From assembly GCF_000949865.1 (NCBI RefSeq), contig NZ_JWJH01000022.1, forward strand, positions 1 through 64,000: a DNA stretch of 64,000 nucleotides, written 5' to 3'. The stretch is from Rhizobium nepotum 39/7 (GTDB taxonomy: Bacteria; Pseudomonadota; Alphaproteobacteria; Rhizobiales; Rhizobiaceae). Under the pieces are notes generated by a model that did not search any database, was not told where the DNA came from, and worked only from the letters and a program-made list of their open reading frames with translations. Position numbers and translations under genes: made by a program. This document shows positions 1 through 64,000 of the stretch, piece after piece (position 1 is the stretch's first letter; every line of letters starts with the position of its first letter).

Positions 1-744
1 CCATTCTCCGGCGCGGTAAAGCGCGCGCAGCAGCCCTTCCAGCAGGGTGGCGTTCTCCTCCGCCCAGACCCGTTTCACCGCCAGTATTTTTTCCGGCGCA
101 TTGTGCCAGATCAGCGCTCCGGTCGTGACGATCCGTCCGGTGTCGCCCAGCACCGCGGCGCTGCCGGCCGGTTCGGCGGTACAGAGCGCATCGACCTTGC
201 CGCTTGCCAAGAGCGCCGGCATCGACTTCGGCGGAGCTTCGACGATTTCCATGTCCCTGCCGAGCAGCACGCCGCAGCTTGCGAGCAGATAGCGCAACAC
301 ATAAAACGGCGTGGACACGATATCCTCGACCGCAAAGACCGGCAGGCCTTCCCCTGCCGCCCGGCGTGCGGCGCAGACACGGGCCATCGCCCGCCCAAAG
401 GCCGCCGGGTCCGGCAGCTTCAGCCCTTCACGGTAAAGTTCGTCGTAAAATCCATGCGAAACGGTCGTTGCCGATCCGCCGAGGGAGAGCGTGAAGACAC
501 CGATGATATCGGCCGGCAGGTCATCGAGGCCGACCGCAGAACCGACCGGAACCGGGGCGGGCAAATGGGCGATCTGAACTTCGTCTTCGCCAAGTGCGGC
601 AAGCACGGCGCGCGCGGATTGTTTTCGCACAAGTTCCAGTTCAACGCCTTCATCGGCAGCAAAGCCTTTTTCGGCAGCGGCTATCAGCACGGCGCAATCG
701 ACAGTCGGAGAAAAACCCGCTTTTAGCTTATGCCGTTCCGGCAA
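1..744 (-). CDS. NrtA/CmpA-like ABC substrate-binding protein (3' truncated by window)
   Basis: The reading frame is open from a TTG at 744 to the window edge (248 codons); the C-terminus lies outside. It reads as a periplasmic-binding-protein-like domain of the nitrate/bicarbonate (NrtA/CmpA) type: an early AGFSPTVDCAVLIAA stretch, ELVRKQSARAVLAAL, a QIAHLPAP segment and a late KRVWAEENATLLEGLLRALY helix typical of this family. No signal peptide is visible, so it may be a cytoplasmic sensor-like relative and not a true periplasmic receptor. TTG was chosen because AAGGAG sits 7-8 nt upstream and no in-frame ATG lies nearby. Substrate (nitrate, taurine, other) cannot be told from this fragment. 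The family call is inference from motif order. Confidence 0.7.
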   Translation of the reverse strand, partial: MPERHKLKAGFSPTVDCAVLIAAAEKGFAADEGVELELVRKQSARAVLAALGEDEVQIAHLPAPVPVGSAVGLDDLPADIIGVFTLSLGGSATTVSHGFYDELYREGLKLPDPAAFGRAMARVCAARRAAGEGLPVFAVEDIVSTPFYVLRYLLASCGVLLGRDMEIVEAPPKSMPALLASGKVDALCTAEPAGSAAVLGDTGRIVTTGALIWHNAPEKILAVKRVWAEENATLLEGLLRALYRAGEW

Positions 745-823
745 ACGATTTCTCCTTTTCCGGTGATTCGAAAGAAGGATCGCCCAGGAACCCGTTTATC
801 ACAATGATAAAGTTGCGGTTTCG

Positions 824-1564
824 CTATTTAATCAGACCGACGCGGAGAGCCTTGGCGACGGCTTGGGTGCGGTTGACCGTGTCGAGTTTTTTCGTCGCGC
901 GGTTCAGGTAATGATTGATGGTATGTTCCGACAGCTTCATGATTTCAGCGATTTCGGCGCTGGTCTTGCCGGCAGCCGTCCAGTTCAGACAGTCTATCTC
1001 CCGCTCGTTCAATGTCTCGGGAACCCGCAGATCGAGGCGGCGGATTTCAGATAGCCGGGCAAAGATGTGGCTGGAAATGTAAAAAAGTTCCGCGAGCCGG
1101 CTGGTGGGTAATATCGTCTTGTTGCCGGAAAAGGACACCGCCCCGCGCATCGTGGTGATGTCATGCACGGGAAACCACACCGAGTTGATCATCTCGAAGC
1201 GCTCGAAGAGACCGATCACCGTTTTTCTGGCGATCTGTTCGTCGTCTTCCCCCAGAAAATCCATCGAGACGGAAAAGGGCGCGGTCGACTTTTTCAACTG
1301 CGCCATTACCTTGCTTTTCTGCAGCATGCCCTCTTCGTCGTAACGCTGCAAAAGCTCGGCCGGCCAGCTGGTGATGATGGTACATTGCGACAGTTCGCTC
1401 GCCATTTCGGACGACAGGTCAAGCACCATGAAGGCCCTGAACTCCCACGCCTCCGTCAACCGCTTCAAAAACCGGAATATATCGAATTGCGTGTTCAGAC
1501 CGGCGATCTCGCGAACGCAATCAACACCAATCGACTGAACGGCGGCCGTCTCTGTTTTCTGCAT
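824..1564 (-). CDS. LuxR-family transcriptional regulator (solo)
   Basis: 246 aa, starting at ATG 1564. The N-terminal about 165 residues align in shape with an autoinducer-binding domain; the last about 65 residues form a LuxR/GerE helix-turn-helix (LNEREIDCLNWTAAGKT, then KLSEHTINHYLNRATKKL), ending on the typical basic/hydrophobic tail. No luxI-type synthase is in the window. The positions where AHL receptors carry the W-x3-Y and D-P residues read LLQRY and KSKV here, so binding of an acyl-homoserine lactone is doubtful. It is transcribed toward the binding-protein gene at 744-1 and lies downstream of the IclR gene, both on the same strand, separated from the latter by about 190 bp. Confidence 0.85.
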   Translation of the reverse strand: MQKTETAAVQSIGVDCVREIAGLNTQFDIFRFLKRLTEAWEFRAFMVLDLSSEMASELSQCTIITSWPAELLQRYDEEGMLQKSKVMAQLKKSTAPFSVSMDFLGEDDEQIARKTVIGLFERFEMINSVWFPVHDITTMRGAVSFSGNKTILPTSRLAELFYISSHIFARLSEIRRLDLRVPETLNEREIDCLNWTAAGKTSAEIAEIMKLSEHTINHYLNRATKKLDTVNRTQAVAKALRVGLIK

Positions 1565-1751
1565 GAAAGCTGTTCTTTGAAAATGAGAGAAACCGCTGCA
1601 AAGGCTGCCTTTGCCCGGAAATTGTGAGGATGTTACTCACCAAAACGATTCATGCAAACAAAAGTTGAAACTTAATTCCGAATAATCGAAAATAAGACTT
1701 AGCTTACGCTCGATCCGCAGCTTCCGTGGCGGAAATTCACGGTTTTTCCCC

Positions 1752-2621
1752 TCAATCATCCGCAACCGGAGATAATCGGCAGGCAAGCTCCGCTGAAATT
1801 TTATCGGCCGTTTCGCGCACCAGACGACCCCATTGCCGAAGCTGTTCCACATCCACGCGATAGGCTGGACCGGTGACTGAAATCGCCGCGTGAAAATTGC
1901 GTCCGGACGCCCGGACCGGCGCGGCGACGCAATGAATGCCGATCTCATGTTCCTGAAGGTCGAAACCGTAGCCCCTGCCGCGAATGGCGGTCACATCGTC
2001 CATCAATGCTTCCGGCGTCACGATCGTATTTTCCGTAAAACGGTGAAAGTCCAGTTTTGCGGCAAGCTCTGCCAGAACACCGGCAGGGAGAAGGGTCAGC
2101 GCGGCTTTGCCCACCCCCGTGCAATAGACCGGCGAGGTCTTGCCGACCTGCGAATGCATGCGCAAGGTGTGCCTGCCCTCCATCTTGTCCAGATAGGTGA
2201 TTTCCTTGCCGTTCAGGACGGCGAGATGCACGGATTCCTGCGTCGCCTCCTGCAACGCCGCCAGATGAGGGGCGGCAACGCTACGCAGATCGTTGCCGCT
2301 CCAGGCTTTGGCGGCAAATTGCAGGAGCCGCAGACCGACGGCATAGGTCTGATCGCTAGCATGGTCGACCAGACCTTCGGCGACGAGATGGGCGAGCTGG
2401 CGGTGGACCGTGCCGCGCGGCTGGCCACACGCCTCGACCACATCGGTGAAGCGCATCGGTTTTTCGGCAAAGGCGATAAGCTCCAGAAGCGAAACGGCCT
2501 TTCCAAGCGTGCCGGTCACGTTTTCCGCTTTTCGTTCCGCAACCGGAACTGCCTCGTGCTCTTTACCGTTGGGTTTTTTACCATCGGGCATGGCAACATC
2601 CACCGTCATCTGTCTTGACAT
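1752..2621 (-). CDS. IclR-family transcriptional regulator of the adjacent galactonate operon
   Basis: 289 aa from ATG 2621; an upstream TTG (2681) is rejected because it would overlap the operator, and ATG 2609 is a possible alternative. Residues about 35-95 are a winged helix-turn-helix (GTLGKAVSLLELIAF, ACGQPRGTVHRQL); the rest is the IclR effector domain, with QESVHLAVLNGKEITYLDK and YCTGVGKAAL as landmarks. It is divergent from the SDR-dgoK-dgoA-lactonase operon and a perfect 6-bp inverted repeat lies between them, so control of that operon, probably by a sugar-acid intermediate, is a reasonable inference. IclR regulators commonly control catabolic operons of this kind. Confidence 0.87.
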   Translation of the reverse strand: MSRQMTVDVAMPDGKKPNGKEHEAVPVAERKAENVTGTLGKAVSLLELIAFAEKPMRFTDVVEACGQPRGTVHRQLAHLVAEGLVDHASDQTYAVGLRLLQFAAKAWSGNDLRSVAAPHLAALQEATQESVHLAVLNGKEITYLDKMEGRHTLRMHSQVGKTSPVYCTGVGKAALTLLPAGVLAELAAKLDFHRFTENTIVTPEALMDDVTAIRGRGYGFDLQEHEIGIHCVAAPVRASGRNFHAAISVTGPAYRVDVEQLRQWGRLVRETADKISAELACRLSPVADD

Positions 2622-2662
2622 AAGCCTGCGGCCAAGAGAATAATTCCATTTAGTAAAATCTA

Positions 2663-2679
2663 GTTCCACATATTGGAAC
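2663..2679. promoter_or_regulatory. Candidate IclR operator
   Basis: GTTCCA-N5-TGGAAC, a perfect 6+6 inverted repeat in the 83-bp gap between the divergent IclR gene and the SDR gene. Shape and TTCCA/TGGAA halves resemble known IclR-family sites. Assignment to this regulator is inferred from position. Confidence 0.55.
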
Positions 2680-2704
2680 AATCAAGCCCCATTCTGGATG
2701 AGAC

Positions 2705-3475
2705 ATGCCGATGACCCAAGCCCTTTTCCCTGACCTCAAGGACGCGGGCGTGCTCGTCACCGGTGGCGGCTCCGGCATCGGGGCATCGCTGGTGGAAGCC
2801 TTTGCGATGCAGGGCGCGAAGGTCTCGTTCATCGACATCGCCGAAGAGCCGAGCGTGGCGCTCGTTGCGCGGCTTGAGGAGACAACGCGCCATCCGGTCC
2901 ATTTTTTCAGGGCCGATCTGCGCGACATAGCTGCAATCAGGCAGACCGTGGATGCGGCGGCGTCTGCGACCGGCGGCATCAAGGTGCTCGTCAACAATGC
3001 CGCATGGGACGACCGCCACGATATAGACACCGTGACGGAAGCCTATTGGGACGCCAATCAGGCCGTCAATCTCAAGCAGATGTTCTTCACGGTTCAGGCC
3101 GCGCTTCCGCATCTGAGGCAGGCCAAGGACGCCTCCATCATCAATTTTTCCTCGATCTCGTTTTTGCTGAACATGGGCGAGCTTCCCTCCTATGCTGCGG
3201 CCAAGGCCGGCATCATCGGCCTGACGAAAAGCCTCGCCGGCAGGCTGGGGCCGGAAAATATCCGCGTCAATACGCTGCTGCCGGGCATGATCGTGACGGA
3301 GCGGCAGAAGGAGTTGTGGTTGACGGACGACGCCGTCACCTCGACCACGGCGCGGCAATGCCTCAAGCGCATGCTGGTCGCCGCCGATCTGGCGGGGCCG
3401 TGCCTGTTTCTCGCATCATCGGCATCGAGCGCCATCACCGCACAATCCATAATCGTAGACGGAGGCCTGTTATAA
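2705..3475 (+). CDS. SDR-family sugar dehydrogenase (probable galactose 1-dehydrogenase)
   Basis: 256 aa classical short-chain dehydrogenase. Visible signatures: TGGGSGIG cofactor loop (19-26), acidic residue after beta-2 (FIDI, 42-45, favouring NAD), NNAA (97-100), catalytic Ser around 150-152, YAAAK with Tyr163 and Lys167, and an N-terminally extended beta-1 start. It is the first gene of an operon followed with 1-nt overlap by dgoK. With kinase, aldolase and lactonase next door, oxidation of D-galactose (or a similar aldose) to the lactone is the likely reaction; substrate is inferred from context only. An ATG 6 nt further in (2711) is an equally possible start. Confidence 0.82.
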   Translation: MPMTQALFPDLKDAGVLVTGGGSGIGASLVEAFAMQGAKVSFIDIAEEPSVALVARLEETTRHPVHFFRADLRDIAAIRQTVDAAASATGGIKVLVNNAAWDDRHDIDTVTEAYWDANQAVNLKQMFFTVQAALPHLRQAKDASIINFSSISFLLNMGELPSYAAAKAGIIGLTKSLAGRLGPENIRVNTLLPGMIVTERQKELWLTDDAVTSTTARQCLKRMLVAADLAGPCLFLASSASSAITAQSIIVDGGLL

Positions 3476-4389
3476 TGTCCGAACCCGCTTTTATCGCCGT
3501 CGACTGGGGCACGACCAGTTTCCGGCTCTGGTTGCTCAGCCGGTCCGGCGCGGTGCTGGCCGAGCGCAGAAGCGCTGAAGGCATGACGACCGCCATGCGG
3601 ACCGGTTTTGCCGAGGTGCTGCAATCGCATCTTGACGCCATCGGCGCACCGGAAAACCTGCCGGTTCTCGTCTGCGGAATGGCGGGCGCGCGGCAGGGCT
3701 GGGTCGAGGCGGGCTATATAGACGTGCCGACATCGCTTTCCGCAGTTCTTGATGGTGCGGTTCGCGTGCCGGGTCAGGAGCGGGATGTCCGCATTCTGCC
3801 GGGGCTGGCGCAACGGGACAAAAACGCGCCGGATGTGATGCGCGGCGAGGAAACGCAACTGCTCGGCGCGCTTGCCTCCTCGAGCGCTGGCAAGAAGCTG
3901 GTCTGCATGCCCGGCACCCATTCCAAATGGGTAACGGTCGAAGGCAGCGACGTAACCGGCTTTGCCACCTTCATGACCGGCGAACTGTTCGAGGTCGTCT
4001 CGAAACAGACCATCCTTTCCCATGCGGTGGCCGAGGCGGAAGCCTTTACCGGCGAGCATGAGGCCTTCAGGGCGGCCGTGCGCGACATCTACGCCAATCC
4101 GCAACTGGCGACCAACCGCCTGTTCACCCTGCGCTCCGGGCAATTGCTGCATGGCCTCACCGCAACAGACGCCAAGGCCAGGCTTTCCGGCATCATGATC
4201 GGGCTGGAAATCGCCGGTGCGCATTCCACCGCGCGGCGGGACACGCCGGTGGTGCTGATCGGCTCCGGCGCGCTCGGTGCGCTTTACGAGGGTGCATTCG
4301 CAGCCCTTGAGATTCACTATACAGTCATCGACGCAGATGAGGCCGTGCGGCGCGGATTGTTGGCCGCCGCAAATGCCATCTGGTCATAG
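3475..4389 (+). CDS. dgoK: 2-dehydro-3-deoxygalactonokinase
   Basis: 304 aa. ATG overlaps the SDR stop by one base (TAATG), indicating translational coupling. The N-terminus carries the ASKHA-type nucleotide-binding start VDWGTTSFRLWL (9-20), followed by CGMAGARQGW, a PGTHSKWV segment in the middle and GSGALGALYEGAF near the C-terminus, all characteristic of DgoK. It phosphorylates 2-keto-3-deoxygalactonate (KDGal) with ATP to give the 6-phosphate, the substrate of the aldolase encoded next. Length agrees with the family (about 290-310 aa). The frame is open further upstream inside the SDR gene, but the family N-terminus begins at this ATG. Confidence 0.93.
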   Translation: MSEPAFIAVDWGTTSFRLWLLSRSGAVLAERRSAEGMTTAMRTGFAEVLQSHLDAIGAPENLPVLVCGMAGARQGWVEAGYIDVPTSLSAVLDGAVRVPGQERDVRILPGLAQRDKNAPDVMRGEETQLLGALASSSAGKKLVCMPGTHSKWVTVEGSDVTGFATFMTGELFEVVSKQTILSHAVAEAEAFTGEHEAFRAAVRDIYANPQLATNRLFTLRSGQLLHGLTATDAKARLSGIMIGLEIAGAHSTARRDTPVVLIGSGALGALYEGAFAALEIHYTVIDADEAVRRGLLAAANAIWS

Positions 4390-4468
4390 AATTTATCATC
4401 AGAGCGGGATTTCAGGCGAAAACCGCTCACACTTTTCGCCATCCCGCTCCAGGACGAAAGACCCCATC

Positions 4469-5098
4469 ATGCGTATTCCCTTCCCTTCCATGCAATATCC
4501 GCTGATCGCCATCCTGCGCGGCGTCAAGCCCGAGGAAACCGAAGGCGTCGTCGGCGCGCTGATCGACACCGGCTTCCGCGCCATCGAAATCCCGCTCAAT
4601 TCGCCCGATCCCTTTCGTTCGATCGAGATCGCCGCGAAAATGGCGCCCGCCGATTGCCTGATCGGCGCAGGCACGGTGCTCAGCGTAGAAGACGTGGCGT
4701 CTCTGGACGCAGCCGGCGGCAAGCTGATGGTCAGCCCCAATGCCGATGCCGACGTGATCGTCGCCGCCCGCGTCAAGGGCATGGTGACGATGCCGGGCGT
4801 TTTGACCCCCACCGAGGCGCTGGTTGCGGCAAAGGCCGGGGCAACCGGGCTGAAGTTCTTTCCCGCCAGCATCATCGGCCCCGCCGGTATCAATGCCATC
4901 AGGACAATCCTGCCCAAGGATCTGCTCATCGCCGCTGTCGGCGGCGTTTCGGACAGGAATTTCGCCGAATATACCAAGGCCGGTATCCTTGCTTTCGGCC
5001 TTGGCACCAGCCTCTACAAGCCCGGCATGACAGCGGCGGACGTGCGCGAGCGCGCCACCGTCACGCTTTCGGCCTATGATGCAGCAATCGGAGGATAA
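4469..5098 (+). CDS. dgoA: 2-dehydro-3-deoxy-6-phosphogalactonate aldolase
   Basis: 209 aa class I aldolase of the KDPG/KDPGal family. It splits KDPGal into pyruvate and glyceraldehyde 3-phosphate. Landmarks: AILRG (14-18), AIEIPLNSP with Glu40, GAGTVL (66-71), LMVSPNAD, and GLKFFPAS with the Schiff-base Lys129. The start at 4469 is chosen because the family begins shortly before the AILRG strand and the upstream extension runs back into dgoK. It follows dgoK after 79 bp and its 3' end abuts the lactonase gene. IPLNSP and the operon point to the galactonate branch and away from the gluconate (Eda) branch. Confidence 0.93.
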   Translation: MRIPFPSMQYPLIAILRGVKPEETEGVVGALIDTGFRAIEIPLNSPDPFRSIEIAAKMAPADCLIGAGTVLSVEDVASLDAAGGKLMVSPNADADVIVAARVKGMVTMPGVLTPTEALVAAKAGATGLKFFPASIIGPAGINAIRTILPKDLLIAAVGGVSDRNFAEYTKAGILAFGLGTSLYKPGMTAADVRERATVTLSAYDAAIGG

Positions 5099-5102
5099 GA
5101 GC

Positions 5103-5990
5103 TTGGCGAGTGTTTTTCCCTTTGCCGGACGCACCCTTGACGAAACGCCGTTGACGCTCGGCGAAGGCCCGACCTTCGATCCGGCGACCGGCACCGCATG
5201 GTGGTTCAATATTCTCGGGCGGGAGCTGCATGAACTGCATCTCGCTTCCGGCCGCAAGAGCGTGCATGCCCTGCCCTTCATGGGCAGCGCGCTGGCCAAG
5301 ATCAGCGACAGTAAACAATTGATCGCCTCCGATGACGGTCTTTTTCTTCGCGATACGGCGACCGGCGTGCTGACGCTGCATGCGGAGCTGGAAAAGGACC
5401 TACCCGGCAACCGCTCCAATGACGGACGCGTGCATCCCTCCGGCGCGCTGTGGATCGGCACCATGGGCAGGAAGGCGGAACCCGGCGCGGGCAGCATCTA
5501 CCACGTTGCCCGGGGAACCGTGACGAAGCTGTTTGCCGACATCAGCATTCCGAATTCGATCTGCTTTTCACCTGATGGCGAGACCGGATATTACGTCGAC
5601 ACCAAGGTCAACCGGCTGATGAAGGTGTCGCTCGATGCGCAGACGGGCCTTCCATCCGGCAAGGCCGAGGTCTTCATCGATTCCGCCGGCATAGACGGCG
5701 GTGTGGACGGCTCGGTCTGCGATGCCGAAGGGCATATCTGGAACGCCCGCTGGGGCGTGGGCGCTGTCGATCGTTACGATGCGGACGGCAACCATATCGA
5801 ACGATATCTGGTGCCGGCGAAACAGACGACCTGCCCGGCCTTCATCGGTCCCGATGCATCGCGCCTTCTCGTCACCTCCGCCTGCGAACATCTCGACGAC
5901 GACGCCATGGCCGCCAATCCGCAGCATGGGAAGACATTCGAACTCGGGATCGAGGTCAAGGGTAGGTTCGAGCCGCTCTACAGGCTCTAG
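5103..5990 (+). CDS. SMP-30/gluconolaconase-family lactonase
   Basis: 295 aa six-bladed propeller lactonase (SMP-30/gluconolactonase/LRE family). Metal-site landmarks are visible: LGEGPTFD near the N-terminus, NDGRVHPSGALWIGTMG, NSICFSPDG and GVDGSVCDAEGHIWNARW. It should hydrolyse the sugar lactone made by the upstream dehydrogenase. Start: TTG at 5103 has GGAGGA 7-8 nt upstream; two ATGs at 5076 and 5079 inside the dgoA 3' end are the alternatives and would give 304 or 303 aa. Last gene of the operon. A galactonate dehydratase, needed between lactone hydrolysis and KDGal, is not in the window. Confidence 0.88.
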   Translation: MASVFPFAGRTLDETPLTLGEGPTFDPATGTAWWFNILGRELHELHLASGRKSVHALPFMGSALAKISDSKQLIASDDGLFLRDTATGVLTLHAELEKDLPGNRSNDGRVHPSGALWIGTMGRKAEPGAGSIYHVARGTVTKLFADISIPNSICFSPDGETGYYVDTKVNRLMKVSLDAQTGLPSGKAEVFIDSAGIDGGVDGSVCDAEGHIWNARWGVGAVDRYDADGNHIERYLVPAKQTTCPAFIGPDASRLLVTSACEHLDDDAMAANPQHGKTFELGIEVKGRFEPLYRL

Positions 5991-5998
5991 GAGACGCC

Positions 5999-6025
5999 GG
6001 GACCGCTGGCATATGCGGCGGTCCC
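5999..6025. terminator. Stem-loop between convergent genes
   Basis: GGGACCGC and GCGGTCCC form an 8-bp perfect stem around an 11-nt loop, 9 bp after the lactonase stop and just before the stop of the convergent GGDEF-EAL gene. No T-tract follows on either strand, so it is a possible bidirectional or Rho-assisted terminator only. Confidence 0.4.
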
Positions 6026-6038
6026 CACGCCCCCCATC

Positions 6039-7391
6039 TCAGGGAATATCAGACAGGATCTCGCGATAATTCTCGTGCAGATAACGCTGGGTGGCGGCGG
6101 CATCGACGGGGCGGCCGTAGAAATAGCCCTGCCCCATGGCGCAGCCCAGAGCGCGCAGCTTTTCCTCTTCCGCCCGCTCCTCTATCCCTTCGGCCACGAC
6201 CTCGAGATCCAGCCCTTCGCACATGGCGACGATGGCCTTGATGATATGTTCCGAGGGACGGTCGCTGCTGATGCGGGACACGAAGGCGCGGTCGATCTTG
6301 ACCTTGTCGAAGGTGAAGTCGCGCAGGCGGCCGAGGCTTGACTGGCCGGTGCCGAAATCGTCGAGGGAGATGCGGACGCCCGCGCCCTGCAATTCGCTGA
6401 TGATGCGCTGCGCGGTATCGGCGGATGTCATGACAGCCGTTTCGGTGATTTCAAGCTCCAGCCGATGCGGGTCGAGGCCGACACGCGACAGGATGGAGAG
6501 AATATTATCCGCCGTGCCGGGGTCCATCAACTGCGCCGAGGACAGGTTGAAGGACAGGAAAAGCTCGCGCGGCCAGAACAGGGCCGCTTCCGCCGCCTTT
6601 CGGAGCAGCGCTTCGGACAGCGCGTCGATAAAACCCCTTTCTTCAGCCAGCGGCACGAAAACGGCCGGCGACACGAAACCGAGATCGGGGTCGTTCCAGC
6701 GGGCTAGCGCCTCGAAACCGATGACCTTCGCTTCTTCCAGCCTGACGATGGGCTGGAAATGCACATCGATCACATCGGTGATGATGGCGTTTCGCAAAGC
6801 CTGTTCTAGCTGGGTGGCGCGCTTCATCTCCTGCGCGATCTCACGCGAATAGACCGTTATCTGGCCACGGCCGCGCCGCTTGGACCGATAAAGCGCCGTC
6901 TCGGCGCTTTTCAGCAAGTCGTCGAAATCATCGCCGGCGAAGGGGTAGATGGCGAAACCGAAGGAAGAGGAAAGCCGAACGTTGCGATCGCCGAGATCGT
7001 AAGGGGCAGAGAGCACGTCCTTGATCATGTTGCCGATGCGCTCCGCACCGGTGCGCTCGAACACCAGCGGCAGCACGAAAGCGAATTCGTCGCCGTCATG
7101 GCGCGTGACGATGGCGCCATCAGGAACGCAGGCCTTCAGGCGATGGGCGACCTGGCACAAAATCTCATCGCCCGCCTGCACGCCGAAAAGATCGTTGATG
7201 GGTTTGAAACCGTCTATATTCGCAATGCCGACAGTGAAGGGCGCGGGGTCGCTGGAGCGCTCGCTGGCGAGCATGCGGATCTTGTCCCGCAAACGATAAC
7301 GATTGCCAAGCCCCGTCAGCGGATCGCTGTAAGCCATCGCTTGCAGCTCGTTCTGGCTGACCTGCAACGCCTGCGGCTCTGCCCTTTTCAT
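6039..7391 (-). CDS. GGDEF-EAL domain protein (cyclic-di-GMP turnover)
   Basis: 450 aa with no membrane segment or sensor domain. Residues 20-180 are a GGDEF domain (DPLTGLGNR at 23-31, NIDGFKPINDLFG) whose signature is DGDEF (99-103) instead of GGDEF, with no RxxD inhibitory site in front. Residues 195-445 are an EAL domain with an apparently complete phosphodiesterase set: FQPI (212-215), EALARW (227-232), Asn282, ELEITE (312-317), DDFGTG (344-349), KID (365-367), AEGIE (400-404). Probably a phosphodiesterase, with the GGDEF half regulatory or weak. It lies 141 bp downstream of the PAS-PAS-REC gene on the same strand, which could supply its input signal. Confidence 0.9.
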   Translation of the reverse strand: MKRAEPQALQVSQNELQAMAYSDPLTGLGNRYRLRDKIRMLASERSSDPAPFTVGIANIDGFKPINDLFGVQAGDEILCQVAHRLKACVPDGAIVTRHDGDEFAFVLPLVFERTGAERIGNMIKDVLSAPYDLGDRNVRLSSSFGFAIYPFAGDDFDDLLKSAETALYRSKRRGRGQITVYSREIAQEMKRATQLEQALRNAIITDVIDVHFQPIVRLEEAKVIGFEALARWNDPDLGFVSPAVFVPLAEERGFIDALSEALLRKAAEAALFWPRELFLSFNLSSAQLMDPGTADNILSILSRVGLDPHRLELEITETAVMTSADTAQRIISELQGAGVRISLDDFGTGQSSLGRLRDFTFDKVKIDRAFVSRISSDRPSEHIIKAIVAMCEGLDLEVVAEGIEERAEEEKLRALGCAMGQGYFYGRPVDAAATQRYLHENYREILSDIP

Positions 7392-7532
7392 TCCTGCATC
7401 TCGTGAATCCCGTGTCGACCGCGATCACAATGCAGGGCAAGTATTAAAAAAGCCATAGAACCGCGAACCGAAAATGCGGCGGCGTTTTCGGAAGGTCAGC
7501 AACTCGTATAAAAATGCCCGAGTGGAAAAATT

Positions 7533-9200
7533 TCAGGCTTGCAGCCGCAGGGTATCCTTGCCGAAAAGGCGCAGGAAAACCGCCTCGACCATATCAGGGC
7601 TGACGGGTTTCAGCAGCATGTCCTCCATGCCCGCCGCCAGGCATTTGTCGAGGTCGCCCTCGAAGGCGTGGGTGATGACGCCGACAATGGGGATGCGCTC
7701 ATCGCCAGCCAGTGCGCGCATGCGGCGTGCGACCTCGAAACCGTCGATATCGCCGAGCGTCGTATCGAGCAGGACGACGGACGGCGCCAGTTCCGCAAAA
7801 AGGCGCAACGCCTCTTCACCCGATGTGGCGAGCCGGTAGGAAAGCCCCAGACCTTCAAGAATCTGCGAAAAAACGATCTGGTTGACCCTGTTGTCCTCAA
7901 CAAGAAGTATCTCGCCGACACCGCCAGTCTTGAGAATTTTGGGCAGGTCTTCGGTCATGATCTCCCAATCTTCCTCGGAGGATTTCTCACCAGGAGGCGA
8001 TTTGAAGCCGACGGCGAGATAATGCAGCAGGGAAGCGTCGATCTCCTCTTCCTCGATTGTAACGACGGGCAGGCCATGCGCGGCCGCGATATCGAGGCAT
8101 GCGACGCTCATCTGGGCGTCGACGACGACGACATCGATACCCACACCTGCGGAGGCGGCGATATCGATGAAGCTGCGCTGTTCCTCCTCGCTCGTCACCG
8201 CGGCATGATCGATACCGCCTGCGGTCAGCCGGCGGCCGGCAGCGTCAGTGAAGCGCCCGTTTTCGGACACCACCAGCACCGCCTTGCTTTTCAGCGCGCC
8301 GCCTGCGGCATCGTGGTCGTCATCCTTGCCATAGGTGGAGGCGACGAAAGCGACATGTTCGAGCGAGGGGATGACCGGCATGCCGTTCGCGTCGATGGTG
8401 GCGAGCGCGGTCACATCCTCCATCGTCGTCACCAGGAAATACCGGCCCGGCCGGCCCACGCGCTGCTTGCGGGTAATCGCCAGCACCTCCTCGCCATTCA
8501 TGCGTCTCACCCTTTCGGGAAGAATGCTCGGTGTGCCGCTATCCAGCACCATGCGATCGGCGGCGTCGATCCGGCCTGCGACCTTGCGCGAATGCAGATC
8601 GAAAACGGTGCGGCCAAGAATGCTCTCGGCGCTGGTCTCGACCATGGCGCAGCCGGATTTGTTCACGGCCGCATAGGCCAGGTTTCGATCCTTGACGAAA
8701 ACCGGAAACGGCAGATTGTCGAGAATGTCCTCGATCAGCTGCACACGCTCAAGGTCGATGCGCCACTGTTCTTCTCTTTTCTTCTGTTCGGAAATATCGG
8801 CGACGACACTGATGCCGAGGCCGGAAGGCAGCCGGTTCATGACGAAGCGCAGGAAGCGCTCTCCCTTCAGCCGTTCGGTTTTTTCCGACCGTTCCTTCCA
8901 GTGCAGCGCCAGCCGCTCGCCGATCCATTCCTCGCGTCCCAGCTGCCGGGCATTGCCGGACAGGCTTTCCACTTCCAGAAGATAACAATCGTAAAGCGCG
9001 CTCAGATAGTCGCGCAGCCGCGCGCCCGGCCCGATAACGGCCTCTTCCAGAGGAAAAAAACTCAAAAGCTTCCGGCTTGCGAAAACAATGTGATCGTTCC
9101 GGTCGTAAACGACGATCGCCGCGCCAAGCGCGTCGCAAAGGGCATCAAGCATCACCGTATGAACGCCCGCGCCGGAGGACGCCAAATCACTCAACTGCAA
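7533..9200 (-). CDS. PAS-PAS-receiver protein without a kinase domain
   Basis: 555 aa. Two PAS-like regions: about 12-115 (IVVYDRNDHIVFASRKLLSFF) and about 150-270 (ILDNLPFPVFVKDRNLAYAAVN ... GRTVFDLH). A middle segment (about 300-400) looks like a decayed receiver (KAVLVVSENGRFTDAA, VVVVDAQM). The C-terminus (428-545) is a full receiver: acidic pair VEDN (435-436), phosphorylatable Asp479 in VVLLDTTLG, Thr510, Lys531 in LLKPV. No DHp or ATPase domain separates PAS from REC, so this resembles a hybrid histidine kinase whose kinase core is missing. Partner kinase and output are unknown. The neighbouring c-di-GMP gene on the same strand is a plausible partner (inference). Confidence 0.85.
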   Translation of the reverse strand: MQLSDLASSGAGVHTVMLDALCDALGAAIVVYDRNDHIVFASRKLLSFFPLEEAVIGPGARLRDYLSALYDCYLLEVESLSGNARQLGREEWIGERLALHWKERSEKTERLKGERFLRFVMNRLPSGLGISVVADISEQKKREEQWRIDLERVQLIEDILDNLPFPVFVKDRNLAYAAVNKSGCAMVETSAESILGRTVFDLHSRKVAGRIDAADRMVLDSGTPSILPERVRRMNGEEVLAITRKQRVGRPGRYFLVTTMEDVTALATIDANGMPVIPSLEHVAFVASTYGKDDDHDAAGGALKSKAVLVVSENGRFTDAAGRRLTAGGIDHAAVTSEEEQRSFIDIAASAGVGIDVVVVDAQMSVACLDIAAAHGLPVVTIEEEEIDASLLHYLAVGFKSPPGEKSSEEDWEIMTEDLPKILKTGGVGEILLVEDNRVNQIVFSQILEGLGLSYRLATSGEEALRLFAELAPSVVLLDTTLGDIDGFEVARRMRALAGDERIPIVGVITHAFEGDLDKCLAAGMEDMLLKPVSPDMVEAVFLRLFGKDTLRLQA

Positions 9201-9551
9201 ACTCCCACCTGTTTTTCAGGGTCAGGCTTATGTTTCTATTGGAATCGTCCGGGGCAAATGCCGGGATGAAACGGTAAATTCCGAAAAAGAGACATCAGGG
9301 TTCGCCACTTGAAGCAGTCTTGAGGGGAAGATGACGTTCACCCATAGTCGACGTCACACACCACCCTGCGAAGGAGGCCTCGTTCCTGCGGTCATTTCAA
9401 GCCGCCTCACCATATGCAAGGCCGATTAAAGGCGGATTAACGCTTAACCGGATGTGGACGGAAATGATCAAATGCCGAACATGCCGCAAAACATGTGCAA
9501 ACTTTCACGAGTTGAGTTTTTTGCTTTCGAAGCCGTGACGAATCCGCGAAA
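9201..9551. other. Intergenic region between divergent genes
   Basis: 351 bp between the PAS-PAS-REC gene and mutL, which diverge here. It must hold both promoters. I see no convincing gene, terminator or repeat; a stretch around 9420-9460 (AAAGGCGGATTAACGCTTAA) is AT-richer than the surroundings. Confidence 0.5.
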
Positions 9552-11381
9552 ATGACGATCATGGCCATCAAGCAGCTCTCAGAAACCCTCATCAACCAGA
9601 TCGCCGCCGGCGAGGTCATCGAAAGACCTTCCAGCGCTACGAAGGAACTGGTGGAAAATGCCATCGACGCCGGCGCAACGCGGATCGAGATCGCCACGGC
9701 GGGCGGCGGCAAGGGACTGGTGCGCATCACCGATAACGGCTCCGGCATGTCGCCCGCCGATCTGGAGCTTGCGGTTCGACGTCATTGCACCTCGAAAATA
9801 TCCACTACGCTTGACGATATCCGCACGCTCGGCTTTCGCGGTGAGGCCCTGCCTTCCATCGGCTCGGTTGCCAAGCTTTCGATTACCAGCCGGCAACACG
9901 GTGCCGAACAGGGTTCGGTGATTTCGGTCACGGGCGGCAAGGTCTCCGAGGTGCGGCCCGCCGCGTCCAATGCCGGCACCATCGTCGAGGTGCGCGACCT
10001 GTTTTTCGCCACGCCCGCGCGGCTGAAGTTCCTGAAGACGGAACGGGCGGAAGCGGCCGCCATTACCGAGGTCGTCAAACGGATGGCGATTGCCTTTCCG
10101 CATATCCGCTTCGTGCTGTCAGGCACCGACCGTTCCACGCTCGAAATCCCCTCGACCGGCGACGACCATCTGGCCCGCATGGCGCAAATTCTGGGCGCAG
10201 AATTCAAGGACAACGCCATCGAGATCGATGCCGGGCGCGAGGATGTGACGCTCACCGGTTTTGCCGGTGTGCCGACCTTCAATCGTGGCAACTCGGCGCA
10301 TCAATATGTCTTCGTCAACGGCCGCCCGGTGCAGGACAAACTACTCTTGTCCGCCATTCGCGGTGCATATGCCGAAACGGTACCACATGGGCGATACCCG
10401 GTCGCGGTGCTGTCGCTCACGCTCGATCCCGCCTTTGTGGATGTGAACGTGCATCCGGCCAAATCCGATGTGCGCTTCCGCGATCCCGGCCTCGTTCGCG
10501 GATTGATCGTCGGCGCAATCCGCCAGGCGCTGACGCGTGACGGCGATAGGGCGGCGACGACTGGCGCCAGCCAGATGATGAACGCCTTCCGCCCCGGCTA
10601 CAGCCCGTCCAATCTTCGCCCTTCTCCCTCCGCAGCATGGTCCGCCGCGACCTCCCCTTCGCGGCCGCTTGCCGTTTCCGGGGACATGCAATTTGCGGAA
10701 GCCGTGCAATCGCGCTTTTCCGACATCACCATGCCGACCGCGCGCGCGGAACCTCGCGAGGCTTACGAGGCCTCCGCAAGCCCGTCGCCGGAACCGGCGC
10801 TTTACCCGCTCGGGGCCGCGCGTGCGCAGTTGCACCAGAACTACATCGTCGCGCAGACGGAAGACGGCCTCGTCATCGTCGACCAGCATGCAGCACATGA
10901 ACGGCTGGTATTCGAGGAAATGCGCAACGCGCTGCATTCCAGACGCCCGCCCTCACAGGTGCTGCTCATCCCTGAGATCATCGACCTTCCCGAAGAGGAT
11001 TGCGACCGGCTGATGGACCATGCGGCGGGCTTCGATGCGCTGGGTCTGGTCATCGAGCGCTTCGGGCCGGGGGCGGTCGCAGTTCGGGAAACACCCGCCA
11101 TGCTCGGCGAGGTCAACGTGCAGGGGCTGGTGCGGCAGCTTGCCGACGAAATCGCCGAATGGGACGCCGCCTCCACGCTTGCCAACAAGCTGGAATATGT
11201 CGCCGCCACCATGGCCTGCCACGGCTCCGTGCGTTCCGGGCGGCGCATGCGGCCGGAGGAAATGAACGCGCTTTTGCGGCAAATGGAAAACACGCCGGGT
11301 TCGGGGCAGTGCAATCACGGCCGGCCGACCTATATCGAGCTGAAACTTTCCGATATAGAACGTCTCTTCGGCCGAAGCTGA
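9552..11381 (+). CDS. mutL: DNA mismatch repair protein MutL
   Basis: 609 aa. N-terminal GHKL ATPase: [33 protein letters not shown] and [13 protein letters not shown], then the transducer domain with [10 protein letters not shown] and [14 protein letters not shown] poorly conserved Pro/Ser/Ala-rich linker (about 340-410) joins the C-terminal dimerization domain. That domain has the endonuclease metal motif [12 protein letters not shown] (about 444-455), plus ACHGSVRSG and [11 protein letters not shown], so this MutL should nick DNA itself, as in MutH-lacking bacteria. Start at 9552 ([10 protein letters not shown]) or 9561 (MAIKQLS); neither has a strong ribosome-binding site. Monocistronic or followed by the DUF2093 gene. 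Confidence 0.97.
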
Positions 11382-11530
11382 GCCTTAACCCCGGGGCAGC
11401 AGGCGGGGGTGGCTTTGGGCCTCGCCCAACGATATAAATTCAAGGGACTGGAGCATCCGGATTGTTCAGAAGAACGCTGCGCCGTTTCGGGTTGGATGCA
11501 CTGACAGGACATAGTAGGAGACGAAAACGG

Positions 11531-11752
11531 ATGAACAGATTTGAGGGAGGCGGAAACCGCATCGCCGTCATCGAATATCTCGACGGTGACTTCCGGATCG
11601 TGCAGACCGGCTCGCATGTCATATGCGCCATCACCGGCCAAACCATTCCGGTCGACGAGCTGCGCTACTGGAGCGTCCTCCGGCAGGAAGCCTATGTGGA
11701 TGCCGCCGCCTCGCTGGAAGCCGAACGCAGGGCGGGCAATCTGCCCGCTTGA
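11531..11752 (+). CDS. DUF2093 domain protein
   Basis: 73 aa, ATG 11531. The sequence FRIVQTGSHVICAITGQTIP and LRYWSVLRQEAYVDAAAS is the characteristic core of the alphaproteobacterial DUF2093 family, whose function is unknown. No signal peptide or membrane segment. It lies 149 bp downstream of mutL on the same strand. AGTAGGAGACG in front of the ATG supplies the ribosome-binding site. Small size and absence of catalytic motifs leave its role open. Confidence 0.85.
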   Translation: MNRFEGGGNRIAVIEYLDGDFRIVQTGSHVICAITGQTIPVDELRYWSVLRQEAYVDAAASLEAERRAGNLPA

Positions 11753-11840
11753 TCGGGAACGGCGCGTGGGGCATTTCCAGTAAATGCGCAGGGTTTTGGT
11801 CCGGGAAAAGCTCCAATAGACTGCCGACGCCCAGACGCGG

Positions 11841-11926
11841 CGTCATCCTTGGGCTTGTCCCAAGGATCTAAGCACGTCAATAAAATTAATACGTTGCAGA
11901 TCCTCGGGACAGGCCCGAGGATGACG
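11841..11926. repeat. Paired palindromic repeat element (type C)
   Basis: Two 29-bp arms (11841-11869 and 11898-11926) are inverted copies with three differences. Each arm is itself a hairpin: CCTTGG/CCAAGG in the left, CCTCGGG/CCCGAGG in the right, so stem bases change in compensating pairs. The 28-bp spacer is AT-rich. It lies between the DUF2093 gene and the 3' end of lpxK, i.e. between convergent genes. It resembles dispersed intergenic repeats of Rhizobiaceae; family membership needs a genome search. Confidence 0.75.
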
Positions 11927-11957
11927 GAGGAGAGGTTTCGAACTTCACCATCACCCT

Positions 11958-13004
11958 CTAAATCGACGGGCGCGCATTTTCCCGACGCAGGCGGGCGCGG
12001 CAATTCCCCACCGCCGTGTCGATGATCGTTGTCGTCGCATTGGGATCGTCGAACACCATGTCGATCTCGATCACCAGGCTGTTCCACAGCAATTCTTCCG
12101 CACGACCCTGGTGCCCGTTGAGGCGTACGGCGTCCTTGGCTGTCGTCACCAGCTGCAAGTTCTCTCTGTTGGCGTCCTGCAGAAGATCGGAAATCTCGTC
12201 TTCGCTGAAATGGTGATGGTCCGGGAAAGAGCGCTGCAGCACGATTTCGCCGCCCAGCGCCTCGACGGTTCTGAAGAACTTGGCCGGATCGGCGATGCCG
12301 GCATAAGCGAGTACACGCCTTCCCCTGAAATCCTGCGGTTCCTGCGGCTTGATCGCGGCGACGAAAACGGGTTTGGCGGCCTTTGCCGCCATTCTGACCA
12401 GCGGATCGGCCGCATGGCCGTTACCGACCTTCAGAATTCCGGTCATATGCCGCATCTGTTCGGCAAGCGGCGCCCGGACCGGGCCGCCCGGCACGAGATG
12501 GCCGTTGCCGATGCCGCGCACCGTATCGATGACGACCAACGCATAATCCAGCGTCAGGCGCGCGCTCTGGAAACCGTCATCCATGATGATGAGATCGACC
12601 CCCTCCTTCACCAGCCGGTGTGCGCCCTCTACCCGCTTGCGGGAAATGACCGTCACCGCCTCGCGCGCCAGCAGCAAGGGTTCGTCGCCGACATCGGCCG
12701 AGCGGTGCTGCGCGGGATCGACAAGGGTGGTGACATCAAGCGTGCCGCCATAACCACGGCTGAGAAAGCCGGGTTTCAGGCCTTTTGCGACGGCGGCTCT
12801 GGCAATCGCCATCGCCGTCGGCGTCTTGCCCGCTCCGCCCACGGTGAAGTTGCCGATGCAGATGACCGGAACGGGAACGCTCGCCCGTTTCGCCGTGCGC
12901 ATCCGCCGTCCCGCGACCTTGCCGTAGAGAAGCGAAAAAGGTGATAACAGCCAGGCCTGCCAGCCCGCCTTCTGCCACCAGAACGGCGGCGCTTCAGAAA
13001 CCAT
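11958..13004 (-). CDS. lpxK: Tetraacyldisaccharide 4'-kinase
   Basis: 348 aa inner-membrane-associated kinase that adds the 4'-phosphate to the lipid A disaccharide. N-terminal hydrophobic segment ([18 protein letters not shown]) followed by the Walker-A-type loop [14 protein letters not shown] (about 52-65), [16 protein letters not shown] and IIMDDGFQ, all typical for LpxK. ATG 13004 is preceded by GGGAGCGGGAA. It is the last gene of the minus-strand pmbA-to-lpxK run, 164 bp after the HAD gene. In many rhizobia waaA is directly followed by lpxK; here a phosphatase gene separates them. Confidence 0.95.
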
Positions 13005-13168
13005 CTATTCCCGCTCCCGGCCGCGTCGCCCACGGCATTCCGTTCGGATGTCACATGTCAGGGAGGTTGTTTGCCAGAAAAAACCGCAAATTGCAAAAAT
13101 GGACTGGGGTGGGTTTCCCTTGTCTGTCTCGACTTCCAGCGCAAGCCGAAAAGTGGAACCATATATTA

Positions 13169-13906
13169 TTAAGCAACCCGTTCCGGCAGCAGCGCTTCAA
13201 GTGCCGTAATGTCATCGAAACAATAATCGGCATCGGCGCCAAGGCTTTCGCGCGAACCGGTGCCCGTCAGAACCGCGATGCGCAATCCCGCACCGGCACT
13301 CCTTGCCATGTGCAGATCGTGATTATTGTCACCGACCACCGCCACACGTTCGGGGCCGAGACCTATCGCCTTGCAGAAACCGAGAACCATGCCGGGTTGC
13401 GGCTTGGTGCCGTAACCGCTGTCGTAACCCGCGACGAAATCGACATCGTTTTCGAAACCGAAGCGGATGGCCGTCTGGCGGATGGAGTTTTCGTTGTCGC
13501 TGGAGGCGATGCCAAGCTTGTAGCCGCGCGCCTTCAGCCTTGCGAAAAATGCCTTGAGGTCGGTCACGGGAACGGATTTATCCGCCGCCTCGGTGAACAG
13601 CCGGTCGAGCCGCCTCGTCAGTTCGCCGACATCGCAGGGCGAACCGGCGGCGACCAGACCGGCGGCGATTTCCGCCGTATTGCCGGCGGCCAGCAGGCTG
13701 TCGGCAAACACATGACCGGTGACGGGATCCATGCCGCAGGCGGCGAGCAGCCGGTCGGCGAGAATGGGGTCGCCCTTGGCAGCGATCGCCGCAAGCTCGC
13801 GGTTTACCGGCCCCCAGCTTGCGTCATAACCCAAAAGCGTGCCGTCCTTGTCGAAAAGGACAGCGGCGATCGATTGCGTCGCATCACGTTCGATATCCGC
13901 TACCAT
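13169..13906 (-). CDS. HAD-family hydrolase (phosphoglycolate-phosphatase-like)
   Basis: 245 aa. HAD motif I VLFDKDGTL (16-24), motif II in GIASSDNEN, motif III Lys in YGTKPQPGM and motif IV VVGDNNHDLHMA are all present, with a helical cap between I and II, i.e. a Gph-like subfamily I phosphatase. ATG 13906 overlaps the waaA stop by 7 nt, so the two are translationally coupled. Position inside the Kdo/lipid A gene run suggests either a housekeeping phosphatase carried along or a link to cell-envelope sugar phosphates. Substrate is unknown. Confidence 0.85.
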   Translation of the reverse strand: MVADIERDATQSIAAVLFDKDGTLLGYDASWGPVNRELAAIAAKGDPILADRLLAACGMDPVTGHVFADSLLAAGNTAEIAAGLVAAGSPCDVGELTRRLDRLFTEAADKSVPVTDLKAFFARLKARGYKLGIASSDNENSIRQTAIRFGFENDVDFVAGYDSGYGTKPQPGMVLGFCKAIGLGPERVAVVGDNNHDLHMARSAGAGLRIAVLTGTGSRESLGADADYCFDDITALEALLPERVA

Positions 13907-15222
13907 GAACCGATGGCGCTCCGCGGTTGCAGCTTGGCGGTTACGGTGAGCGGGTTGATATAGGGTTCCAGCGCCTTGACGGTGGCGGACAGCGCACCGC
14001 GCATATCCTGAATGACACGGTTGCCGGCATCGATCATCTTGTAACGCTCATTATCGTTGACCAGCAGATAATGTACCGCCTTGGCCAGCATCTCGACATC
14101 GCGGATGATGCGACCGCCGCCGGCGCGGATGAGCTTCTGATAGGCCTCGCGGAAATTCTGCACATGCGCGCCTGACAATACGGCGCAGCCGAGCATTGCC
14201 GGCTCAAGCGGGTTCTGCCCGCCTTCGGCCGTCAGCGAGCGTCCGACGAAGGCAAGTTCGGTGAGCCGCAGGTAAAGCCCCATTTCGCCGATGGAATCGC
14301 CGAGGAAAATATCGGTTTCCGGCGTGATCGCATCGTTGCGGCTGCGGCGGGCCACAGTTAGCCCCATGCCCTTCAGCATCGCCTCCACATCGTCGCCACG
14401 CTCGGGATGGCGCGGCACGATGATGGTCAATTGGCCGTTGCGCGACTTGATCGCCGCATGCACGGTGGCGGCGGCCTTCTCTTCACCGTCGAAGGTGGAG
14501 ATCGCCGCCCATGTCTTGCGGGTGCCGACCTGCCTGCGATAGTGCTCCAGAAGGGCCTCATCACAGGGCGGCGGATCGGTATCGCCCTTGAGGTTGCCGG
14601 AAATGACGACCGGCCAGGAGCCGAGATCACGGAAGCGCTCAGCATCGACATCGGATTGCGCAACCACCAGCGCCAACTTGGAAAACAGCGTTTCAGCAAT
14701 ATCGTGCCGGTTGTTCCAGCGATCGAACGACCGGTCGGACAGCCGCGCATTGACCCTGATCTGCGGAATGTGCCGACGCTCCAGCTCCATCATCGTCACC
14801 GGCCAGATTTCCGATTCAGCGGTGATGGCGGCGTCTGGCGCCCAATAGGACAGGAAACGATTGACCGCGATCTTGATGTCGAGCGGCACATATTGGTGGA
14901 TCACGTCGTCGCCAAGCCGGGTGCGGGTCAACTCGGCGGAGGTGACGGTGCCGGTGGTCAGAAGCACGAAAATATCGCGCTTGCGTATTTCGCGGATCAG
15001 CGGAATGAGGGCGAGCGTTTCGCCCACACTTGCGGCATGGAACCAGACGAGCGGGCCACGGGGGCGCTCCGCGCTGGCGTAACCGAAACGTTCGAGGCGG
15101 CGGCGCTTGTCTTCCTTGCCCTTTGCGGCCCGATAGGAAAGATAGGGCCGGGCAAACGGATAAGCGGCAATACCGGCAATCCTGTAACCGGAAAGAGCGA
15201 AACGTGCGATACGGCTGCTCAT
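13900..15222 (-). CDS. waaA: 3-deoxy-D-manno-octulosonic acid (Kdo) transferase
   Basis: 440 aa GT-B glycosyltransferase that adds Kdo to lipid IVA on the cytoplasmic side of the inner membrane. Landmarks: short N-terminal hydrophobic anchor, LVWFHAASVGETLALIPL with the acceptor-site Glu, LTTGTVTSAEL, AESEIWPVTM, VNARLSDRSF, IIVPRHPERG, and FVGRSLTAEGGQNPLEPA near the C-terminus. ATG 15222. The 3' end overlaps the HAD gene. Upstream neighbour DUF4170 and downstream lpxK match the usual rhizobial order. Confidence 0.96.
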   Translation of the reverse strand: MSSRIARFALSGYRIAGIAAYPFARPYLSYRAAKGKEDKRRRLERFGYASAERPRGPLVWFHAASVGETLALIPLIREIRKRDIFVLLTTGTVTSAELTRTRLGDDVIHQYVPLDIKIAVNRFLSYWAPDAAITAESEIWPVTMMELERRHIPQIRVNARLSDRSFDRWNNRHDIAETLFSKLALVVAQSDVDAERFRDLGSWPVVISGNLKGDTDPPPCDEALLEHYRRQVGTRKTWAAISTFDGEEKAAATVHAAIKSRNGQLTIIVPRHPERGDDVEAMLKGMGLTVARRSRNDAITPETDIFLGDSIGEMGLYLRLTELAFVGRSLTAEGGQNPLEPAMLGCAVLSGAHVQNFREAYQKLIRAGGGRIIRDVEMLAKAVHYLLVNDNERYKMIDAGNRVIQDMRGALSATVKALEPYINPLTVTAKLQPRSAIGSW

Positions 15223-15437
15223 GACATTCTGCCCTTGATCATTCCGCGCAATGCCCTTCCCCAGTTCTTTGTTGTTATTGCCGCCTACTTCTTCTCAAAT
15301 TGCGTCATTTTTTATCATCGGAAACGAAAGCGCGATCACATTTTCGCGCAACCGAATTCCCGGCCTGCGGTTCTTGGCAGGAATCACGGAAATACGCGCC
15401 TTCACCCGATAGTATTACAACGCAAGGGCAAAGGTAC

Positions 15438-15677
15438 TCAATTTTTATCGTCTGGATTGAGAAGACGGTGCATATGCACGATAAAATAACGCATATGGGC
15501 GTTATCGACAGTCATCTGCGCCTTGGATCTCCATGCCGTGAGCGCGGAAGCGTAGTCGGGATAGATGCCGACGATATCGAGCGCATTCAAATCCCGGAAC
15601 TGAACATCCTGAAGGCTTTCCAGTTCGCCGCCGAATACAAGGTGCAGCAGCTGTTTCTGTTTGCCGGATTCCGTCAT
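15438..15677 (-). CDS. DUF4170 family protein
   Basis: 79 aa from ATG 15677. LHLVFGGELESLQDVQFRDL and ALDIVGIYPDYASALTAW, then MRYFIVHMHRLLNPDD, form the DUF4170 signature, a short family found next to waaA in Rhizobiales. No known function; the fold and repeated neighbourhood suggest an accessory role around lipopolysaccharide genes (inference). It lies 215 bp upstream of waaA and 61 bp downstream of the inositol-monophosphatase-like gene. Confidence 0.85.
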   Translation of the reverse strand: MTESGKQKQLLHLVFGGELESLQDVQFRDLNALDIVGIYPDYASALTAWRSKAQMTVDNAHMRYFIVHMHRLLNPDDKN

Positions 15678-15738
15678 GTCTTTGTCTCTTTCTTAAGCAC
15701 TGAGAGAGGCCTTCATCTGCGGGATTTCCCGCCAAACG

Positions 15739-16545
15739 TCAACCGTCGGACAGGTGCGAAAACGCTTTCAAAAGCGCCGGCAGCGCATAATCTGCTGCGG
15801 CGCACAATGCGGGGTGGTTCACCTCACGGCGATTATACATCAGAGGTTTTCCATCAAGGCCAACCAGACGGCCGCCCGCCCTTTCGAGGATCAGGTCGGC
15901 GGCGGCAAGATCCCACTCGTGCGAGTTCGCCTTCACCAGCGTTCCGTCGATGCGGCCGTCCGCCACCATCGCCAGCCGGTAGGCGAGCGAGGGCACATGC
16001 GGAATGCGCTTGACGGTGCCCCGCACCTCATCCGGCAGATGCGTGATCACATCTTCAGGTGCTGCCAGATGGAAGATGCCGGTGTTTTCGCGCGCGGCGA
16101 AAATGGACTTTCCATTCTTCAGCGCCTCGCCGCCTTCAAATGCGGTAAATTCCTCGGCGAGCGCCGGGGCGACAAGGACAGCCACCACCGGCCGGCCCTC
16201 ATGCACGACCGCGACACTGACGCACCACGTATCCCGCCCGCCAATGAAGGCGCGCGTTCCGTCGATGGGATCGACGACGAAGACGGTGGAGCGGGCAAGC
16301 CGTGTCGTATCGTCGTCCGTCTCTTCCGATAGCCAGCCGTATTCCGGCCGGGCGGAGCGCAGGATGGTTTCGAGAATTTCATTTGCGGCGTAATCGGCAG
16401 CACTTACCGGCGAAAGGCCGCCATTCTTCCACCAGACCTCGGGATCCTTGCGAAAGAAACCGAGAGCCGTCTCACCCGCCTTGCGCGCGGCTTCGAGGAC
16501 AAGCCTCAAATCGGAAGCCCAGCGGGCCTCTGCAATGTCGTTCAT
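15739..16545 (-). CDS. Inositol monophosphatase-family phosphatase (CysQ-like 3'(2'),5'-bisphosphate nucleotidase)
   Basis: 268 aa. Metal-site motifs of the Li-sensitive phosphatase family: LSEETDDD, DPIDGTRAFIGG (about 95-106) and EWDLAAADLILERAGG near the C-terminus. The sequence is closer in look to CysQ/bisphosphate nucleotidases than to true inositol phosphatases because of the short RAFI segment after DPIDGT; substrate is not certain. ATG 16545 was chosen over an in-frame TTG at 16608, which has no ribosome-binding site and adds a low-complexity basic leader. It follows pmbA by 93 bp. Confidence 0.88.
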   Translation of the reverse strand: MNDIAEARWASDLRLVLEAARKAGETALGFFRKDPEVWWKNGGLSPVSAADYAANEILETILRSARPEYGWLSEETDDDTTRLARSTVFVVDPIDGTRAFIGGRDTWCVSVAVVHEGRPVVAVLVAPALAEEFTAFEGGEALKNGKSIFAARENTGIFHLAAPEDVITHLPDEVRGTVKRIPHVPSLAYRLAMVADGRIDGTLVKANSHEWDLAAADLILERAGGRLVGLDGKPLMYNRREVNHPALCAAADYALPALLKAFSHLSDG

Positions 16546-16638
16546 TTTGCCGTCTTTTCCGCGCGCCTCAGGCGGCGCGCCTGTTTTTCTCTTCGCACTT
16601 GCACACAAAGCGCTGACGAAAACAACCCGCAGGTCGCC

Positions 16639-17985
16639 TCACTTGCCCGCGATCGTCATGCCTTCGATGGCAAGCGTCGGTGCGGCAACGCCGTATTTGC
16701 GGTCGATATCGTTAGCCGGCGTCACCCGCATGAACATGTCTTTCAGGTTCGAGGCGATCGTGACCTCGGAAACCGCGAAGGACTTTTCGCCATTCTCGAT
16801 CCAGAACCCGCTCGCACCGCAGCTATATTCACCGGTGAGCATATTGGCGCCGTGGCCAATCAGTTCAGTGACGTAAAAACCGGTTCCGACGTCCCTCAAC
16901 AGATCTTCCGGCGAAATATCGCCCGGCTCCAGCGCGAGATTGGTGGAAGACGGCGATACCGAAGTGCCACCGCGCACGCCGCGACCGTTGGTTTCAAGGC
17001 CGAGTTCACGCGCGGCCGAGGTGGAGAGGAACCAATGTTTCAGCACCCCGTCCTCGATCATCGTCATTTTTTCGCCCCTGACACCCTCGCCATCGAAGGG
17101 CCTTGACGAAGGGCCGCGAACGATCTGCGGATTGTCAGTCAGATGAAGACCCTTTTTCAGAACCTGCTGCCCCATCCTGTCGCGCAGGAAGCTGGTCTTG
17201 CGGGCAACCGAAGCGCCGTTGATCGCACCGGCAATGGCGCCGACGAAACCACGGGCGATGCGGGGATCGAAAACCACCGTGATGTTGCTGCCGGTATCGA
17301 CCTGACGCGGACCGACCCGCCGCACGACTTTTTCACCGGCGCGGCGGCCGATCTCTTCGGCCGCATCGAGATCGGCGTAATAAAGGCGGCTGTCGAAATC
17401 GTAGTCGCGCTCCATCTTCGTGCCTTCGCCGGAGATGACGCTGACGGAACGGCTGAAACGGCTGCCCATGTAGCTGCCGGAAAAACCGTGCGAGGTGGCA
17501 AGGACGAGGCCGCCCATGCCACTCGATGCGCCGGCGCCGGAGGAATTGCTGACACCCTTGACGCCAAGCGCCGCCTCTTCCGAGGCAAGTGCCGCCTCAC
17601 GCAGCTGATCGGCGGAGACCTCTGTCGCATCGAAAAGCTCAAGATCGTCGTAGGAGGTCGCAAGCCGCTCCTTGTCGGCGAGGCAGGCAAAAGGGTCTTC
17701 CGGCGAGACTTTCGCCATGGCCACCGCCCGTTCCGCCAGCGTCTTCAGGTCGAAGCCGGGATTGGCCGAAACGCTCGCCACCCGCCGCCCGACGAAAACG
17801 CGCAGGGAAAAATCATCGCTTTCGGAGGATTCGGTGCTTTCCACCTTGCCAAGCCGCACGCCGACCGATTGCGAGCGGGAGCGGACGACGACAGCATCGG
17901 CCTCATCCGCGCCTGCGGCACGGGCAAGGTCGACAAGCTGGCTGGCGCGATCGAGAAGTTTGGAAGAATCTATTTCTGAGGACAT
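16639..17985 (-). CDS. pmbA: TldD/PmbA-family metallopeptidase-like protein
   Basis: 448 aa. PmbA hallmarks: SQSVGVRLGKVESTESSESDDF cut short here as VRLGKVE, FVGRRVASVSANPG, DPRIARGFVGAIAGAINGAS, RPFDGEGVRGEK, LETNGRGVRG and the C-terminal HGANMLTGEYSCGASGFW. PmbA pairs with TldD in a zinc protease of modified peptides in enterobacteria; TldD is not in the window. Start MSSEIDSS (17985) is preferred to 18000 (MKGQLMSS), 15 nt upstream. Divergent from kefB with a 116-bp gap. First gene of the minus-strand run that ends with lpxK. Confidence 0.93.
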   Translation of the reverse strand: MSSEIDSSKLLDRASQLVDLARAAGADEADAVVVRSRSQSVGVRLGKVESTESSESDDFSLRVFVGRRVASVSANPGFDLKTLAERAVAMAKVSPEDPFACLADKERLATSYDDLELFDATEVSADQLREAALASEEAALGVKGVSNSSGAGASSGMGGLVLATSHGFSGSYMGSRFSRSVSVISGEGTKMERDYDFDSRLYYADLDAAEEIGRRAGEKVVRRVGPRQVDTGSNITVVFDPRIARGFVGAIAGAINGASVARKTSFLRDRMGQQVLKKGLHLTDNPQIVRGPSSRPFDGEGVRGEKMTMIEDGVLKHWFLSTSAARELGLETNGRGVRGGTSVSPSSTNLALEPGDISPEDLLRDVGTGFYVTELIGHGANMLTGEYSCGASGFWIENGEKSFAVSEVTIASNLKDMFMRVTPANDIDRKYGVAAPTLAIEGMTIAGK

Positions 17986-18101
17986 GAGTTGGCCTTTCAT
18001 TCCTGTTCCATTTATTGTGCCGGGAACCCCGCATCAAGGGCGAAACGCCGCTTTCTCCATCGGCAAGGCTTTGTCGCCACCATATTCGAAAGTTAGCCCG
18101 C

Positions 18102-19931
18102 ATGACCGAGCACGACGCTCTCTTTTCCGAACCCTTGCTGCTTCTGGCCGGCGCGGTCATCGCGGCCTCCGTTTTCCGCAAACTCGGGCTTGGCACCGTG
18201 CTCGGTTATCTGGTGGCGGGCATCATCATCGGGCCGTTCCTGCATCTTGTGACGGATGCGAAGGACATCTTCAACGTCTCGGAACTGGGCGTCGTTTTCC
18301 TGCTCTTCATCATCGGCCTCGAACTCAAGCCGACGCGCATATGGCAGATGCGGCGCGATATTCTGGGACTCGGGCTGGCGCAGGTGCTGGTAACGGGCAG
18401 CGTGCTGGCGGCGATTGCCTGGTGGGCCGGGCTGATCGACGCGCGCGGCAGCCTCGTCGCGGGTTTCGGCCTTGCGCTCTCGTCCACCGCCTTCGCGCTG
18501 CAGATACTCGCCGATGACGGCGACATGAACACGCGGCACGGCAACCGCTCCTTTTCGATCCTGCTGTTTCAGGATCTCGCCATCGTGCCGCTTCTCGCCC
18601 TCGTCACCATTCTTTCCAACCGCCCGGACGTACCGACGGATTCGATGGCTTACGATCTCGTCGCCTCCATCATCGCGGTGGCGGGCATGGTGCTGGCCGG
18701 GCGTTACCTTCTGACGCCGATGTTCCAGATCATCGCCCGCACGGGTGCGCGGGAGGTGATGATCGCCGCCGCGCTCTTCGTCGTCATCGGTGCTGCGGCC
18801 ATCATGGAAGCCGTCGGGCTATCGATGGGCATGGGCGCGCTTCTGGCGGGGCTGATGCTGTCGGAATCCTCCTACCGGCATGAGCTGGAAGCGGATATCG
18901 AGCCGTTTCGCGGGCTGTTTCTGGCGCTGTTCTTCATGGCAGTCGGCATGTCGCTGCATATCAAAATCGTTTACGAGCATATTCTTCTCATCCTGATCGC
19001 CGTACCGGCGATGATGGCGGTGAAGGCGGCCGTGATCTACAGCCTTTGCCGCATCGCCGGCTCGTCCCGTTATGCATCGAGCCGTATTGCCCTGCTTCTG
19101 GCGCAGGGCGGCGAGTTCGGCTTCGTGCTGTTCAGCACGGCCGCCGCCTCCCGCCTGTTTCCGCAGGCAACCGCTTCCATCCTCGTTGCCATCGTCACAC
19201 TTTCCATGGCGCTGACGCCGCTGCTAGCAGTGGTTTCGCGCCGGCTGACGGCGGAGGATGCCGACGAGGACACACTGGACGAGGATTTCGACGGAGCCGG
19301 GGCCGATGTGCTGATGATCGGCTTCTCACGTTTCGGCCAGATCGCCTCGCAGATCCTTCTGGCGGGCGGGCGCGACGTTACCGTGATCGACAGTTCGGCC
19401 GATCGCGTGCGCCAGGCTTCCCGTTTCGGCTTCCGCATCTTTTTCGGCGATGGCACGCGCAAGGACGTGCTGATCGCGGCCGGCATAGAACGCGCCGATC
19501 TCGTGGCGGTCTGCACCCATAAAAAGGAGATCACCGACCGCATCATCGACATGATCCAGTCGGAATTTCCAAGCGTGCGCATCTATGCCCGCTCCTATGA
19601 CCGCGTGCATTCCCTCGACCTTAGAAAACGCGGCGTGGAATACGAAATCCGCGAGACGCTGGAATCCGGCCTGCTGTTCGGCAGGCGCATTCTGGAGGGG
19701 TTGGACATAGACAGCGAGCGGGCGCTTGCAATCTCCGACGACATACGCGAACGCGACGAAGAGCGATTGCAGCTACAGGCCGTGGAGGGGTTGGCCGCAG
19801 GCCGGCAGATGCTGCACAACAAGCCGGTGCGCGAGGTGAAGCCCGAGCCGCTGATGAAGCCGAAGAACAAGGCGGAGAGGCGCGAGGAGGAAGAGGACAC
19901 GGAAGACAGCGAAACAGAAGTGTCGCTGTGA
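18102..19931 (+). CDS. CPA2-family monovalent cation:proton antiporter (KefB/KefC-like)
   Basis: 609 aa. About 12 hydrophobic segments fill residues 1-385 (LLLLAGAVIAASVFRKL, VVFLLFIIGLELKP, GFGLALSSTAFALQIL, ALLLAQGGEFGFVLF), the Na+/H+ exchanger fold of CPA2. Residues about 404-520 are a TrkA-N nucleotide-binding domain (MIGFSRFGQIASQIL, VIDSSADRVR, FFGDGTRKDVL). The last about 60 residues are highly charged (KAERREEEEDTEDSE). Likely potassium efflux at the inner membrane under electrophile or osmotic stress. No KefF/KefG ancillary gene is adjacent. Start 18102 was chosen as the family N-terminus; the frame is open upstream. Confidence 0.92.
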   Translation: MTEHDALFSEPLLLLAGAVIAASVFRKLGLGTVLGYLVAGIIIGPFLHLVTDAKDIFNVSELGVVFLLFIIGLELKPTRIWQMRRDILGLGLAQVLVTGSVLAAIAWWAGLIDARGSLVAGFGLALSSTAFALQILADDGDMNTRHGNRSFSILLFQDLAIVPLLALVTILSNRPDVPTDSMAYDLVASIIAVAGMVLAGRYLLTPMFQIIARTGAREVMIAAALFVVIGAAAIMEAVGLSMGMGALLAGLMLSESSYRHELEADIEPFRGLFLALFFMAVGMSLHIKIVYEHILLILIAVPAMMAVKAAVIYSLCRIAGSSRYASSRIALLLAQGGEFGFVLFSTAAASRLFPQATASILVAIVTLSMALTPLLAVVSRRLTAEDADEDTLDEDFDGAGADVLMIGFSRFGQIASQILLAGGRDVTVIDSSADRVRQASRFGFRIFFGDGTRKDVLIAAGIERADLVAVCTHKKEITDRIIDMIQSEFPSVRIYARSYDRVHSLDLRKRGVEYEIRETLESGLLFGRRILEGLDIDSERALAISDDIRERDEERLQLQAVEGLAAGRQMLHNKPVREVKPEPLMKPKNKAERREEEEDTEDSETEVSL

Positions 19932-19956
19932 TGTACCAGTACATGGCACGACGTTG

Positions 19957-20094
19957 CCCCTTGTTTCTTCTCCCCGCCGGGGAGAAGATGGCCCGAAGGG
20001 TCAGATGAGGGGGCAACGTTGCCGAATATCTCTACCCTCGCCCCCTCATCCCGCTGCCCCGACCTTCTCCCCGGCGGGGAGAAGAAACAAGGGG
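19957..20094. repeat. Perfect 31-bp inverted repeat element
   Basis: Arms 19957-19987 and 20064-20094 are exact reverse complements (31/31) separated by 76 bp. Each arm carries its own hairpin (CTTCTCCCC-G-CGGGGAGAAG type). The spacer contains further partly complementary GAGGGGGC/GCCCCCTC blocks at about 20006-20012 and 20038-20046. It occupies the gap between convergent kefB and the patatin gene, so it could act as a bidirectional terminator or RNA-stability structure; more likely a dispersed rhizobial repeat. Confidence 0.85.
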
Positions 20095-20129
20095 TACACG
20101 CTCGCTCGATAGCGAATACCGAGTACAAA

Positions 20130-21056
20130 TCAGGCTTCCACGCCCTGCCCGCGATGGAACAGCTCCACCTGCATTTCGATCTGCCGTTTCAGATCGTCCT
20201 TGATCCCGGCGGATGCATTCAGCACTTCCTCCGATTTGAGGAAATCCAGCACGCCGAAACGGTGTACCGGCGGGCGCAGGAAAATATGCGGCGGGCGCAA
20301 TCTGAGTTTTAGCGCGATGGCCGCCTGCATCATCAGCTGGCTGGCGCCGAACAGGCTGTCCAGCCGGTTCGGCATAGTGGTGCCGTCGCCTTCGGGGCCA
20401 CCGACCACATCGACGCCGATGACGATATCGGCCTGATCCATCAGGTGCTCATAGGGCACGGGATTGAAGATGCCGCCATCGATCATGATGCGGCCGTTGA
20501 CGCGCACCGGCATGAACAGCGCCGGAATGGCCGCAGAAGCCGCAAGCGCCTGAATGACCTCGCCGGTCTCCACCACCACTTCGGTCTGCGCGTAATAATC
20601 CGTCATCACCACCTTCAGCGGAATGGCGAAGTCCGAAAAATCCTTCGGCAGGACCTGCGGCATCAGGGCGTGCAGAATAAGTTCGAGATTGAACTGGCCG
20701 AGACGGAAACCGTCTACCGCATGGCGCATCGACGCCGGGCCGAGGCTCCAGAGCCGGTTTGCGACCGAACCCTTCCGCCCCATGAGTTCCAGCGTGAATT
20801 CGCGGATTTCCCGGCCGGACATGCCGGCCGCCATGCCCGCGCCGATGATGGAGCCGATTGAGGAGCCGGAAAGCGCCACAGGGCGAATGCCGAGTTCGTC
20901 GAAAGCCTCGATGATGTTGATATGGCAGATGCCGCGCGCGCCGCCGCCGCCGAGCGCCAGTCCGAACGTCGGCTCATGGCCGCCCGCCCGGTTGGCCTCA
21001 AGGACTTCTTCCCCGGCGCGGACCATCGTGACGCTCTCGTTTACACCCTGCTCCAT
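20130..21056 (-). CDS. Patatin-like phospholipase family protein
   Basis: 308 aa. Oxyanion loop GGGGARG (36-42), nucleophile elbow GSSIG with Ser66, and the catalytic-dyad Asp in MIDGGIFNPVP define a patatin/RssA-type serine hydrolase. No signal peptide, so probably cytoplasmic or membrane-peripheral. The C-terminal region (PHIFLRPPVHRFGVLDF) is conserved in the RssA-like group. Substrate unknown; phospholipid or acyl-ester hydrolysis is the family activity. It lies downstream of rsmD on the same strand after 87 bp. Confidence 0.92.
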   Translation of the reverse strand: MEQGVNESVTMVRAGEEVLEANRAGGHEPTFGLALGGGGARGICHINIIEAFDELGIRPVALSGSSIGSIIGAGMAAGMSGREIREFTLELMGRKGSVANRLWSLGPASMRHAVDGFRLGQFNLELILHALMPQVLPKDFSDFAIPLKVVMTDYYAQTEVVVETGEVIQALAASAAIPALFMPVRVNGRIMIDGGIFNPVPYEHLMDQADIVIGVDVVGGPEGDGTTMPNRLDSLFGASQLMMQAAIALKLRLRPPHIFLRPPVHRFGVLDFLKSEEVLNASAGIKDDLKRQIEMQVELFHRGQGVEA

Positions 21057-21143
21057 GCCAAATACCCAAAACTCTTTCCACGGAAAACGCTCTGCCTATT
21101 CGGCAAACAAGACAAGACCGTGGCCTGACGGAAAGTGCTCCCG

Positions 21144-21701
21144 TCAGGGTTCGTAGCGGTAGAAATGCATTTTCGTGTCGCCGAAGATGCGGCTTTCGAG
21201 CGGTTTGAACACCGGCTCGACATTGACCACGACATCGCCGCGTTCTTCCAGAATGGCGAGTGCGCCGGGTGCCAGCCAACCACCGCCGTGGGCAGCAGCG
21301 AAAGCCTTCTCCCCATGGCCCTGGCCATAGGGCGGATCGGCGAACAGAAGATCGAAAGGCTCGATATTGTTGACGCCGCCAAGCTTGGTCGCGTCACGCC
21401 GCAGGATACGGGCGCGCCCGTGCAATCCCAACGCATCGATGTTTTCCCACAACAGCCCCCTGCCCTCGACGCCGTTTTCGACGAAGAGCGCCACACGACA
21501 GCCGCGCGAAAGCGCCTCCAGTCCGACCGCGCCCGTTCCGGCGAAAACGTCCAGAACGCGCGTACCGTCAAGACTTTCCGGATAGGCGTGGCTTAAGATG
21601 TTGAAGAGGCTTTCCCGTGTCCTGTCGATTGTCGGACGAATGGAATTTGTTTTCGGCGCGGCCAGATTTCGGCCGCGGAACTCACCGCCTACGATCCGCA
21701 T
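21144..21701 (-). CDS. rsmD: 16S rRNA (guanine966-N2)-methyltransferase
   Basis: 185 aa. RIVGGEFRGRNL and RPTIDRTRESLFNIL at the N-terminus, SAM-binding DVFAGTGAVGLEALSRG (51-67) and catalytic DPPYGQG (122-128) are the RsmD signature. It methylates G966 of 16S rRNA in the small subunit. The start overlaps the end of rluB by 20 nt, so the two RNA-modification genes are coupled. A stem-loop (CCTGACGG/CCGTCAGG, 21124-21148) overlaps the stop codon. Confidence 0.95.
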   Translation of the reverse strand: MRIVGGEFRGRNLAAPKTNSIRPTIDRTRESLFNILSHAYPESLDGTRVLDVFAGTGAVGLEALSRGCRVALFVENGVEGRGLLWENIDALGLHGRARILRRDATKLGGVNNIEPFDLLFADPPYGQGHGEKAFAAAHGGGWLAPGALAILEERGDVVVNVEPVFKPLESRIFGDTKMHFYRYEP

Positions 21702-23676
21702 TACGTGTCATTCCCCTGCCACCAGAAGGTTTGCCACCCGGGCCTTTGCCGCCCGGCTTGCCGCCACCGGGGCCGCCGCTGCCGCCGCCGGGACCTTTAC
21801 CCTTGCCCGAAAAACCCGAGCGCTCGCCCGGCTTGCCGAAGGATGGCTTGCCCGATGCGGGCCTGCCGCCCGGTTTTCCACCCGGATTCGCGCCTCTCGG
21901 CTTGTCACCGAAAGGCCGGTCGCCGCGCGGACGATCGCTGCGTGGGCGTTCACCCTCTTCACGCGGCTTGTCGCGGAACGGACGGTCACCGAAAGGTTTT
22001 TCGCCACGTGCGGTGCGATCTCCGAAGCTCTTCTCGCCACGGGGGCGGTCGCTGCGCGGGCGGTCACCCTCCTCGCGCGGCTTGTCACGGAACGGACGGT
22101 CGCCGAACGGTTTTCCGCCGCGTGAAGGGCGATCTCCAAAACTCTTCTCGCCACGCGGACGGTCGCCACGCGGACGATCACCCGCTTCGCGCGGCTTGTC
22201 ACGGAACGGACGGTCGCCGAAGGGTTTTTCACCGCGCGGGGCGCGATCTCCAAAGCTCTTTCCGCCACGCGGGCCATCGCCGCGTCCACGACCATTTTCT
22301 TCTTCGCGGGGGGAATCCGAACGGATCCACTCGCCCTCGGCGTCGGCGTGCCTGACGACGTTGCGGCGCGCTTCCGCCTGGGCGGATGGCTTCTTGAACA
22401 GGCTTTCCGCTTCCGCACGGACGAAAGACTTGCGCTCCTTGCCATCACGGGTCGGCTTTGCGCCGGGCGCCATCCAGACATTGGCCGTGCGGCTGGTGCC
22501 GGCGGGCGGGCGGGGGCTGCGGCGCTCTTCGCCCTCATCCTCGCCACGGGTTTTCGCGCCGAATTTCCCGGCAGGCTTGGAGCCGAACTTGCCGGCGGGC
22601 TTGTCGCTGCGCTTGGTGTCGAGACGGCCGAGCGCCTTTTCGCGGCGGTCTTCCGGCTTGCCAGCGGATTTGTCGAAACGTGGCTTGCCTTCCGGAGCGT
22701 CGCCCTTCGCCCATTCGGGCCTGGCGGCACGTTTGGGAGCGATTTCTTCCTCGTCGTCGGCGACAGGTGCATCATAGATCGGCGCATCGAAATTGGCGCC
22801 GGACTGTTCGATCAGGCGTGGGCCGAGCTGGTCGCGCAGCATGCGGCCACGCACCTCAAGCACTTTGCTTTCAGCCAGATCACCGAGCTGGAACGGGCCG
22901 TAGGAAATACGGATCAGGCGGTTGACCTCGAGACCGAGCGCGCCGAGCACGTTCTTGATCTCGCGGTTCTTGCCTTCGCGCAGACCCATGGTGATCCAGA
23001 CATTGTGGCCCTGGGTGCGGTCGAGCGTCGCGTCGATCGCGCCATAAAGCACGCCGTCGACGGCGATACCGTCCTTCAGCTTGTCGAGTGCGGCCTGATC
23101 GACTTCGCCATGGGCGCGCACGCGGTAGCGGCGCAGCCAGCCGGTGGTCGGCAGTTCCAGCACGCGGGAAAGACCGCCATCATTGGTCAGCAGCAGCAGG
23201 CCTTCGGTATTGATATCGAGGCGGCCGATGGACAGGACGCGCGGCAATTCACCCGGCAGATTGTCGAAAACGGTCGGGCGGCCTTCCGGGTCGGAATTGG
23301 TCGTCACCAGACCGGCGGGCTTGTGGTAAAGCCACAGGCGCGTGCGCTCAGCCCCGCGAATGGGCATGCCATCCACTTCGATCTTGTCCGAAAGCGTGGC
23401 GTTCATCACGGGCGTGTCCAGCTTGACGCCGTTCAGCGACACCCGACCTTCCATGATCATACGCTCGATATCGCGTCGCGAAGCGACACCGGCGCGCGCC
23501 ATGATCTTGGAAATACGCTCGGGCTTGGTGCCGATAACGGCCTCCTGCACCGGAGCCGCCTTGGCTTCTACCGGTTTCTTTTCACGCTCGATGGCGGGCT
23601 TGCCGGGGCCTTTCGGCTTCTTGTCGCGGCTAAAAGTCTTGCCACCGTCACGCTTCGGCTTGTCTTTAAAAGTCAT
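21682..23676 (-). CDS. rluB: Pseudouridine synthase RluB-like with a very long basic repeat tail
   Basis: 664 aa, more than twice the usual length. Residues about 1-50 are Lys-rich; 53-115 an S4 RNA-binding domain (RISKIMARAGVASRRDIERM); about 115-285 the pseudouridine synthase core with GRLDINTEGLLLLTNDG (catalytic Asp154) and MGLREGKNREIKNVL. From about 300 to the end the protein is low-complexity Arg/Gly/Pro/Asp/Lys, including three 38-residue repeats. It should form pseudouridine in 23S rRNA helix 89 region as RluB does, with the tail adding RNA affinity (inference). ATG 23676; divergent from tadA with a 71-bp gap. Confidence 0.92.
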   Translation of the reverse strand: MTFKDKPKRDGGKTFSRDKKPKGPGKPAIEREKKPVEAKAAPVQEAVIGTKPERISKIMARAGVASRRDIERMIMEGRVSLNGVKLDTPVMNATLSDKIEVDGMPIRGAERTRLWLYHKPAGLVTTNSDPEGRPTVFDNLPGELPRVLSIGRLDINTEGLLLLTNDGGLSRVLELPTTGWLRRYRVRAHGEVDQAALDKLKDGIAVDGVLYGAIDATLDRTQGHNVWITMGLREGKNREIKNVLGALGLEVNRLIRISYGPFQLGDLAESKVLEVRGRMLRDQLGPRLIEQSGANFDAPIYDAPVADDEEEIAPKRAARPEWAKGDAPEGKPRFDKSAGKPEDRREKALGRLDTKRSDKPAGKFGSKPAGKFGAKTRGEDEGEERRSPRPPAGTSRTANVWMAPGAKPTRDGKERKSFVRAEAESLFKKPSAQAEARRNVVRHADAEGEWIRSDSPREEENGRGRGDGPRGGKSFGDRAPRGEKPFGDRPFRDKPREAGDRPRGDRPRGEKSFGDRPSRGGKPFGDRPFRDKPREEGDRPRSDRPRGEKSFGDRTARGEKPFGDRPFRDKPREEGERPRSDRPRGDRPFGDKPRGANPGGKPGGRPASGKPSFGKPGERSGFSGKGKGPGGGSGGPGGGKPGGKGPGGKPSGGRGMTRNADRRR
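21900..22292 (-). repeat. 114-bp in-frame tandem repeat in the rluB tail
   Basis: A 114-bp (38-codon) unit recurs with the same phase at about 21964, 22078 and 22192, flanked by partial copies. The encoded unit contains FGDRPFRDKPREEGDRPR and RPRGEKSFGDR. Copies differ mainly at single codons, so the array looks recently amplified and may vary in copy number between strains. Confidence 0.85.
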
Positions 23677-23747
23677 TTGCTGTTTGCCTGTTGTTTGGGC
23701 TGTCCTATCAGGTCCAAGCACAAGGGTTAAGAGGAAATTGAAACGCA

Positions 23748-24206
23748 ATGGCCGAAAGGACGCATTTCATGGAACTGGCGCTGGCGGAAGCCAGTGCCGC
23801 AGGTCAGCGGCAGGAGGTTCCAATCGGCGCAGTCCTGGTTCTGGACGGTCGCATCATTGCCAGTTCCGGCAATCGCACCCGTGAATTGAACGATGTGACG
23901 GCGCACGCCGAAATCGCCGTGATCCGCATGGCCTGCGAGGCGCTGGAACAGGAACGCCTGCCCGGCGCCGATCTCTATGTCACGCTGGAACCCTGCACCA
24001 TGTGCGCGGCGGCGATCTCGTTTGCCCGCATCCGTCGTCTTTATTACGGGGCGGAAGACCCCAAGGGCGGCGCGGTGGAAAGTGGCGTGCGCTTCTTCAG
24101 CCAGCCGACATGCCACCATGCGCCGGAGGTCTATTCGGGGCTTGCGGAAAGCGAAAGCGCTGCAATTTTGCGGCAATTCTTTCGCGAGAAACGTCTCGAC
24201 GAATAA
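23748..24206 (+). CDS. tadA: tRNA-specific adenosine deaminase
   Basis: 152 aa zinc-dependent deaminase that makes inosine at the wobble position of tRNA-Arg(ACG). Zinc site: HAE (His53, with Glu55 as proton shuttle) and PCTMC (Cys83, Cys86). GAVLVLDGRIIASSGNRT and RRLYYGAEDPKGGAVESG are further family landmarks. ATG 23748. Divergent from rluB; convergent with the lipoprotein gene downstream. Length is normal. Confidence 0.96.
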   Translation: MAERTHFMELALAEASAAGQRQEVPIGAVLVLDGRIIASSGNRTRELNDVTAHAEIAVIRMACEALEQERLPGADLYVTLEPCTMCAAAISFARIRRLYYGAEDPKGGAVESGVRFFSQPTCHHAPEVYSGLAESESAAILRQFFREKRLDE

Positions 24207-24208
24207 GA

Positions 24209-24240
24209 GGCCGGCGGGAGGCACAGGTTTCCCGCAGGCC
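24209..24240. terminator. Stem-loop between convergent tadA and lipoprotein genes
   Basis: GGCCGGCGGGA and TCCCGCAGGCC pair with one mismatch around a 10-nt loop, 2 bp after the tadA stop. No T-tract follows, so it is a likely structural 3' end, not a textbook intrinsic terminator. Confidence 0.45.
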
Positions 24241-24257
24241 ATCAGCCATTCATTTTA

Positions 24258-24908
24258 TCAGAAGGGGTTCCACCAGCTTTTGCCGGTATTGGCGACAGCC
24301 GCTTCTTTCTTGCGGCGCTTTTCCTTCTTCTGTTCCGGCTCACCGAGATCGGTCAGCTGATCCTGCGGAACGCTGCGATATTCCGCCGGCGGATCGGTCA
24401 GGAACTTGCGCTGGGCGTTGACGACGGAGCCGCCCTGGGACTCGGCCTTCGCCTTGCGGAAGGCTTCCCATTTCTGGGTTTCGGTCATCTGGCCGGCCGT
24501 GCCGTTACCGGCGAGCAGCGGCGAACGGTAGTGCGGATTGTTCTTGTTGGCATCCGCCTCGTCGCGCAGACGTTCGCGGGTCTCTTCCGGCGATTCGACC
24601 CATTGCGGGTTGTTTTCGCGGCTTGCCATGTTCTGCTGCGGCTCGGCCAGCTGTTCGGCGCGGGACTGGGCAGGAACGACAAGGCCCGGACGTGGGCTGT
24701 ATTTCAGGTTGCGCTTGCTCTGGTCGCCGGTGATCGAGGTCGCGCTGCCGAGATCGTCGACAAGCTGTTCGGCCGCCGACTTGCCCGTACCGTAGGTCGG
24801 GCTGGTGCAGGCGCCAAGCAGCACGCCTATCGCCGTAAGACCGGCAACCGTGCGAAACATGCCCAAACCCTGCGCGTTATCCTGCCCAAAAGCCTTCATC
24901 GTCTTCAT
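24258..24908 (-). CDS. Predicted lipoprotein of unknown function
   Basis: 216 aa from ATG 24908 (GGAAGGG 6 nt upstream). After a short lead the hydrophobic stretch MFRTVAGLTAIGVLLGAC ends in a lipobox (LGAC, Cys34), so the mature protein should be lipid-anchored. An ATG at residue 17 (MFRTV) would give a more standard signal peptide. The mature part is polar, rich in Gln, Glu and Asn, with KNNPHYRSPLLAG and a basic stretch EQKKEKRRKKEA before the C-terminal KSWWNPF. I recognise no named domain. It lies 142 bp downstream of ileS on the same strand. Confidence 0.75.
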   Translation of the reverse strand: MKTMKAFGQDNAQGLGMFRTVAGLTAIGVLLGACTSPTYGTGKSAAEQLVDDLGSATSITGDQSKRNLKYSPRPGLVVPAQSRAEQLAEPQQNMASRENNPQWVESPEETRERLRDEADANKNNPHYRSPLLAGNGTAGQMTETQKWEAFRKAKAESQGGSVVNAQRKFLTDPPAEYRSVPQDQLTDLGEPEQKKEKRRKKEAAVANTGKSWWNPF

Positions 24909-25008
24909 AAAAACCCTTCCAGCCGTCCGTCCCATTGCGCCAGACATCGTCTTTCGGCAGGCGGTAGCCCGCATTGCCGTGCAAATCCGGCCATTTTCAG
25001 GCAGGTGT

Positions 25009-25042
25009 ACCGGATGAAGAGCTAAAGCGCAATTCATCCGGT
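25009..25042 (-). terminator. Stem-loop downstream of ileS
   Basis: ACCGGATGAA and TTCATCCGGT form a perfect 10-bp stem with a 14-nt loop, starting 8 nt after the ileS stop. The ileS strand lacks a following T-run, so this may be a processed 3' end or a weak terminator ahead of the lipoprotein gene. Confidence 0.45.
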
Positions 25043-25050
25043 TATTTTCC

Positions 25051-27954
25051 TTATCGAAGCGCGGCAAGCTCGCGCAGTGCCGCCGCATCGCGAGCCGAAA
25101 CCTCCGGATAGTCCGGATCGGAACCGACATCGGTGGTGATGCGCCAGGAGCGGGCGCATTTTGCGCCTTCCGCCAGCTTCTGCTCGACCACGACCTTGGC
25201 AACTTCCGGCAGGCGGAAACCATCGGCGGGGCCTTCGTCACCGACCACCGAAATGGCCGAGGTGATGCAGATTTCGGCAAAATCCTGCCCTGCCAGAGCC
25301 GCCAGAAGATCGGCATCGGCAATGTGCACGACGGGTGCGGCCTCAAGCGAGGAACCGATGCGCTTTTCACGGCGCTCGACTTCGAGCGCACCGGTGACGA
25401 CCGTGCGGACCTTGCGGATTTTTTCCCACTTCGCTTCCAGCGCATCGTTCTTCCATTCCGCCGGGATTTCCGGGAACTGGACAAGATGCACCGATTCCGC
25501 ATCCGGATAGCGAGAAAGCCACGCTTCCTCGGTGGTAAAGGGCAGCATGGGCGCGAGCCACGAGACGAGGCAATCGAACAGCTTGGCGATGACCGACAGC
25601 GATGCCCGGCGCTTCAGCGACGATGGCGCGTCGCAATAAAGCGTGTCCTTGCGGATGTCGAAGTAGAAGGCCGAAAGCTCGACATTGGCAAAGTCGATCA
25701 GCGCGCGGGTGATCTTCTTGAATTCGAAACCATCATAACCTTCGCGCACGACGCCATCCAGTTCGGACAGGCGATGCAGCACCAGCTTTTCCAGCTCCGG
25801 CAGATCGGCATAGGCGACCTCCTCCCCCTCATAATGGGCAAGGGTTCCGAGCATCCAGCGGATGGTGTTGCGCAGCTTGCGATAGGCATCGACATTGGTC
25901 TGGATGATCGCCTTGCCGAGACGCTGATCTTCCCAATAGTCTGTCGTCATGACCCACAGGCGCAGAATATCCGCACCCGACTGGCTCATGACTTCCTGCG
26001 GGGCGACCACATTGCCGAGCGATTTCGACTGTTTGCGGCCCTGCTCATCCATGGTGAAACCATGGGTGACAACGGCGTTATAGGGCGCGCGGCCACGGGT
26101 CGCGCAGCTTTCCAGCAGCGACGAATGGAACCAGCCGCGATGCTGGTCGGAGCCTTCGAGATAGACATCCGCCGGCCATTTCAGGTCCGGGCGGTCTTCC
26201 AGCGTGAAGGTATGGGTGCAGCCACTGTCGAACCACACGTCGAGAATATCCATGACCTGCTGCCATTTGGCATGGTCGTGGTCGTTGCCGAGGAAACGTT
26301 CCTTGGCTCCTGCGGCGAACCAGGCATCAGCACCTTCAGCCTCGAAGGCCTCGATGATGCGGGCGTTGACGGCCTCGTCGACCAGGACCTCGCCATTCTC
26401 GTCGGCAAAGATGGCGATCGGCACGCCCCAGCTGCGCTGACGCGACAGAACCCAGTCGGGCCGGCCTTCAATCATGGCGCGCAGGCGGTTCTGGCCGGAC
26501 GCCGGAACGAAACGGGTCTGGTCGATGGCGTCAAGCGAACGCGAACGCAGCGTCGTGCCGTCGCCGAGTTCCTTGTCCATATAGACGAACCATTGCGGCG
26601 TGTTGCGGAAGATGACCGGCTTCTTGGAGCGCCAGCTATGCGGATAGCTGTGCTTCAGACGGCCGCGCGCAAAGAGGTTATGGGCAGCGATCAGCGCCTT
26701 GATGACGCGGTCGTTGGCATCGCCCTTCTTGCCGTTATCGTCCATGACACGGGCAGCGCCGCTTTCGGCAGACGGGCCGAAACCGGGAGCGTCCTCGGTG
26801 TAAAAACCGTCATCGCCGACCGGGAACGGGATGGCCGGCGAAACACCGCGTGCTTCCAGCTCACGCTGATGCGCGGTCCAGACGTCAAAGTCCTCGCGGC
26901 CATGGCTTGGCGCGGTGTGCACGAAGCCCGTACCGGCATCGTCGGTGACATGATCGCCATCGAGAAGCGGAACCGGGAAATCGTAACCGAGCGAGGCCAG
27001 CGGATGGGCGCAGGTGATGGCGGCCAGTTCTTCGGCGTTCACATCGCGAACGAACTTGAAAGTCAGCTTCGCCTTGGCAGCAGCCTCATCGGCAAGCTTC
27101 CGCGCAAAGATCAACTTTTCACCCGGCTGCGGGCCGAAATCGTTCTGCGCGCTTTCGACTTCGTAGAGGCCATATTCGACCCGCGAAGAGAAGGCGATGG
27201 CGCGGTTGCCGGGGATGGTCCACGGCGTGGTCGTCCAGATGACGACGGAGACGCCGGACAGAGCGGGCGTTGCATCCTTCACCGGGAACTTCACCCAGAT
27301 CATGTCGCTCTCGACGTCATGATATTCGACCTCGGCTTCCGCCAGCGCCGTGCGCTCGACAACCGACCACATGATCGGCTTCGAGCCGCGATAAAGCTGA
27401 CCGCTTTTGGCGATCTTCAAGAGTTCGCCGGCGATGCGGGCTTCGGCGTGGAAGTTCATCGTCGTATAGGGCTTGTCGAAGTCGCCCTCGATGCCGAGAC
27501 GCTTGAACTCTTCCGACTGCACCTTGATCCAGCCGGCCGCGAAGTCACGGCATTCCTTGCGGAATTCGTTGACCGGAACCTCATCCTTGTTCTTGCCTTT
27601 GGCGCGGTAGGCTTCCTCGATCTTCCATTCGATCGGCAGGCCGTGGCAATCCCAGCCCGGAACGTAGTTGGCGTCGTAACCGCGCATCTGGAACGAGCGG
27701 GTGATGACGTCCTTCAGGATCTTGTTCAGCGCATGGCCGATGTGGATGTTGCCATTGGCATAGGGCGGGCCGTCATGCAGCACGAATTTCTCGCGGCCGG
27801 CGGCGGAAGCGCGCAGCTTCTTGTAAAGGCCCATGTCCTGCCAGCGCTTCACCGTTTCCGGTTCTTTCTGCGGCAGGCCGGCGCGCATCGGAAAATCCGT
27901 CTGCGGCAGATAGAGGGTGGCGGAATAGTCGAATTTTTCTGCGGTGTCGCTCAT
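25051..27954 (-). CDS. ileS: Isoleucyl-tRNA synthetase
   Basis: 967 aa class Ia synthetase that charges tRNA-Ile. HIGH motif as HIGH (71-74) in [16 protein letters not shown], the KMSKS loop as KQSKSLGN (about 640), editing domain between them ([17 protein letters not shown] is a hallmark), [11 protein letters not shown], and [12 protein letters not shown]. Anticodon-binding region follows to the end. The C-terminal zinc cluster of some bacterial IleRS is not evident. ATG 27954. Monocistronic or leading into the lipoprotein gene. A long open frame on the opposite strand is a codon-bias shadow. Confidence 0.98.
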
Positions 27955-28222
27955 AATTGTACCGTTGTTGCGCGCCGTTTCGGCCGCGCCATCTCAATTT
28001 CAAAGAGGGCAAATACGGAAAGCGCCATCACAAATGCCATGACAAGCGCCAAAATCCCGGACCTTCCGGCTCTTCAGAGCGGGCGGAAGGCCGGGCCAAT
28101 AATTCGGCCAATCTGAACTGTAAACAGCAACCGGTATTGGGACATGGCCGGTTGTTTATGCGGTTTTCCGGCAAAAAGGAAGTGAAAAGCGACGACGATC
28201 GGGGATGGCATTACCTGCCCGC

Positions 28223-29203
28223 TCAAAATGCGATCTTCGCGTCCACTTCGCTCAGCGGCCGCACGCCTGACAGCATCGCCCTTGCCTCTTCCTCGTCACG
28301 CCTGATCTGCGCGACCAGCGGTTCCAGGCCGTCAAATTTCAGTTCGTCGCGCAGGTGCCCGAAGAAGGACACCGAACAGATCTCACCGTAAAGATCGCCG
28401 GAAAAATCGAAGACATAGGTTTCCAGCAACGCGGCGCCGTTTTCGGTGACCGTCGGGCGGTAACCGAAGCTTGCAACGCCATCGTGGATCGCACCATCGG
28501 GACGGCGGAACCGCACGGCATAGATGCCCGCCTTCAGTTCCGTTTCCGGCGCGAGCGCCATGTTGGCTGTCGGATAACCCAGCGTGCGCCCGAGCTTCTG
28601 GCCGCCGATGACTTCGCTCTCCACCGTGAAACGGTAACCGAGCAGGCCTGCGGCGCCCGCCACCTCACCCTCGCACAAAAGCGAACGGATACGGCTGGAG
28701 GAGACGACATCCGCGCCCTCGTCGCGAAAGGCGTCCACCAGCGTCACGTCGAAGCCATGGCGCTTGCCGGCCGCCATCAGAAATGCCGGACCGCCTTCGC
28801 GGCCCTTGCCGAAGTGAAAATCGAAGCCGGTGACGACCGCGCTGGCGCCCAGCCAGTCGACCAGAATGGAATTGACGAATTCGTCCGCCGAGCGCTGCGA
28901 GAATTCCCGGTCGAAGGGATATTCGATGACGGAGCGGAAACCGATGGCTTCGAGGATGCGCGCCTTCAACGGCGCGGGCGTCAGCCGGAAAACCGGCGTT
29001 TCGGGGCGGAATATGGAACGCGGATGCGGTTCGAAGGTCAGCACCAGCGCCGGAACGCCGCGCGCCTCGGCCAGTTCCAGCGCGCGGTCCAGTACGGCGC
29101 GGTGGCCGCGATGCACACCATCGAAATTGCCGATCGCGATGACGCCGCCGCGAAGAGCTTCCGGCAACGGCTCTTTTTTTTCATTGCGATGAAAGACGGT
29201 CAT
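28223..29203 (-). CDS. ribF: Bifunctional riboflavin kinase/FMN adenylyltransferase
   Basis: 326 aa. N-terminal nucleotidyltransferase: IGNFDGVHRGHRAVL (HxGH-type site) and VTGFDFHFGKGREG. C-terminal flavokinase: LGRTLGYPTANMAL and GIYAVRFR, then ETYVFDFSGDLYG. It converts riboflavin to FMN and FAD in the cytoplasm. ATG 29203. It lies between the TIGR01459-type HAD gene upstream (34-bp gap) and ileS downstream (268 bp), all on the minus strand; ribF next to ileS is a common bacterial order. Confidence 0.96.
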   Translation of the reverse strand: MTVFHRNEKKEPLPEALRGGVIAIGNFDGVHRGHRAVLDRALELAEARGVPALVLTFEPHPRSIFRPETPVFRLTPAPLKARILEAIGFRSVIEYPFDREFSQRSADEFVNSILVDWLGASAVVTGFDFHFGKGREGGPAFLMAAGKRHGFDVTLVDAFRDEGADVVSSSRIRSLLCEGEVAGAAGLLGYRFTVESEVIGGQKLGRTLGYPTANMALAPETELKAGIYAVRFRRPDGAIHDGVASFGYRPTVTENGAALLETYVFDFSGDLYGEICSVSFFGHLRDELKFDGLEPLVAQIRRDEEEARAMLSGVRPLSEVDAKIAF

Positions 29204-29236
29204 GGCAGTCGATCCAATTTTTACGCCAGCTATTCA

Positions 29237-30085
29237 CTAAGCAAGACGGGGCATCCACCAGCCGGGAGCAGCACCCTGCCCCTTCAGATAGGCGTTGAGA
29301 AGCGCCTCATCCGTCTGGCCGTTCAGCGTATATTCGGCGGCGTGAATGCCGCCGCTGATATAAAGAAGGTTGAGGCCGCTCGCAATCGCGCCCTTCACAT
29401 CCGTCGGCATGCCGTCGCCGATGGCGAGCACGCGATCCTTGGCGAAGGCGCCGCGCACCTCTCCGGCCGCAGCCAGGCAGGCTTCGTAGATCGGCGCATG
29501 CGGTTTTCCGGCAATGCGGACTTCGCCGCCAAGCTGTTCGTAATAAGCGGCCATGGCGCCGGCGCAGGGGATGATGCGCTCGCCGCGCTCCACCACCAGA
29601 TCGGGGTTGGCGCAGATCATCGGCACCTTGCGGGCGATGAAGCCTTTCAGCATTTCCGTATAATCTTCGGGCGTTTCCGTCTCGTCATCGAAGAAACCGG
29701 TGCAGACCACGGATTGCGCATCCGCCTCGCCGACACGTTCGACATCGAGACCTTCGAGCAAAGGCATGTCCCGATCAGGACCCAGCAGAAAGACTTTTTT
29801 CGGGCCTTCCGCGATCAGGCCACGGGTGACGTCGCCCGAGGTGATGATGCGGTCATACGCCTCATCCGGTACGCCGAGCACGCGAAGCTGCGCGATGACG
29901 CCGGGGGCGGGACGTGGCGAATTGGTGATGAGCACCACCGTCTTGCCGACCTTGCGCGCTTCGTGCAGTGCAACCGCCGCATCCGGAAAAACGCTGACAC
30001 CATTGTGCAGCACGCCCCAGACATCCGAAAGAATAACGTCGAACCCGTCAGTGATTTCGCCGAGGGTGAGAATGCGATGGGCCAT
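29237..30085 (-). CDS. HAD-family hydrolase, NagD-like (TIGR01459 type)
   Basis: 282 aa. Motif I is in ILSDVWGVLHNG (18-29); VVLITNSPRPAPG gives motif II, and LAIGDGMPTDVKGAIASG the C-terminal motif IV, with PHAPIYEAC before it. This arrangement and the tryptophan after motif I define the subclass IIA HAD group common in alphaproteobacteria. The physiological phosphate ester is unknown. ATG 30085 (MAHRILTL) is preferred to an in-frame TTG at 30130. It precedes ribF by 33 bp, so the pair is probably an operon. Confidence 0.88.
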   Translation of the reverse strand: MAHRILTLGEITDGFDVILSDVWGVLHNGVSVFPDAAVALHEARKVGKTVVLITNSPRPAPGVIAQLRVLGVPDEAYDRIITSGDVTRGLIAEGPKKVFLLGPDRDMPLLEGLDVERVGEADAQSVVCTGFFDDETETPEDYTEMLKGFIARKVPMICANPDLVVERGERIIPCAGAMAAYYEQLGGEVRIAGKPHAPIYEACLAAAGEVRGAFAKDRVLAIGDGMPTDVKGAIASGLNLLYISGGIHAAEYTLNGQTDEALLNAYLKGQGAAPGWWMPRLA

Positions 30086-30334
30086 GATGTGCTTTCCGGA
30101 TGCGAGAAAAGGGTGTGCGTCAAATGGCAAAGCAGGACGCTAATGGCAAGGAAAAAAGCGGCGTCGGGCCTGCCAGCAGCCGACCCGCCACTGTCCGACC
30201 ATAAAAGCGCGCTACGCCTGAGACGACGGCGGGCCTGCGGAAAGGGGCGGTTTGCCCGCGCACGTCAGCGCGTGGAAATTTCTGTCATGGAACGCTGATA
30301 ACCATAGGGCGTGAAATTTTTCCGACGGCGCGTT

Positions 30335-30366
30335 CTTGACTCCGGAAGGACGCCTCCTTATCTCCG
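30335..30366 (+). promoter_or_regulatory. Heat-shock (RpoH-type) promoter of groESL
   Basis: CTTGAC (30335-30340) and CCTTATCT (30356-30363) are spaced as in alphaproteobacterial sigma-32 promoters, immediately upstream of the CIRCE element. The 5' gap back to 30086 contains no other feature I can support. Confidence 0.65.
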
Positions 30367-30371
30367 CTTCG

Positions 30372-30398
30372 CTGGCACTCCAACAAAGGGAGTGCTAA
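30372..30398 (+). promoter_or_regulatory. CIRCE operator (HrcA site)
   Basis: CTGGCACTC-N9-GAGTGCTAA, the consensus TTAGCACTC-N9-GAGTGCTAA with two changes at the left outer edge. It sits 57 bp before groES in the presumed 5' leader and should bind HrcA, repressing groESL at normal temperature. Confidence 0.93.
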
Positions 30399-30454
30399 CA
30401 CCCATCACGCGAGCCTCCACGGCTCGTGAAGTCATTTGATCGAGGGATTAGGCA

Positions 30455-30751
30455 ATGACAAGCACCAATTTCCGTCCGCTTCATGATCGCGTCGTCGTTC
30501 GTCGCGTTGAGTCCGAAGCAAAGACCAAGGGCGGCATCATCATTCCCGATACCGCCAAGGAAAAGCCGCAGGAAGGCGAAATCGTCGCCATCGGTTCCGG
30601 CGCACGCGATGAGGCCGGCAAGATCGTCGCTCTCGACGTCAAGGTTGGCGATCGCGTTCTGTTCGGCAAGTGGTCGGGCACCGAAGTCAAGCTCAACGGT
30701 GAAGACCTTCTGATCATGAAGGAAGCCGACATCATGGGTATCATCGGCTGA
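30455..30751 (+). CDS. groES: Co-chaperonin GroES
   Basis: 98 aa lid of the GroEL chamber. [16 protein letters not shown] at the start, the mobile loop region [15 protein letters not shown] (about 22-36), and the C-terminal [16 protein letters not shown] are diagnostic. ATG 30455 with GAGGGATTA upstream. Followed by groEL after 74 bp as a standard operon. Codon use differs from neighbours: strong preference for GAA, AAG, GTT and CTC, as expected for a highly expressed gene. Control: heat-shock promoter plus CIRCE. Confidence 0.98.
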
Positions 30752-30777
30752 TTTAGCCGAACCCATCGTTTCCTTAA

Positions 30778-32460
<1,683 letters not shown>

Positions 32461-32483
32461 TCAGTCCTGTCACTGGAATACGA

Positions 32484-32512
32484 AAGGGCGGTCTTCGGAT
32501 CGCCCTTTTTCT
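32484..32512 (+). terminator. groEL: groEL intrinsic terminator, copy 1
   Basis: AAGGGCGGTC-TTCG-GATCGCCCTT gives a 10-bp stem (one G-T pair) closed by a stable cUUCGg tetraloop and followed by a T-run, 23 bp after the groEL stop. Confidence 0.95.
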
Positions 32513-32601
32513 TTGCCGCCCATACCTTTCAGGGGTCTGGCTTCGCAAGCGCGCCAGACGGGCGGCATGGACTTCTAATCAGTCCTGTCACTGGAATACG
32601 A

Positions 32602-32630
32602 AAGGGCGGTCTTCGGATCGCCCTTTTTCT
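32602..32630 (+). terminator. groEL intrinsic terminator, copy 2
   Basis: Identical hairpin and T-run, 118 bp after copy 1, as part of the tandem repeat. Confidence 0.93.
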
Positions 32631-32719
32631 TTGCCGCCCATACCTTTCAGAGGTCTGGCGTCGCAAGCGCGCCAGACGGGCGGCATGGACTTCCAATCAG
32701 TCCTGTCACTGGAATACGA

Positions 32720-32748
32720 AAGGGCGGTCTTCGGATCGCCCTTTTTCT
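32720..32748 (+). terminator. groEL intrinsic terminator, copy 3
   Basis: Identical hairpin and T-run, 118 bp after copy 2; the repeat breaks off 6 bp later. Confidence 0.93.
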
Positions 32749-32754
32749 TTGCCG

Positions 32755-33145
32755 GGCATTGGCTTAAAAAATATTGTTTCTTTTTGAAACAGTGGCAACG
32801 TTAGCCGGCTTGTGTTTGGCGGCGTGTGCAATAACCGGTCGCCACGAGGGACGAATCACAATCGTCAATGGGGCGGATCTTCATCCCCTCCAATTTATAA
32901 GTACGACGTTTAGTTGATTTTTTCGTATATTTCACGAATACGATGAAGGAATACATATTATTTTTGATTTTCTCTCTGACAGGTTGTTGTAGGCAGAAGA
33001 AAATAAACTATAAGTCCGCCCCATAAGGGTGCCGCGACGGAACGCAAGCATTGAAGGGGTTCGATGCTTGGCAACCACGTTCGACCGCGGGTGGCGATGA
33101 AAGATCAACTTTTGCAGCGAAGCCTGGACTTGCGGCGCTGATACG
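32755..33145. other. AT-richer intergenic region
   Basis: 391 bp between the groEL repeat and the next gene. It is clearly AT-richer than its surroundings (notably 32895-33015) and has small palindromes (TGTTTC-N5-GAAACA at about 32776-32792; CGTAT ... ATACG at 32924-32942). No convincing gene on either strand; probably the promoter region of the gene at 33146. Confidence 0.5.
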
Positions 33146-33586
33146 ATGTTCATGCGGGGGCGCGATTTGTTCGAAATATCAAGACGCAACGATGCTCTGC
33201 CTGCGGCCGCGACAACCATTCCGGATACCCATACCCTGTCGCATTTCTTTGTTTCGGAAGAATGGAGCGGTGATCTTTCGAGCGGCGTCATCAAGCTTGG
33301 CGAACATGCCTCGTTCATGCATGGCCTGCCACAGGGCGAATGCGGCCTGCTGAGCCTGATCCGTTGTTATGACCGTGGCCACCACGCCCGCGTCCTCGAA
33401 CTTTTCGAACAGGCTTCCGCCGCACCCTCGCGCTTCTGTTTCTCCACCGGCCTGTTCACCCTGCCGGCAATGCGGCAGCCGCTCATCTGCATGGGCGAAT
33501 CCTCCGGTTTCGAGGTCGGCCAGCAAGGGCGTATATCCGGCCTGTTCCTGTTTCCGCGTTTTGAGGATATGCGCTTCGCCGCCTGA
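33146..33586 (+). CDS. Small hypothetical protein, possibly PAS-fold
   Basis: 146 aa from ATG 33146. No signal peptide or membrane segment. The run GVIKLGEHASFMHGLP, CGLLSLIRCYDRGHHARVLELFEQA, FCFSTGLF and RQPLICMGES has the strand/helix order and GE/GES spacing of a PAS sensor domain, but no output domain follows. Start is uncertain, no strong ribosome-binding site. The frame's third-position GC fits a real gene from about residue 15 on. Function unknown; a stand-alone PAS-like input protein is my best guess. Confidence 0.6.
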   Translation: MFMRGRDLFEISRRNDALPAAATTIPDTHTLSHFFVSEEWSGDLSSGVIKLGEHASFMHGLPQGECGLLSLIRCYDRGHHARVLELFEQASAAPSRFCFSTGLFTLPAMRQPLICMGESSGFEVGQQGRISGLFLFPRFEDMRFAA

Positions 33587-33609
33587 GCGCCGCCGAGCGT
33601 TCACAAAAT

Positions 33610-33626
33610 GAAGACAATTCGTCTTC
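33610..33626. promoter_or_regulatory. Palindrome upstream of doxX
   Basis: GAAGAC-AATTC-GTCTTC, perfect 6+6 inverted repeat, 24 bp after the preceding stop and about 100 bp before doxX. Could be a repressor operator for doxX or the 3' hairpin of the preceding gene. Confidence 0.4.
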
Positions 33627-33728
33627 TATTGTTCATCTTTATAGATGGATGATTTTCAGTCATTGGTATCTCCAGACATTGCCTCGCAGCTCAACCGGCG
33701 ACACGCCGATCATTTACCGGAGATATCC

Positions 33729-34175
33729 ATGTCCAGCAGCCAGAACGTCCTCGTTCTCATTGCCCGCATTCTGCTTTCCTTCATTTTCATCTATTCAGGC
33801 TTTGGCAAACTCACCGATCCGGCCGGCACCGCCGGCATGATCGCCGGTGCAGGCCTGCCTGCCGCAACCGCGCTCGCCTATCTTGCCGGCCTGTTCGAAT
33901 TCGTTGCCGGCCTTGCCATTCTCGCCGGCTTCCAGACGAAGATTGCCGCATGGGCGCTTGCCGTCTTCTGCGTATTCACCGGTCTCGTGTTCCACAGCGG
34001 CACCGTTGCGGTTCCCGGCTGGCCTGAGCCTGCTCTCGGCTGGATCAACACGCTGAACGGCATCATGCTGGTGAAGAACATCACCCTTGCCGGCGCCTAC
34101 ATCCTGCTCGCGGCCTTCGGCCCCGGCGCCTATTCCGTTGACGCCAAGCGCGGCGTCGCCTTGGCCCACGCCTGA
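33729..34175 (+). CDS. DoxX-family membrane protein
   Basis: 148 aa with four hydrophobic segments. VLVLIARILLSFIFIYSGFGKL at the N-terminus (cut: LLSFIFIYSGFGKLTDP) is the DoxX signature; then AYLAGLFEFVAGLAILAGF, AWALAVFCVFTGLVFH and GIMLVKNITLAGAYILL. DoxX relatives are inner-membrane proteins of uncertain role, some linked to oxidative or sulfur stress. ATG 33729 follows CCGGAGAT; the open frame upstream (from 33645) is not family-like. Ends at a strong terminator shared with hisG. Confidence 0.88.
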   Translation: MSSSQNVLVLIARILLSFIFIYSGFGKLTDPAGTAGMIAGAGLPAATALAYLAGLFEFVAGLAILAGFQTKIAAWALAVFCVFTGLVFHSGTVAVPGWPEPALGWINTLNGIMLVKNITLAGAYILLAAFGPGAYSVDAKRGVALAHA

Positions 34176-34198
34176 GTCAACTCAACAGACCGACAAAG

Positions 34199-34232
34199 AA
34201 AAAGCTGCCGGAGCGATCCGGCGGCTTTTTTC
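34199..34232. terminator. Bidirectional intrinsic terminator between doxX and hisG
   Basis: GCTGCCGGA-GCGA-TCCGGCGGC (34204-34225), 9-bp stem with one T-G pair and a tetraloop, flanked by AAAAA on the left and TTTTTT on the right, so it can serve both converging genes. Confidence 0.9.
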
Positions 34233-34243
34233 TTTTTGCAGTT

Positions 34244-34936
34244 TCAGACGGCCGCTTTTATGCGCGCCGCGATCTCCTGAACCGCCGCATCGCCCTCATG
34301 CTCCGGCTTGCGCGCCCGCACAAAGCAGGCTTCCGAGCGGACGATGACGCCGTCGGACAGGATTTTCAGGTGGTTGGCCTTCAGCGTCGAACCGGTGGAG
34401 GTGATATCGACGATGATATCCGCCTGCCCCGCCGCAGGCGCGCCTTCGGTAGCACCTAGGCTTTCGACAATCCGATAAAGCTGGATGCCGTGCTGGCGCG
34501 AAAAGAACTGCTGCGTCAGCCGCCAGTATTTGGTGGCGATCGCCAGCCTACGGCCATGGCGGGCACGGAACTCCGAGGCCACGTCGCCGAGATCGGCCAT
34601 GCTGTCCACATCCAGCCAGATTTCCGGCACGGCGACGACGACATCGGCATGGCCGAAACCGAGGCGGGCGCAGAATTCCACCTGCGCATCGGCATTGGTC
34701 AGCCCTTCGCGCACCAGGTCTTCCCCCGTCACGCCGAAATCCACGCTTCCCGCGCCGATCTCGCGGGCGATCTCGGAGGCCGACAGATAGGCGATCTCGA
34801 TATCGTCGCGCCCTTCGATACGGCCGCGATAGGAGCGGTCGTTGCCGACGGCCGCAACCTTCAGCCCGGCGCGTTCCAGAACGGCGGAGGCGTCTTCCTT
34901 CATCCGGCCCTTGGAGGGCAAGGCAATGGTGATCAT
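34244..34936 (-). CDS. hisG: ATP phosphoribosyltransferase, short form
   Basis: 230 aa catalytic subunit of the first step of histidine biosynthesis (ATP + PRPP). [15 protein letters not shown] at the start, [29 protein letters not shown] and [16 protein letters not shown] (PRPP loop) are diagnostic. It lacks the C-terminal regulatory domain of long HisG and therefore needs HisZ, encoded directly upstream with a 4-nt ATGA overlap. Convergent with doxX at a shared terminator. Confidence 0.97.
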
Positions 34937-36060
34937 GGCATGTTGCTCCCGCGCACCATCTCGATGCGATCCAGCCAGAGCGAAAAGCCCACGGCCGGTA
35001 TTTTTTCCTGCGCGCCAAGCAGCGTCAGCAGCCGGTCGAAGCGCCCCCCACCGGCCAGCACGCTATCGCTACCCGCTTCCGCCACCTCGAAAACAAGGCC
35101 GGTATAATAATCGAGCGGACGGCCGAAGGCCGCGCCATAGGTGACCGTTTCGAGATCGACCCCGGCATTGGCCAGCGCCGCGACACGATTGTCGAAAGCG
35201 GAAAGCGCACCGTCCAGTTTCAGCTTCGCCTTCGCGGCGAAGTCAGCCAGAATTTGTGATGCCTGCGGCAAGGGCGCCTGCAGGGCCAGAAACTGCTTGA
35301 GCAGCTCGAAGCTCTCATCCGGCAAGCGCGTGGCGGCGAGCGCCAGCTTTTCCCGCAGACGGCGGGCGATTTCCTGCGGCGAGCGGCTGGCATTGGTGGA
35401 ATAACCGGTTTCCTGCATCACCGTGTCGAGATACTCGACCAGCACCGCCTCGTCTCCCGTCGCCAGAAGGCCGGCGACCCGCGCGTCAAGGCCGGTCATG
35501 GGCTTGGGGTGCACAAGACTTTCCAGCAGCGCGTCGAGCTGCGCCATATCTCCAAAAGCGTGCACCAGCCTTTTTTGCCAGCCAAGCGGCAGGCCGAGTG
35601 CTGCGACCACCGCCTCGAACACCTGCTGATCGCCCAGCGTGACGGAGAGCGAACGTCCGGGCAGCAGCCGTTTCAGGATGGCGGTTGCGTCGATGACGGC
35701 GCGAGCATCGGCAGCGGCGATATCGGTATCGCCGAGATCCTCGATGCCAGCCTGATAAAATTCGTTCGCCCCCTCACGGCGCTGGCGGAACACCTCGCCC
35801 AGATAGGAATAACGCTTCGGCGTGCCGGTCGCCGTCTCGATATGGCGAAGGCAGACGGGAATGGTGAATTCGGGGCGCAGACACAGGCTCTCACCCGTCT
35901 CGCTTTCCGTCATGAAAATACGACGGCGCAAATCCTCGCCCGCCATATCCAGAAACGGTTGAGCGGGCTGGATAACGGGCGTGTTCACACGGCTTGTGCG
36001 GCGCGCGGCGAATTCTTCCAATAGCTCTCCGGAAAATTCCGGCATGTCGATCAGGGGCAT
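34933..36060 (-). CDS. hisZ: ATP phosphoribosyltransferase regulatory subunit
   Basis: 375 aa HisRS-like paralog without aminoacylation role; it forms the hetero-octamer with short HisG and gives histidine feedback. Class II synthetase-like blocks are visible: [22 protein letters not shown] cut as [43 protein letters not shown] and [12 protein letters not shown]. The HisRS catalytic histidine-binding segment is altered relative to hisS below. Start 36060; downstream overlap with hisG is 4 nt. Confidence 0.94.
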
Positions 36061-36076
36061 GGAACGGTACTTTTCG

Positions 36077-36445
36077 TCACGGTTCGAGCGGCTGCATCAT
36101 TTCGATGCGGTTTCCGAAGGGATCATGGACATAAAACCGGTGATATCCTTCAAGCGGCTCATCCTCAACCACATGGCAGCCCGCAGTTTCAAGTGTTTTT
36201 CGCAAGATCTTGAGATCATCGACCAGAAAGGCCGGATGGGCCTTCCTTGCCGGCCTGAAATCCTGCTCGACGCCGAGGTGGAGTTTTATCGGGCCACAGG
36301 TGAACCAGCATCCGCCACGCGCGGCAAGATTGGCGGGTTTTGCCTGCTCCGCAAAGCTGAGCAGGCCACTATAAAATGCCCGCGCATCGTCTTCCCGACC
36401 AGCAGGCATCGCCAGTTGAACGTGATCGAGCGCAAGTATAGCCAT
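36077..36445 (-). CDS. VOC-superfamily (glyoxalase-like) protein
   Basis: 122 aa with one pair of beta-alpha-beta-beta-beta modules: LDHVQLAMPAG at the start (metal-ligand His), CWFTCGPIKLHLGVE, HPAFLVDDLKIL, YHRFYVHDPFGNRIEMMQP at the end (ligand Glu). This is the dioxygenase/glyoxalase fold; substrate unknown. It sits between hisS and hisZ, 16 bp upstream of the hisZ start, so it is probably cotranscribed with hisZ-hisG without an obvious role in histidine synthesis. Confidence 0.88.
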   Translation of the reverse strand: MAILALDHVQLAMPAGREDDARAFYSGLLSFAEQAKPANLAARGGCWFTCGPIKLHLGVEQDFRPARKAHPAFLVDDLKILRKTLETAGCHVVEDEPLEGYHRFYVHDPFGNRIEMMQPLEP

Positions 36446-36549
36446 GGCCCTAGCGCCCTTCGGCGGCGCGGTGAACTATTGCAACGATTCTCGGGGAAAT
36501 TCGGCTCTTTCGATCGAGAAGGCTCAAATATGAGGATTGGGCCGCGAGA

Positions 36550-36707
36550 TACCCCCCTCTGCCCTGCCGGGCATCTCCCCCCACAAGGGGGAGATCAGCA
36601 AGGCGGACACCCGCCGCTTTATTTTCAAGCGTCGAGATGGCCGGAACATAGCCGCATATCGATCTCCCCCCTTGTGGGGGAGATGCCCGGCAGGGCAGAG
36701 GGGGGTA
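36550..36707. repeat. Paired inverted-repeat element, family A copy 1
   Basis: Arms of 47 bp (36550-36596 and 36661-36707) are near-perfect reverse complements, each beginning or ending with TACCCCCCTCTGCCCTGCCG. The 64-bp spacer contains a hairpin GGCGG-ACAC-CCGCC. The element lies between the hisS stop (36724) and the VOC gene. The same element recurs at 47589-47745. Open frames across it translate to repetitive Pro/Arg-rich peptides and are not genes. Confidence 0.92.
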
Positions 36708-36723
36708 AACGGCGCGCATCACA

Positions 36724-38244
36724 TTACTTGCCTTGCGCCCGCAGCAAATCTTCGGCCTGTGCCTCCAGAATCTCGCGAACCTTCGCCACCAGTTCGGCTT
36801 CGGGTGCGGTGACCTGCGCCACGCGCGCTTCGCGCCAGCTGGCATTGTCCTCAATCTCGCCGGAAAGGCGCTTGCCTTCGATCAGGTCCTTGATCTGCAC
36901 CACGCCTTCGGCGCGCTCGTCACCGCCCTGGATGATGGCGATGGGGGAACCGAGACGGTCGGCATATTTCAGCTGGTTGCCGAATTTCTTCCAGTTGCCC
37001 TGATACATTTCGGCACGGATGCCTTCCGCGCGCAGCGCCTGCGTGAAGCGCTGGTAACGGCCCATGCTCTCCACATCGCCATCCATGACGGTGATCAGAA
37101 CAGGTGCCAGCGGCTTGACCTGACCGAGCTTGCCGAGGTTTTTGAGCGCAGTCATCAGGCGCGAGACGCCGATGGAGAAGCCCGTGGCCGGAACCGGCTG
37201 GCCCATGAAGCGCGAAACGAGACCATCATAACGTCCGCCACCGCCGACCGAGCCGAACACGACCTTTTCGCCCTTTTCATTGGTGACATCGAAGGTCAGC
37301 TCGGCTTCATAGACCGGGCCGGTGTAATATTCGAGGCCACGCACGACGGAGGGATCGATCTTGATGCGTGTCGCATCGTAACCGGCACCCGAGACCAGAG
37401 CGCCGATAATGTTCAGTTCATCAACGCCTTCCGCGCCTTTCGACGTGCCTGCAACCAGTTTTGCAAGATCATCGGCGCTTTCCGCATAATCCTTGATGCC
37501 GACGAAAAACAGAACCTTTTCGATCTGCTCGTCGCCGAGACCCGCGCCCTTGGTGAAGTCGCCGGACTCATCCTTACGGCCGGGACCGAGCAGCAGTCTC
37601 ACGCCTTCCGGACCGAACTTGTCGAGCTTGTCGATGGCGCGCAGCACGTTCAGGCGACGACCGGCATTCTCCTCGCCGCCCAGGCCGATGGCTTCCATGA
37701 CGCCATCGAGCACTTTGCGGTTGTTGACACGGATGACGTAGTCGCCGCGCTGAATACCCAGTGCTTCTAGCGTATCGGCCATCATCATGCACATTTCGGC
37801 ATCGGCCTGCACGCCAGCAGCACCGACCGTATCGGCATCGAACTGCATGAATTGGCGGAAGCGGCCGGGGCCAGGCTTTTCGTTGCGGAAGACGTAACCG
37901 GCGCGATAGGTGCGGTATGGCAGCTGGATTTCGTTGAAGTTTTCCGCGACGTGGCGGGCGAGCGGCGCGGTCAGATCGTAACGCAGGCTCATCCACTGAT
38001 CGTCGTCGTCCTGCAACGAAAACACGCCCTCGTTCGGGCGGTCGCTGTCGGGCAGGAACTTGCCAAGCGCATCGGTATATTCGAACAGCGGTGTCTCGAT
38101 GGGGTCGAAACCGTAAAGTTCGTAGACCTTGCGGATCTTGTCAATCATCTCATTCACGGCATGGATATCGGCAGCCGAACGGTCCACGAAGCCGCGCGGC
38201 AGGCGGGCTTTCAGTTTCTGAGGCTTTTTCTGCTTTTCGCTCAT
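36724..38244 (-). CDS. hisS: Histidyl-tRNA synthetase
   Basis: 506 aa class II synthetase. [21 protein letters not shown] at the N-terminus (first part [10 protein letters not shown]), [35 protein letters not shown] (motif 2), [30 protein letters not shown] and [12 protein letters not shown] (motif 3). The length and insertions fit the alphaproteobacterial HisRS type, which lacks the usual G-1-recognition residues of other bacteria. ATG 38244. hisS-hisZ-hisG order is the common alphaproteobacterial arrangement, here interrupted by the repeat and a VOC gene. Confidence 0.97.
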
Positions 38245-38357
38245 GATGCCGATCCGATATTTTCCTGAAATTATGCCGGTGTATTAGAGGATGAAGCCCG
38301 GTGCGGCAAGCCGCAAAGGCTCCGGTTCTGCTGGCCCCGCAAGGCGAGTGGTGTTAT

Positions 38358-38377
38358 ATGGGATGCATGTATCCCAT
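38358..38377. promoter_or_regulatory. Candidate toxin-antitoxin operator
   Basis: ATGGGAT-N6-ATCCCAT, a perfect 7+7 palindrome 23 bp before the antitoxin start and overlapping a probable promoter (GTTATATGG). Ribbon-helix-helix antitoxins bind such sites to autorepress. Confidence 0.65.
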
Positions 38378-38400
38378 TTCGGCTTGGAAAGGACGAGACC

Positions 38401-38634
38401 ATGAGCAAACAGACGGCCATTCGCCTGCCGGACGAGACCTATGAACGGCTGAAAGCGCTTTCCGAGCGCACCGGCCGCACATCCGCTTTTTACATCCGCG
38501 AGGCAATCGAGAAACATATCGAGGATATGGAAGATCTTTATCTCGCCGAAGAGGCGACGCGGCGGCGTATCGCGAACAAAGAGCGCACCTATACTCTGGA
38601 AGAAGTGATGCGCGATCTTGACCTGGAAAATTGA
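38401..38634 (+). CDS. RelB/CopG-type antitoxin (ribbon-helix-helix)
   Basis: 77 aa. QTAIRLPDETYERLKALSE is a ribbon-helix-helix DNA-binding start, then GRTSAFYIREAIEKHIEDMEDLYLAEEA, the usual RelB/StbD-like second helix, and a short C-terminal toxin-binding tail. It should neutralise the downstream RelE-type toxin and repress its own promoter through the palindrome at 38358-38377. ATG 38401 with AAAGGA upstream. The reading frame overlaps the toxin gene by 17 nt. Confidence 0.88.
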   Translation: MSKQTAIRLPDETYERLKALSERTGRTSAFYIREAIEKHIEDMEDLYLAEEATRRRIANKERTYTLEEVMRDLDLEN

Positions 38635-38887
38635 ATTCCAGCACCGCGCCCTCAAGCAACTGGAAAAACTGACGAAGAGCGAGGCTAATCGTATCGTTTC
38701 TTTTCTCGCGGACCGGATCGTCCAAGACGACAATCCCCGCAGGACCGGCGCCGCCCTGCAAGGCTCCGAACTCGGCAGTTTCTGGCGCTACCGTGTCGGC
38801 GATTACCGTATCATCTGCGATATACAGGACCACAAGCTTGTCGTGCTGGTGGTCGAAATCGGCCATCGTCGCGATATTTACCGTTAG
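38618..38887 (+). CDS. RelE/ParE-family toxin
   Basis: 89 aa. WKIEFQHRALKQLEKL, NPRRTGAALQGSELGSFWRYRVGDYRIICDIQD (cut: FWRYRVGDYRIICDI) and VVEIGHRRDIYR give the small alpha/beta RelE fold. RelE-type toxins cut mRNA in the ribosomal A site; the conserved basic residues (Arg/Lys in RYRVGDYRI and HRRDIYR) are present, so it looks intact. Overlaps the antitoxin by 17 nt. The following methyltransferase-like gene starts only 6 bp after its stop. Confidence 0.88.
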   Translation: MTWKIEFQHRALKQLEKLTKSEANRIVSFLADRIVQDDNPRRTGAALQGSELGSFWRYRVGDYRIICDIQDHKLVVLVVEIGHRRDIYR

Positions 38888-38893
38888 GCACCC

Positions 38894-39658
38894 ATGATCC
38901 CCGAAGCCCTGCAATATGCCGCCACCCAGGCGGTGACGCCGAAGCCTTTTCGGCTGCATATCCGCTATTCCGTGAACCTCTGGGCGCGCGCCAACCGCTG
39001 CGCCAGGGCATGGGCGGAGCATGAGAACAACAGCCGGCAATTCGTACTGCAATCGGCAAGAAAGCTGAAACAGAGGCGAACGGCGGTGGTGCTGGGGTCC
39101 GGCCTGCTGCGCGACGTGCCCTATGGCGCACTGGTGGCGATGTTCGACACAGTCGTCTTGGTCGATCTGGTGCACCTTGCCAGCGTGCAGGCCAAGCTGC
39201 GCTTCAATTCCAAAAAGAATGTGCGCATTGCCCACCGCGACCTCTCCGGTTTCGACGAAATCCTCGCCGGGAAAGAACCGGAGCCGCTCGAGTTCCTGCG
39301 GCGGGTGCCCTATCTCGATTTCGTCGTCTCGGCCAATCTCCTGTCGCAGATCGGCACCGGCGCGCGGCATCGACTGGAACGGGAGAAAATTGCAGGCGCG
39401 CCGGAGGACCTTCTGCCGAGGCTCATTCAGACCCATCTGGACGCGTTGACCAGCCTTCCCTGCAAGGTGTGCCTCGTGACGGACACATCCTTCGATGTCA
39501 TCGGCAAGGACCGCAGCGTACACCAGCACGAGGACTTGCTGCATGGCGTCGGTATTTCCGCGCCCGCCGCCTCCTGGGAATGGCCGCTTGCCCCGTTTGG
39601 GGAAGAAAGCAGGGATTATCGCATCGTTCATCACGTCGTTGCCCGTGAATTGACGTGA
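38894..39658 (+). CDS. Methyltransferase-like hypothetical protein
   Basis: 254 aa. TAVVLGSGLLRDVPYGAL (motif I-like), FDTVVLVDLVHLASVQ (acidic end of beta-2), NVRIAHRDLSGFD and LDFVVSANLLSQIG (motif IV-like) give the order of a class I SAM-methyltransferase Rossmann fold. I cannot name a substrate, and the classic GxGxG is reduced to GSG. ATG 38894 comes 6 bp after the toxin stop, so the gene may be read with the toxin-antitoxin pair. No membrane segment. Confidence 0.65.
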   Translation: MIPEALQYAATQAVTPKPFRLHIRYSVNLWARANRCARAWAEHENNSRQFVLQSARKLKQRRTAVVLGSGLLRDVPYGALVAMFDTVVLVDLVHLASVQAKLRFNSKKNVRIAHRDLSGFDEILAGKEPEPLEFLRRVPYLDFVVSANLLSQIGTGARHRLEREKIAGAPEDLLPRLIQTHLDALTSLPCKVCLVTDTSFDVIGKDRSVHQHEDLLHGVGISAPAASWEWPLAPFGEESRDYRIVHHVVARELT

Positions 39659-39710
39659 TCGTCCCTGCTGCCCGCGCAGTCGGTCAGACGATGCCGGACC
39701 GCTTTCGGGC

Positions 39711-40628
39711 CTACAAGCCGGCGAGACCGGCCTTGTAATCCTCCGAGGCGGCGCGGCTGAGACGCTCCAGTTCCATCGCCGCGCGGCTGGTGTGGCGTTC
39801 CTTGTGGCGCAACAGGGCGAAGTTACGGGCGGGCAGATCGATGCCTGAGCGGACCAGCAATCCCTGCCGCAGGAAGAGGGACGCGACGGAGGCCGAGACC
39901 GCCGTCGCCGCTCCGCCCGAACGCGCCGCCATCACCACCGCCTCGTTGGAGGGCAGTTCCAGCATGACGGAAAGATCGGCCGGATCGACACCCATCTGCC
40001 GCACCGCCGCCTCGAAAGCGGAACGGGTGCCGGAGCCCTGCTCGCGCAAAACCCAGGATGTTCCGTAGAGCATATCGAGAGCAGTCAGATAACGGCCATC
40101 GGCGAAAGGATGGGCCGACCCGGTGACGACCAGAAGCTTGTCGGATACCACGGGTTGCACCATCAGCGCGGGTTCGTCTATCCTGCCTTCGATGAAACCG
40201 ACCTCCGCCAGGCCGTCGAGCACGGCCTGCGTCACCGTTTTCGTATTGCCGATATCGAGCTTCACCGTGACGCCCGGATAGAGCTTCTTGAACTGCATCA
40301 GGATCGGCGGCAACCAGTAACTCGCTATCGTCTGGCTGGCGCAAACGGTGATTTCGCCGCGCGTCAGGCCGCCCATCTCCGACAGGATAAGTTCCGCACT
40401 TCTGACGCGCGCCAGCGTCGCCTTCGCTTCCCCCAGAAATACCCGCCCGCTTTCGGTTAGTTCGATATTGCGGCCGACGCGATGAAAAAGCTCGACATTA
40501 TAAAAGGCCTCGAGGTTCTTGATAGCGGAACTGACCGCCGAGGCGGTCAGACCGATCGCCTGCGCGGCCCTGGTCAGATGCTCGCGTTCGGCGACGGCGA
40601 TGAAGATGCGCAACTGTTCGAAGGTCAT
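39711..40628 (-). CDS. LysR-family regulator (YeiE/CysB-like group)
   Basis: 305 aa. N-terminal winged helix LRIFIAVAEREHLTRAAQ and SAVSSAIKNLEAFYNVELF, followed by a type-2 periplasmic-like effector domain (ITVCASQTIASYWLPPIL). It diverges from yeiH over a 57-bp gap dominated by an AT-rich palindrome, the usual layout for a LysR regulator controlling its neighbour. YeiE regulates yeiH in enterobacteria and senses sulfite; the same is inferred here. Confidence 0.87.
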   Translation of the reverse strand: MTFEQLRIFIAVAEREHLTRAAQAIGLTASAVSSAIKNLEAFYNVELFHRVGRNIELTESGRVFLGEAKATLARVRSAELILSEMGGLTRGEITVCASQTIASYWLPPILMQFKKLYPGVTVKLDIGNTKTVTQAVLDGLAEVGFIEGRIDEPALMVQPVVSDKLLVVTGSAHPFADGRYLTALDMLYGTSWVLREQGSGTRSAFEAAVRQMGVDPADLSVMLELPSNEAVVMAARSGGAATAVSASVASLFLRQGLLVRSGIDLPARNFALLRHKERHTSRAAMELERLSRAASEDYKAGLAGL

Positions 40629-40645
40629 GGCATTCCGTTCGATTT

Positions 40646-40676
40646 TATCGAATAATATATGCCATATTATTTGATA
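40646..40676. promoter_or_regulatory. Candidate LysR operator
   Basis: TATCGAATAATAT-N5-ATATTATTTGATA, a 13+13 inverted repeat with one mismatch, AT-rich, between the divergent LysR and yeiH genes. Its right edge is 10 bp before the yeiH ATG. Confidence 0.7.
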
Positions 40677-40685
40677 GAATAAAAC

Positions 40686-41753
40686 ATGTCGCTACGGCAT
40701 TGTCTGGCCATGGCACAGCATCGCACTCTCACCCACCCCTTTCAGTTTTCCCTGCGCTGGTTCACCTCGCTTCTGCCGGGCATTCTGCTCTGCGCGGCGG
40801 TCAGCTGCGCGGCTATTCTGGCGGAGCGTTTTCAGGTGCGGTTTGCGGGGCACGCATGGCTTGGTGATCTCGTGCTTGCCATTCTGATCGGGACGTTTGT
40901 CCGTTCGCTGGTGTCGCTGCCGGCGGTCGCTTCGGCCGGTATCAAGTTCAGCGCCAAGACGTTGCTTGAGATCGCGGTGGCGCTTCTCGGCGCATCCTTG
41001 AGCCTTGCCATCCTGAAAGGTGCCGGCGGCCTGCTGATCGGTGGTATTGCGGTGATCGTCGCGCTGTCGCTGATCGTCAGCTATGCTGCCGGGCGAATGC
41101 TGGGATTGCCGCCGAAACTCGCGACGCTGATTGCCTGCGGCAATTCCATCTGCGGCAATTCCGCCATCGCGGCGGCTGCACCCGCCATCGGTGCCAAGCC
41201 GGAAGATGTCGCCGCCTCGATCGCTTTCACGGCAGTCCTTGGTGTCGTCGCCGTTTTGCTGATGCCGTTCCTGCCGCAGCTTCTCGGTCTCGACGCCACT
41301 CAATATGGCATCTTTGCGGGCCTGACGGTCTATGCGGTGCCGCAGGTGCTGGCCGCCACCGCGCCGCTCGGCGCAGTCGCAGTGCAGACCGGCACAATCG
41401 TCAAGCTCATCCGCGTCCTGATGCTGGGGCCGGTCATCGCCGCCCTTTCCGTCATCCACGGTCAGTCCGGCACGCAACGCCTGAAGCTACAGCAGATGGT
41501 GCCATGGTTCATCATCTGCTTCGTGCTGATGATCATGGCCCGGTCCTTCGGGCTCATTCCCGAAGCTTTGCTCGCCCCCGTCGCCTCGCTCTCCAACATC
41601 CTCACCATCATGTCGATGGCGGCACTTGGTCTCTCGGTCGATATTCGCAGCCTTCGCCATGCCGGCGGCAAGGTCATCGTCGCCGCCAGCCTCTCGCTCG
41701 TGCTGCTTGGAATTTTGAGCTTCGGTCTGATCGTGTTGACGCAGACGGCCTGA
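40686..41753 (+). CDS. YeiH-family putative sulfate exporter
   Basis: 355 aa inner-membrane protein with about 10 hydrophobic segments. Family signatures: FAGHAWLGDLVLAILIGTF, GIKFSAKTLLEIAVALLGASLS (cut: AKTLLEIAVALLGASLS) and the conserved ACGNSICGNSAIAAAAPAI (about 155-173). The UPF0324/YeiH group is annotated as a putative sulfate or sulfite exporter; no direct proof of substrate is seen. Start 40686 lies close to the operator; MAQHRT at 40710 is an alternative. Convergent with the secreted-protein gene, 15 bp apart. Confidence 0.85.
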   Translation: MSLRHCLAMAQHRTLTHPFQFSLRWFTSLLPGILLCAAVSCAAILAERFQVRFAGHAWLGDLVLAILIGTFVRSLVSLPAVASAGIKFSAKTLLEIAVALLGASLSLAILKGAGGLLIGGIAVIVALSLIVSYAAGRMLGLPPKLATLIACGNSICGNSAIAAAAPAIGAKPEDVAASIAFTAVLGVVAVLLMPFLPQLLGLDATQYGIFAGLTVYAVPQVLAATAPLGAVAVQTGTIVKLIRVLMLGPVIAALSVIHGQSGTQRLKLQQMVPWFIICFVLMIMARSFGLIPEALLAPVASLSNILTIMSMAALGLSVDIRSLRHAGGKVIVAASLSLVLLGILSFGLIVLTQTA

Positions 41754-41768
41754 AGATACGCCGGGGCG

Positions 41769-42212
41769 TTATTTTCCGGTGCTGACCGTCAGGATATAAT
41801 GCGCGCCCAGCCCGCGGCGCGGTGATCCCAGGATAAGCGTCGGACGGATCAGCCATTCCGTATCCGTCTTCGGCGTCAGCGTCGCTATCTTACCTCCGGA
41901 ATCGCTGAAGAAGATAGCATCCTCATTCGGCGTCGAAAAATCGAAGATCGCCATCAGCACGAATTCGCTGGAGGAGGCAAGCTCGACCTTCATCGTCTGT
42001 CCGGCCTTGACCTTCAGGCGGTAGACATCGCCGCGCCCGCGCCGCGTCCAGCCATCGAGCTTCAGCGGCCCGGTGGGCGGCAGGCCGACTTCCTTAAGCC
42101 TCTCGCCGTCATCCAGCCAGATGCCGTCGACATTGCGGCTTTCCGCGAAGGATTGATGCGGCACGGCCGCCACGGCCATGGTAAGAGCCAGTAGAAGGGA
42201 CGTTACCTTCAT
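41769..42212 (-). CDS. Small secreted hypothetical protein
   Basis: 147 aa. KVTSLLLALTMAVAAVPHQSFA is a Sec signal peptide (cleavage after SFA, about residue 23). The mature part (DDGERLKEVGLPPTGP, DVYRLKVKAGQTMKVELAS, FDFSTPNEDAIFFSD) reads as a beta-sandwich, like bacterial pre-peptidase C-terminal-type modules, but I do not name a family. Start 42212 overlaps the tag stop by 4 nt (ATGA), so the two are coupled. Confidence 0.75.
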   Translation of the reverse strand: MKVTSLLLALTMAVAAVPHQSFAESRNVDGIWLDDGERLKEVGLPPTGPLKLDGWTRRGRGDVYRLKVKAGQTMKVELASSSEFVLMAIFDFSTPNEDAIFFSDSGGKIATLTPKTDTEWLIRPTLILGSPRRGLGAHYILTVSTGK

Positions 42213-42838
42213 GGACGTACGAACTCCCGCCGCATGGCCTCTATCGGCTGGCGGCAATGACAACCTTCGATATGATCGTTGACCATACCCATGGCCTGCA
42301 TGAATGCATAGACGGTCGTCGGGCCGACGAAGCTCCAGCCGCGTTTCTTCAAATCCTTGGAAAGACGAATGGACGCGGCGCTGGTGGGGTTGGCCCTTAA
42401 CGTCGCATAGTCCAGCTTTTGCGGCCTTTCTACGGCGGCGGGCTCGAAACTCCAGAAATAACGGGCGAGAGAACCGAATTCGTGCCGCAGCTCCAGGGCG
42501 CGGCGAGCATTGTTGATCGTTGAAACGATCTTGCCGCGATGACGGATAATGCCCTTGTCCGCAACGCAGCGCTCTATCTCGGCTTCCCCGAACTCCGCCA
42601 CTTTTTCGAACTCGAAATTGGCGAAGGCAAGACGGAACGCCTCGCGCTTGCGCAGAACCGTCAGCCAGGACAAGCCGGACTGAAACCCTTCCAGACAGAT
42701 CTTTTCGAACAGGCGGCGATCGTCGGTGACGGGGTAACCCCATTCCTCATCGTGGTAACGGCTGTAGTCCTCCAGCCCCTGCTGCCAGAAACACCGCACA
42801 CGGCCATCCGCGCCCGTTTCAAGTCCCGCTTCGTTCAT
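42209..42838 (-). CDS. tag: DNA-3-methyladenine glycosylase I
   Basis: 209 aa base-excision enzyme that removes 3-methyladenine from DNA. RCFWQQGLEDYSRYHDEEWG with the N-terminal zinc Cys (cut: YHDEEWGYPV), FEKICLEGFQSGLSW, RHRGKIVSTINNA, KKRGWSFVGPTTVYAFMQA and the zinc-ligand tail VNDHIEGCHCR. ATG 42838. Coupled to the secreted-protein gene downstream by a 4-nt overlap. Confidence 0.95.
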   Translation of the reverse strand: MNEAGLETGADGRVRCFWQQGLEDYSRYHDEEWGYPVTDDRRLFEKICLEGFQSGLSWLTVLRKREAFRLAFANFEFEKVAEFGEAEIERCVADKGIIRHRGKIVSTINNARRALELRHEFGSLARYFWSFEPAAVERPQKLDYATLRANPTSAASIRLSKDLKKRGWSFVGPTTVYAFMQAMGMVNDHIEGCHCRQPIEAMRREFVRP

Positions 42839-43074
42839 TCCGCAACAACCCTTTTCCGCTCCCGCAAATCACCGGCGCGGCCTGGCACTTACCACTCATT
42901 CACCACGTTTCAAAACCGGGCGCTAACCCTAAATGCAGGTTGCGCTAATGAAGCGCTTTTTAATGAACAGCCATTTACGATTCACTTGCGTCAAGGTGCG
43001 AACGTGTCCGGCAAGGCGGGTGAATGATCCCGCGATTGCTATTGTTGCGACATCCCGCAGAGAGAGTCCACCCG

Positions 43075-43851
43075 ATGACGATGAAGTCCGTTTTTCTGGC
43101 GCTGAGCCTCGTTTCCACCCTCGCCGCCCCGGCCGCCATGGCCAATGAGCGTTATCGCGAGCGCCCGCCCGTCGTCGTCAGCCCGGATCTTTCCGCTCCT
43201 TGGGTCACGCAGCTCGGTGGACGCGGCAATGTGCGGCCTGTGGTTTATCCACGCGCACCTGCTGCACGCCAACCGTTTTTCCAGCAGCGCCAGGCCGCCA
43301 TGCCGCAACGTCCCAGCTCCGGCGTCACCTCGCAGCGCCCGGCACGGGTGCAGAACGCCGCCGTGCGTCCGAACGCGCCGGTGCGCAGGCAGATCGCCCC
43401 ACAGTTCCTGCCCCAGATCGTGAGCTACCAGACCACTCAACAACCCGGCACGATCGTCATCGACACGCCGAACCGCTTCCTCTACCTCGTTATGGCCGAT
43501 GGCAAGGCGCGGCGCTACGGCGTCGGCGTCGGCAAGCCCGGTTTCGAATGGGCCGGGACGCACAAGGTGACCCGCAAGGCGGAATGGCCAAGCTGGACCC
43601 CGCCGAAGGAGATGATCAGCCGCGAAGCGACGAAGGGGCATTACCTTCCGGCCTTCATGGAGGGCGGTCCCGCCAACCCGATGGGTGCGCGCGCCATGTA
43701 TCTCGGCTCCACGCTTTACCGCATCCACGGCACCAACCAGCCCTGGACGATCGGCAGCAACAATTCGTCCGGCTGCATCCGCATGCGCAACGAGGATGTC
43801 ACTGATCTTTACGAGCGCGTAATCGTCGGAACGACAGTCATTGTGATATGA
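43075..43851 (+). CDS. L,D-transpeptidase (YkuD domain)
   Basis: 258 aa. MKSVFLALSLVSTLAAPAAMA is a signal peptide (split here as SLVSTLAAPAAMA, cleavage about residue 23). A Pro/Arg/Gln-rich linker (about 45-115) follows. The YkuD catalytic domain has TIVIDTPNRFLYLV, the HGTNQPW histidine (about 218) and SSGCIRMRNEDV with catalytic Cys (about 233). It forms 3-3 cross-links in peptidoglycan or attaches proteins to it in the periplasm. Start 43075 (MTMKSV) or 43081 (MKSV). Confidence 0.93.
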   Translation: MTMKSVFLALSLVSTLAAPAAMANERYRERPPVVVSPDLSAPWVTQLGGRGNVRPVVYPRAPAARQPFFQQRQAAMPQRPSSGVTSQRPARVQNAAVRPNAPVRRQIAPQFLPQIVSYQTTQQPGTIVIDTPNRFLYLVMADGKARRYGVGVGKPGFEWAGTHKVTRKAEWPSWTPPKEMISREATKGHYLPAFMEGGPANPMGARAMYLGSTLYRIHGTNQPWTIGSNNSSGCIRMRNEDVTDLYERVIVGTTVIVI

Positions 43852-43905
43852 CGGCAACGGTGCCGGTAATACGCTGGCTCCTGGTCGGCGTGGCTGCGCA
43901 TCGCG

Positions 43906-43934
43906 CTTGAATTGTTGTCCCAGGGCGATACAAT
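43906..43934 (+). promoter_or_regulatory. Housekeeping-type promoter
   Basis: CTTGAA (43906-43911) and TACAAT (43929-43934) with 17-bp spacing, close to the sigma-70-type consensus used in rhizobia. Transcription would start near 43941. Confidence 0.65.
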
Positions 43935-43940
43935 CGTTGC

Positions 43941-44046
43941 TAGATTGATTGACGAGACTTGGCGGGGGACGCCAGGCGCCGGACCTCTCTCAGGGGGATG
44001 ATGGAACGGCCTTGAAACGGGTGGTCAAACGACCGCCCGTTTTTCG
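43941..44046 (+). ncRNA. Candidate small RNA (about 105 nt) or attenuated leader
   Basis: From the predicted start after the promoter above to a strong intrinsic terminator. No coding frame with a plausible start fits. Predicted hairpins: GGCG-GGGGA-CGCC near 43965-43977 and CCTCT/AGGGG near 43984-43996. A CTCTCTCAGGGGGATG stretch in the middle is single-stranded or loop-like and could be a seed. It ends 47 bp before the barrel-protein gene, so it could also be that gene's leader with attenuation. Evidence is promoter plus terminator only. Confidence 0.5.
44016..44046 (+). terminator. Intrinsic terminator of the candidate RNA
   Basis: AACGGGTGGTC-AAAC-GACCGCCCGTT, an 11-bp stem with one T-G pair and tetraloop, followed by TTTCGTTTC. 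Confidence 0.9.
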
Positions 44047-44092
44047 TTTCTGTCATTCAAATGTTACCGAAAAACGGTTTGGTGCATTTCAG

Positions 44093-44773
44093 ATGTCAAT
44101 CTGGATTCTCCCCATGCCGCGCCACGCCTCATTTCTCTGCGCCCTGTTGTTCAGCAGCATTTCCCTCTCAACCGCCATGGCGGGAGAATTTGAAATTTCC
44201 GGTTACGGCGGCTGGCAGAGCGCGCCACACAGCGACGTGACGGTTTCGGACGGGCCGGACTTCCGGGCCGGGTGGGAAGGCAAGTCGTTTTCCAGCCCGC
44301 CCTATTGGGGGGTGCGCGGCACCTACTGGTTCGAGGAAGGCCAACTCAACAATTTCGGCCTCTCGCTCGATTTCACACATGACAAGGTCTATGCCGACGA
44401 TCAGACGCTTGCCCGCTCCGGCTGGTCGCATTTCGAATTCACCGATGGCCTGAACCTCTTGACGCTGAACGCGCTCTACCGCTTCCCGCTGGAGACATGG
44501 CCAGTGACGCCCTATGTCGGCGCGGGCATCGGCATCAACGTGCCGCATGTGGAAGTGACCCGCCCTTCGGGTAAAACCTTCGAATACCAACTCGGCGGCG
44601 CAACCCTGCAGGCACAGGCCGGCCTCAGCTACCGCATCACCGACAACTGGTCGACCTTCGTGGAATATAAGGGCACCTATTCCTTTATCGACGTGGATAT
44701 CGACAATGGCGGCAAGCTCAAGACCGATATCATGACCAATGCAGTGAATTTCGGCGTGGCCTACAAGTTCTAA
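44093..44773 (+). CDS. Outer-membrane beta-barrel protein (lipid A oxidase-like)
   Basis: 226 aa. The N-terminus (PRHASFLCALLFSSISLS, AMA cleavage) is a signal peptide. The mature protein starts EFEISGYGGWQSAPHSDV and consists of amphipathic strands (GVRGTYWFEEG, FGLSLDFTHDKVY, YRFPLETWPVTPYVGAGIG, AQAGLSYRITDNW) and ends on an aromatic C-terminal residue (VAYKF), as outer-membrane barrels do. The EISGYGGWQSAPHS start matches my memory of rhizobial LpxQ-type lipid A oxidases, but the enzyme function is unproven. Start 44093 or ATG 44114 (MPRHASF). Confidence 0.75.
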   Translation: MSIWILPMPRHASFLCALLFSSISLSTAMAGEFEISGYGGWQSAPHSDVTVSDGPDFRAGWEGKSFSSPPYWGVRGTYWFEEGQLNNFGLSLDFTHDKVYADDQTLARSGWSHFEFTDGLNLLTLNALYRFPLETWPVTPYVGAGIGINVPHVEVTRPSGKTFEYQLGGATLQAQAGLSYRITDNWSTFVEYKGTYSFIDVDIDNGGKLKTDIMTNAVNFGVAYKF

Positions 44774-44825
44774 GGCTGGCCTTGAAATAGAGGGGCTTTC
44801 CGGCAGCTGCCAAGGCATCCTCAAA

Positions 44826-44936
44826 CCTCATTCCTGTCACAGGAATCCAGCCGACGCGCGTCTGCGCGGCGAGAAGAGGCCTTTAAGCCCAAGGACTTGG
44901 GCTTGCTGGATCCCTGTGACAAGCACAGGGATGAGG
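44826..44936. repeat. Imperfect palindromic element (type D)
   Basis: Left arm CCTCATTCCTGTCACAGGAA then TCCAGC (44826-44851) is complementary to the right arm 44905-44936 (GCTGGATCCCTGTGAC, then a 6-nt insertion). An inner hairpin AAGCCCAAG-GA-CTTGGGCTT lies at 44885-44904. It sits between the convergent barrel-protein gene and glcF. TCACAGGGATCCAGC-type halves are seen in dispersed rhizobial repeats. Confidence 0.75.
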
Positions 44937-45001
44937 AGAGCGAACGACGCACCGGCCCGAATTTGTGTCGTGTACCATAACCCTTACAAGCAAACGGCGC
45001 T

Positions 45002-46303
45002 CTAAGCGGAAAGCCTTGCCGGTTTCGGCCCGCCATAGGCCCAGTCCAGCAGTTCGACCGTGTGCAGGATCGGCATTTCCGTGCCGGTGGCGATCTGCGT
45101 GATGCAGCCGATATTGCCGGTGGCGATGACATCCGCCCTCGTCGCCTCGATGTTCTTGACCTTGCGCGCCTTCAGTTTTCCGGAAATCTCCGGCTGCATG
45201 ATGTTGTAGGTTCCGGCCGACCCGCAGCAGAGGTGCCCTTCCGCCGGATCGCGCACGGTGAAACCCGCCGCCTTCAGCAATTGCTTCGGCGCCATCGTGA
45301 TCTTCTGGCCGTGCTGCATGGAGCAGGCGGAATGATAGGCGACCGTCAGACCCCGGCTTTCCTGTTGCGGCAGATCGAGCGTGGCGAGATATTCGGTGAT
45401 GTCCTTCGCGAGCGCCGAGACCCGCGCGGCTTTTTCGGCATAGGCAGGGTCGAGCCGCAGCATATGGCCGTAATCCTTGATCGTGGTGCCGCAGCCGGAG
45501 GCCGTGATGATAACGGCGTCAAGACCGCCGCTCTCCATCTCCCGGGTCCATACATCGACATTGCGGCGGGCGGCGGCCAGTGCCTCCGCCTCCCGCCCCA
45601 TGTGATGCACCAGCGATCCGCAGCAGCCTTCACCCTTCGGCACAACAACCTCGACACCGAGCCGCGCCAGAAGACGGAGCGTCGCCTCATTGATGCCGGG
45701 ATCGAGCACCGGCTGGGCGCAGCCGGTGAGGATCGCGACGCGACCACGCTTTTGGCCTTCCGCCGCCCGTTCACCCGGGCGGGAGGAAGTGGAGGCGGCA
45801 GGGATGGCAGCGGGCGCGAGATCGAGCATGGATTGCAGCGGTTTCAGCGCCGGAAACTTCGCAAGCAGCCCGGCGAAAGGCCGAGCAATCCTTGCCAGAT
45901 GCAGGGCCAACCGGAAACGGCCGGGATAGGGCAGCACCGCCGCCAGAAGATTGCGGATCAGGCGATCCATGAAAGGACGCTTATAGGTCTGTTCGATATG
46001 GGCGCGGGCGTGATCGACCAGATGCATATAGTCCACGCCGGAAGGACAGGTGGTGGTGCAGGCGAGGCACGACAGGCAGCGGTCGATATGGGTGACGACT
46101 TCGCGGTCGGCCGGGCGGCTGTTTTCCAGCATGTCCTTGATGAGGTAGATGCGGCCGCGCGGGCTGTCCAGCTCGTTGCCGAGCGTGACATAGGTGGGAC
46201 AGGTGGCGGTGCAGAAGCCGCAATGCACACATTTGCGCAGGATCTTTTCCGATTCCGCCACATGCGGATCGGCCAGCTGTTCGGGCGTGAAGGATGTTTG
46301 CAT
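45002..46303 (-). CDS. glcF: Glycolate oxidase iron-sulfur subunit
   Basis: 433 aa. Two [4Fe-4S] clusters: CVHCGFCTATCP (25-36) and CLSCLACTTTCPSG (about 76-89). The rest holds CCG-type cysteine-rich blocks (GEGCCGSLVHHMG, SACSMQHG, HLCCGSAGTYN). It passes electrons from glycolate oxidation in GlcDE to the membrane quinone pool. ATG 46303 lies 3 bp after the glcE stop, so the two are one operon. The 3' end is followed by the palindromic element at 44826-44936. Confidence 0.95.
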   Translation of the reverse strand: MQTSFTPEQLADPHVAESEKILRKCVHCGFCTATCPTYVTLGNELDSPRGRIYLIKDMLENSRPADREVVTHIDRCLSCLACTTTCPSGVDYMHLVDHARAHIEQTYKRPFMDRLIRNLLAAVLPYPGRFRLALHLARIARPFAGLLAKFPALKPLQSMLDLAPAAIPAASTSSRPGERAAEGQKRGRVAILTGCAQPVLDPGINEATLRLLARLGVEVVVPKGEGCCGSLVHHMGREAEALAAARRNVDVWTREMESGGLDAVIITASGCGTTIKDYGHMLRLDPAYAEKAARVSALAKDITEYLATLDLPQQESRGLTVAYHSACSMQHGQKITMAPKQLLKAAGFTVRDPAEGHLCCGSAGTYNIMQPEISGKLKARKVKNIEATRADVIATGNIGCITQIATGTEMPILHTVELLDWAYGGPKPARLSA

Positions 46304-46306
46304 GGT

Positions 46307-47521
46307 TCAGACGGCCCTCTCTATCGTTCTGGCCATCTTGCCAGGATTGAAGATGCCCGCCGGATCGAGCTTTTCCCTGATGCGCGCAGACAATATGGCC
46401 TCCGCCGCGGGGCGTGGTTCGAATGCCGGCACGGTGGCGCGTATTGCGTCACTCGCCCGCATCAAAGTGGCATGCCCGCCGCCGAGCGCCCGGATGGCGC
46501 CGCGCAGCAATTCCGCCTCCGGGTCCGCCTCCATCTGCATCCAGACGAGGCCGCCCTGCCAGTCGTAAAAAGCATCGATGCCGGCTTCCATGCGCAGGGC
46601 GGAAACCAGCTTGTGGCCTTCAGTCGGCGCAACGGAGACTTTCCAGAGCGGTTTGGCGTCTTGCCCCGCATAGGGCGCGACATCCCGCACCTGCCGCCAT
46701 AAAACAGCACTTTCCTCGCCTTCCAGCAGCGTCCACGGCCCGACCCGATCCATGACGGAGAGGAGTTTGGCCGCGCGCGCCTCGACAGAAGCCCCGAGAC
46801 CTTCCAGCCGCAGGATTGTCGCCGGACCTTCCGGCAGAGCGCCATCGATGAAATGGGCGCGAACGCTTTCCGGCAGATGTGCGGCGCCGGAAACCTCGAC
46901 GCTCATCGCCATCGCCGCCGCCATGATCCGCGTCGCCGCCTCGTCATCCAGACCGGAGACGACAATCGTTTTCTCCGAAGGCGGTTTCGGCAGCACGCGG
47001 AAGGTCACTTCGGTGAGGAAACCGAGCGTGCCGTGTGAACCCGCCAGAAGCTTCGAGAGATCAAGCCCGGTGACATTCTTCATCACCCGGCCGCCAGCCT
47101 TGATGATCTCTCCCTGACCGTTGACGAAACGGATGCCGAGCAGGCTGTCGCGCGCAGCACCCGCCACAAAACGGCGCGGGCCGGAGACGTTGGCGGCGAA
47201 AACGCCGCCAACGGTCGGCTCGCCTTTAGTTCCCATGATCGGGCGGTGATCCATCGGCTCGAAGGCCATCATCTGGCGGTTTTCGGCAAGGGCGGCTTCA
47301 ACGATGGCGAGCGGTGTTCCGGCCTTTACGGTCATGACCATTTCGGCAGGGACGTAGGAAACGATGCCGGTGATGGCGCGGGAGGTGAGGATGGTTTCTG
47401 CCGCCACCGCGTTGCCGAAACCGGCGCGGCTATTGCCGCCGAAGATTTTCAGCGGGGCCTTTCGGGCCGCGTGGTCGCGGATGATGTCGGCGGCTTGCGT
47501 TTCTGCGTAGGGCGTCAGCAT
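46307..47521 (-). CDS. glcE: Glycolate oxidase FAD-binding subunit
   Basis: 404 aa. FAD-binding-4 domain: PLKIFGGNSRAGFG, KAGTPLAIVEAALAENRQMMAF (cut: GTPLAIVEAALAENRQ), GTKGEPTVGGVFAANVSGPRR and LGIRFVNGQGEIIKAG. It pairs with GlcD and GlcF. Start ATG 47521 (MLTPYAE); the frame is open upstream to 47647, but that extension is the translated repeat at 47589-47745 and must be excluded. The GlcE N-terminus is therefore directly adjacent to an inserted repeat between glcD and glcE. Confidence 0.93.
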   Translation of the reverse strand: MLTPYAETQAADIIRDHAARKAPLKIFGGNSRAGFGNAVAAETILTSRAITGIVSYVPAEMVMTVKAGTPLAIVEAALAENRQMMAFEPMDHRPIMGTKGEPTVGGVFAANVSGPRRFVAGAARDSLLGIRFVNGQGEIIKAGGRVMKNVTGLDLSKLLAGSHGTLGFLTEVTFRVLPKPPSEKTIVVSGLDDEAATRIMAAAMAMSVEVSGAAHLPESVRAHFIDGALPEGPATILRLEGLGASVEARAAKLLSVMDRVGPWTLLEGEESAVLWRQVRDVAPYAGQDAKPLWKVSVAPTEGHKLVSALRMEAGIDAFYDWQGGLVWMQMEADPEAELLRGAIRALGGGHATLMRASDAIRATVPAFEPRPAAEAILSARIREKLDPAGIFNPGKMARTIERAV

Positions 47522-47588
47522 GGAGTGGCGGCCTTTGAGCAAGAGGGAGCGCGCTCCGAGTGTGCGATATACCCCTCCGAGCAAGAGA

Positions 47589-47745
47589 TACCCCCCTCTG
47601 CCCTGCCGGGCATCTCCCCCACAGGTGGGGAGATCGGCAAGACGCACCTGCGTCGCTCTATCTCGGCCGATAAGAAAGGCGAGACCTTGCCGCGAGTCGA
47701 TCTCCCCACCTGTGGGGGAGATGCCCGGCAGGGCAGAGGGGGGTA
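47589..47745. repeat. Paired inverted-repeat element, family A copy 2
   Basis: 47-bp arms (47589-47635 and 47699-47745) share their outer about 28 bp with the copy at 36550-36707. The 63-bp spacer contains a hairpin GACGC-ACCT-GCGTC in the place of GGCGG-ACAC-CCGCC in copy 1, i.e. different bases but the same stem. It lies between glcD and glcE inside the operon. Confidence 0.93.
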
Positions 47746-47780
47746 AACCGCACCCTCCAAGGCAATTAAGTTAAAGCACC

Positions 47781-49214
47781 TCAATTTCGTCCCTCCAACG
47801 GAAACACCTTAGAAGGGTTCATCAACCAGTCCTCATCAAAAGCAGCGCGCACCGCCATCTGCTGTGCAAGATCGGCCTCGCCAAATTGATGCCGCATCAG
47901 GTCGCGTTTTTCGATGCCGACACCGTGTTCGCCGGTGAGGCAGCCGCCGGCATCGACGCAGAGCTTCAATATCTCGTTGCCCGCCTCTTCGGCGCGGGCG
48001 GCGTCGTCCGGGTCGTTAGCGTTGAACAGGATGAGAGGGTGCATGTTGCCATCGCCCGCATGAAAAACATTGGCGACACGCAGGCCGAGCCGGTCGGTGA
48101 TCTCACTCGTCTTTTTCAGCACGTAAGAAAGCTGAGAGAGCGGCACCGTGCCGTCCATGCAGATATAATCGGCGATACGCCCCGTCGCGCCGAAAGCGGA
48201 TTTGCGACCTTTCCAGATCGCCGCCGCCTCCATGGCCGACTGGCATTCCCTCACCGTCTTTACGCCGTGTTTTTTCGCGATAGCGACGATATCGGCCAGC
48301 ATGGCGTCCATTTCCGCATCGGAGCCTTCGACCTCGACGATCAAAAGCGCGCCGACATCCAGCGGATATCCGGCCTTGGCGAAGGCCTCGCAAATCTCGA
48401 TTGCCGGCTTGTCCATGAATTCGATGGCGACCGGAATGATGCCCGCACCGATGATATCGGCCACGCAGGAACCCGCACTTTCAGAGGTTTCGAACCCGAA
48501 CAGCACCGGGCGTGCACCTTCGGGCTTGGCGATCAGCCGCACCGTCGCCTCCGTGACGATGCCGAGCTGGCCTTCCGAACCGCAGACGAGGGCGAGCAGA
48601 TCATAACCGGCGGCGTCAAGATGTTTGCCGCCCAGTTCCAGCACCGTGCCATCCACCAGCACCATTTTCACGCCGAGCAGATTATTGGTGGTGACGCCGT
48701 ATTTCAGGCAATGCGCACCGCCGGAATTCATACCGATATTGCCGCCGATGGTGCAGGCAAGCTGCGAGCTTGGGTCCGGCGCATAAAAGAAGCCTTCCGC
48801 ACCGGCCGCATCGGAAATGGAGAGATTGGTGACGCCCGCCTGTACCCTTGCCGTGCGATTGTAAAAATCGAGTTCGAGGATCGAGAACATCTTCGAAAGG
48901 CCGATCACCACCGCATCTTCCTGTGGTATCGCGCCGCCGGAAAGCGAGGTGCCAGCACCACGCGGCACGACCGGAATGCCGTAACGGTGACAATATTTCA
49001 GCACCGCCGCGACCTGCTCGGTCGTCTTCGGCAAGGCGACGGCCAGCGGCAGGCGGCGGTAGGAAACGAAAGCATCGGTCTCGAAAGGCACAAGCTCACG
49101 CGGCTCATGCACGAGACAGTCTTCAGGAAGAATATCCTTCAGATCGGATATGATGCGGTCACGGCTTGATAAAACCGCCGCACGCGGCTCCAGAAACTTG
49201 ATCGGCTGCGTCAC
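47781..49214 (-). CDS. glcD: Glycolate oxidase subunit GlcD (FAD-linked)
   Basis: 477 aa from GTG 49214, chosen because GGAGGAGGGGG ends 2 nt upstream; ATG 49235 (MCMEEG) would put that ribosome-binding site inside the gene. FAD domain: PVVPRGAGTSLSGGAIP, VQAGVTNLSISDAAG, FYAPDPSSQLACTIGGNIG, NSGGAHCLKYGVTTNN, and C-terminal VFHAGDGNMHPLILF and GGCLTGEHGVGIEK. It oxidises glycolate to glyoxylate. Divergent from a LysR gene across an inverted repeat. First gene of glcDEF. Confidence 0.94.
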   Translation of the reverse strand: MTQPIKFLEPRAAVLSSRDRIISDLKDILPEDCLVHEPRELVPFETDAFVSYRRLPLAVALPKTTEQVAAVLKYCHRYGIPVVPRGAGTSLSGGAIPQEDAVVIGLSKMFSILELDFYNRTARVQAGVTNLSISDAAGAEGFFYAPDPSSQLACTIGGNIGMNSGGAHCLKYGVTTNNLLGVKMVLVDGTVLELGGKHLDAAGYDLLALVCGSEGQLGIVTEATVRLIAKPEGARPVLFGFETSESAGSCVADIIGAGIIPVAIEFMDKPAIEICEAFAKAGYPLDVGALLIVEVEGSDAEMDAMLADIVAIAKKHGVKTVRECQSAMEAAAIWKGRKSAFGATGRIADYICMDGTVPLSQLSYVLKKTSEITDRLGLRVANVFHAGDGNMHPLILFNANDPDDAARAEEAGNEILKLCVDAGGCLTGEHGVGIEKRDLMRHQFGEADLAQQMAVRAAFDEDWLMNPSKVFPLEGRN

Positions 49215-49241
49215 CGCCCCCTCCTCCATGCACATCTTGCC

Positions 49242-49266
49242 AAGTGGTATTGTTTCTTTACCACTT
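49242..49266. promoter_or_regulatory. Palindromic operator candidate between glcD and LysR
   Basis: AAGTGGTA-N9-TACCACTT, a perfect 8+8 inverted repeat 27 bp upstream of the glcD start and 62 bp upstream of the LysR start. Confidence 0.55.
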
Positions 49267-49327
49267 TGAAGGAGCGCAATCAAATGTTATGGATTTTTTC
49301 CCTTACGGAAACAATCGGGAGGCAACT

Positions 49328-50227
49328 GTGACAAATCTGGGCGATCTGGAAGTCTTCGCAAGCGTTGCCGCCTCCGGCAGTATGTCGCTGGCCGCCAAGG
49401 AGCTTGGCTTTTCGCCCGCCGTCATTTCCAAGCGCATCAAGCGGCTGGAAGAAAAGCTCGGCGCGCGGCTTTTCCAGCGCACCACCAGGCGAATTTCGCT
49501 AACGGAAGCAGGCCAGGGCTTTTACGAGCGGGTGCTTGCCGTGCTGGAAGGGCTGGAGGACGCCGAGGATTTCGTGTCCGGCCGGGCCAATACCGTCAAC
49601 GGCACGCTGAAAGTCTCCGCCCCCACCTCCTTCGGGCGCATGCATATCGCGCCGCATTTGAAGACATTCATGGAGCGGCACCCGGACCTGTCGGTCAATC
49701 TGGTGCTCAGCGATGAATTCATCGATATTATCGAAGGCGGCTACGATCTGGCGATCCGTATCGCCGATCTCAATTCCTCCAGCCTCGTCGCCCGCCGTCT
49801 GGCGCCGGTTCGTCGGGTGCTCTGCGCCTCGACGGACTATGTGGCCGCCCACGGCATGCCGGCGTCGATCGAGGATATGAAGAAGCACCGCTGCCTGCCG
49901 GCCCACAACAACGATATCTGGCGGCTGGAAGGACCGGGCGGCGCGCTCAGCATCCGCCCGGAAGGCATGCTGGTCACCAATTCCAGCGAGGTGATCCGCG
50001 AGGCGGTGATATCAGGGCTAGGGATCGCGCTGCGCTCCACCTGGGATATCGGCCACGAATTGCGCGCCGGTCGGCTAGTGCAGGTTCTGCCCGCCTATGA
50101 AGGATCGCGAAACGTCACGCTTTCTGCGGTTTACCCGAGCCGGCAGTTCCTGCCCGCGAAAGTGCGGCTGTTCATTGACTATCTGGCCGGGCTTTATGGG
50201 CCGTCACCCTATTGGGAAGAGGGCTGA
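49328..50227 (+). CDS. LysR-family regulator adjacent to glcDEF
   Basis: 299 aa from GTG 49328, which follows GGGAGG by 5-6 nt; an ATG at 49289 adds 13 residues not typical of the family. N-terminal HTH: LEVFASVAASGSMSLAAKELGF, then SPAVISKRIKRLEEKLGARLFQRTTRRISLTEAG (cut: ISKRIKRLEEKLGARLFQRT). Effector domain (LKVSAPTSFGRMHIAPHL, EGGYDLAIRIADL) is of the CrgA/PecT-like group. Divergent from glcD, with the palindrome at 49242-49266 between them, so control of glycolate use is plausible. Confidence 0.88.
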   Translation: MTNLGDLEVFASVAASGSMSLAAKELGFSPAVISKRIKRLEEKLGARLFQRTTRRISLTEAGQGFYERVLAVLEGLEDAEDFVSGRANTVNGTLKVSAPTSFGRMHIAPHLKTFMERHPDLSVNLVLSDEFIDIIEGGYDLAIRIADLNSSSLVARRLAPVRRVLCASTDYVAAHGMPASIEDMKKHRCLPAHNNDIWRLEGPGGALSIRPEGMLVTNSSEVIREAVISGLGIALRSTWDIGHELRAGRLVQVLPAYEGSRNVTLSAVYPSRQFLPAKVRLFIDYLAGLYGPSPYWEEG

Positions 50228-50254
50228 AGGCCCGGTCTGCCAGTGGTCGGCTAG

Positions 50255-51529
50255 TCAGTGGCCACCCTCGACATGGGAGCGACGGACGCGGCGCACCACC
50301 CACCAGACGCCGAGCACGGCGAAGGGGACGGAGAGGCCGGTGACGACGGCGGGATCGACCGGCAGCATGTCGTGGCTGATCGCCTTGGTGAGATAACCGA
50401 TAAGGCCGACGACGTAATAGGAGATGGCGGCCACCGACAGCCCTTCCACCGTCTGCTGCAGGCGAAGCTGCATGGCGGCGCGCTTGTTCATGGTGTTCAG
50501 GAGCACCGTGTTCTGCCGCTCCAGCTCCACGTCGATCCAGCTTCTGACGAGAGCCGTGGCGCGATAGAGCTTGCGTGACAGGTTGGCCTGTCTCTCCTCG
50601 ACGGACTGGCAGGTGCGCATGGCGGGCGCCAGCCGTCTTTCCAGAAAGCTGCCCATGGTCTCGTGCCCCTGAACCGGCGTTTCCGCAAGCGCGCGGATGC
50701 GCTCGCGCACGATGCCGTCATAGGCGCGGCTCGCGCCGAAGCGATAGAGGCTGAGCGCGGCGTTGGCTTCCAGTTCCGCCGCAAGCCGGGTCATCTCCGC
50801 CAGAAGCGCATCGGCCTCGTCGCGCGCGCCGTTTTTCATGCGCTGGGTAATGCCCGTCAAACCGTCCTCGATGCGGCGGATTTCCGGCGACAGCGTCTGC
50901 GCCATCGGCAGGCCGAGCATGGCGAGCGTTCGATAGGTCTCGATATCCAGCAGCCGCTGCACCAGCGCGCCGCGGCTATAATCGCTCAAGCCCCGGTCGA
51001 TTACCAATATCTGCGTCAGCCCATCGCGATCCTGCCGAAAATCGGTGAGGATCGTTGCCTGACCGTCGCGCACGTCGCTGTGACAGAGGCTCGTCGGTTC
51101 GAACATGGTTTCCGCATTGGCGAGCGTTCCGCTTTCGGGACGGATTTCCAGCCGCACACCTGAGATCAGCGAGCCGGGCGGCGAAAAGCCGTCGCCGAAG
51201 GGGTCGCCGACAATGTCGCCACCGAATTTTTCCGGCGCGGGGCCGTCCCAGAACCAGGTCGAGAATTCGGTATGCCGCTCCCAGCGCAGCGTGCCCTGCC
51301 CCCAGGGCATGGCGTGATGGCGGGCATCGCGTTCCGGCGGCGCAACGCCACGGCTGCGCGACATTTCCGCAATGACCGAGTGATGCACGGCCGAGCCGCC
51401 ATCCATCATGAAAGCAAGCTGGACGATGATGCGCGACGGGGCCAAAAGCACTGTCGGGCGCGCATGAACCTCGCCGAGAGCCAGCGACCTCTCCGGCGCG
51501 CTTGCGAAAGCAAATCTACCCTTGGCCAT
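50255..51529 (-). CDS. DUF3422 family membrane protein
   Basis: 424 aa. A long soluble N-terminal part starts ALGEVHARPTVLL, with HHSVIAEMSR and YTLWFWD-like TWFWDG blocks, followed by helical regions (MKNGARDEADALLAEMTRLAAELEANA and MNKRAAMQLRLQQTVEGLS in shortened form) and two C-terminal membrane segments (AISYYVVGLIGYL and VTGLSVPFAVLGVWWVV). The order matches the DUF3422 family of proteobacteria, whose role is unknown. ATG 51529; convergent with the LysR gene. Confidence 0.85.
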   Translation of the reverse strand: MAKGRFAFASAPERSLALGEVHARPTVLLAPSRIIVQLAFMMDGGSAVHHSVIAEMSRSRGVAPPERDARHHAMPWGQGTLRWERHTEFSTWFWDGPAPEKFGGDIVGDPFGDGFSPPGSLISGVRLEIRPESGTLANAETMFEPTSLCHSDVRDGQATILTDFRQDRDGLTQILVIDRGLSDYSRGALVQRLLDIETYRTLAMLGLPMAQTLSPEIRRIEDGLTGITQRMKNGARDEADALLAEMTRLAAELEANAALSLYRFGASRAYDGIVRERIRALAETPVQGHETMGSFLERRLAPAMRTCQSVEERQANLSRKLYRATALVRSWIDVELERQNTVLLNTMNKRAAMQLRLQQTVEGLSVAAISYYVVGLIGYLTKAISHDMLPVDPAVVTGLSVPFAVLGVWWVVRRVRRSHVEGGH

Positions 51530-51736
51530 TGCGATATCGTCCCCGCCTGCTTCGCCGGTTTTCTAGAGCATCCATCGCGATGATGACACCGCAATCGAGG
51601 CCGATGTAATTGTTTTGATGCACCTGACGGCAAAAAAACCGCCATCACCACCCTGTCCGGGTGCAGCTTTAACAAAAGCCAGTTTAAAAAGGCAGGTGCC
51701 GTGTTGCCGCAGGCATGACGCAAAGCTTGCGGCAGA

Positions 51737-51759
51737 ACTGGACAGAATATTTGACCAGT
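51737..51759. promoter_or_regulatory. Candidate operator upstream of the FadR/GntR-type gene
   Basis: ACTGGACA-N7-TGACCAGT, 8+8 inverted repeat with one mismatch, 64 bp before the regulator start. Autoregulation is inferred from position. Confidence 0.45.
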
Positions 51760-51823
51760 GCGATGCTTCGCTGATAATTTGCCCCATCGAATACGGGGCG
51801 GGATTTCGCCGGAGAATGTTGCG

Positions 51824-52597
51824 ATGGACGAAACACTATTCGCCCGAATAGAGCACAGCCGCACATCGCAGGAGGTGATCTTACGTTTCGAGGAGCTGAT
51901 CCTCGATGGCATATTGCGCGATGGCGACCGGCTGCCCGGCGAGCGGGAACTGGCGCAGAAGCTCGACGTCTCACGGCCGATCCTGCGGGAAGCGTTGAAG
52001 GAACTCGAAACGCGCGGCCTTCTCACCAGCAGGCATGGCGGCGGCACCTATGTCGCCGATATTGTCGGCCCGGTCTTTTCCGATCCCTTAAGCGCGTTGA
52101 TCACCCGCCACAGCCGGGCAACGCGGGATTTTCTAGAATATCGCCGTTATATCGAGGGCATGGCCGCCGAGCTTGCGGCACAGCGCGCGACCGAACCGGA
52201 CAGGCGCAACCTCGCGGCCATCGTCGAAAAAATGCGTCTCGCCCATGAGGCGGGCCATTTCGAGGACGAGCTGACGGGTGATGTGGAATTTCACAACGCC
52301 ATTGGCGAGGCGGCACACAATATCGTGCTGATGCACACATTGCGGTCCTGCTACCGGCTTTTAAGCGACGACATCTTCTATAACCGCCACCTCATCTTCA
52401 CCGTTGCGGGCGCACATGACGAGGTGCTGAGACAGCATATCGCCATCCACGACACCATTGCGAGTGGCGATGCGGCGGCGGCAAGGGCGGCGGCGGAAGC
52501 CCATATCGACTTCATCGTCGACACCACATCGAAGGCGCATCAGGCTCAGGAATGGGACCGGATTTCACGTCTGCGGCAACAGCAGCGAAACGCCTAA
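51824..52597 (+). CDS. FadR/GntR-family regulator with FCD domain
   Basis: 257 aa. Winged HTH: SQEVILRFEELILDGILRDG, LPGERELAQKLDVSRPILREALKELETRGLL (cut: GERELAQKLDVSRPILREAL). The FCD effector domain follows (FLEYRRYIEGMAAELAAQRA, DVEFHNAIGEAAHN with metal-ligand His, and HIAIHDTIASGD). FadR/VanR/GlcC-type regulators usually answer organic acids such as glycolate or lactate. The glcDEF genes lie 2.3 kb away on the other strand. ATG 51824, GGAG 9 nt upstream. Last stretch is polar (SRLRQQQRNA). Confidence 0.88.
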   Translation: MDETLFARIEHSRTSQEVILRFEELILDGILRDGDRLPGERELAQKLDVSRPILREALKELETRGLLTSRHGGGTYVADIVGPVFSDPLSALITRHSRATRDFLEYRRYIEGMAAELAAQRATEPDRRNLAAIVEKMRLAHEAGHFEDELTGDVEFHNAIGEAAHNIVLMHTLRSCYRLLSDDIFYNRHLIFTVAGAHDEVLRQHIAIHDTIASGDAAAARAAAEAHIDFIVDTTSKAHQAQEWDRISRLRQQQRNA

Positions 52598-52681
52598 ACC
52601 GTCGCCAGACGAAATACGCAGTCGCTTTTATTCACATTTTTATGGAACCTTTTGTCCGTTTCGGTCTTTTTATCGGGTTAA

Positions 52682-54046
52682 TTGGAAAAATTTACCAAGA
52701 TGGGACCCATGACAACCACGAGCGAAACTGAACGTTATCCGCGGATAGCTCTCATATCGACGCATGGCTATGTCGCCGCGCACCCGCCACTCGGCGCGGC
52801 AGACACCGGGGGACAGGTGGTTTATGTGCTTGAGCTTGCACGCAAACTCGGCCAGCTCGGTTACACTGTCGATCTCTATACCCGCCGCTTCGAAGACCAG
52901 CCGGAATTCGACGAAGTTGACGAGCGCGTCCGTGTGGTGCGCATTCCCTGCGGCGGCCGCGATTTCATTCCCAAGGAATATCTGCACCGCCACCTGATGG
53001 AATGGTGCGAAAACGCATTGCGCTTCATCAAGAAAAACGACCTCAACTACTCTTTCATCAACAGCCATTACTGGGATGCAGGCGTGGCCGGGCAGCGGCT
53101 TTCCGAAGCGCTGAAAATCCCCCATCTGCATACGCCGCATTCGCTCGGCCTCTGGAAAAAACGCCAGATGGAGACCGACTATCCGGAAAAGGCCGATACG
53201 TTCGAACTGGAGTTCAATTTCAGGGAACGCATCCAGCACGAACTCATCATCTATCGCAGCTGCGACATGGTGATTGCCACGACCCCGGTGCAGCTCGACG
53301 TTCTGATCGAGGATTATGGTCTGAAGCGCAAGCATATCCACATGATCCCGCCGGGTTACGACGACAACCGCTTCTTCCCCGTCTCGGATGCGACGCGGCA
53401 GATGATCCGGCAGCGTTTCGGCTTTGAAGGCAAGACGGTGCTGGCGCTTGGACGCCTTGCCACCAACAAGGGTTACGATCTGCTGATCGACGGATTTTCC
53501 GTGCTGGCGCAGCGGGAACCGGAAGCCAGGCTGCATCTGGCCGTCGGCGGCGAAAACATGGACGAGCAGGAAACGACCATCCTCAACCAACTGAAAGAGC
53601 GGGTCAAATCGCTCGATCTGGAAGACAAGGTGGCGTTCTCCGGCTATGTCGAGGACGAGGATTTGCCTGATATCTATCGGGCAGCCGATCTTTTCGTGCT
53701 TTCAAGCCGTTACGAACCCTTCGGCATGACCGCGATCGAGGCCATGGCCAGCGGCACGCCGACCGTCGTGACGATCCATGGCGGGCTGTTCCGCGCCGTC
53801 AGTTATGGCCGCCACGCGCTGTTTGCCGATCCCTTCGACAAGGAAGATCTCGGCATCACCATGATGAAGCCGTTCAAGCATGAGCGGCTCTACGGACGGC
53901 TTTCCCGCATGGGCGCGCATAAGGCGCGCAGCCTCTTCACCTGGACGGGTATCGCCCAGCAATTGCTGGCGCTGGTGGAAGGCAGGACGATGATGCCGGT
54001 TCTGGAAGAATCCGACTGGGCCGAACCATGGAACGACGGCGATTGA
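52682..54046 (+). CDS. mfpsA: Mannosylfructose-phosphate synthase
   Basis: 454 aa GT-B (GT4) glycosyltransferase of the sucrose-phosphate-synthase type. GAADTGGQVVYVLELARKLG at the N-terminus (acceptor side), HTPHSLGLWKKRQME, HMIPPGYDDNRFFP, LALGRLATNKGYDLLI, and the nucleotide-sugar motif EPFGMTAIEAMASGTP near the C-terminus (EX7E). It transfers mannose from GDP-mannose to fructose-6-phosphate. The sequence closely matches my memory of the Agrobacterium enzyme that makes the compatible solute mannosylfructose. Start: TTG 52682 gives the full-length form; ATG 52700 is possible. Followed by the phosphatase gene with an overlap. Confidence 0.9.
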   Translation: MEKFTKMGPMTTTSETERYPRIALISTHGYVAAHPPLGAADTGGQVVYVLELARKLGQLGYTVDLYTRRFEDQPEFDEVDERVRVVRIPCGGRDFIPKEYLHRHLMEWCENALRFIKKNDLNYSFINSHYWDAGVAGQRLSEALKIPHLHTPHSLGLWKKRQMETDYPEKADTFELEFNFRERIQHELIIYRSCDMVIATTPVQLDVLIEDYGLKRKHIHMIPPGYDDNRFFPVSDATRQMIRQRFGFEGKTVLALGRLATNKGYDLLIDGFSVLAQREPEARLHLAVGGENMDEQETTILNQLKERVKSLDLEDKVAFSGYVEDEDLPDIYRAADLFVLSSRYEPFGMTAIEAMASGTPTVVTIHGGLFRAVSYGRHALFADPFDKEDLGITMMKPFKHERLYGRLSRMGAHKARSLFTWTGIAQQLLALVEGRTMMPVLEESDWAEPWNDGD

Positions 54047-54816
54047 GACCGCTTCGCCTTTTCTCCACCGATCTCGACGGAACCGTCGTCGGCGATAATG
54101 ACGCCACGCGCCGGTTCCGCGATTTCTGGCAATCGCTGCCGGACGATCTTCGCCCGGTCCTCGTCTTCAACAGCGGCAGGCTGATCGACGATCAGCTTGC
54201 GCTCATCGAAGAGGTGCCCCTGCCCCGGCCTGACTATATCATTGGCGGCGTCGGCACCATGCTGCACGCCAGGGAGCGAAGCGAGCTGGAAAGCGCCTAT
54301 ACGCATTCGCTCGGCACGGGTTTCGACCGGCAAAAGATCGCGGATGTCATGGCCGGCCTGCCGGGCGTGACCATGCAGGCGGAACGATACCAGCACGGCC
54401 TGAAATCCAGCTGGTTCCTGCATGGCGCGGAGGAAAAGACGCTCGGCGAGATCGAAACCGCACTTGTGGCGGCGGATATCGATGCCCGGATTGTCTATTC
54501 CAGCAATCGTGACCTCGACATATTGCCGAAGGCCGCCGACAAGGGCGCGGCATTGGCATGGTTATGTGGACAACTGCGTATCGGCCTCGACGAATCAGTT
54601 GTGGCGGGCGATACTGGCAACGACCGGGCAATGTTCGAATTGAACGGCGTTCGCGGCGTGATCGTGGGTAATGCCCTGCCGGAGCTTGTCTCGCTGGCGG
54701 ATCAAGACAGCCGTTTTTTCCTCTCGAGCGCGACGGAAGCAAACGGTGTAATCGAAGGTCTCCGGCATTGGGGACTGGGACTGCATCCCGGTCAACGCAA
54801 TTCCGACACCGATTGA
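54028..54816 (+). CDS. mfppB: Mannosylfructose-phosphate phosphatase
   Basis: 262 aa HAD phosphatase of the sucrose-phosphatase type. Motif I DLDGTV (15-20), motif II in VFNSGRLIDDQL, motif III Lys in PKAADKGAALAWL, and motif IV VVAGDTGNDRAMFE. It removes the phosphate from mannosylfructose-6-phosphate to give the free solute. ATG 54028 lies inside the mfpsA 3' end; a TTG at 54043 overlapping the stop (TTGA) is an alternative that would yield a 257-aa protein. The synthase-phosphatase pair is translationally coupled. Confidence 0.88.
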   Translation: MERRRLRPLRLFSTDLDGTVVGDNDATRRFRDFWQSLPDDLRPVLVFNSGRLIDDQLALIEEVPLPRPDYIIGGVGTMLHARERSELESAYTHSLGTGFDRQKIADVMAGLPGVTMQAERYQHGLKSSWFLHGAEEKTLGEIETALVAADIDARIVYSSNRDLDILPKAADKGAALAWLCGQLRIGLDESVVAGDTGNDRAMFELNGVRGVIVGNALPELVSLADQDSRFFLSSATEANGVIEGLRHWGLGLHPGQRNSDTD

Positions 54817-55057
54817 TAGCGGTTTAGCACTCCGGACAACGTGAAAGCAGACAGATGCGGAATTGCCGCAATCGGCTGTTTGTCTGGGGAACCGCCCGGA
54901 CGAAATTCCCGTTCGCAAAACTGCCGCCTCCATTTTTGCCCCAAAGGCTTCATCAGCGTGAAGACAGTAGTGGGTTAAGGGCAATGGGGGATTGGCGCAG
55001 CATGCGGGATGTCTATATTAGCAACTATGGCTGACCAATAATAAGGACTTATTCGGA

Positions 55058-55537
55058 TTGAAGATTTTGAATCGATTGGCGACAGATGTTGGCTTGATGT
55101 TGCGCAGACCGCCGCGACAGCAATATGCAGCGCTGTGCTATCGATTTTCCAAAAAACATCCGGAACCGGAAGTCCTGTTGCTGACAAGCAGGGATACCGG
55201 ACGCTGGGTCATTCCCAAAGGCTGGCCCATGGCCAACAAGAAGGCCCATGCGGTGGCCGAACAGGAAGCCTATGAGGAAGCCGGCGTCAAAGGCAGGGTG
55301 GATAAGGCCCCCTTCGGATTTTATGAATATGAGAAAAAGCTGAACAGCGGCATCAATGTGCTGTGCAAGGTTCAGGTCCATCTGCTCGAAGTGGCGGAGT
55401 TGCAGGACAGCTTTCCGGAAAAAGAGTCCCGGCGGCTGGAATGGGTCAGCCCCGAAGAGGCGGCCGCGCGGGTTAACGAACCGGAACTGAAAGCGCTTAT
55501 GCTGGCTTTCGACAAGCGGATGGCGCTTTCGAAATAG
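55058..55537 (+). CDS. NUDIX hydrolase (DIPP-like subgroup)
   Basis: 159 aa from TTG 55058 (AAGGA 11 nt upstream); ATG 55097 is an alternative. NUDIX box 55-77: GWPMANKKAHAVAEQEAYEEA. Compared with GX5EX7REUXEEXGU, the first Glu is Lys61 and the Arg is Gln69, while Glu70, Glu73 and Glu74 remain. Surrounding PEVLLLTSRDTGRWVIPKGW is typical of the diphosphoinositol-polyphosphate-hydrolase-like group found in alphaproteobacteria. Substrate unknown. The gene is followed by the phosphate transporter after 160 bp. Confidence 0.83.
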   Translation: MKILNRLATDVGLMLRRPPRQQYAALCYRFSKKHPEPEVLLLTSRDTGRWVIPKGWPMANKKAHAVAEQEAYEEAGVKGRVDKAPFGFYEYEKKLNSGINVLCKVQVHLLEVAELQDSFPEKESRRLEWVSPEEAAARVNEPELKALMLAFDKRMALSK

Positions 55538-55697
55538 CGCGAATGCCCTGATAGTGGCAATTTGCGGTTTGTTTTTCCAACATGGCTTTTACCGTCTTTC
55601 ATTTTGGAAAGATGTGCGAGATGTAACAGTCTTTCTGTAATTGCCTTCAGCCCGCGAAATTGCCGGACGAAAAGGAATGCTGGCGAACGAGGTCTGA

Positions 55698-57203
55698 ATG
55701 GCAATAAAGCCGTCACCGAAGATGAAGTCGACGCTCGACAAGGATCTCGACAAGATCACCCGTGTCGAAGAGGCGACGCTGCACGTCACGCAGCAGCTTG
55801 CCGGGCTTGGCGCGGGGGTGATGTTCGTCGTTCTCGCCGCCATATTCGCCGGCGTTTTCGTCACCGGCACGGCGGGTGCCGCGATCATCATCGCCGCCGT
55901 CGCCATCGGCGCCTATATGGCGATCAACATCGGCGCGAACGACGTGACGAACAATGTCGGCCCCGCGGTCGGCGCCAAGGCCCTGCCGCTTGCGGCAGCG
56001 CTGATCATCGCGGCCATCTGCGAGATCGCGGGCGCGCTGATCACCGGCGGCAACGTCGTCGAGACCATTTCCAGCGGCATCATCAACATCCAGACCATTC
56101 CCGACAGGACGGCTTTTTCCTGGGCGATGTTGTCCGCTCTGCTCGCCGCCGGCCTTCTCGTCAATATCTCGACCTGGACGAAAGCGCCTATCTCCACCAC
56201 CCATACGGTGGTCGGCGGGGTCGCCGGCGCGGGAATGGCGGCCTACGGAGCAAAAGCGGTGGACTGGCTGTCGCTCGGCAGCATCGCCTTCGCCTGGGTG
56301 CTCGCACCCTTCATCAGTGCCGCCATCGCCATTGCCATTCTCGCCTTCATCAAGGAATTCATCATCTACCGCGAGGACAAGATCAGTTCTGCGCGGCGCT
56401 GGGTGCCGGTTCTCATCGGCTTGATGGCGGGCGTTTTCACCGCCTACCTCATCTGGGTCGGATTACGGCAGCTCATGCATGTGTCGCTTGGCCAGGCGAG
56501 CGCTATCGGACTGGCGACGGGCCTCGTCGCCTGGCGGCTCTGTGTGCCGATCATTCGCAAACAATCGGTGGGGCTGGAGAACCGCAACCAGTCGCTGCGA
56601 ACGCTGTTCCAGTGGCCGCTCGTTCTCGCCGCCGGGCTGATGTCCTTCGCGCATGGGGCAAATGACGTTTCCAACGCCATCGGCCCGGTGGTGGCCATCG
56701 TGCGGGCTTTGCACGACGAAGCGGTGCAGACATCCGCCCGCGCACCGCTCTGGGTGATGCTGGTCGGCGCGTTCGGGCTTTCCTGCGGTATTCTTCTTTA
56801 TGGCCCGCGCCTCATCCGCCTTGTCGGCGAACAGATCACCAAGCTCAACCCGATGCGCGCTTTCTGCGTTTCCGTGGCCACGGCGCTGACCGTTCTTGTC
56901 GCCTCGCGCTTCGGCCTGCCGGTCAGCACCACCCACACGGCCATCGGCGCGGTGTTCGGCGTCGGCTTCTTCCGCGAATGGTACACGCAGACATCGCGAC
57001 GGCGGCAGGAACTCGTTCAGGTTGGCGCCGGCGCACCCCGCCGCACCAACAGATATGTGGACAATCCTTCCGAGGTGCGCCGCCGTTATCTCGTCCGGCG
57101 CTCCCACTTCATGACGATCATTGCCGCCTGGCTGGTGACAGTCCCCGCGAGCGCGACGCTTGCGGCGCTGCTCTATTGGCTTATGTCTTTCCTCTTTCTC
57201 TGA
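55698..57203 (+). CDS. PiT-family inorganic phosphate transporter
   Basis: 501 aa inner-membrane protein with about 10-12 hydrophobic segments. Two half-repeats each carry the PHO4 signature: [20 protein letters not shown] (about 74-93) and [17 protein letters not shown], plus the paired [17 protein letters not shown] and [19 protein letters not shown]. Low-affinity phosphate or metal-phosphate uptake with protons. ATG 55698 (MAIKPSPK). A long N-terminal segment (1-45) precedes the first helix. Followed by rsmE with a 19-bp gap. Confidence 0.94.
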
Positions 57204-57222
57204 CGCTGAAACCGAAAATCCC

Positions 57223-57960
57223 ATGCGCGCAAATTTCCGGATGCAACGCCTGTTCGTCGAAACCCCGCTTGATGCGGGCGTGGCACAGGAGGCGACGACC
57301 GAACAATTCAATTACCTCGCCAATGTGCTGCGCATGACCGACGGCGCGGAAATCCTGCTGTTCAATGGCCGCGACGGCGAATGGAAGGCGAAACTTTCCT
57401 TCCCGAGCCGTAAGAAAATCGTCCTTATCCCTCTGGAACAGACACGACCGCAGCCGGACGCACCGGATCTGCACTACCTGTTTGCGCCGCTGAAAGTCGG
57501 GCGGATGGATTATCTGGTGCAGAAGGCTGTCGAGATGGGGGCAGGCCTGCTGCAACCGGTGATGACGCAGCATGTTCAGGGCAAGATCCACAATACCGAA
57601 AAGCTGCGCGCCAACGCCATCGAGGCTGCCGAGCAATGCGGCATTCTGTCCCTGCCTGAAGTGGCCGAGCCGGTGAAGCTGAGAGACATGCTCGAGACAT
57701 GGCCGCGCGACCGGCGCATCATCTATTGCGACGAAGGCGATGCGGGACAAAATCCGCTGCCTGTTTTGCAGTCGATCAAGGAGCGCAAAATCGCTCTGCT
57801 GGTCGGCCCGGAAGGCGGGTTTTCCGAAGAGGAAAGGGAGCTTCTGCGCAGCCTTGCCTTCATCACCCCCATTCCGCTCGGGCCTCGCATTCTCAGGGCC
57901 GATACCGCCGCGGTTGCAGCTCTTGCAGTCATTCAGGCGGCTATCGGCGACTGGAACTGA
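57223..57960 (+). CDS. rsmE: 16S rRNA (uracil1498-N3)-methyltransferase
   Basis: 245 aa SPOUT methyltransferase. N-terminal PUA-like part ([23 protein letters not shown]), then the trefoil knot with [33 protein letters not shown] and [16 protein letters not shown]. It methylates U1498 of 16S rRNA. ATG 57223; the frame is open upstream into the PiT gene but RsmE starts at this Met. It precedes gshA by 118 bp on the same strand, a rhizobial arrangement. Confidence 0.95.
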
Positions 57961-58078
57961 ACGGCAGCATTGCACTTCATGCATCTTTAAAAGAAATTCA
58001 TTTGCCTCCGGATACGATCCGGCTCTATCTGCCACTCATATGCCTCGCCGCAACAGAGACGACATAACAAGGTAAGCC

Positions 58079-59452
58079 ATGGCACGCGACACGACCGACC
58101 AGACCCCCCTCTCCTCCGTCACGGAGCTTACAGACTATCTGGCGGGCGGTTGCCGAGCTGAAGCCGATTTCCGCATCGGCACCGAACACGAAAAATTCGC
58201 CTTTTTCCGCAAGGACAACCAGCCGGTTCCCTATGTCGGTGAGGCCAGCATTTCCGCGCTTCTGAAGGGCATGCAGGAAAAGCTCGGCTGGGAGCCGATC
58301 ATGGATGGTGAAAACATCATCGGGCTTGGCGAACAGCACGGCATGGGGGCCATCTCCATCGAGCCGGGCGGCCAGTTCGAGCTTTCGGGTGCGCCGCTCG
58401 AAAACCTGCATCAGACCTGCAAGGAATCCAACCAGCATCTGGCGACCTTGCGCGAGGTGGCGGAGCCGATGGGCATCCGTTTTCTCGGCATTGGCGGCAG
58501 CCCGCTGTGGAGTTCCGACGAAACGCCGCGCATGCCGAAATCGCGCTACGCAATCATGACGCGCTACATGCCGAAGGTTGGGACCAAGGGTCTCGACATG
58601 ATGTACCGCACCTGCACGATCCAGGTTAATCTCGACTTCTCCTCCGAAGCGGATATGCGCCAGAAGATGCGCGTTTCCATGAAGCTGCAATCGCTGGCAA
58701 CCGCACTGTTCGCGTCTTCGCCCTTTACCGAAGGCAAGCCCAACGGTCTTCTGTCCTGGCGCGGCGACATCTGGCGCGACACCGACAACCGACGCTCCGG
58801 CGTGCTGCCTTTCACCTTCAATGATGATTTCGGCTTCAAGGATTATGTCGAATGGGCGCTTGATGTGCCGATGTATTTCATCGTGCGCGACGGAAAATAT
58901 CACGATTGCACCCATGTCACCTTCCGCCAGTTCATGAACGGCGCGCTGAAGGGCGAAATCGCCGAGTGGGAACCGACCATGGGCGACTGGACAAACCATC
59001 TCTCCACGCTCTTCCCCGATGTGCGCCTGAAGCGTTTTCTGGAAATGCGCGGCGCCGATGGCGGCCCGTGGAGGCGCATCTGCGCCCTGCCCGCCTTCTG
59101 GGTCGGCCTTCTCTATAATCAGGAAGCGCTTGACGCGGCGGACGCGCTGACGGCCAACTGGAGTTTCGACGAGGTGATCGCGCTTCGCAATACCGTACCG
59201 GCCAAGGGGCTGGCGGCGGAGATTGCCGGCAAGCCGCTGCTCGGTATCGCCCGCGAGGTGCTCGATATTTCCCGCACCGGCCTCAAAAACCGCAACCGGC
59301 TGAACGGCGACGGCCAGGATGAAACCGTGTTCCTGTCATCGCTGGACGAGGTTCTGGCCAAGAAGACCACGCTCGCCGAAGACTTGCTCGCGCTCTACAA
59401 CGGTCGCTGGGGTGGATCGGTTCTGCCGGTGTTCGATGAATATCAGTATTGA
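58079..59452 (+). CDS. gshA: Glutamate-cysteine ligase (plant type)
   Basis: 457 aa. IGTEHEKFAFFRKDN at the N-terminus, GAISIEPGGQFELSGAPLENLHQT (cut: SIEPGGQFELSGAPLENLHQ), TCTIQVNLDFSSE, LSWRGDIWRDTDNRRSG and GDWTNHLSTLFPDVRLK identify the plant-type (GCS2) family used by alphaproteobacteria. It joins Glu and Cys in the first step of glutathione synthesis; gshB is not in the window. The cysteine pair that makes plant enzymes redox-regulated is not obvious. ATG 58079. Confidence 0.96.
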   Translation: MARDTTDQTPLSSVTELTDYLAGGCRAEADFRIGTEHEKFAFFRKDNQPVPYVGEASISALLKGMQEKLGWEPIMDGENIIGLGEQHGMGAISIEPGGQFELSGAPLENLHQTCKESNQHLATLREVAEPMGIRFLGIGGSPLWSSDETPRMPKSRYAIMTRYMPKVGTKGLDMMYRTCTIQVNLDFSSEADMRQKMRVSMKLQSLATALFASSPFTEGKPNGLLSWRGDIWRDTDNRRSGVLPFTFNDDFGFKDYVEWALDVPMYFIVRDGKYHDCTHVTFRQFMNGALKGEIAEWEPTMGDWTNHLSTLFPDVRLKRFLEMRGADGGPWRRICALPAFWVGLLYNQEALDAADALTANWSFDEVIALRNTVPAKGLAAEIAGKPLLGIAREVLDISRTGLKNRNRLNGDGQDETVFLSSLDEVLAKKTTLAEDLLALYNGRWGGSVLPVFDEYQY

Positions 59453-59493
59453 CGCATTTCCAGTCAAACTGCGCGCAAGCAAAGCGATGCGAT

Positions 59494-59530
59494 AAAAAAA
59501 CCCGGTGGGGCCGAGGGGCCTGACACCGGG
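59494..59530 (-). terminator. Intrinsic terminator of the DUF1127 gene
   Basis: On the minus strand CCCGGTG ... CACCGGG (7-bp stem plus an inner GGCC/GGCC pairing) is followed by TTTTTTT. It also covers the 3' side of gshA but is T-rich only in the minus direction. Confidence 0.85.
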
Positions 59531-59632
59531 CAAAGGCAGGGTTATTGGCAAATCACCCTGCGGGGAAAACCTTATCGGTTCGAGAGCAATTCCGGCCGCT
59601 GGAGGTTCCGCCGGAATTGCACGAACAAAAGC

Positions 59633-59926
59633 CTAGAGCGTTTTGAACCGCGTAACCGAGCGCAAGCGTGCGGCACGGGTCAGGTGGGCGGTCGGATCTT
59701 CGAACAAGCCCGTATCGAGCGCGTCTCTCACATCCGATCGCGCCAGCCCGATATCGGCGAGCATGCGGTCGTCGAGCTCCGTCAACCCATTGGCGACGAT
59801 ACGATTGTAGATGCGCTGCGCGAACGTTTTCACGGCGGAAGCAACGACGACAACGATGCGACGCAGGGTGTCGCTCTGCCGGTCGGTTGCGAGTTCCAGT
59901 TCCATTTTCCGTTCTGCCGTGCGCAT
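59633..59926 (-). CDS. DUF1127 domain protein
   Basis: 97 aa from ATG 59926 with AAGGATAAG upstream. ELDDRMLADIGLARSDVRDAL is the DUF1127 core (YjiS-like), short Arg-rich alpha-helical proteins common in alphaproteobacteria. Recent work on relatives links such motifs to RNA or small-RNA turnover, but this protein's role is not shown. Divergent from the LysR gene, 202 bp apart. The frame is open upstream, but the Met at 59926 has the ribosome-binding site. Confidence 0.85.
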   Translation of the reverse strand: MRTAERKMELELATDRQSDTLRRIVVVVASAVKTFAQRIYNRIVANGLTELDDRMLADIGLARSDVRDALDTGLFEDPTAHLTRAARLRSVTRFKTL

Positions 59927-60128
59927 GATACTTATCCTTCCGTAACGGCACGATGCGGCGTCGCTCCCGACGCACCACGCGCGGGAAGCTGCCTTGGGTT
60001 GGGGGCTGACGATATGTCCGCCCCAGGTTGATATTGATTTGCTGAGTACCAAAATGTCGCAAGACTATTGATCAGTCCAACGAATGTTTCTAATGTGAGG
60101 CATCAATCATTCTGATGGATGAGCACAC

Positions 60129-61079
60129 ATGTCCGCACCTCTCGACATAGACCAGCTGCACACCTTCATCGCCATTATCGATACGGGCAGCTTCACCAAG
60201 GCCGCAGATCGCGTTTTCAAGACGCAATCCGCCGTATCCATGCAGATGCGGCGGCTTGAGGAACGGATCGGCAAACAGCTTTTCGCCAAGGACGGGCGCG
60301 GCAACCGCCTGACGGCGGAAGGCGAAAAACTGATGAATTACGCCCGCCGCATCATTCGCCTCAACAATGAGGCGATCGCGGCCTTCGACGACAACAGGCT
60401 CGAGGGTACGCTGCGGATCGGCACCCCTGATGACTATGCCGACCGCTACATGCCTGAAATCATCGGACGTTTCGCCAAGACCCATCCGAATGTCGAGCTT
60501 TATATCGTTTGCGAACCTTCGGCGAGCCTTTCGGAGAAAATGGCGCGCGGCGAACTGGATATCGCGCTCGTCACCCACAATCCCCGCGCACGCTCCTCCG
60601 ATGTCGTGCGCACCGAGCCGCTCTGCTGGGTCGCCTCCGCAAACCATCCGCTGAAGGACGATGCGCCGGTACCGCTGGCCGTCGGGCGGCGCGATTGTCA
60701 TTGGCGTCAGCTCGCCTGTTCGGCGCTCGATGCCGATGGGCGGGAGTATCAGGTGCTGTTCACGAGCTGGTCCTCCACCGTCGTCGCCGCCGCGGTGCTG
60801 GCCGGCATGGCGGTTTCGGTGCTGCCGGAATCGGCGCTGCGCACCGGCATGAAGGTTTTGACCGCCTCTGACGGTTTTCCGCCCCTGCCGCCGGTCCAGA
60901 TCGGCCTGATGAAGCGGCCCGGTCTGTCGCCCTCGCTGGTGAACGCCATCACCGACCACATCACCGCCTGCCTCGACAACATCTCCCCGATGAACGTCGC
61001 GGATGAGCTGGACAATGATGTAAAGACCTACCCGAAGATGCCGCGCCTGCGTGCCGGGAATATGCTGCCGGGCTGGTGA
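60129..61079 (+). CDS. LysR-family transcriptional regulator
   Basis: 316 aa. HTH region LHTFIAIIDTGSFTKAADRVF, AVSMQMRRLEERIGKQLF; effector domain with LRIGTPDDYADRYMPEI, five cysteines (VCEPS, EPLCWVA, RRDCHWRQLAC, TACLDN) and a long C-terminal tail (YPKMPRLRAGNML). It resembles the LrhA/LsrB-like group. The location two genes from gshA and the cysteines suggest a redox role, but I do not assign a gene name. A strong terminator follows. The gene is divergent from the DUF1127 gene. Confidence 0.88.
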   Translation: MSAPLDIDQLHTFIAIIDTGSFTKAADRVFKTQSAVSMQMRRLEERIGKQLFAKDGRGNRLTAEGEKLMNYARRIIRLNNEAIAAFDDNRLEGTLRIGTPDDYADRYMPEIIGRFAKTHPNVELYIVCEPSASLSEKMARGELDIALVTHNPRARSSDVVRTEPLCWVASANHPLKDDAPVPLAVGRRDCHWRQLACSALDADGREYQVLFTSWSSTVVAAAVLAGMAVSVLPESALRTGMKVLTASDGFPPLPPVQIGLMKRPGLSPSLVNAITDHITACLDNISPMNVADELDNDVKTYPKMPRLRAGNMLPGW

Positions 61080-61099
61080 GCGGATAGCCCGAATGCGAT

Positions 61100-61124
61100 G
61101 GCCGGGACAAATCCCGGCCTTTCT
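61100..61124 (+). terminator. Intrinsic terminator after the LysR gene
   Basis: GGCCGGGA-CAAA-TCCCGGCC, 8-bp perfect stem, tetraloop, followed by TTTCT. It lies between convergent genes and ends 21 bp after the LysR stop. Confidence 0.9.
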
Positions 61125-61147
61125 ATTGCGTGTTCGCGAGTTCCCGC

Positions 61148-63586
61148 CTATCGCGCACGCAGCGAAGCGACGGCCAGTAGCGTGTCGCCGCTGATGCCCA
61201 CCGAACCGCTGCCGTTGAACAGCATCATGATCGGGTTGGTGGTGTTCTGTTTGTCGTCGTACATGATGGTGAAACGGGCGATCAGTTTCTTGACCTTTTC
61301 AGGATCCTGAAAATCCTCGATGTCGAAATATTTCTTCATCATCCCCACCTGCGTATCGACCGGCGCATTGCCAAGTTCGTCGGGAATACCAAAGGTAGTC
61401 GTGATGAAGTTCTGGATCGCGGTGTCCGCCAGAATGGAATAATAGGATGTCGTTCCCGCCGCCATCCGCTTGAAATAGAGCGCCAGACGCACGCCCGCAT
61501 TTTCTTCACCCGCCTGCGTCTCCAGCGTCTGTGTCAGATAATTGTCCAGCGTCTCGTAAAGGCCGCGCCGCGTCTGGATGGAGCTGCGATCCTCACGCAG
61601 GATATTGCCGTCCGTGTCGAAGTTGAAGGCGGTGACGAGACGGCGGAAGATCGGGTCCATCTCCTTGTTGAGATAGCTCTCCTTGTCGTCCAGCTTGGAC
61701 GCAAACATCTTTTGCAGCTGGTCCTTGGTGACCTTCGTCGGATCGATACCAAGCGATTCCATCGCGAATTTCGTCAGGCGATCATTGCCCAGAAAGTCCT
61801 TGAGCGTCTTGACCTTCTGTATCTCCAGCCGAAAATATTCCGCTTCCTTCTTGGCGGCGTCCTTGTCCTTCTCGGTCCCGAAAGCCGATTTTTTCTTGAT
61901 GTAGTCGACCGACATGGTCTGAATTTCGAGTTCGGACTGCGCAAGAACCGGAGAGCCGGGCGATCCGTCAGACTTGAAGTTGAAAAGTTCCGCCAGTTTG
62001 ACGTAGCGGTCATCCTTCAGCGCATAGACATAGCTCTTCTTGTCCTGCAGGTCGCTGGTCAGGGCTTTTCGGACATCCGCAATATTCACCTTCGCCGGAT
62101 CGAGGCCCACGGCCTTCAGCGCATAGGTATAGACCGCGCTGCTTTCCAGGAAGTCCGCAACGGATTTGACATTGGCAATATCGCTCTTGAACAGCTTCAA
62201 GGCCTTTTCGTCGGCGGCATCGTCCTTGTCGTTGTAATGGATCATGTAGCCATTTGTCGTGGTAGCGGTCTGGGTTGTCGTCTGCGGCGTCGTGCCATCC
62301 GGCAGCGTTCCGTCCGCCTTGAAATTGAACGCCTCACGCAATGCGATGTAACGTTTGTCGCCATTGCCGAACTTGACGATATAGTTGTTCGGATCGCTGA
62401 GATCGCTGGTCAAAATGTTCTCGATCGTTGCTTTGACAATCGTCAGGTCGTTCAGGTCGAAGGCGACCTTGATGTAGTTGAGAAGACGCGCATCCGAGGT
62501 CAATTCGGTTACGGTCTTGATCGAGCCGATCTTCGATTCGAAATAGTCCCTGTTCAAGGTGGCGACGGTTGGCGTCACGCGCGGCGCACTGCCCACATAG
62601 GCATCCGTCATTATCTTGATATTGTCGGCCTTCTGCGCGCCGCCGGCCGCCACGGTGCCATCGTTCTTGAATTCGAAGGCGGCAGCAATGTACGTCATAC
62701 TGTTATATTGCGTGACGGTTTTTGACAGCGTCGTCTGCTCCGCCTTGATAGCGGCAAGTTTCACTTCCCACTCGTCTTTCGGCGGCAGCACGGCTTCGAG
62801 CTGCGTCAGTTGATCCTGCCGTGTGACCTTTTCCGCCTCGAGCTTCGTGCGATCTTCGTCACTCAAATCAGTTCCCGCAAGCGCGGTGTCGATCGCCGTA
62901 ATCCGGGCCGTGACCTGGGCATGCAGTTCAATATTGCCCTTCATCGCCAGTTTTTCGACGGCATCATTATAGGCGGCGCCGAACTTCTGGTTGAGGTAGC
63001 TGTCGGGATCGGCGACGTCGCTCGTCATCAGTCCCTTGATGTGGGCGTAGGAATACGTCTTCTCATCAATGCTGAAGACTTCGAAAATGTAGGCGCGGGC
63101 TCTATCGTTTTGAAGCAGCTGGTCCACATTCGTGACGGTTTCAATGATCGCCTTGTAATAACGGGTTTCCTCGGCAAGGCTGTCGTCGAGATTGGTGATC
63201 GACGTATCGTAGAGCCCGATCATCTTGTCGAGCTGCGCCTCCGTCTGCACGGTGGCGGTGGACTGCGTGAAGTTGAAGGATGCAGCAAATTCGCGGTAGC
63301 GTTCATCCGTCAACTTGTTGGCAAAGCTGTTCTGATCGTTCAGGTCGCTTTCCAGCACCTTTTTCATGAAGGCCTTGGCATAGGTCATCTCGCCGAGACC
63401 GAAGGCGTCCATGGCGTAGGAATAGAGCTGGTAGTCGTTGAGGAACTCATCGACGCTTTTCACATCACCGATGTTTTCTTTGTAATACGTCGTCTGCCGC
63501 TCGATCATTCCCTGCTGCGACACGCGTGAAATGCTTGCCTTCATATCGCGGTTGATCAGGTCGTAGCTAAGAAAAGTCGATACCAT
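61148..63586 (-). CDS. DUF1217-type flagellar-region protein with six repeats
   Basis: 812 aa from ATG 63586 (GGGGGC 5-10 nt upstream). The protein is built of about six copies of one module of 80-130 residues: each has (Y)FKxxIxxVKSVxDFL-like start, xxxYAMxAFGLD, KxxLTSDLxDxxSYxxK and ends in an AFNF or similar strand. Examples: GDVKSVDEFLNDYQLYSYAM, SIKTVTELTSDARLLNYI, ANVKSVADFLESSAVYTYAL. A coiled-coil-like stretch separates copy 2 and 3. No signal peptide. DUF1217 proteins sit next to flagellar genes in rhizobia, so a flagellar role is likely but unproven. Confidence 0.85.
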   Translation of the reverse strand: MVSTFLSYDLINRDMKASISRVSQQGMIERQTTYYKENIGDVKSVDEFLNDYQLYSYAMDAFGLGEMTYAKAFMKKVLESDLNDQNSFANKLTDERYREFAASFNFTQSTATVQTEAQLDKMIGLYDTSITNLDDSLAEETRYYKAIIETVTNVDQLLQNDRARAYIFEVFSIDEKTYSYAHIKGLMTSDVADPDSYLNQKFGAAYNDAVEKLAMKGNIELHAQVTARITAIDTALAGTDLSDEDRTKLEAEKVTRQDQLTQLEAVLPPKDEWEVKLAAIKAEQTTLSKTVTQYNSMTYIAAAFEFKNDGTVAAGGAQKADNIKIMTDAYVGSAPRVTPTVATLNRDYFESKIGSIKTVTELTSDARLLNYIKVAFDLNDLTIVKATIENILTSDLSDPNNYIVKFGNGDKRYIALREAFNFKADGTLPDGTTPQTTTQTATTTNGYMIHYNDKDDAADEKALKLFKSDIANVKSVADFLESSAVYTYALKAVGLDPAKVNIADVRKALTSDLQDKKSYVYALKDDRYVKLAELFNFKSDGSPGSPVLAQSELEIQTMSVDYIKKKSAFGTEKDKDAAKKEAEYFRLEIQKVKTLKDFLGNDRLTKFAMESLGIDPTKVTKDQLQKMFASKLDDKESYLNKEMDPIFRRLVTAFNFDTDGNILREDRSSIQTRRGLYETLDNYLTQTLETQAGEENAGVRLALYFKRMAAGTTSYYSILADTAIQNFITTTFGIPDELGNAPVDTQVGMMKKYFDIEDFQDPEKVKKLIARFTIMYDDKQNTTNPIMMLFNGSGSVGISGDTLLAVASLRAR

Positions 63587-63953
63587 TCGATGCCCCCTGG
63601 AGCATCGCGCATCCCCTTGGACACGGCGCGCTCCGGTTTTTAAAATCCACGCACCGCACCTCCATCCGGACGCACGGCAAGCCTTGGCGCGACTGTGCAT
63701 GACGCGCCTTGCCCGTAGCTTGAAAGAGCACGTTTTCAGCGCCTAGAAAAATCGCATTGTCTCAATCTGCTTTACCTAAGCGAAACCATGCCACAGTGGG
63801 TTTTGCTAACCATTTGGGAATGCAAAGTTTTCTTAACCGCAATTTTTAAGCAGTCTCGAACATGCGGCGGATATTCTCCTGACATCAGAGGACGAAAAGT
63901 CCCGATGAGAAGACCGGAAACCGGCTCTCAGGTAAAACAAGGGTAGAATAAAC
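63587..63953. other. Divergent promoter region
   Basis: 367 bp between the DUF1217 gene and the gene that starts at 63954. AT-richer between about 63735 and 63850. A small hairpin (GACCGG-AAA-CCGGCTC type) is near 63910-63930. I see no gene in it and no recognised operator. Confidence 0.5.
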
Positions 63954-64000
63954 ATGACCAAGACCGTTCTGAAGCCCGACTGGGCCGTCGCCACACTCAG
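63954..64000 (+). CDS. Start of an unidentified gene (5' fragment)
   Basis: Only the first 15 codons are inside the window (MTKTVLKPDWAVATL). AGGGTAGAATAAAC precedes the ATG. No other open frame or stop interrupts it. The fragment is too short to assign a family; its divergence from the DUF1217 gene suggests a shared control region. Confidence 0.45.
   Translation, partial: MTKTVLKPDWAVATL

Follow-up and report, generated by a model that had tools for sequence, protein, structure and literature searches.

A putative small RNA gene of Agrobacterium whose product may sequester the conserved rhizobial sRNA αr7 by loop-loop pairing

Introduction

What is encoded between the L,D-transpeptidase gene and the downstream beta-barrel protein gene on contig NZ_JWJH01000022.1 of Rhizobium nepotum 39/7, and with which RNA might its product pair? 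The stretch that was analysed (the window) comprises 64,000 nt, positions 1-64,000 of that contig, with its own assembly coded G000. In a preliminary description, a promoter, a body of about 105 nt and a strong terminator had been read there as a trans-acting small RNA (sRNA) gene or, alternatively, as the attenuated leader of the barrel-protein gene.

The partner proposed below belongs to the sRNA family αr7 (RF02342), which we take to be identical with SmelC023, sra03 and smrC7. The last three are given as names of one RNA of S. meliloti in a review listing, and SmelC023 was described from Rhizobiaceae, Brucellaceae and Phyllobacteriaceae (PMC3927594). A survey from 2007 gave the function of sra03 as undetermined and suggested a link with cell division from the complementarity of its loop (PMC2245857). 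An identification of αr7 as RcsR1 was rejected, RcsR1 being SmelC587 according to a review.

Results

Locus, promoter and terminator

The candidate gene lies on the forward strand, downstream of a gene for an L,D-transpeptidase (YkuD, PF03734; 43024..43851, +) that adjoins the RNA in 38/38 genomes. It is followed by a gene for an outer-membrane beta-barrel protein (PF13505; 44114..44773, +), present in 20/39 genomes, and by a convergent gene for a CCG / 4Fe-4S domain protein (45002..46303, -), identified through its domains and synteny, which we take to be glcF.

The promoter of the preliminary description, CTTGAA-N17-TACAAT, was found at 43906-43934 (+), with CTTGAA at 43906-43911, a spacer of 17 nt and TACAAT at 43929-43934. 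The pattern [CT]TTG[AT]A-N17-[TC]ACA[ACG]T, which was written after the sequences had been seen, fitted 23/23 closer relatives (own genome included). By using a looser box with a fixed distance window, 19/23 closer relatives were matched (the other four do match the stricter pattern given above), together with 11/15 divergent ones, in which the box reads TTG...N16-18...TAnnnT at the proper place; the same looser test matched 1.0% (closer) and 1.8% (divergent) of letter-shuffled upstream sequences. Consensus scans of the window alone stayed at chance (promoter-like sites, 2 found and 1.2 expected; terminator-like sites, 5 and 4.9, respectively); it is conservation, and not such scans, that raises the candidate above chance.

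The Rho-independent terminator (44014..44044, +) comprises a stem at 44014-44043 and a T-run. The strong stem with its T-run was thus found as described, except that the stem has 13 pairs (7 G-C) with a loop of 4 and not 11 bp. The predicted RNA (about 105 nt; 43941..44047, +) would begin 7 nt past the -10 box and end at the terminator T-run. In several relatives (L080, L083 and L090), the far side of the terminator stem bears a run of A, and the stem may end the converging glcF transcript as well.

It had further been stated that no reading frame fits inside the RNA. A TTG-started frame from 43949 does cross the RNA into the barrel ORF, but single-base length differences interrupt it in relatives, and a small protein was rejected on this account; because such differences between species lie inside the RNA, it was judged non-coding. 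The downstream gene had been placed 47 bp past the terminator, at an ATG (44093) that proved not to be conserved; the conserved start is at 44114, about 68 bp past the terminator. Between the terminator and the barrel gene, just 3' of the former, the sequence CTGTCAT-TCAA-ATGTTAC (44050-44067) resembles what we take to be the PhoB-box consensus, and a similar sequence is present in closer relatives with the barrel gene. Over the window, 6 Pho-box-like sites were counted where 5.26 are expected, which is no excess over chance.

Structure

The segment 43941-44048 was folded into three hairpins with an energy of -50.2 kcal/mol (z = -4.2), and 0/200 shuffles were as good. Single folds of nine relatives gave three hairpins in 8/9, the minimum-energy fold of L091 opening hairpin 1; for L078, 3/200 shuffles folded equally well. 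Hairpin 1 (H1; 43958..43976, +), CUUGGCG-GGGGA-CGCCAGG, displays GGGGA in its apical loop. Among 22 sequences, pairing was kept in 98% of the cells of the H1 stem and in 100% of those of the terminator (10 counted pairs).

Covariation support for the structure was mixed. The pairing was kept and the cells with two-sided changes exceeded the shuffles (14 against 6.3, 0/500 as high), but the number of pairs with two-sided changes was no higher than in the shuffles (3 against a mean of 2.7, 282/500 as high), and the structure of hairpin 2 used in this count was met in only 38.6% of cells. The changes in H1 were one-sided, and two of the terminator pairs had two-sided changes. The covariation term of RNAalifold was 0.02 on alignment A1 and -2.11 on alignment A2.

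Hairpin 2 (43978..44010, +), defined by folds and alignments, has an interior that splits the genus in two: one half carries ACCUCUC...GGGGGAUGAUGG and the other (divergent relatives, L075-L091) the wholly different AGCGCUUU...AGC.GC, which looks like the exchange of a clade-specific motif. The seed proposed in the preliminary description, CTCTCTCAGGGGGATG, lies in this hairpin: ACCTCTC is invariant in the 18 closer relatives aligned and absent from the divergent ones in A2, and the adjoining G-run varies.

Conservation and distribution

Mean pairwise identity was calculated from 18 of the 23 closer relatives (five were left out, having been missed by an initial promoter pattern). It was 94% over the stretch that begins with hairpin 1 and ends with the terminator. 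The promoter had 83%, the interval from the ykuD stop to the -35 box 65%, that from the -10 box to hairpin 1 51%, and the first 60 nt past the terminator 81%. The third codon positions of ykuD were 79% identical (23 genomes).

The RNA was found by DNA search in 24/39 genomes of the genus. Covariance model R1 (20 training sequences) found it in 36/39, with one match per genome; outside its training set 16/19 were matched, 11 of those being divergent. Covariance model R2 (22 training sequences) found it in 38/39; of the 17 genomes outside its training set it detected 16, mostly with copies that closely resemble one of those used in training. All 38 copies have the L,D-transpeptidase gene on one side and the convergent glcF on the other. 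The sole genus genome without the RNA (G024) has only a weak partial glcF match, yet it keeps αr7 with the same first loop. Within the genus, R2 gave eight extra weak matches (E 8e-4 to 0.0065), four on the opposite strand of the same locus and four elsewhere, and the DNA search gave one extra partial match of 37 nt in G012.

In a DNA search of 297 family genomes 6 were matched, three of which (G206, G242 and G246) lie outside the genus and match in the terminator part only. The family-wide scans with both models were run with stricter filters that can lose weak matches: R1 matched 5 of the 297 genomes, all in the genus. At E up to 0.01, R2 gave matches in 50 genomes of a sample of 394 from the family, 42 of them from outside the genus and 8 from within it. 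In 42/42 of the weak R2 loci outside the genus (one locus per genome) the H1 motif TGGC[AG]GGGGA[CT]G was absent, and at E 1e-4 none of the 42 had YkuD, glcF, Tag or a barrel protein as a neighbour. The exact motif occurred in 19 named records (13 Agrobacterium, five Rhizobium or Rhizobiales and one cyanobacterial), and the cyanobacterial exact-pattern match (L039) was judged from its sequence to be due to chance. The genome of the window was assigned to Agrobacterium.

An Infernal/Rfam search had been suggested as a check. Rfam release 15 (including ar7 and ar14) gave 0 matches at gathering score in the window, with four sub-threshold matches (E 0.97 to 5.5); the predicted RNA forms a conserved family, not in Rfam 15, that is kept in 38/39 Agrobacterium genomes.

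Complementarity to αr7

The element kept across the genus is hairpin 1. Its segment UGGCGGGGGACG (43960-43971, +) is invariant at 10/12 positions in 38 genomes, one of the others varying in G030 alone and one in three genomes; the 3' arm of H1 varies more. The 11-mer complement of the core, CGTCCCCCGCC, was searched in four genomes across the genus (G000, G022, G020 and G017) after H1 had been seen. There were 17 matches, namely the RNA's own complement (four), one orthologous locus (four) and nine others without homology among themselves. In number, the matches were no commoner than those of a reversed control (7, 3, 2 and 5 against 7, 5, 3 and 2, respectively). The orthologous locus is the only non-self match common to all four genomes, and the genome of G020 has no further match besides this one and the RNA's own complement.

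This locus is αr7, with 112.2 bits in G000 and 108.4 to 112.6 bits over all four genomes, and the match coincides with the first loop of αr7, in which GUCCCCCGCC is written in upper case (strongly conserved) in the family consensus. Since the loop is conserved in the Rfam consensus, its constancy is not due to the new RNA. By DNA similarity the αr7 locus was found in 39/39 genomes of the genus, and 13 αr7 loci (12 genomes, including G024) that were scanned with Rfam all scored above the αr7 cut-off. The αr7 match L139 1406-1538 (-) lies about 3 kb from an αr14 copy, an arrangement seen in G000, G020, G017 and G007 (related loci L112-L115, L125, L130 and L156); G017 has 7 αr14 matches, 6 of them over the family cut-off.

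UGGCGGGGGACG and CGUCCCCCGCCG, from H1 and from the first loop of αr7, respectively, form 12 contiguous pairs. The loops of H1 and αr7 were extracted from the genomes by patterns that fix some letters, with all 38 and all 39 genomes matched and none dropped, and 12-13 contiguous pairs were counted in 37/38 genomes having both RNAs; in 33 of them the only G-U stands at the end of the helix. G030 has an A-C mismatch that leaves 7 pairs. Pairing is preserved through G-U where H1 has C changed to U (G004, G010 and G031) and where αr7 is altered (G038), and a tolerance of G-U alone could account for part of the asymmetry between the H1 arms. Compensatory double changes between H1 and αr7 were not seen in the 38 genomes. 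Pairing with ribosome-binding sites had been suggested as possible; the genus-wide element is H1, and its recurrent complement is αr7 and not such a site. The complementarity of H1 and αr7 is real and conserved.

Energy of the H1:αr7 helix

Interaction energies were obtained by our own calculation, in which only ungapped helices were considered and the stacking values were entered by hand. The raw H1:αr7 helix had -25.9 kcal/mol, equalled by 2/116 shuffles of the RNA and 0/63 shuffles of αr7; it was reached by 1/123 and 0/55, respectively, in a run of unequal depth (400 helices for the real pair and 80 for the controls), which was repeated with 120 for both. At an opening cost of 0.00 and 0.22 kcal/mol, the 5-nt cores of the two loops are open in both RNAs, and a first loop-loop contact is therefore cheap.

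When the opening cost of both folds was charged, the best energy was -10.9 kcal/mol, and 14/116 shuffles of the RNA and 2/63 of αr7 were as good (18/123 and 3/55 in the run of unequal depth). In this ranking H1 came second (-10.1), after GGGGGAUGA (43993..44001, +), a second stretch able to pair with the same αr7 loop, which lies in hairpin 2 and varies among relatives. The minimum-energy dimer of RNAcofold, a nested model that is unable to represent loop-loop contacts, was without the H1:αr7 contact: stem-loop 1 of αr7 stayed closed and stem-loop 2 paired with the RNA. The corrected energy is thus not clearly exceptional, and a thermodynamic advantage of H1:αr7 pairing is unproven.

Strain C58

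Genome G007 was taken as C58. Its αr14 copies C1:109473-109594 and C2:1831482-1831606 coincide with C1_109477F and C2_1831446F, and its αr7 match (112666-112535, minus strand; L156 1534-1665) has the same end (112535) as C1_112676R, as listed in Table 4 of PMC3738593. According to that table, C1_112676R (112676-112535) is intergenic and gives Northern bands of about 140 and about 100 nt. In the same table, the transcript at the αr7 position goes from 819 to 8686 RPKM (AB to IND, -TEX) and is up under virulence-inducing conditions.

The new RNA is predicted in C58 at about 665218 to 665117 on the minus strand, and none of the 24 entries of that Table 4 corresponds to it. Its position and/or the numbers of its neighbouring genes were looked for and not found in the main texts of PMC3596533, PMC3738593, PMC10469942, PMC7486931 and PMC4201532; in the main text of PMC4201532 (Hfq RIP-seq), '665', atu0669 and atu067 did not occur.

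Discussion

By computation, a putative sRNA gene was shown at this locus, with its promoter, structure, conservation and complementarity to αr7. The earlier reading as an sRNA gene holds in that an independent gene with its own predicted promoter and terminator is well supported by the comparisons of genomes; the alternative offered with it, an attenuated leader of the barrel-protein gene, is not supported. We propose that this gene is specific to the genus and that its RNA sequesters αr7 by loop-loop pairing, to which a probability of roughly 0.52 is given; from the sequences compared, the partnership with αr7 has about even odds.

The proposed course of events would be as follows. RNA polymerase would start just past TACAAT and stop at the terminator (44014-44043), giving a three-hairpin RNA of about 105 nt. 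The exposed GGGGA of hairpin 1 would then meet the exposed UCCCC in the first loop of αr7, and this contact could extend to the 12 contiguous pairs of UGGCGGGGGACG with CGUCCCCCGCCG. With the αr7 loop occupied, the RNA would act as an anti-sRNA (sponge), and the control by αr7 of its mRNAs would be lifted. We infer transcription, contact in the cell and an outcome that may be either sequestration or decay of αr7.

Several other explanations were weighed against sequestration of αr7. H1 could be constant for the sake of its own fold or for an mRNA target. An ordinary trans-acting sRNA, pairing with mRNAs through the GGGGA of H1 or, in closer relatives, through ACCUCUC, with the αr7 match as a by-product of a G-rich and a C-rich loop, is considered rather unlikely. 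It agrees with the invariance of ACCUCUC in the 18 closer relatives aligned, opposite a G-run that varies, and with an αr7 contact that is not clearly exceptional once accessibility is corrected; against it, the divergent relatives in A2 keep H1 but have no ACCUCUC, and an exact loop-to-loop match of 11 nt in a conserved sRNA, present in all four scanned genomes, looks unlikely to arise by chance. The pairing of the RNA's G-run with an αr14 copy, which was no better than that of shuffles (25/100 shuffled RNAs paired as well with the one copy, and the real pair had been searched more deeply than the controls), also speaks for the mRNA reading. The same figure, together with the lack of conservation of the G-run, makes it very improbable that the RNA is a sponge of the αr14 family of anti-Shine-Dalgarno sRNAs, although AGGGGGA can pair with UCCUCCU in the loops of the six αr14 copies tested.

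The locus might also serve mainly as a 3' UTR and terminator that the L,D-transpeptidase mRNA shares (in reverse) with that of glcF, with the RNA released by processing. Such an arrangement, which we regard as improbable, would fit the constant adjacency of YkuD, the A-run on the far side of the stem in several relatives and the region between the ykuD stop (43851) and the RNA, where no terminator-like site was found on the + strand; yet between ykuD and the RNA a promoter-like box keeps a fixed distance amid drifting sequence, and hairpin 1 is not needed by a terminator alone. The leader of the barrel-protein gene shares strand and close spacing with that gene where it is present. The gene is, however, gained or lost between the RNA and glcF, and 18/38 RNA-bearing genomes are without it, with the converging glcF as the nearest recognised downstream neighbour; in G035, G022 and G023 the RNA is about 91-93% identical to the window copy, yet the barrel gene is missing. 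Conservation therefore does not track only a leader of the downstream gene, and the leader explanation is scarcely credible.

Sequestration of αr7 would have a parallel in Caulobacter crescentus, where, according to PMC12559287, CrfA sequesters the αR8-family sRNAs SisA-D, as demonstrated by RIL-seq, mutation and target tests. Likened by that description and not by sequence, CrfA too belongs to an alphaproteobacterium, has a gene to itself and counteracts a conserved sRNA of an αr family by pairing with the functional region of the latter; it differs in that another sRNA pair is concerned, and the case for the new RNA is one of complementarity. The new RNA would be the same kind of device against another family, and its role as a sponge is provisional.

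With αr7, its proposed partner, it shares a hairpin-rich, terminator-ended intergenic RNA, whereas it gives no Rfam match at gathering score, has a G-rich and not a C-rich loop and lies at another locus. Like αr14 (RF02344), it displays a short conserved motif in a hairpin loop, whereas the αr14 loops hold CUCCUCCUCCC, and each of four genomes has between 2 and 6 αr14 copies that pass the cut-off; the new RNA has one R1 match per genome and the opposite loop composition. PmaR (C10) of A. tumefaciens is, as described in PMC6234868, an sRNA of the circular chromosome confined to Agrobacterium and one Rhizobium strain, and thus resembles the new RNA in replicon and in its restriction mainly to Agrobacterium. 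Identity of the two was rejected by comparing our fold with that description, PmaR being one long stem with a C-rich loop and the new RNA three hairpins with a G-rich loop.

The broader proposal is that Agrobacterium has a dedicated antagonist of the ancient rhizobial αr7, whose H1 loop mimics the sequence recognised by stem-loop 1 of αr7, and that this switch is missing from other genera of the family, where αr7 stands alone; it is put forward tentatively, at somewhat short of even odds. A genus-specific complement of the conserved loop of αr7 would provide a handle on αr7 function, and since virulence-inducing conditions raise the level of the C58 transcript located at αr7, the control of αr7 may be of interest to work on plant-microbe interactions.
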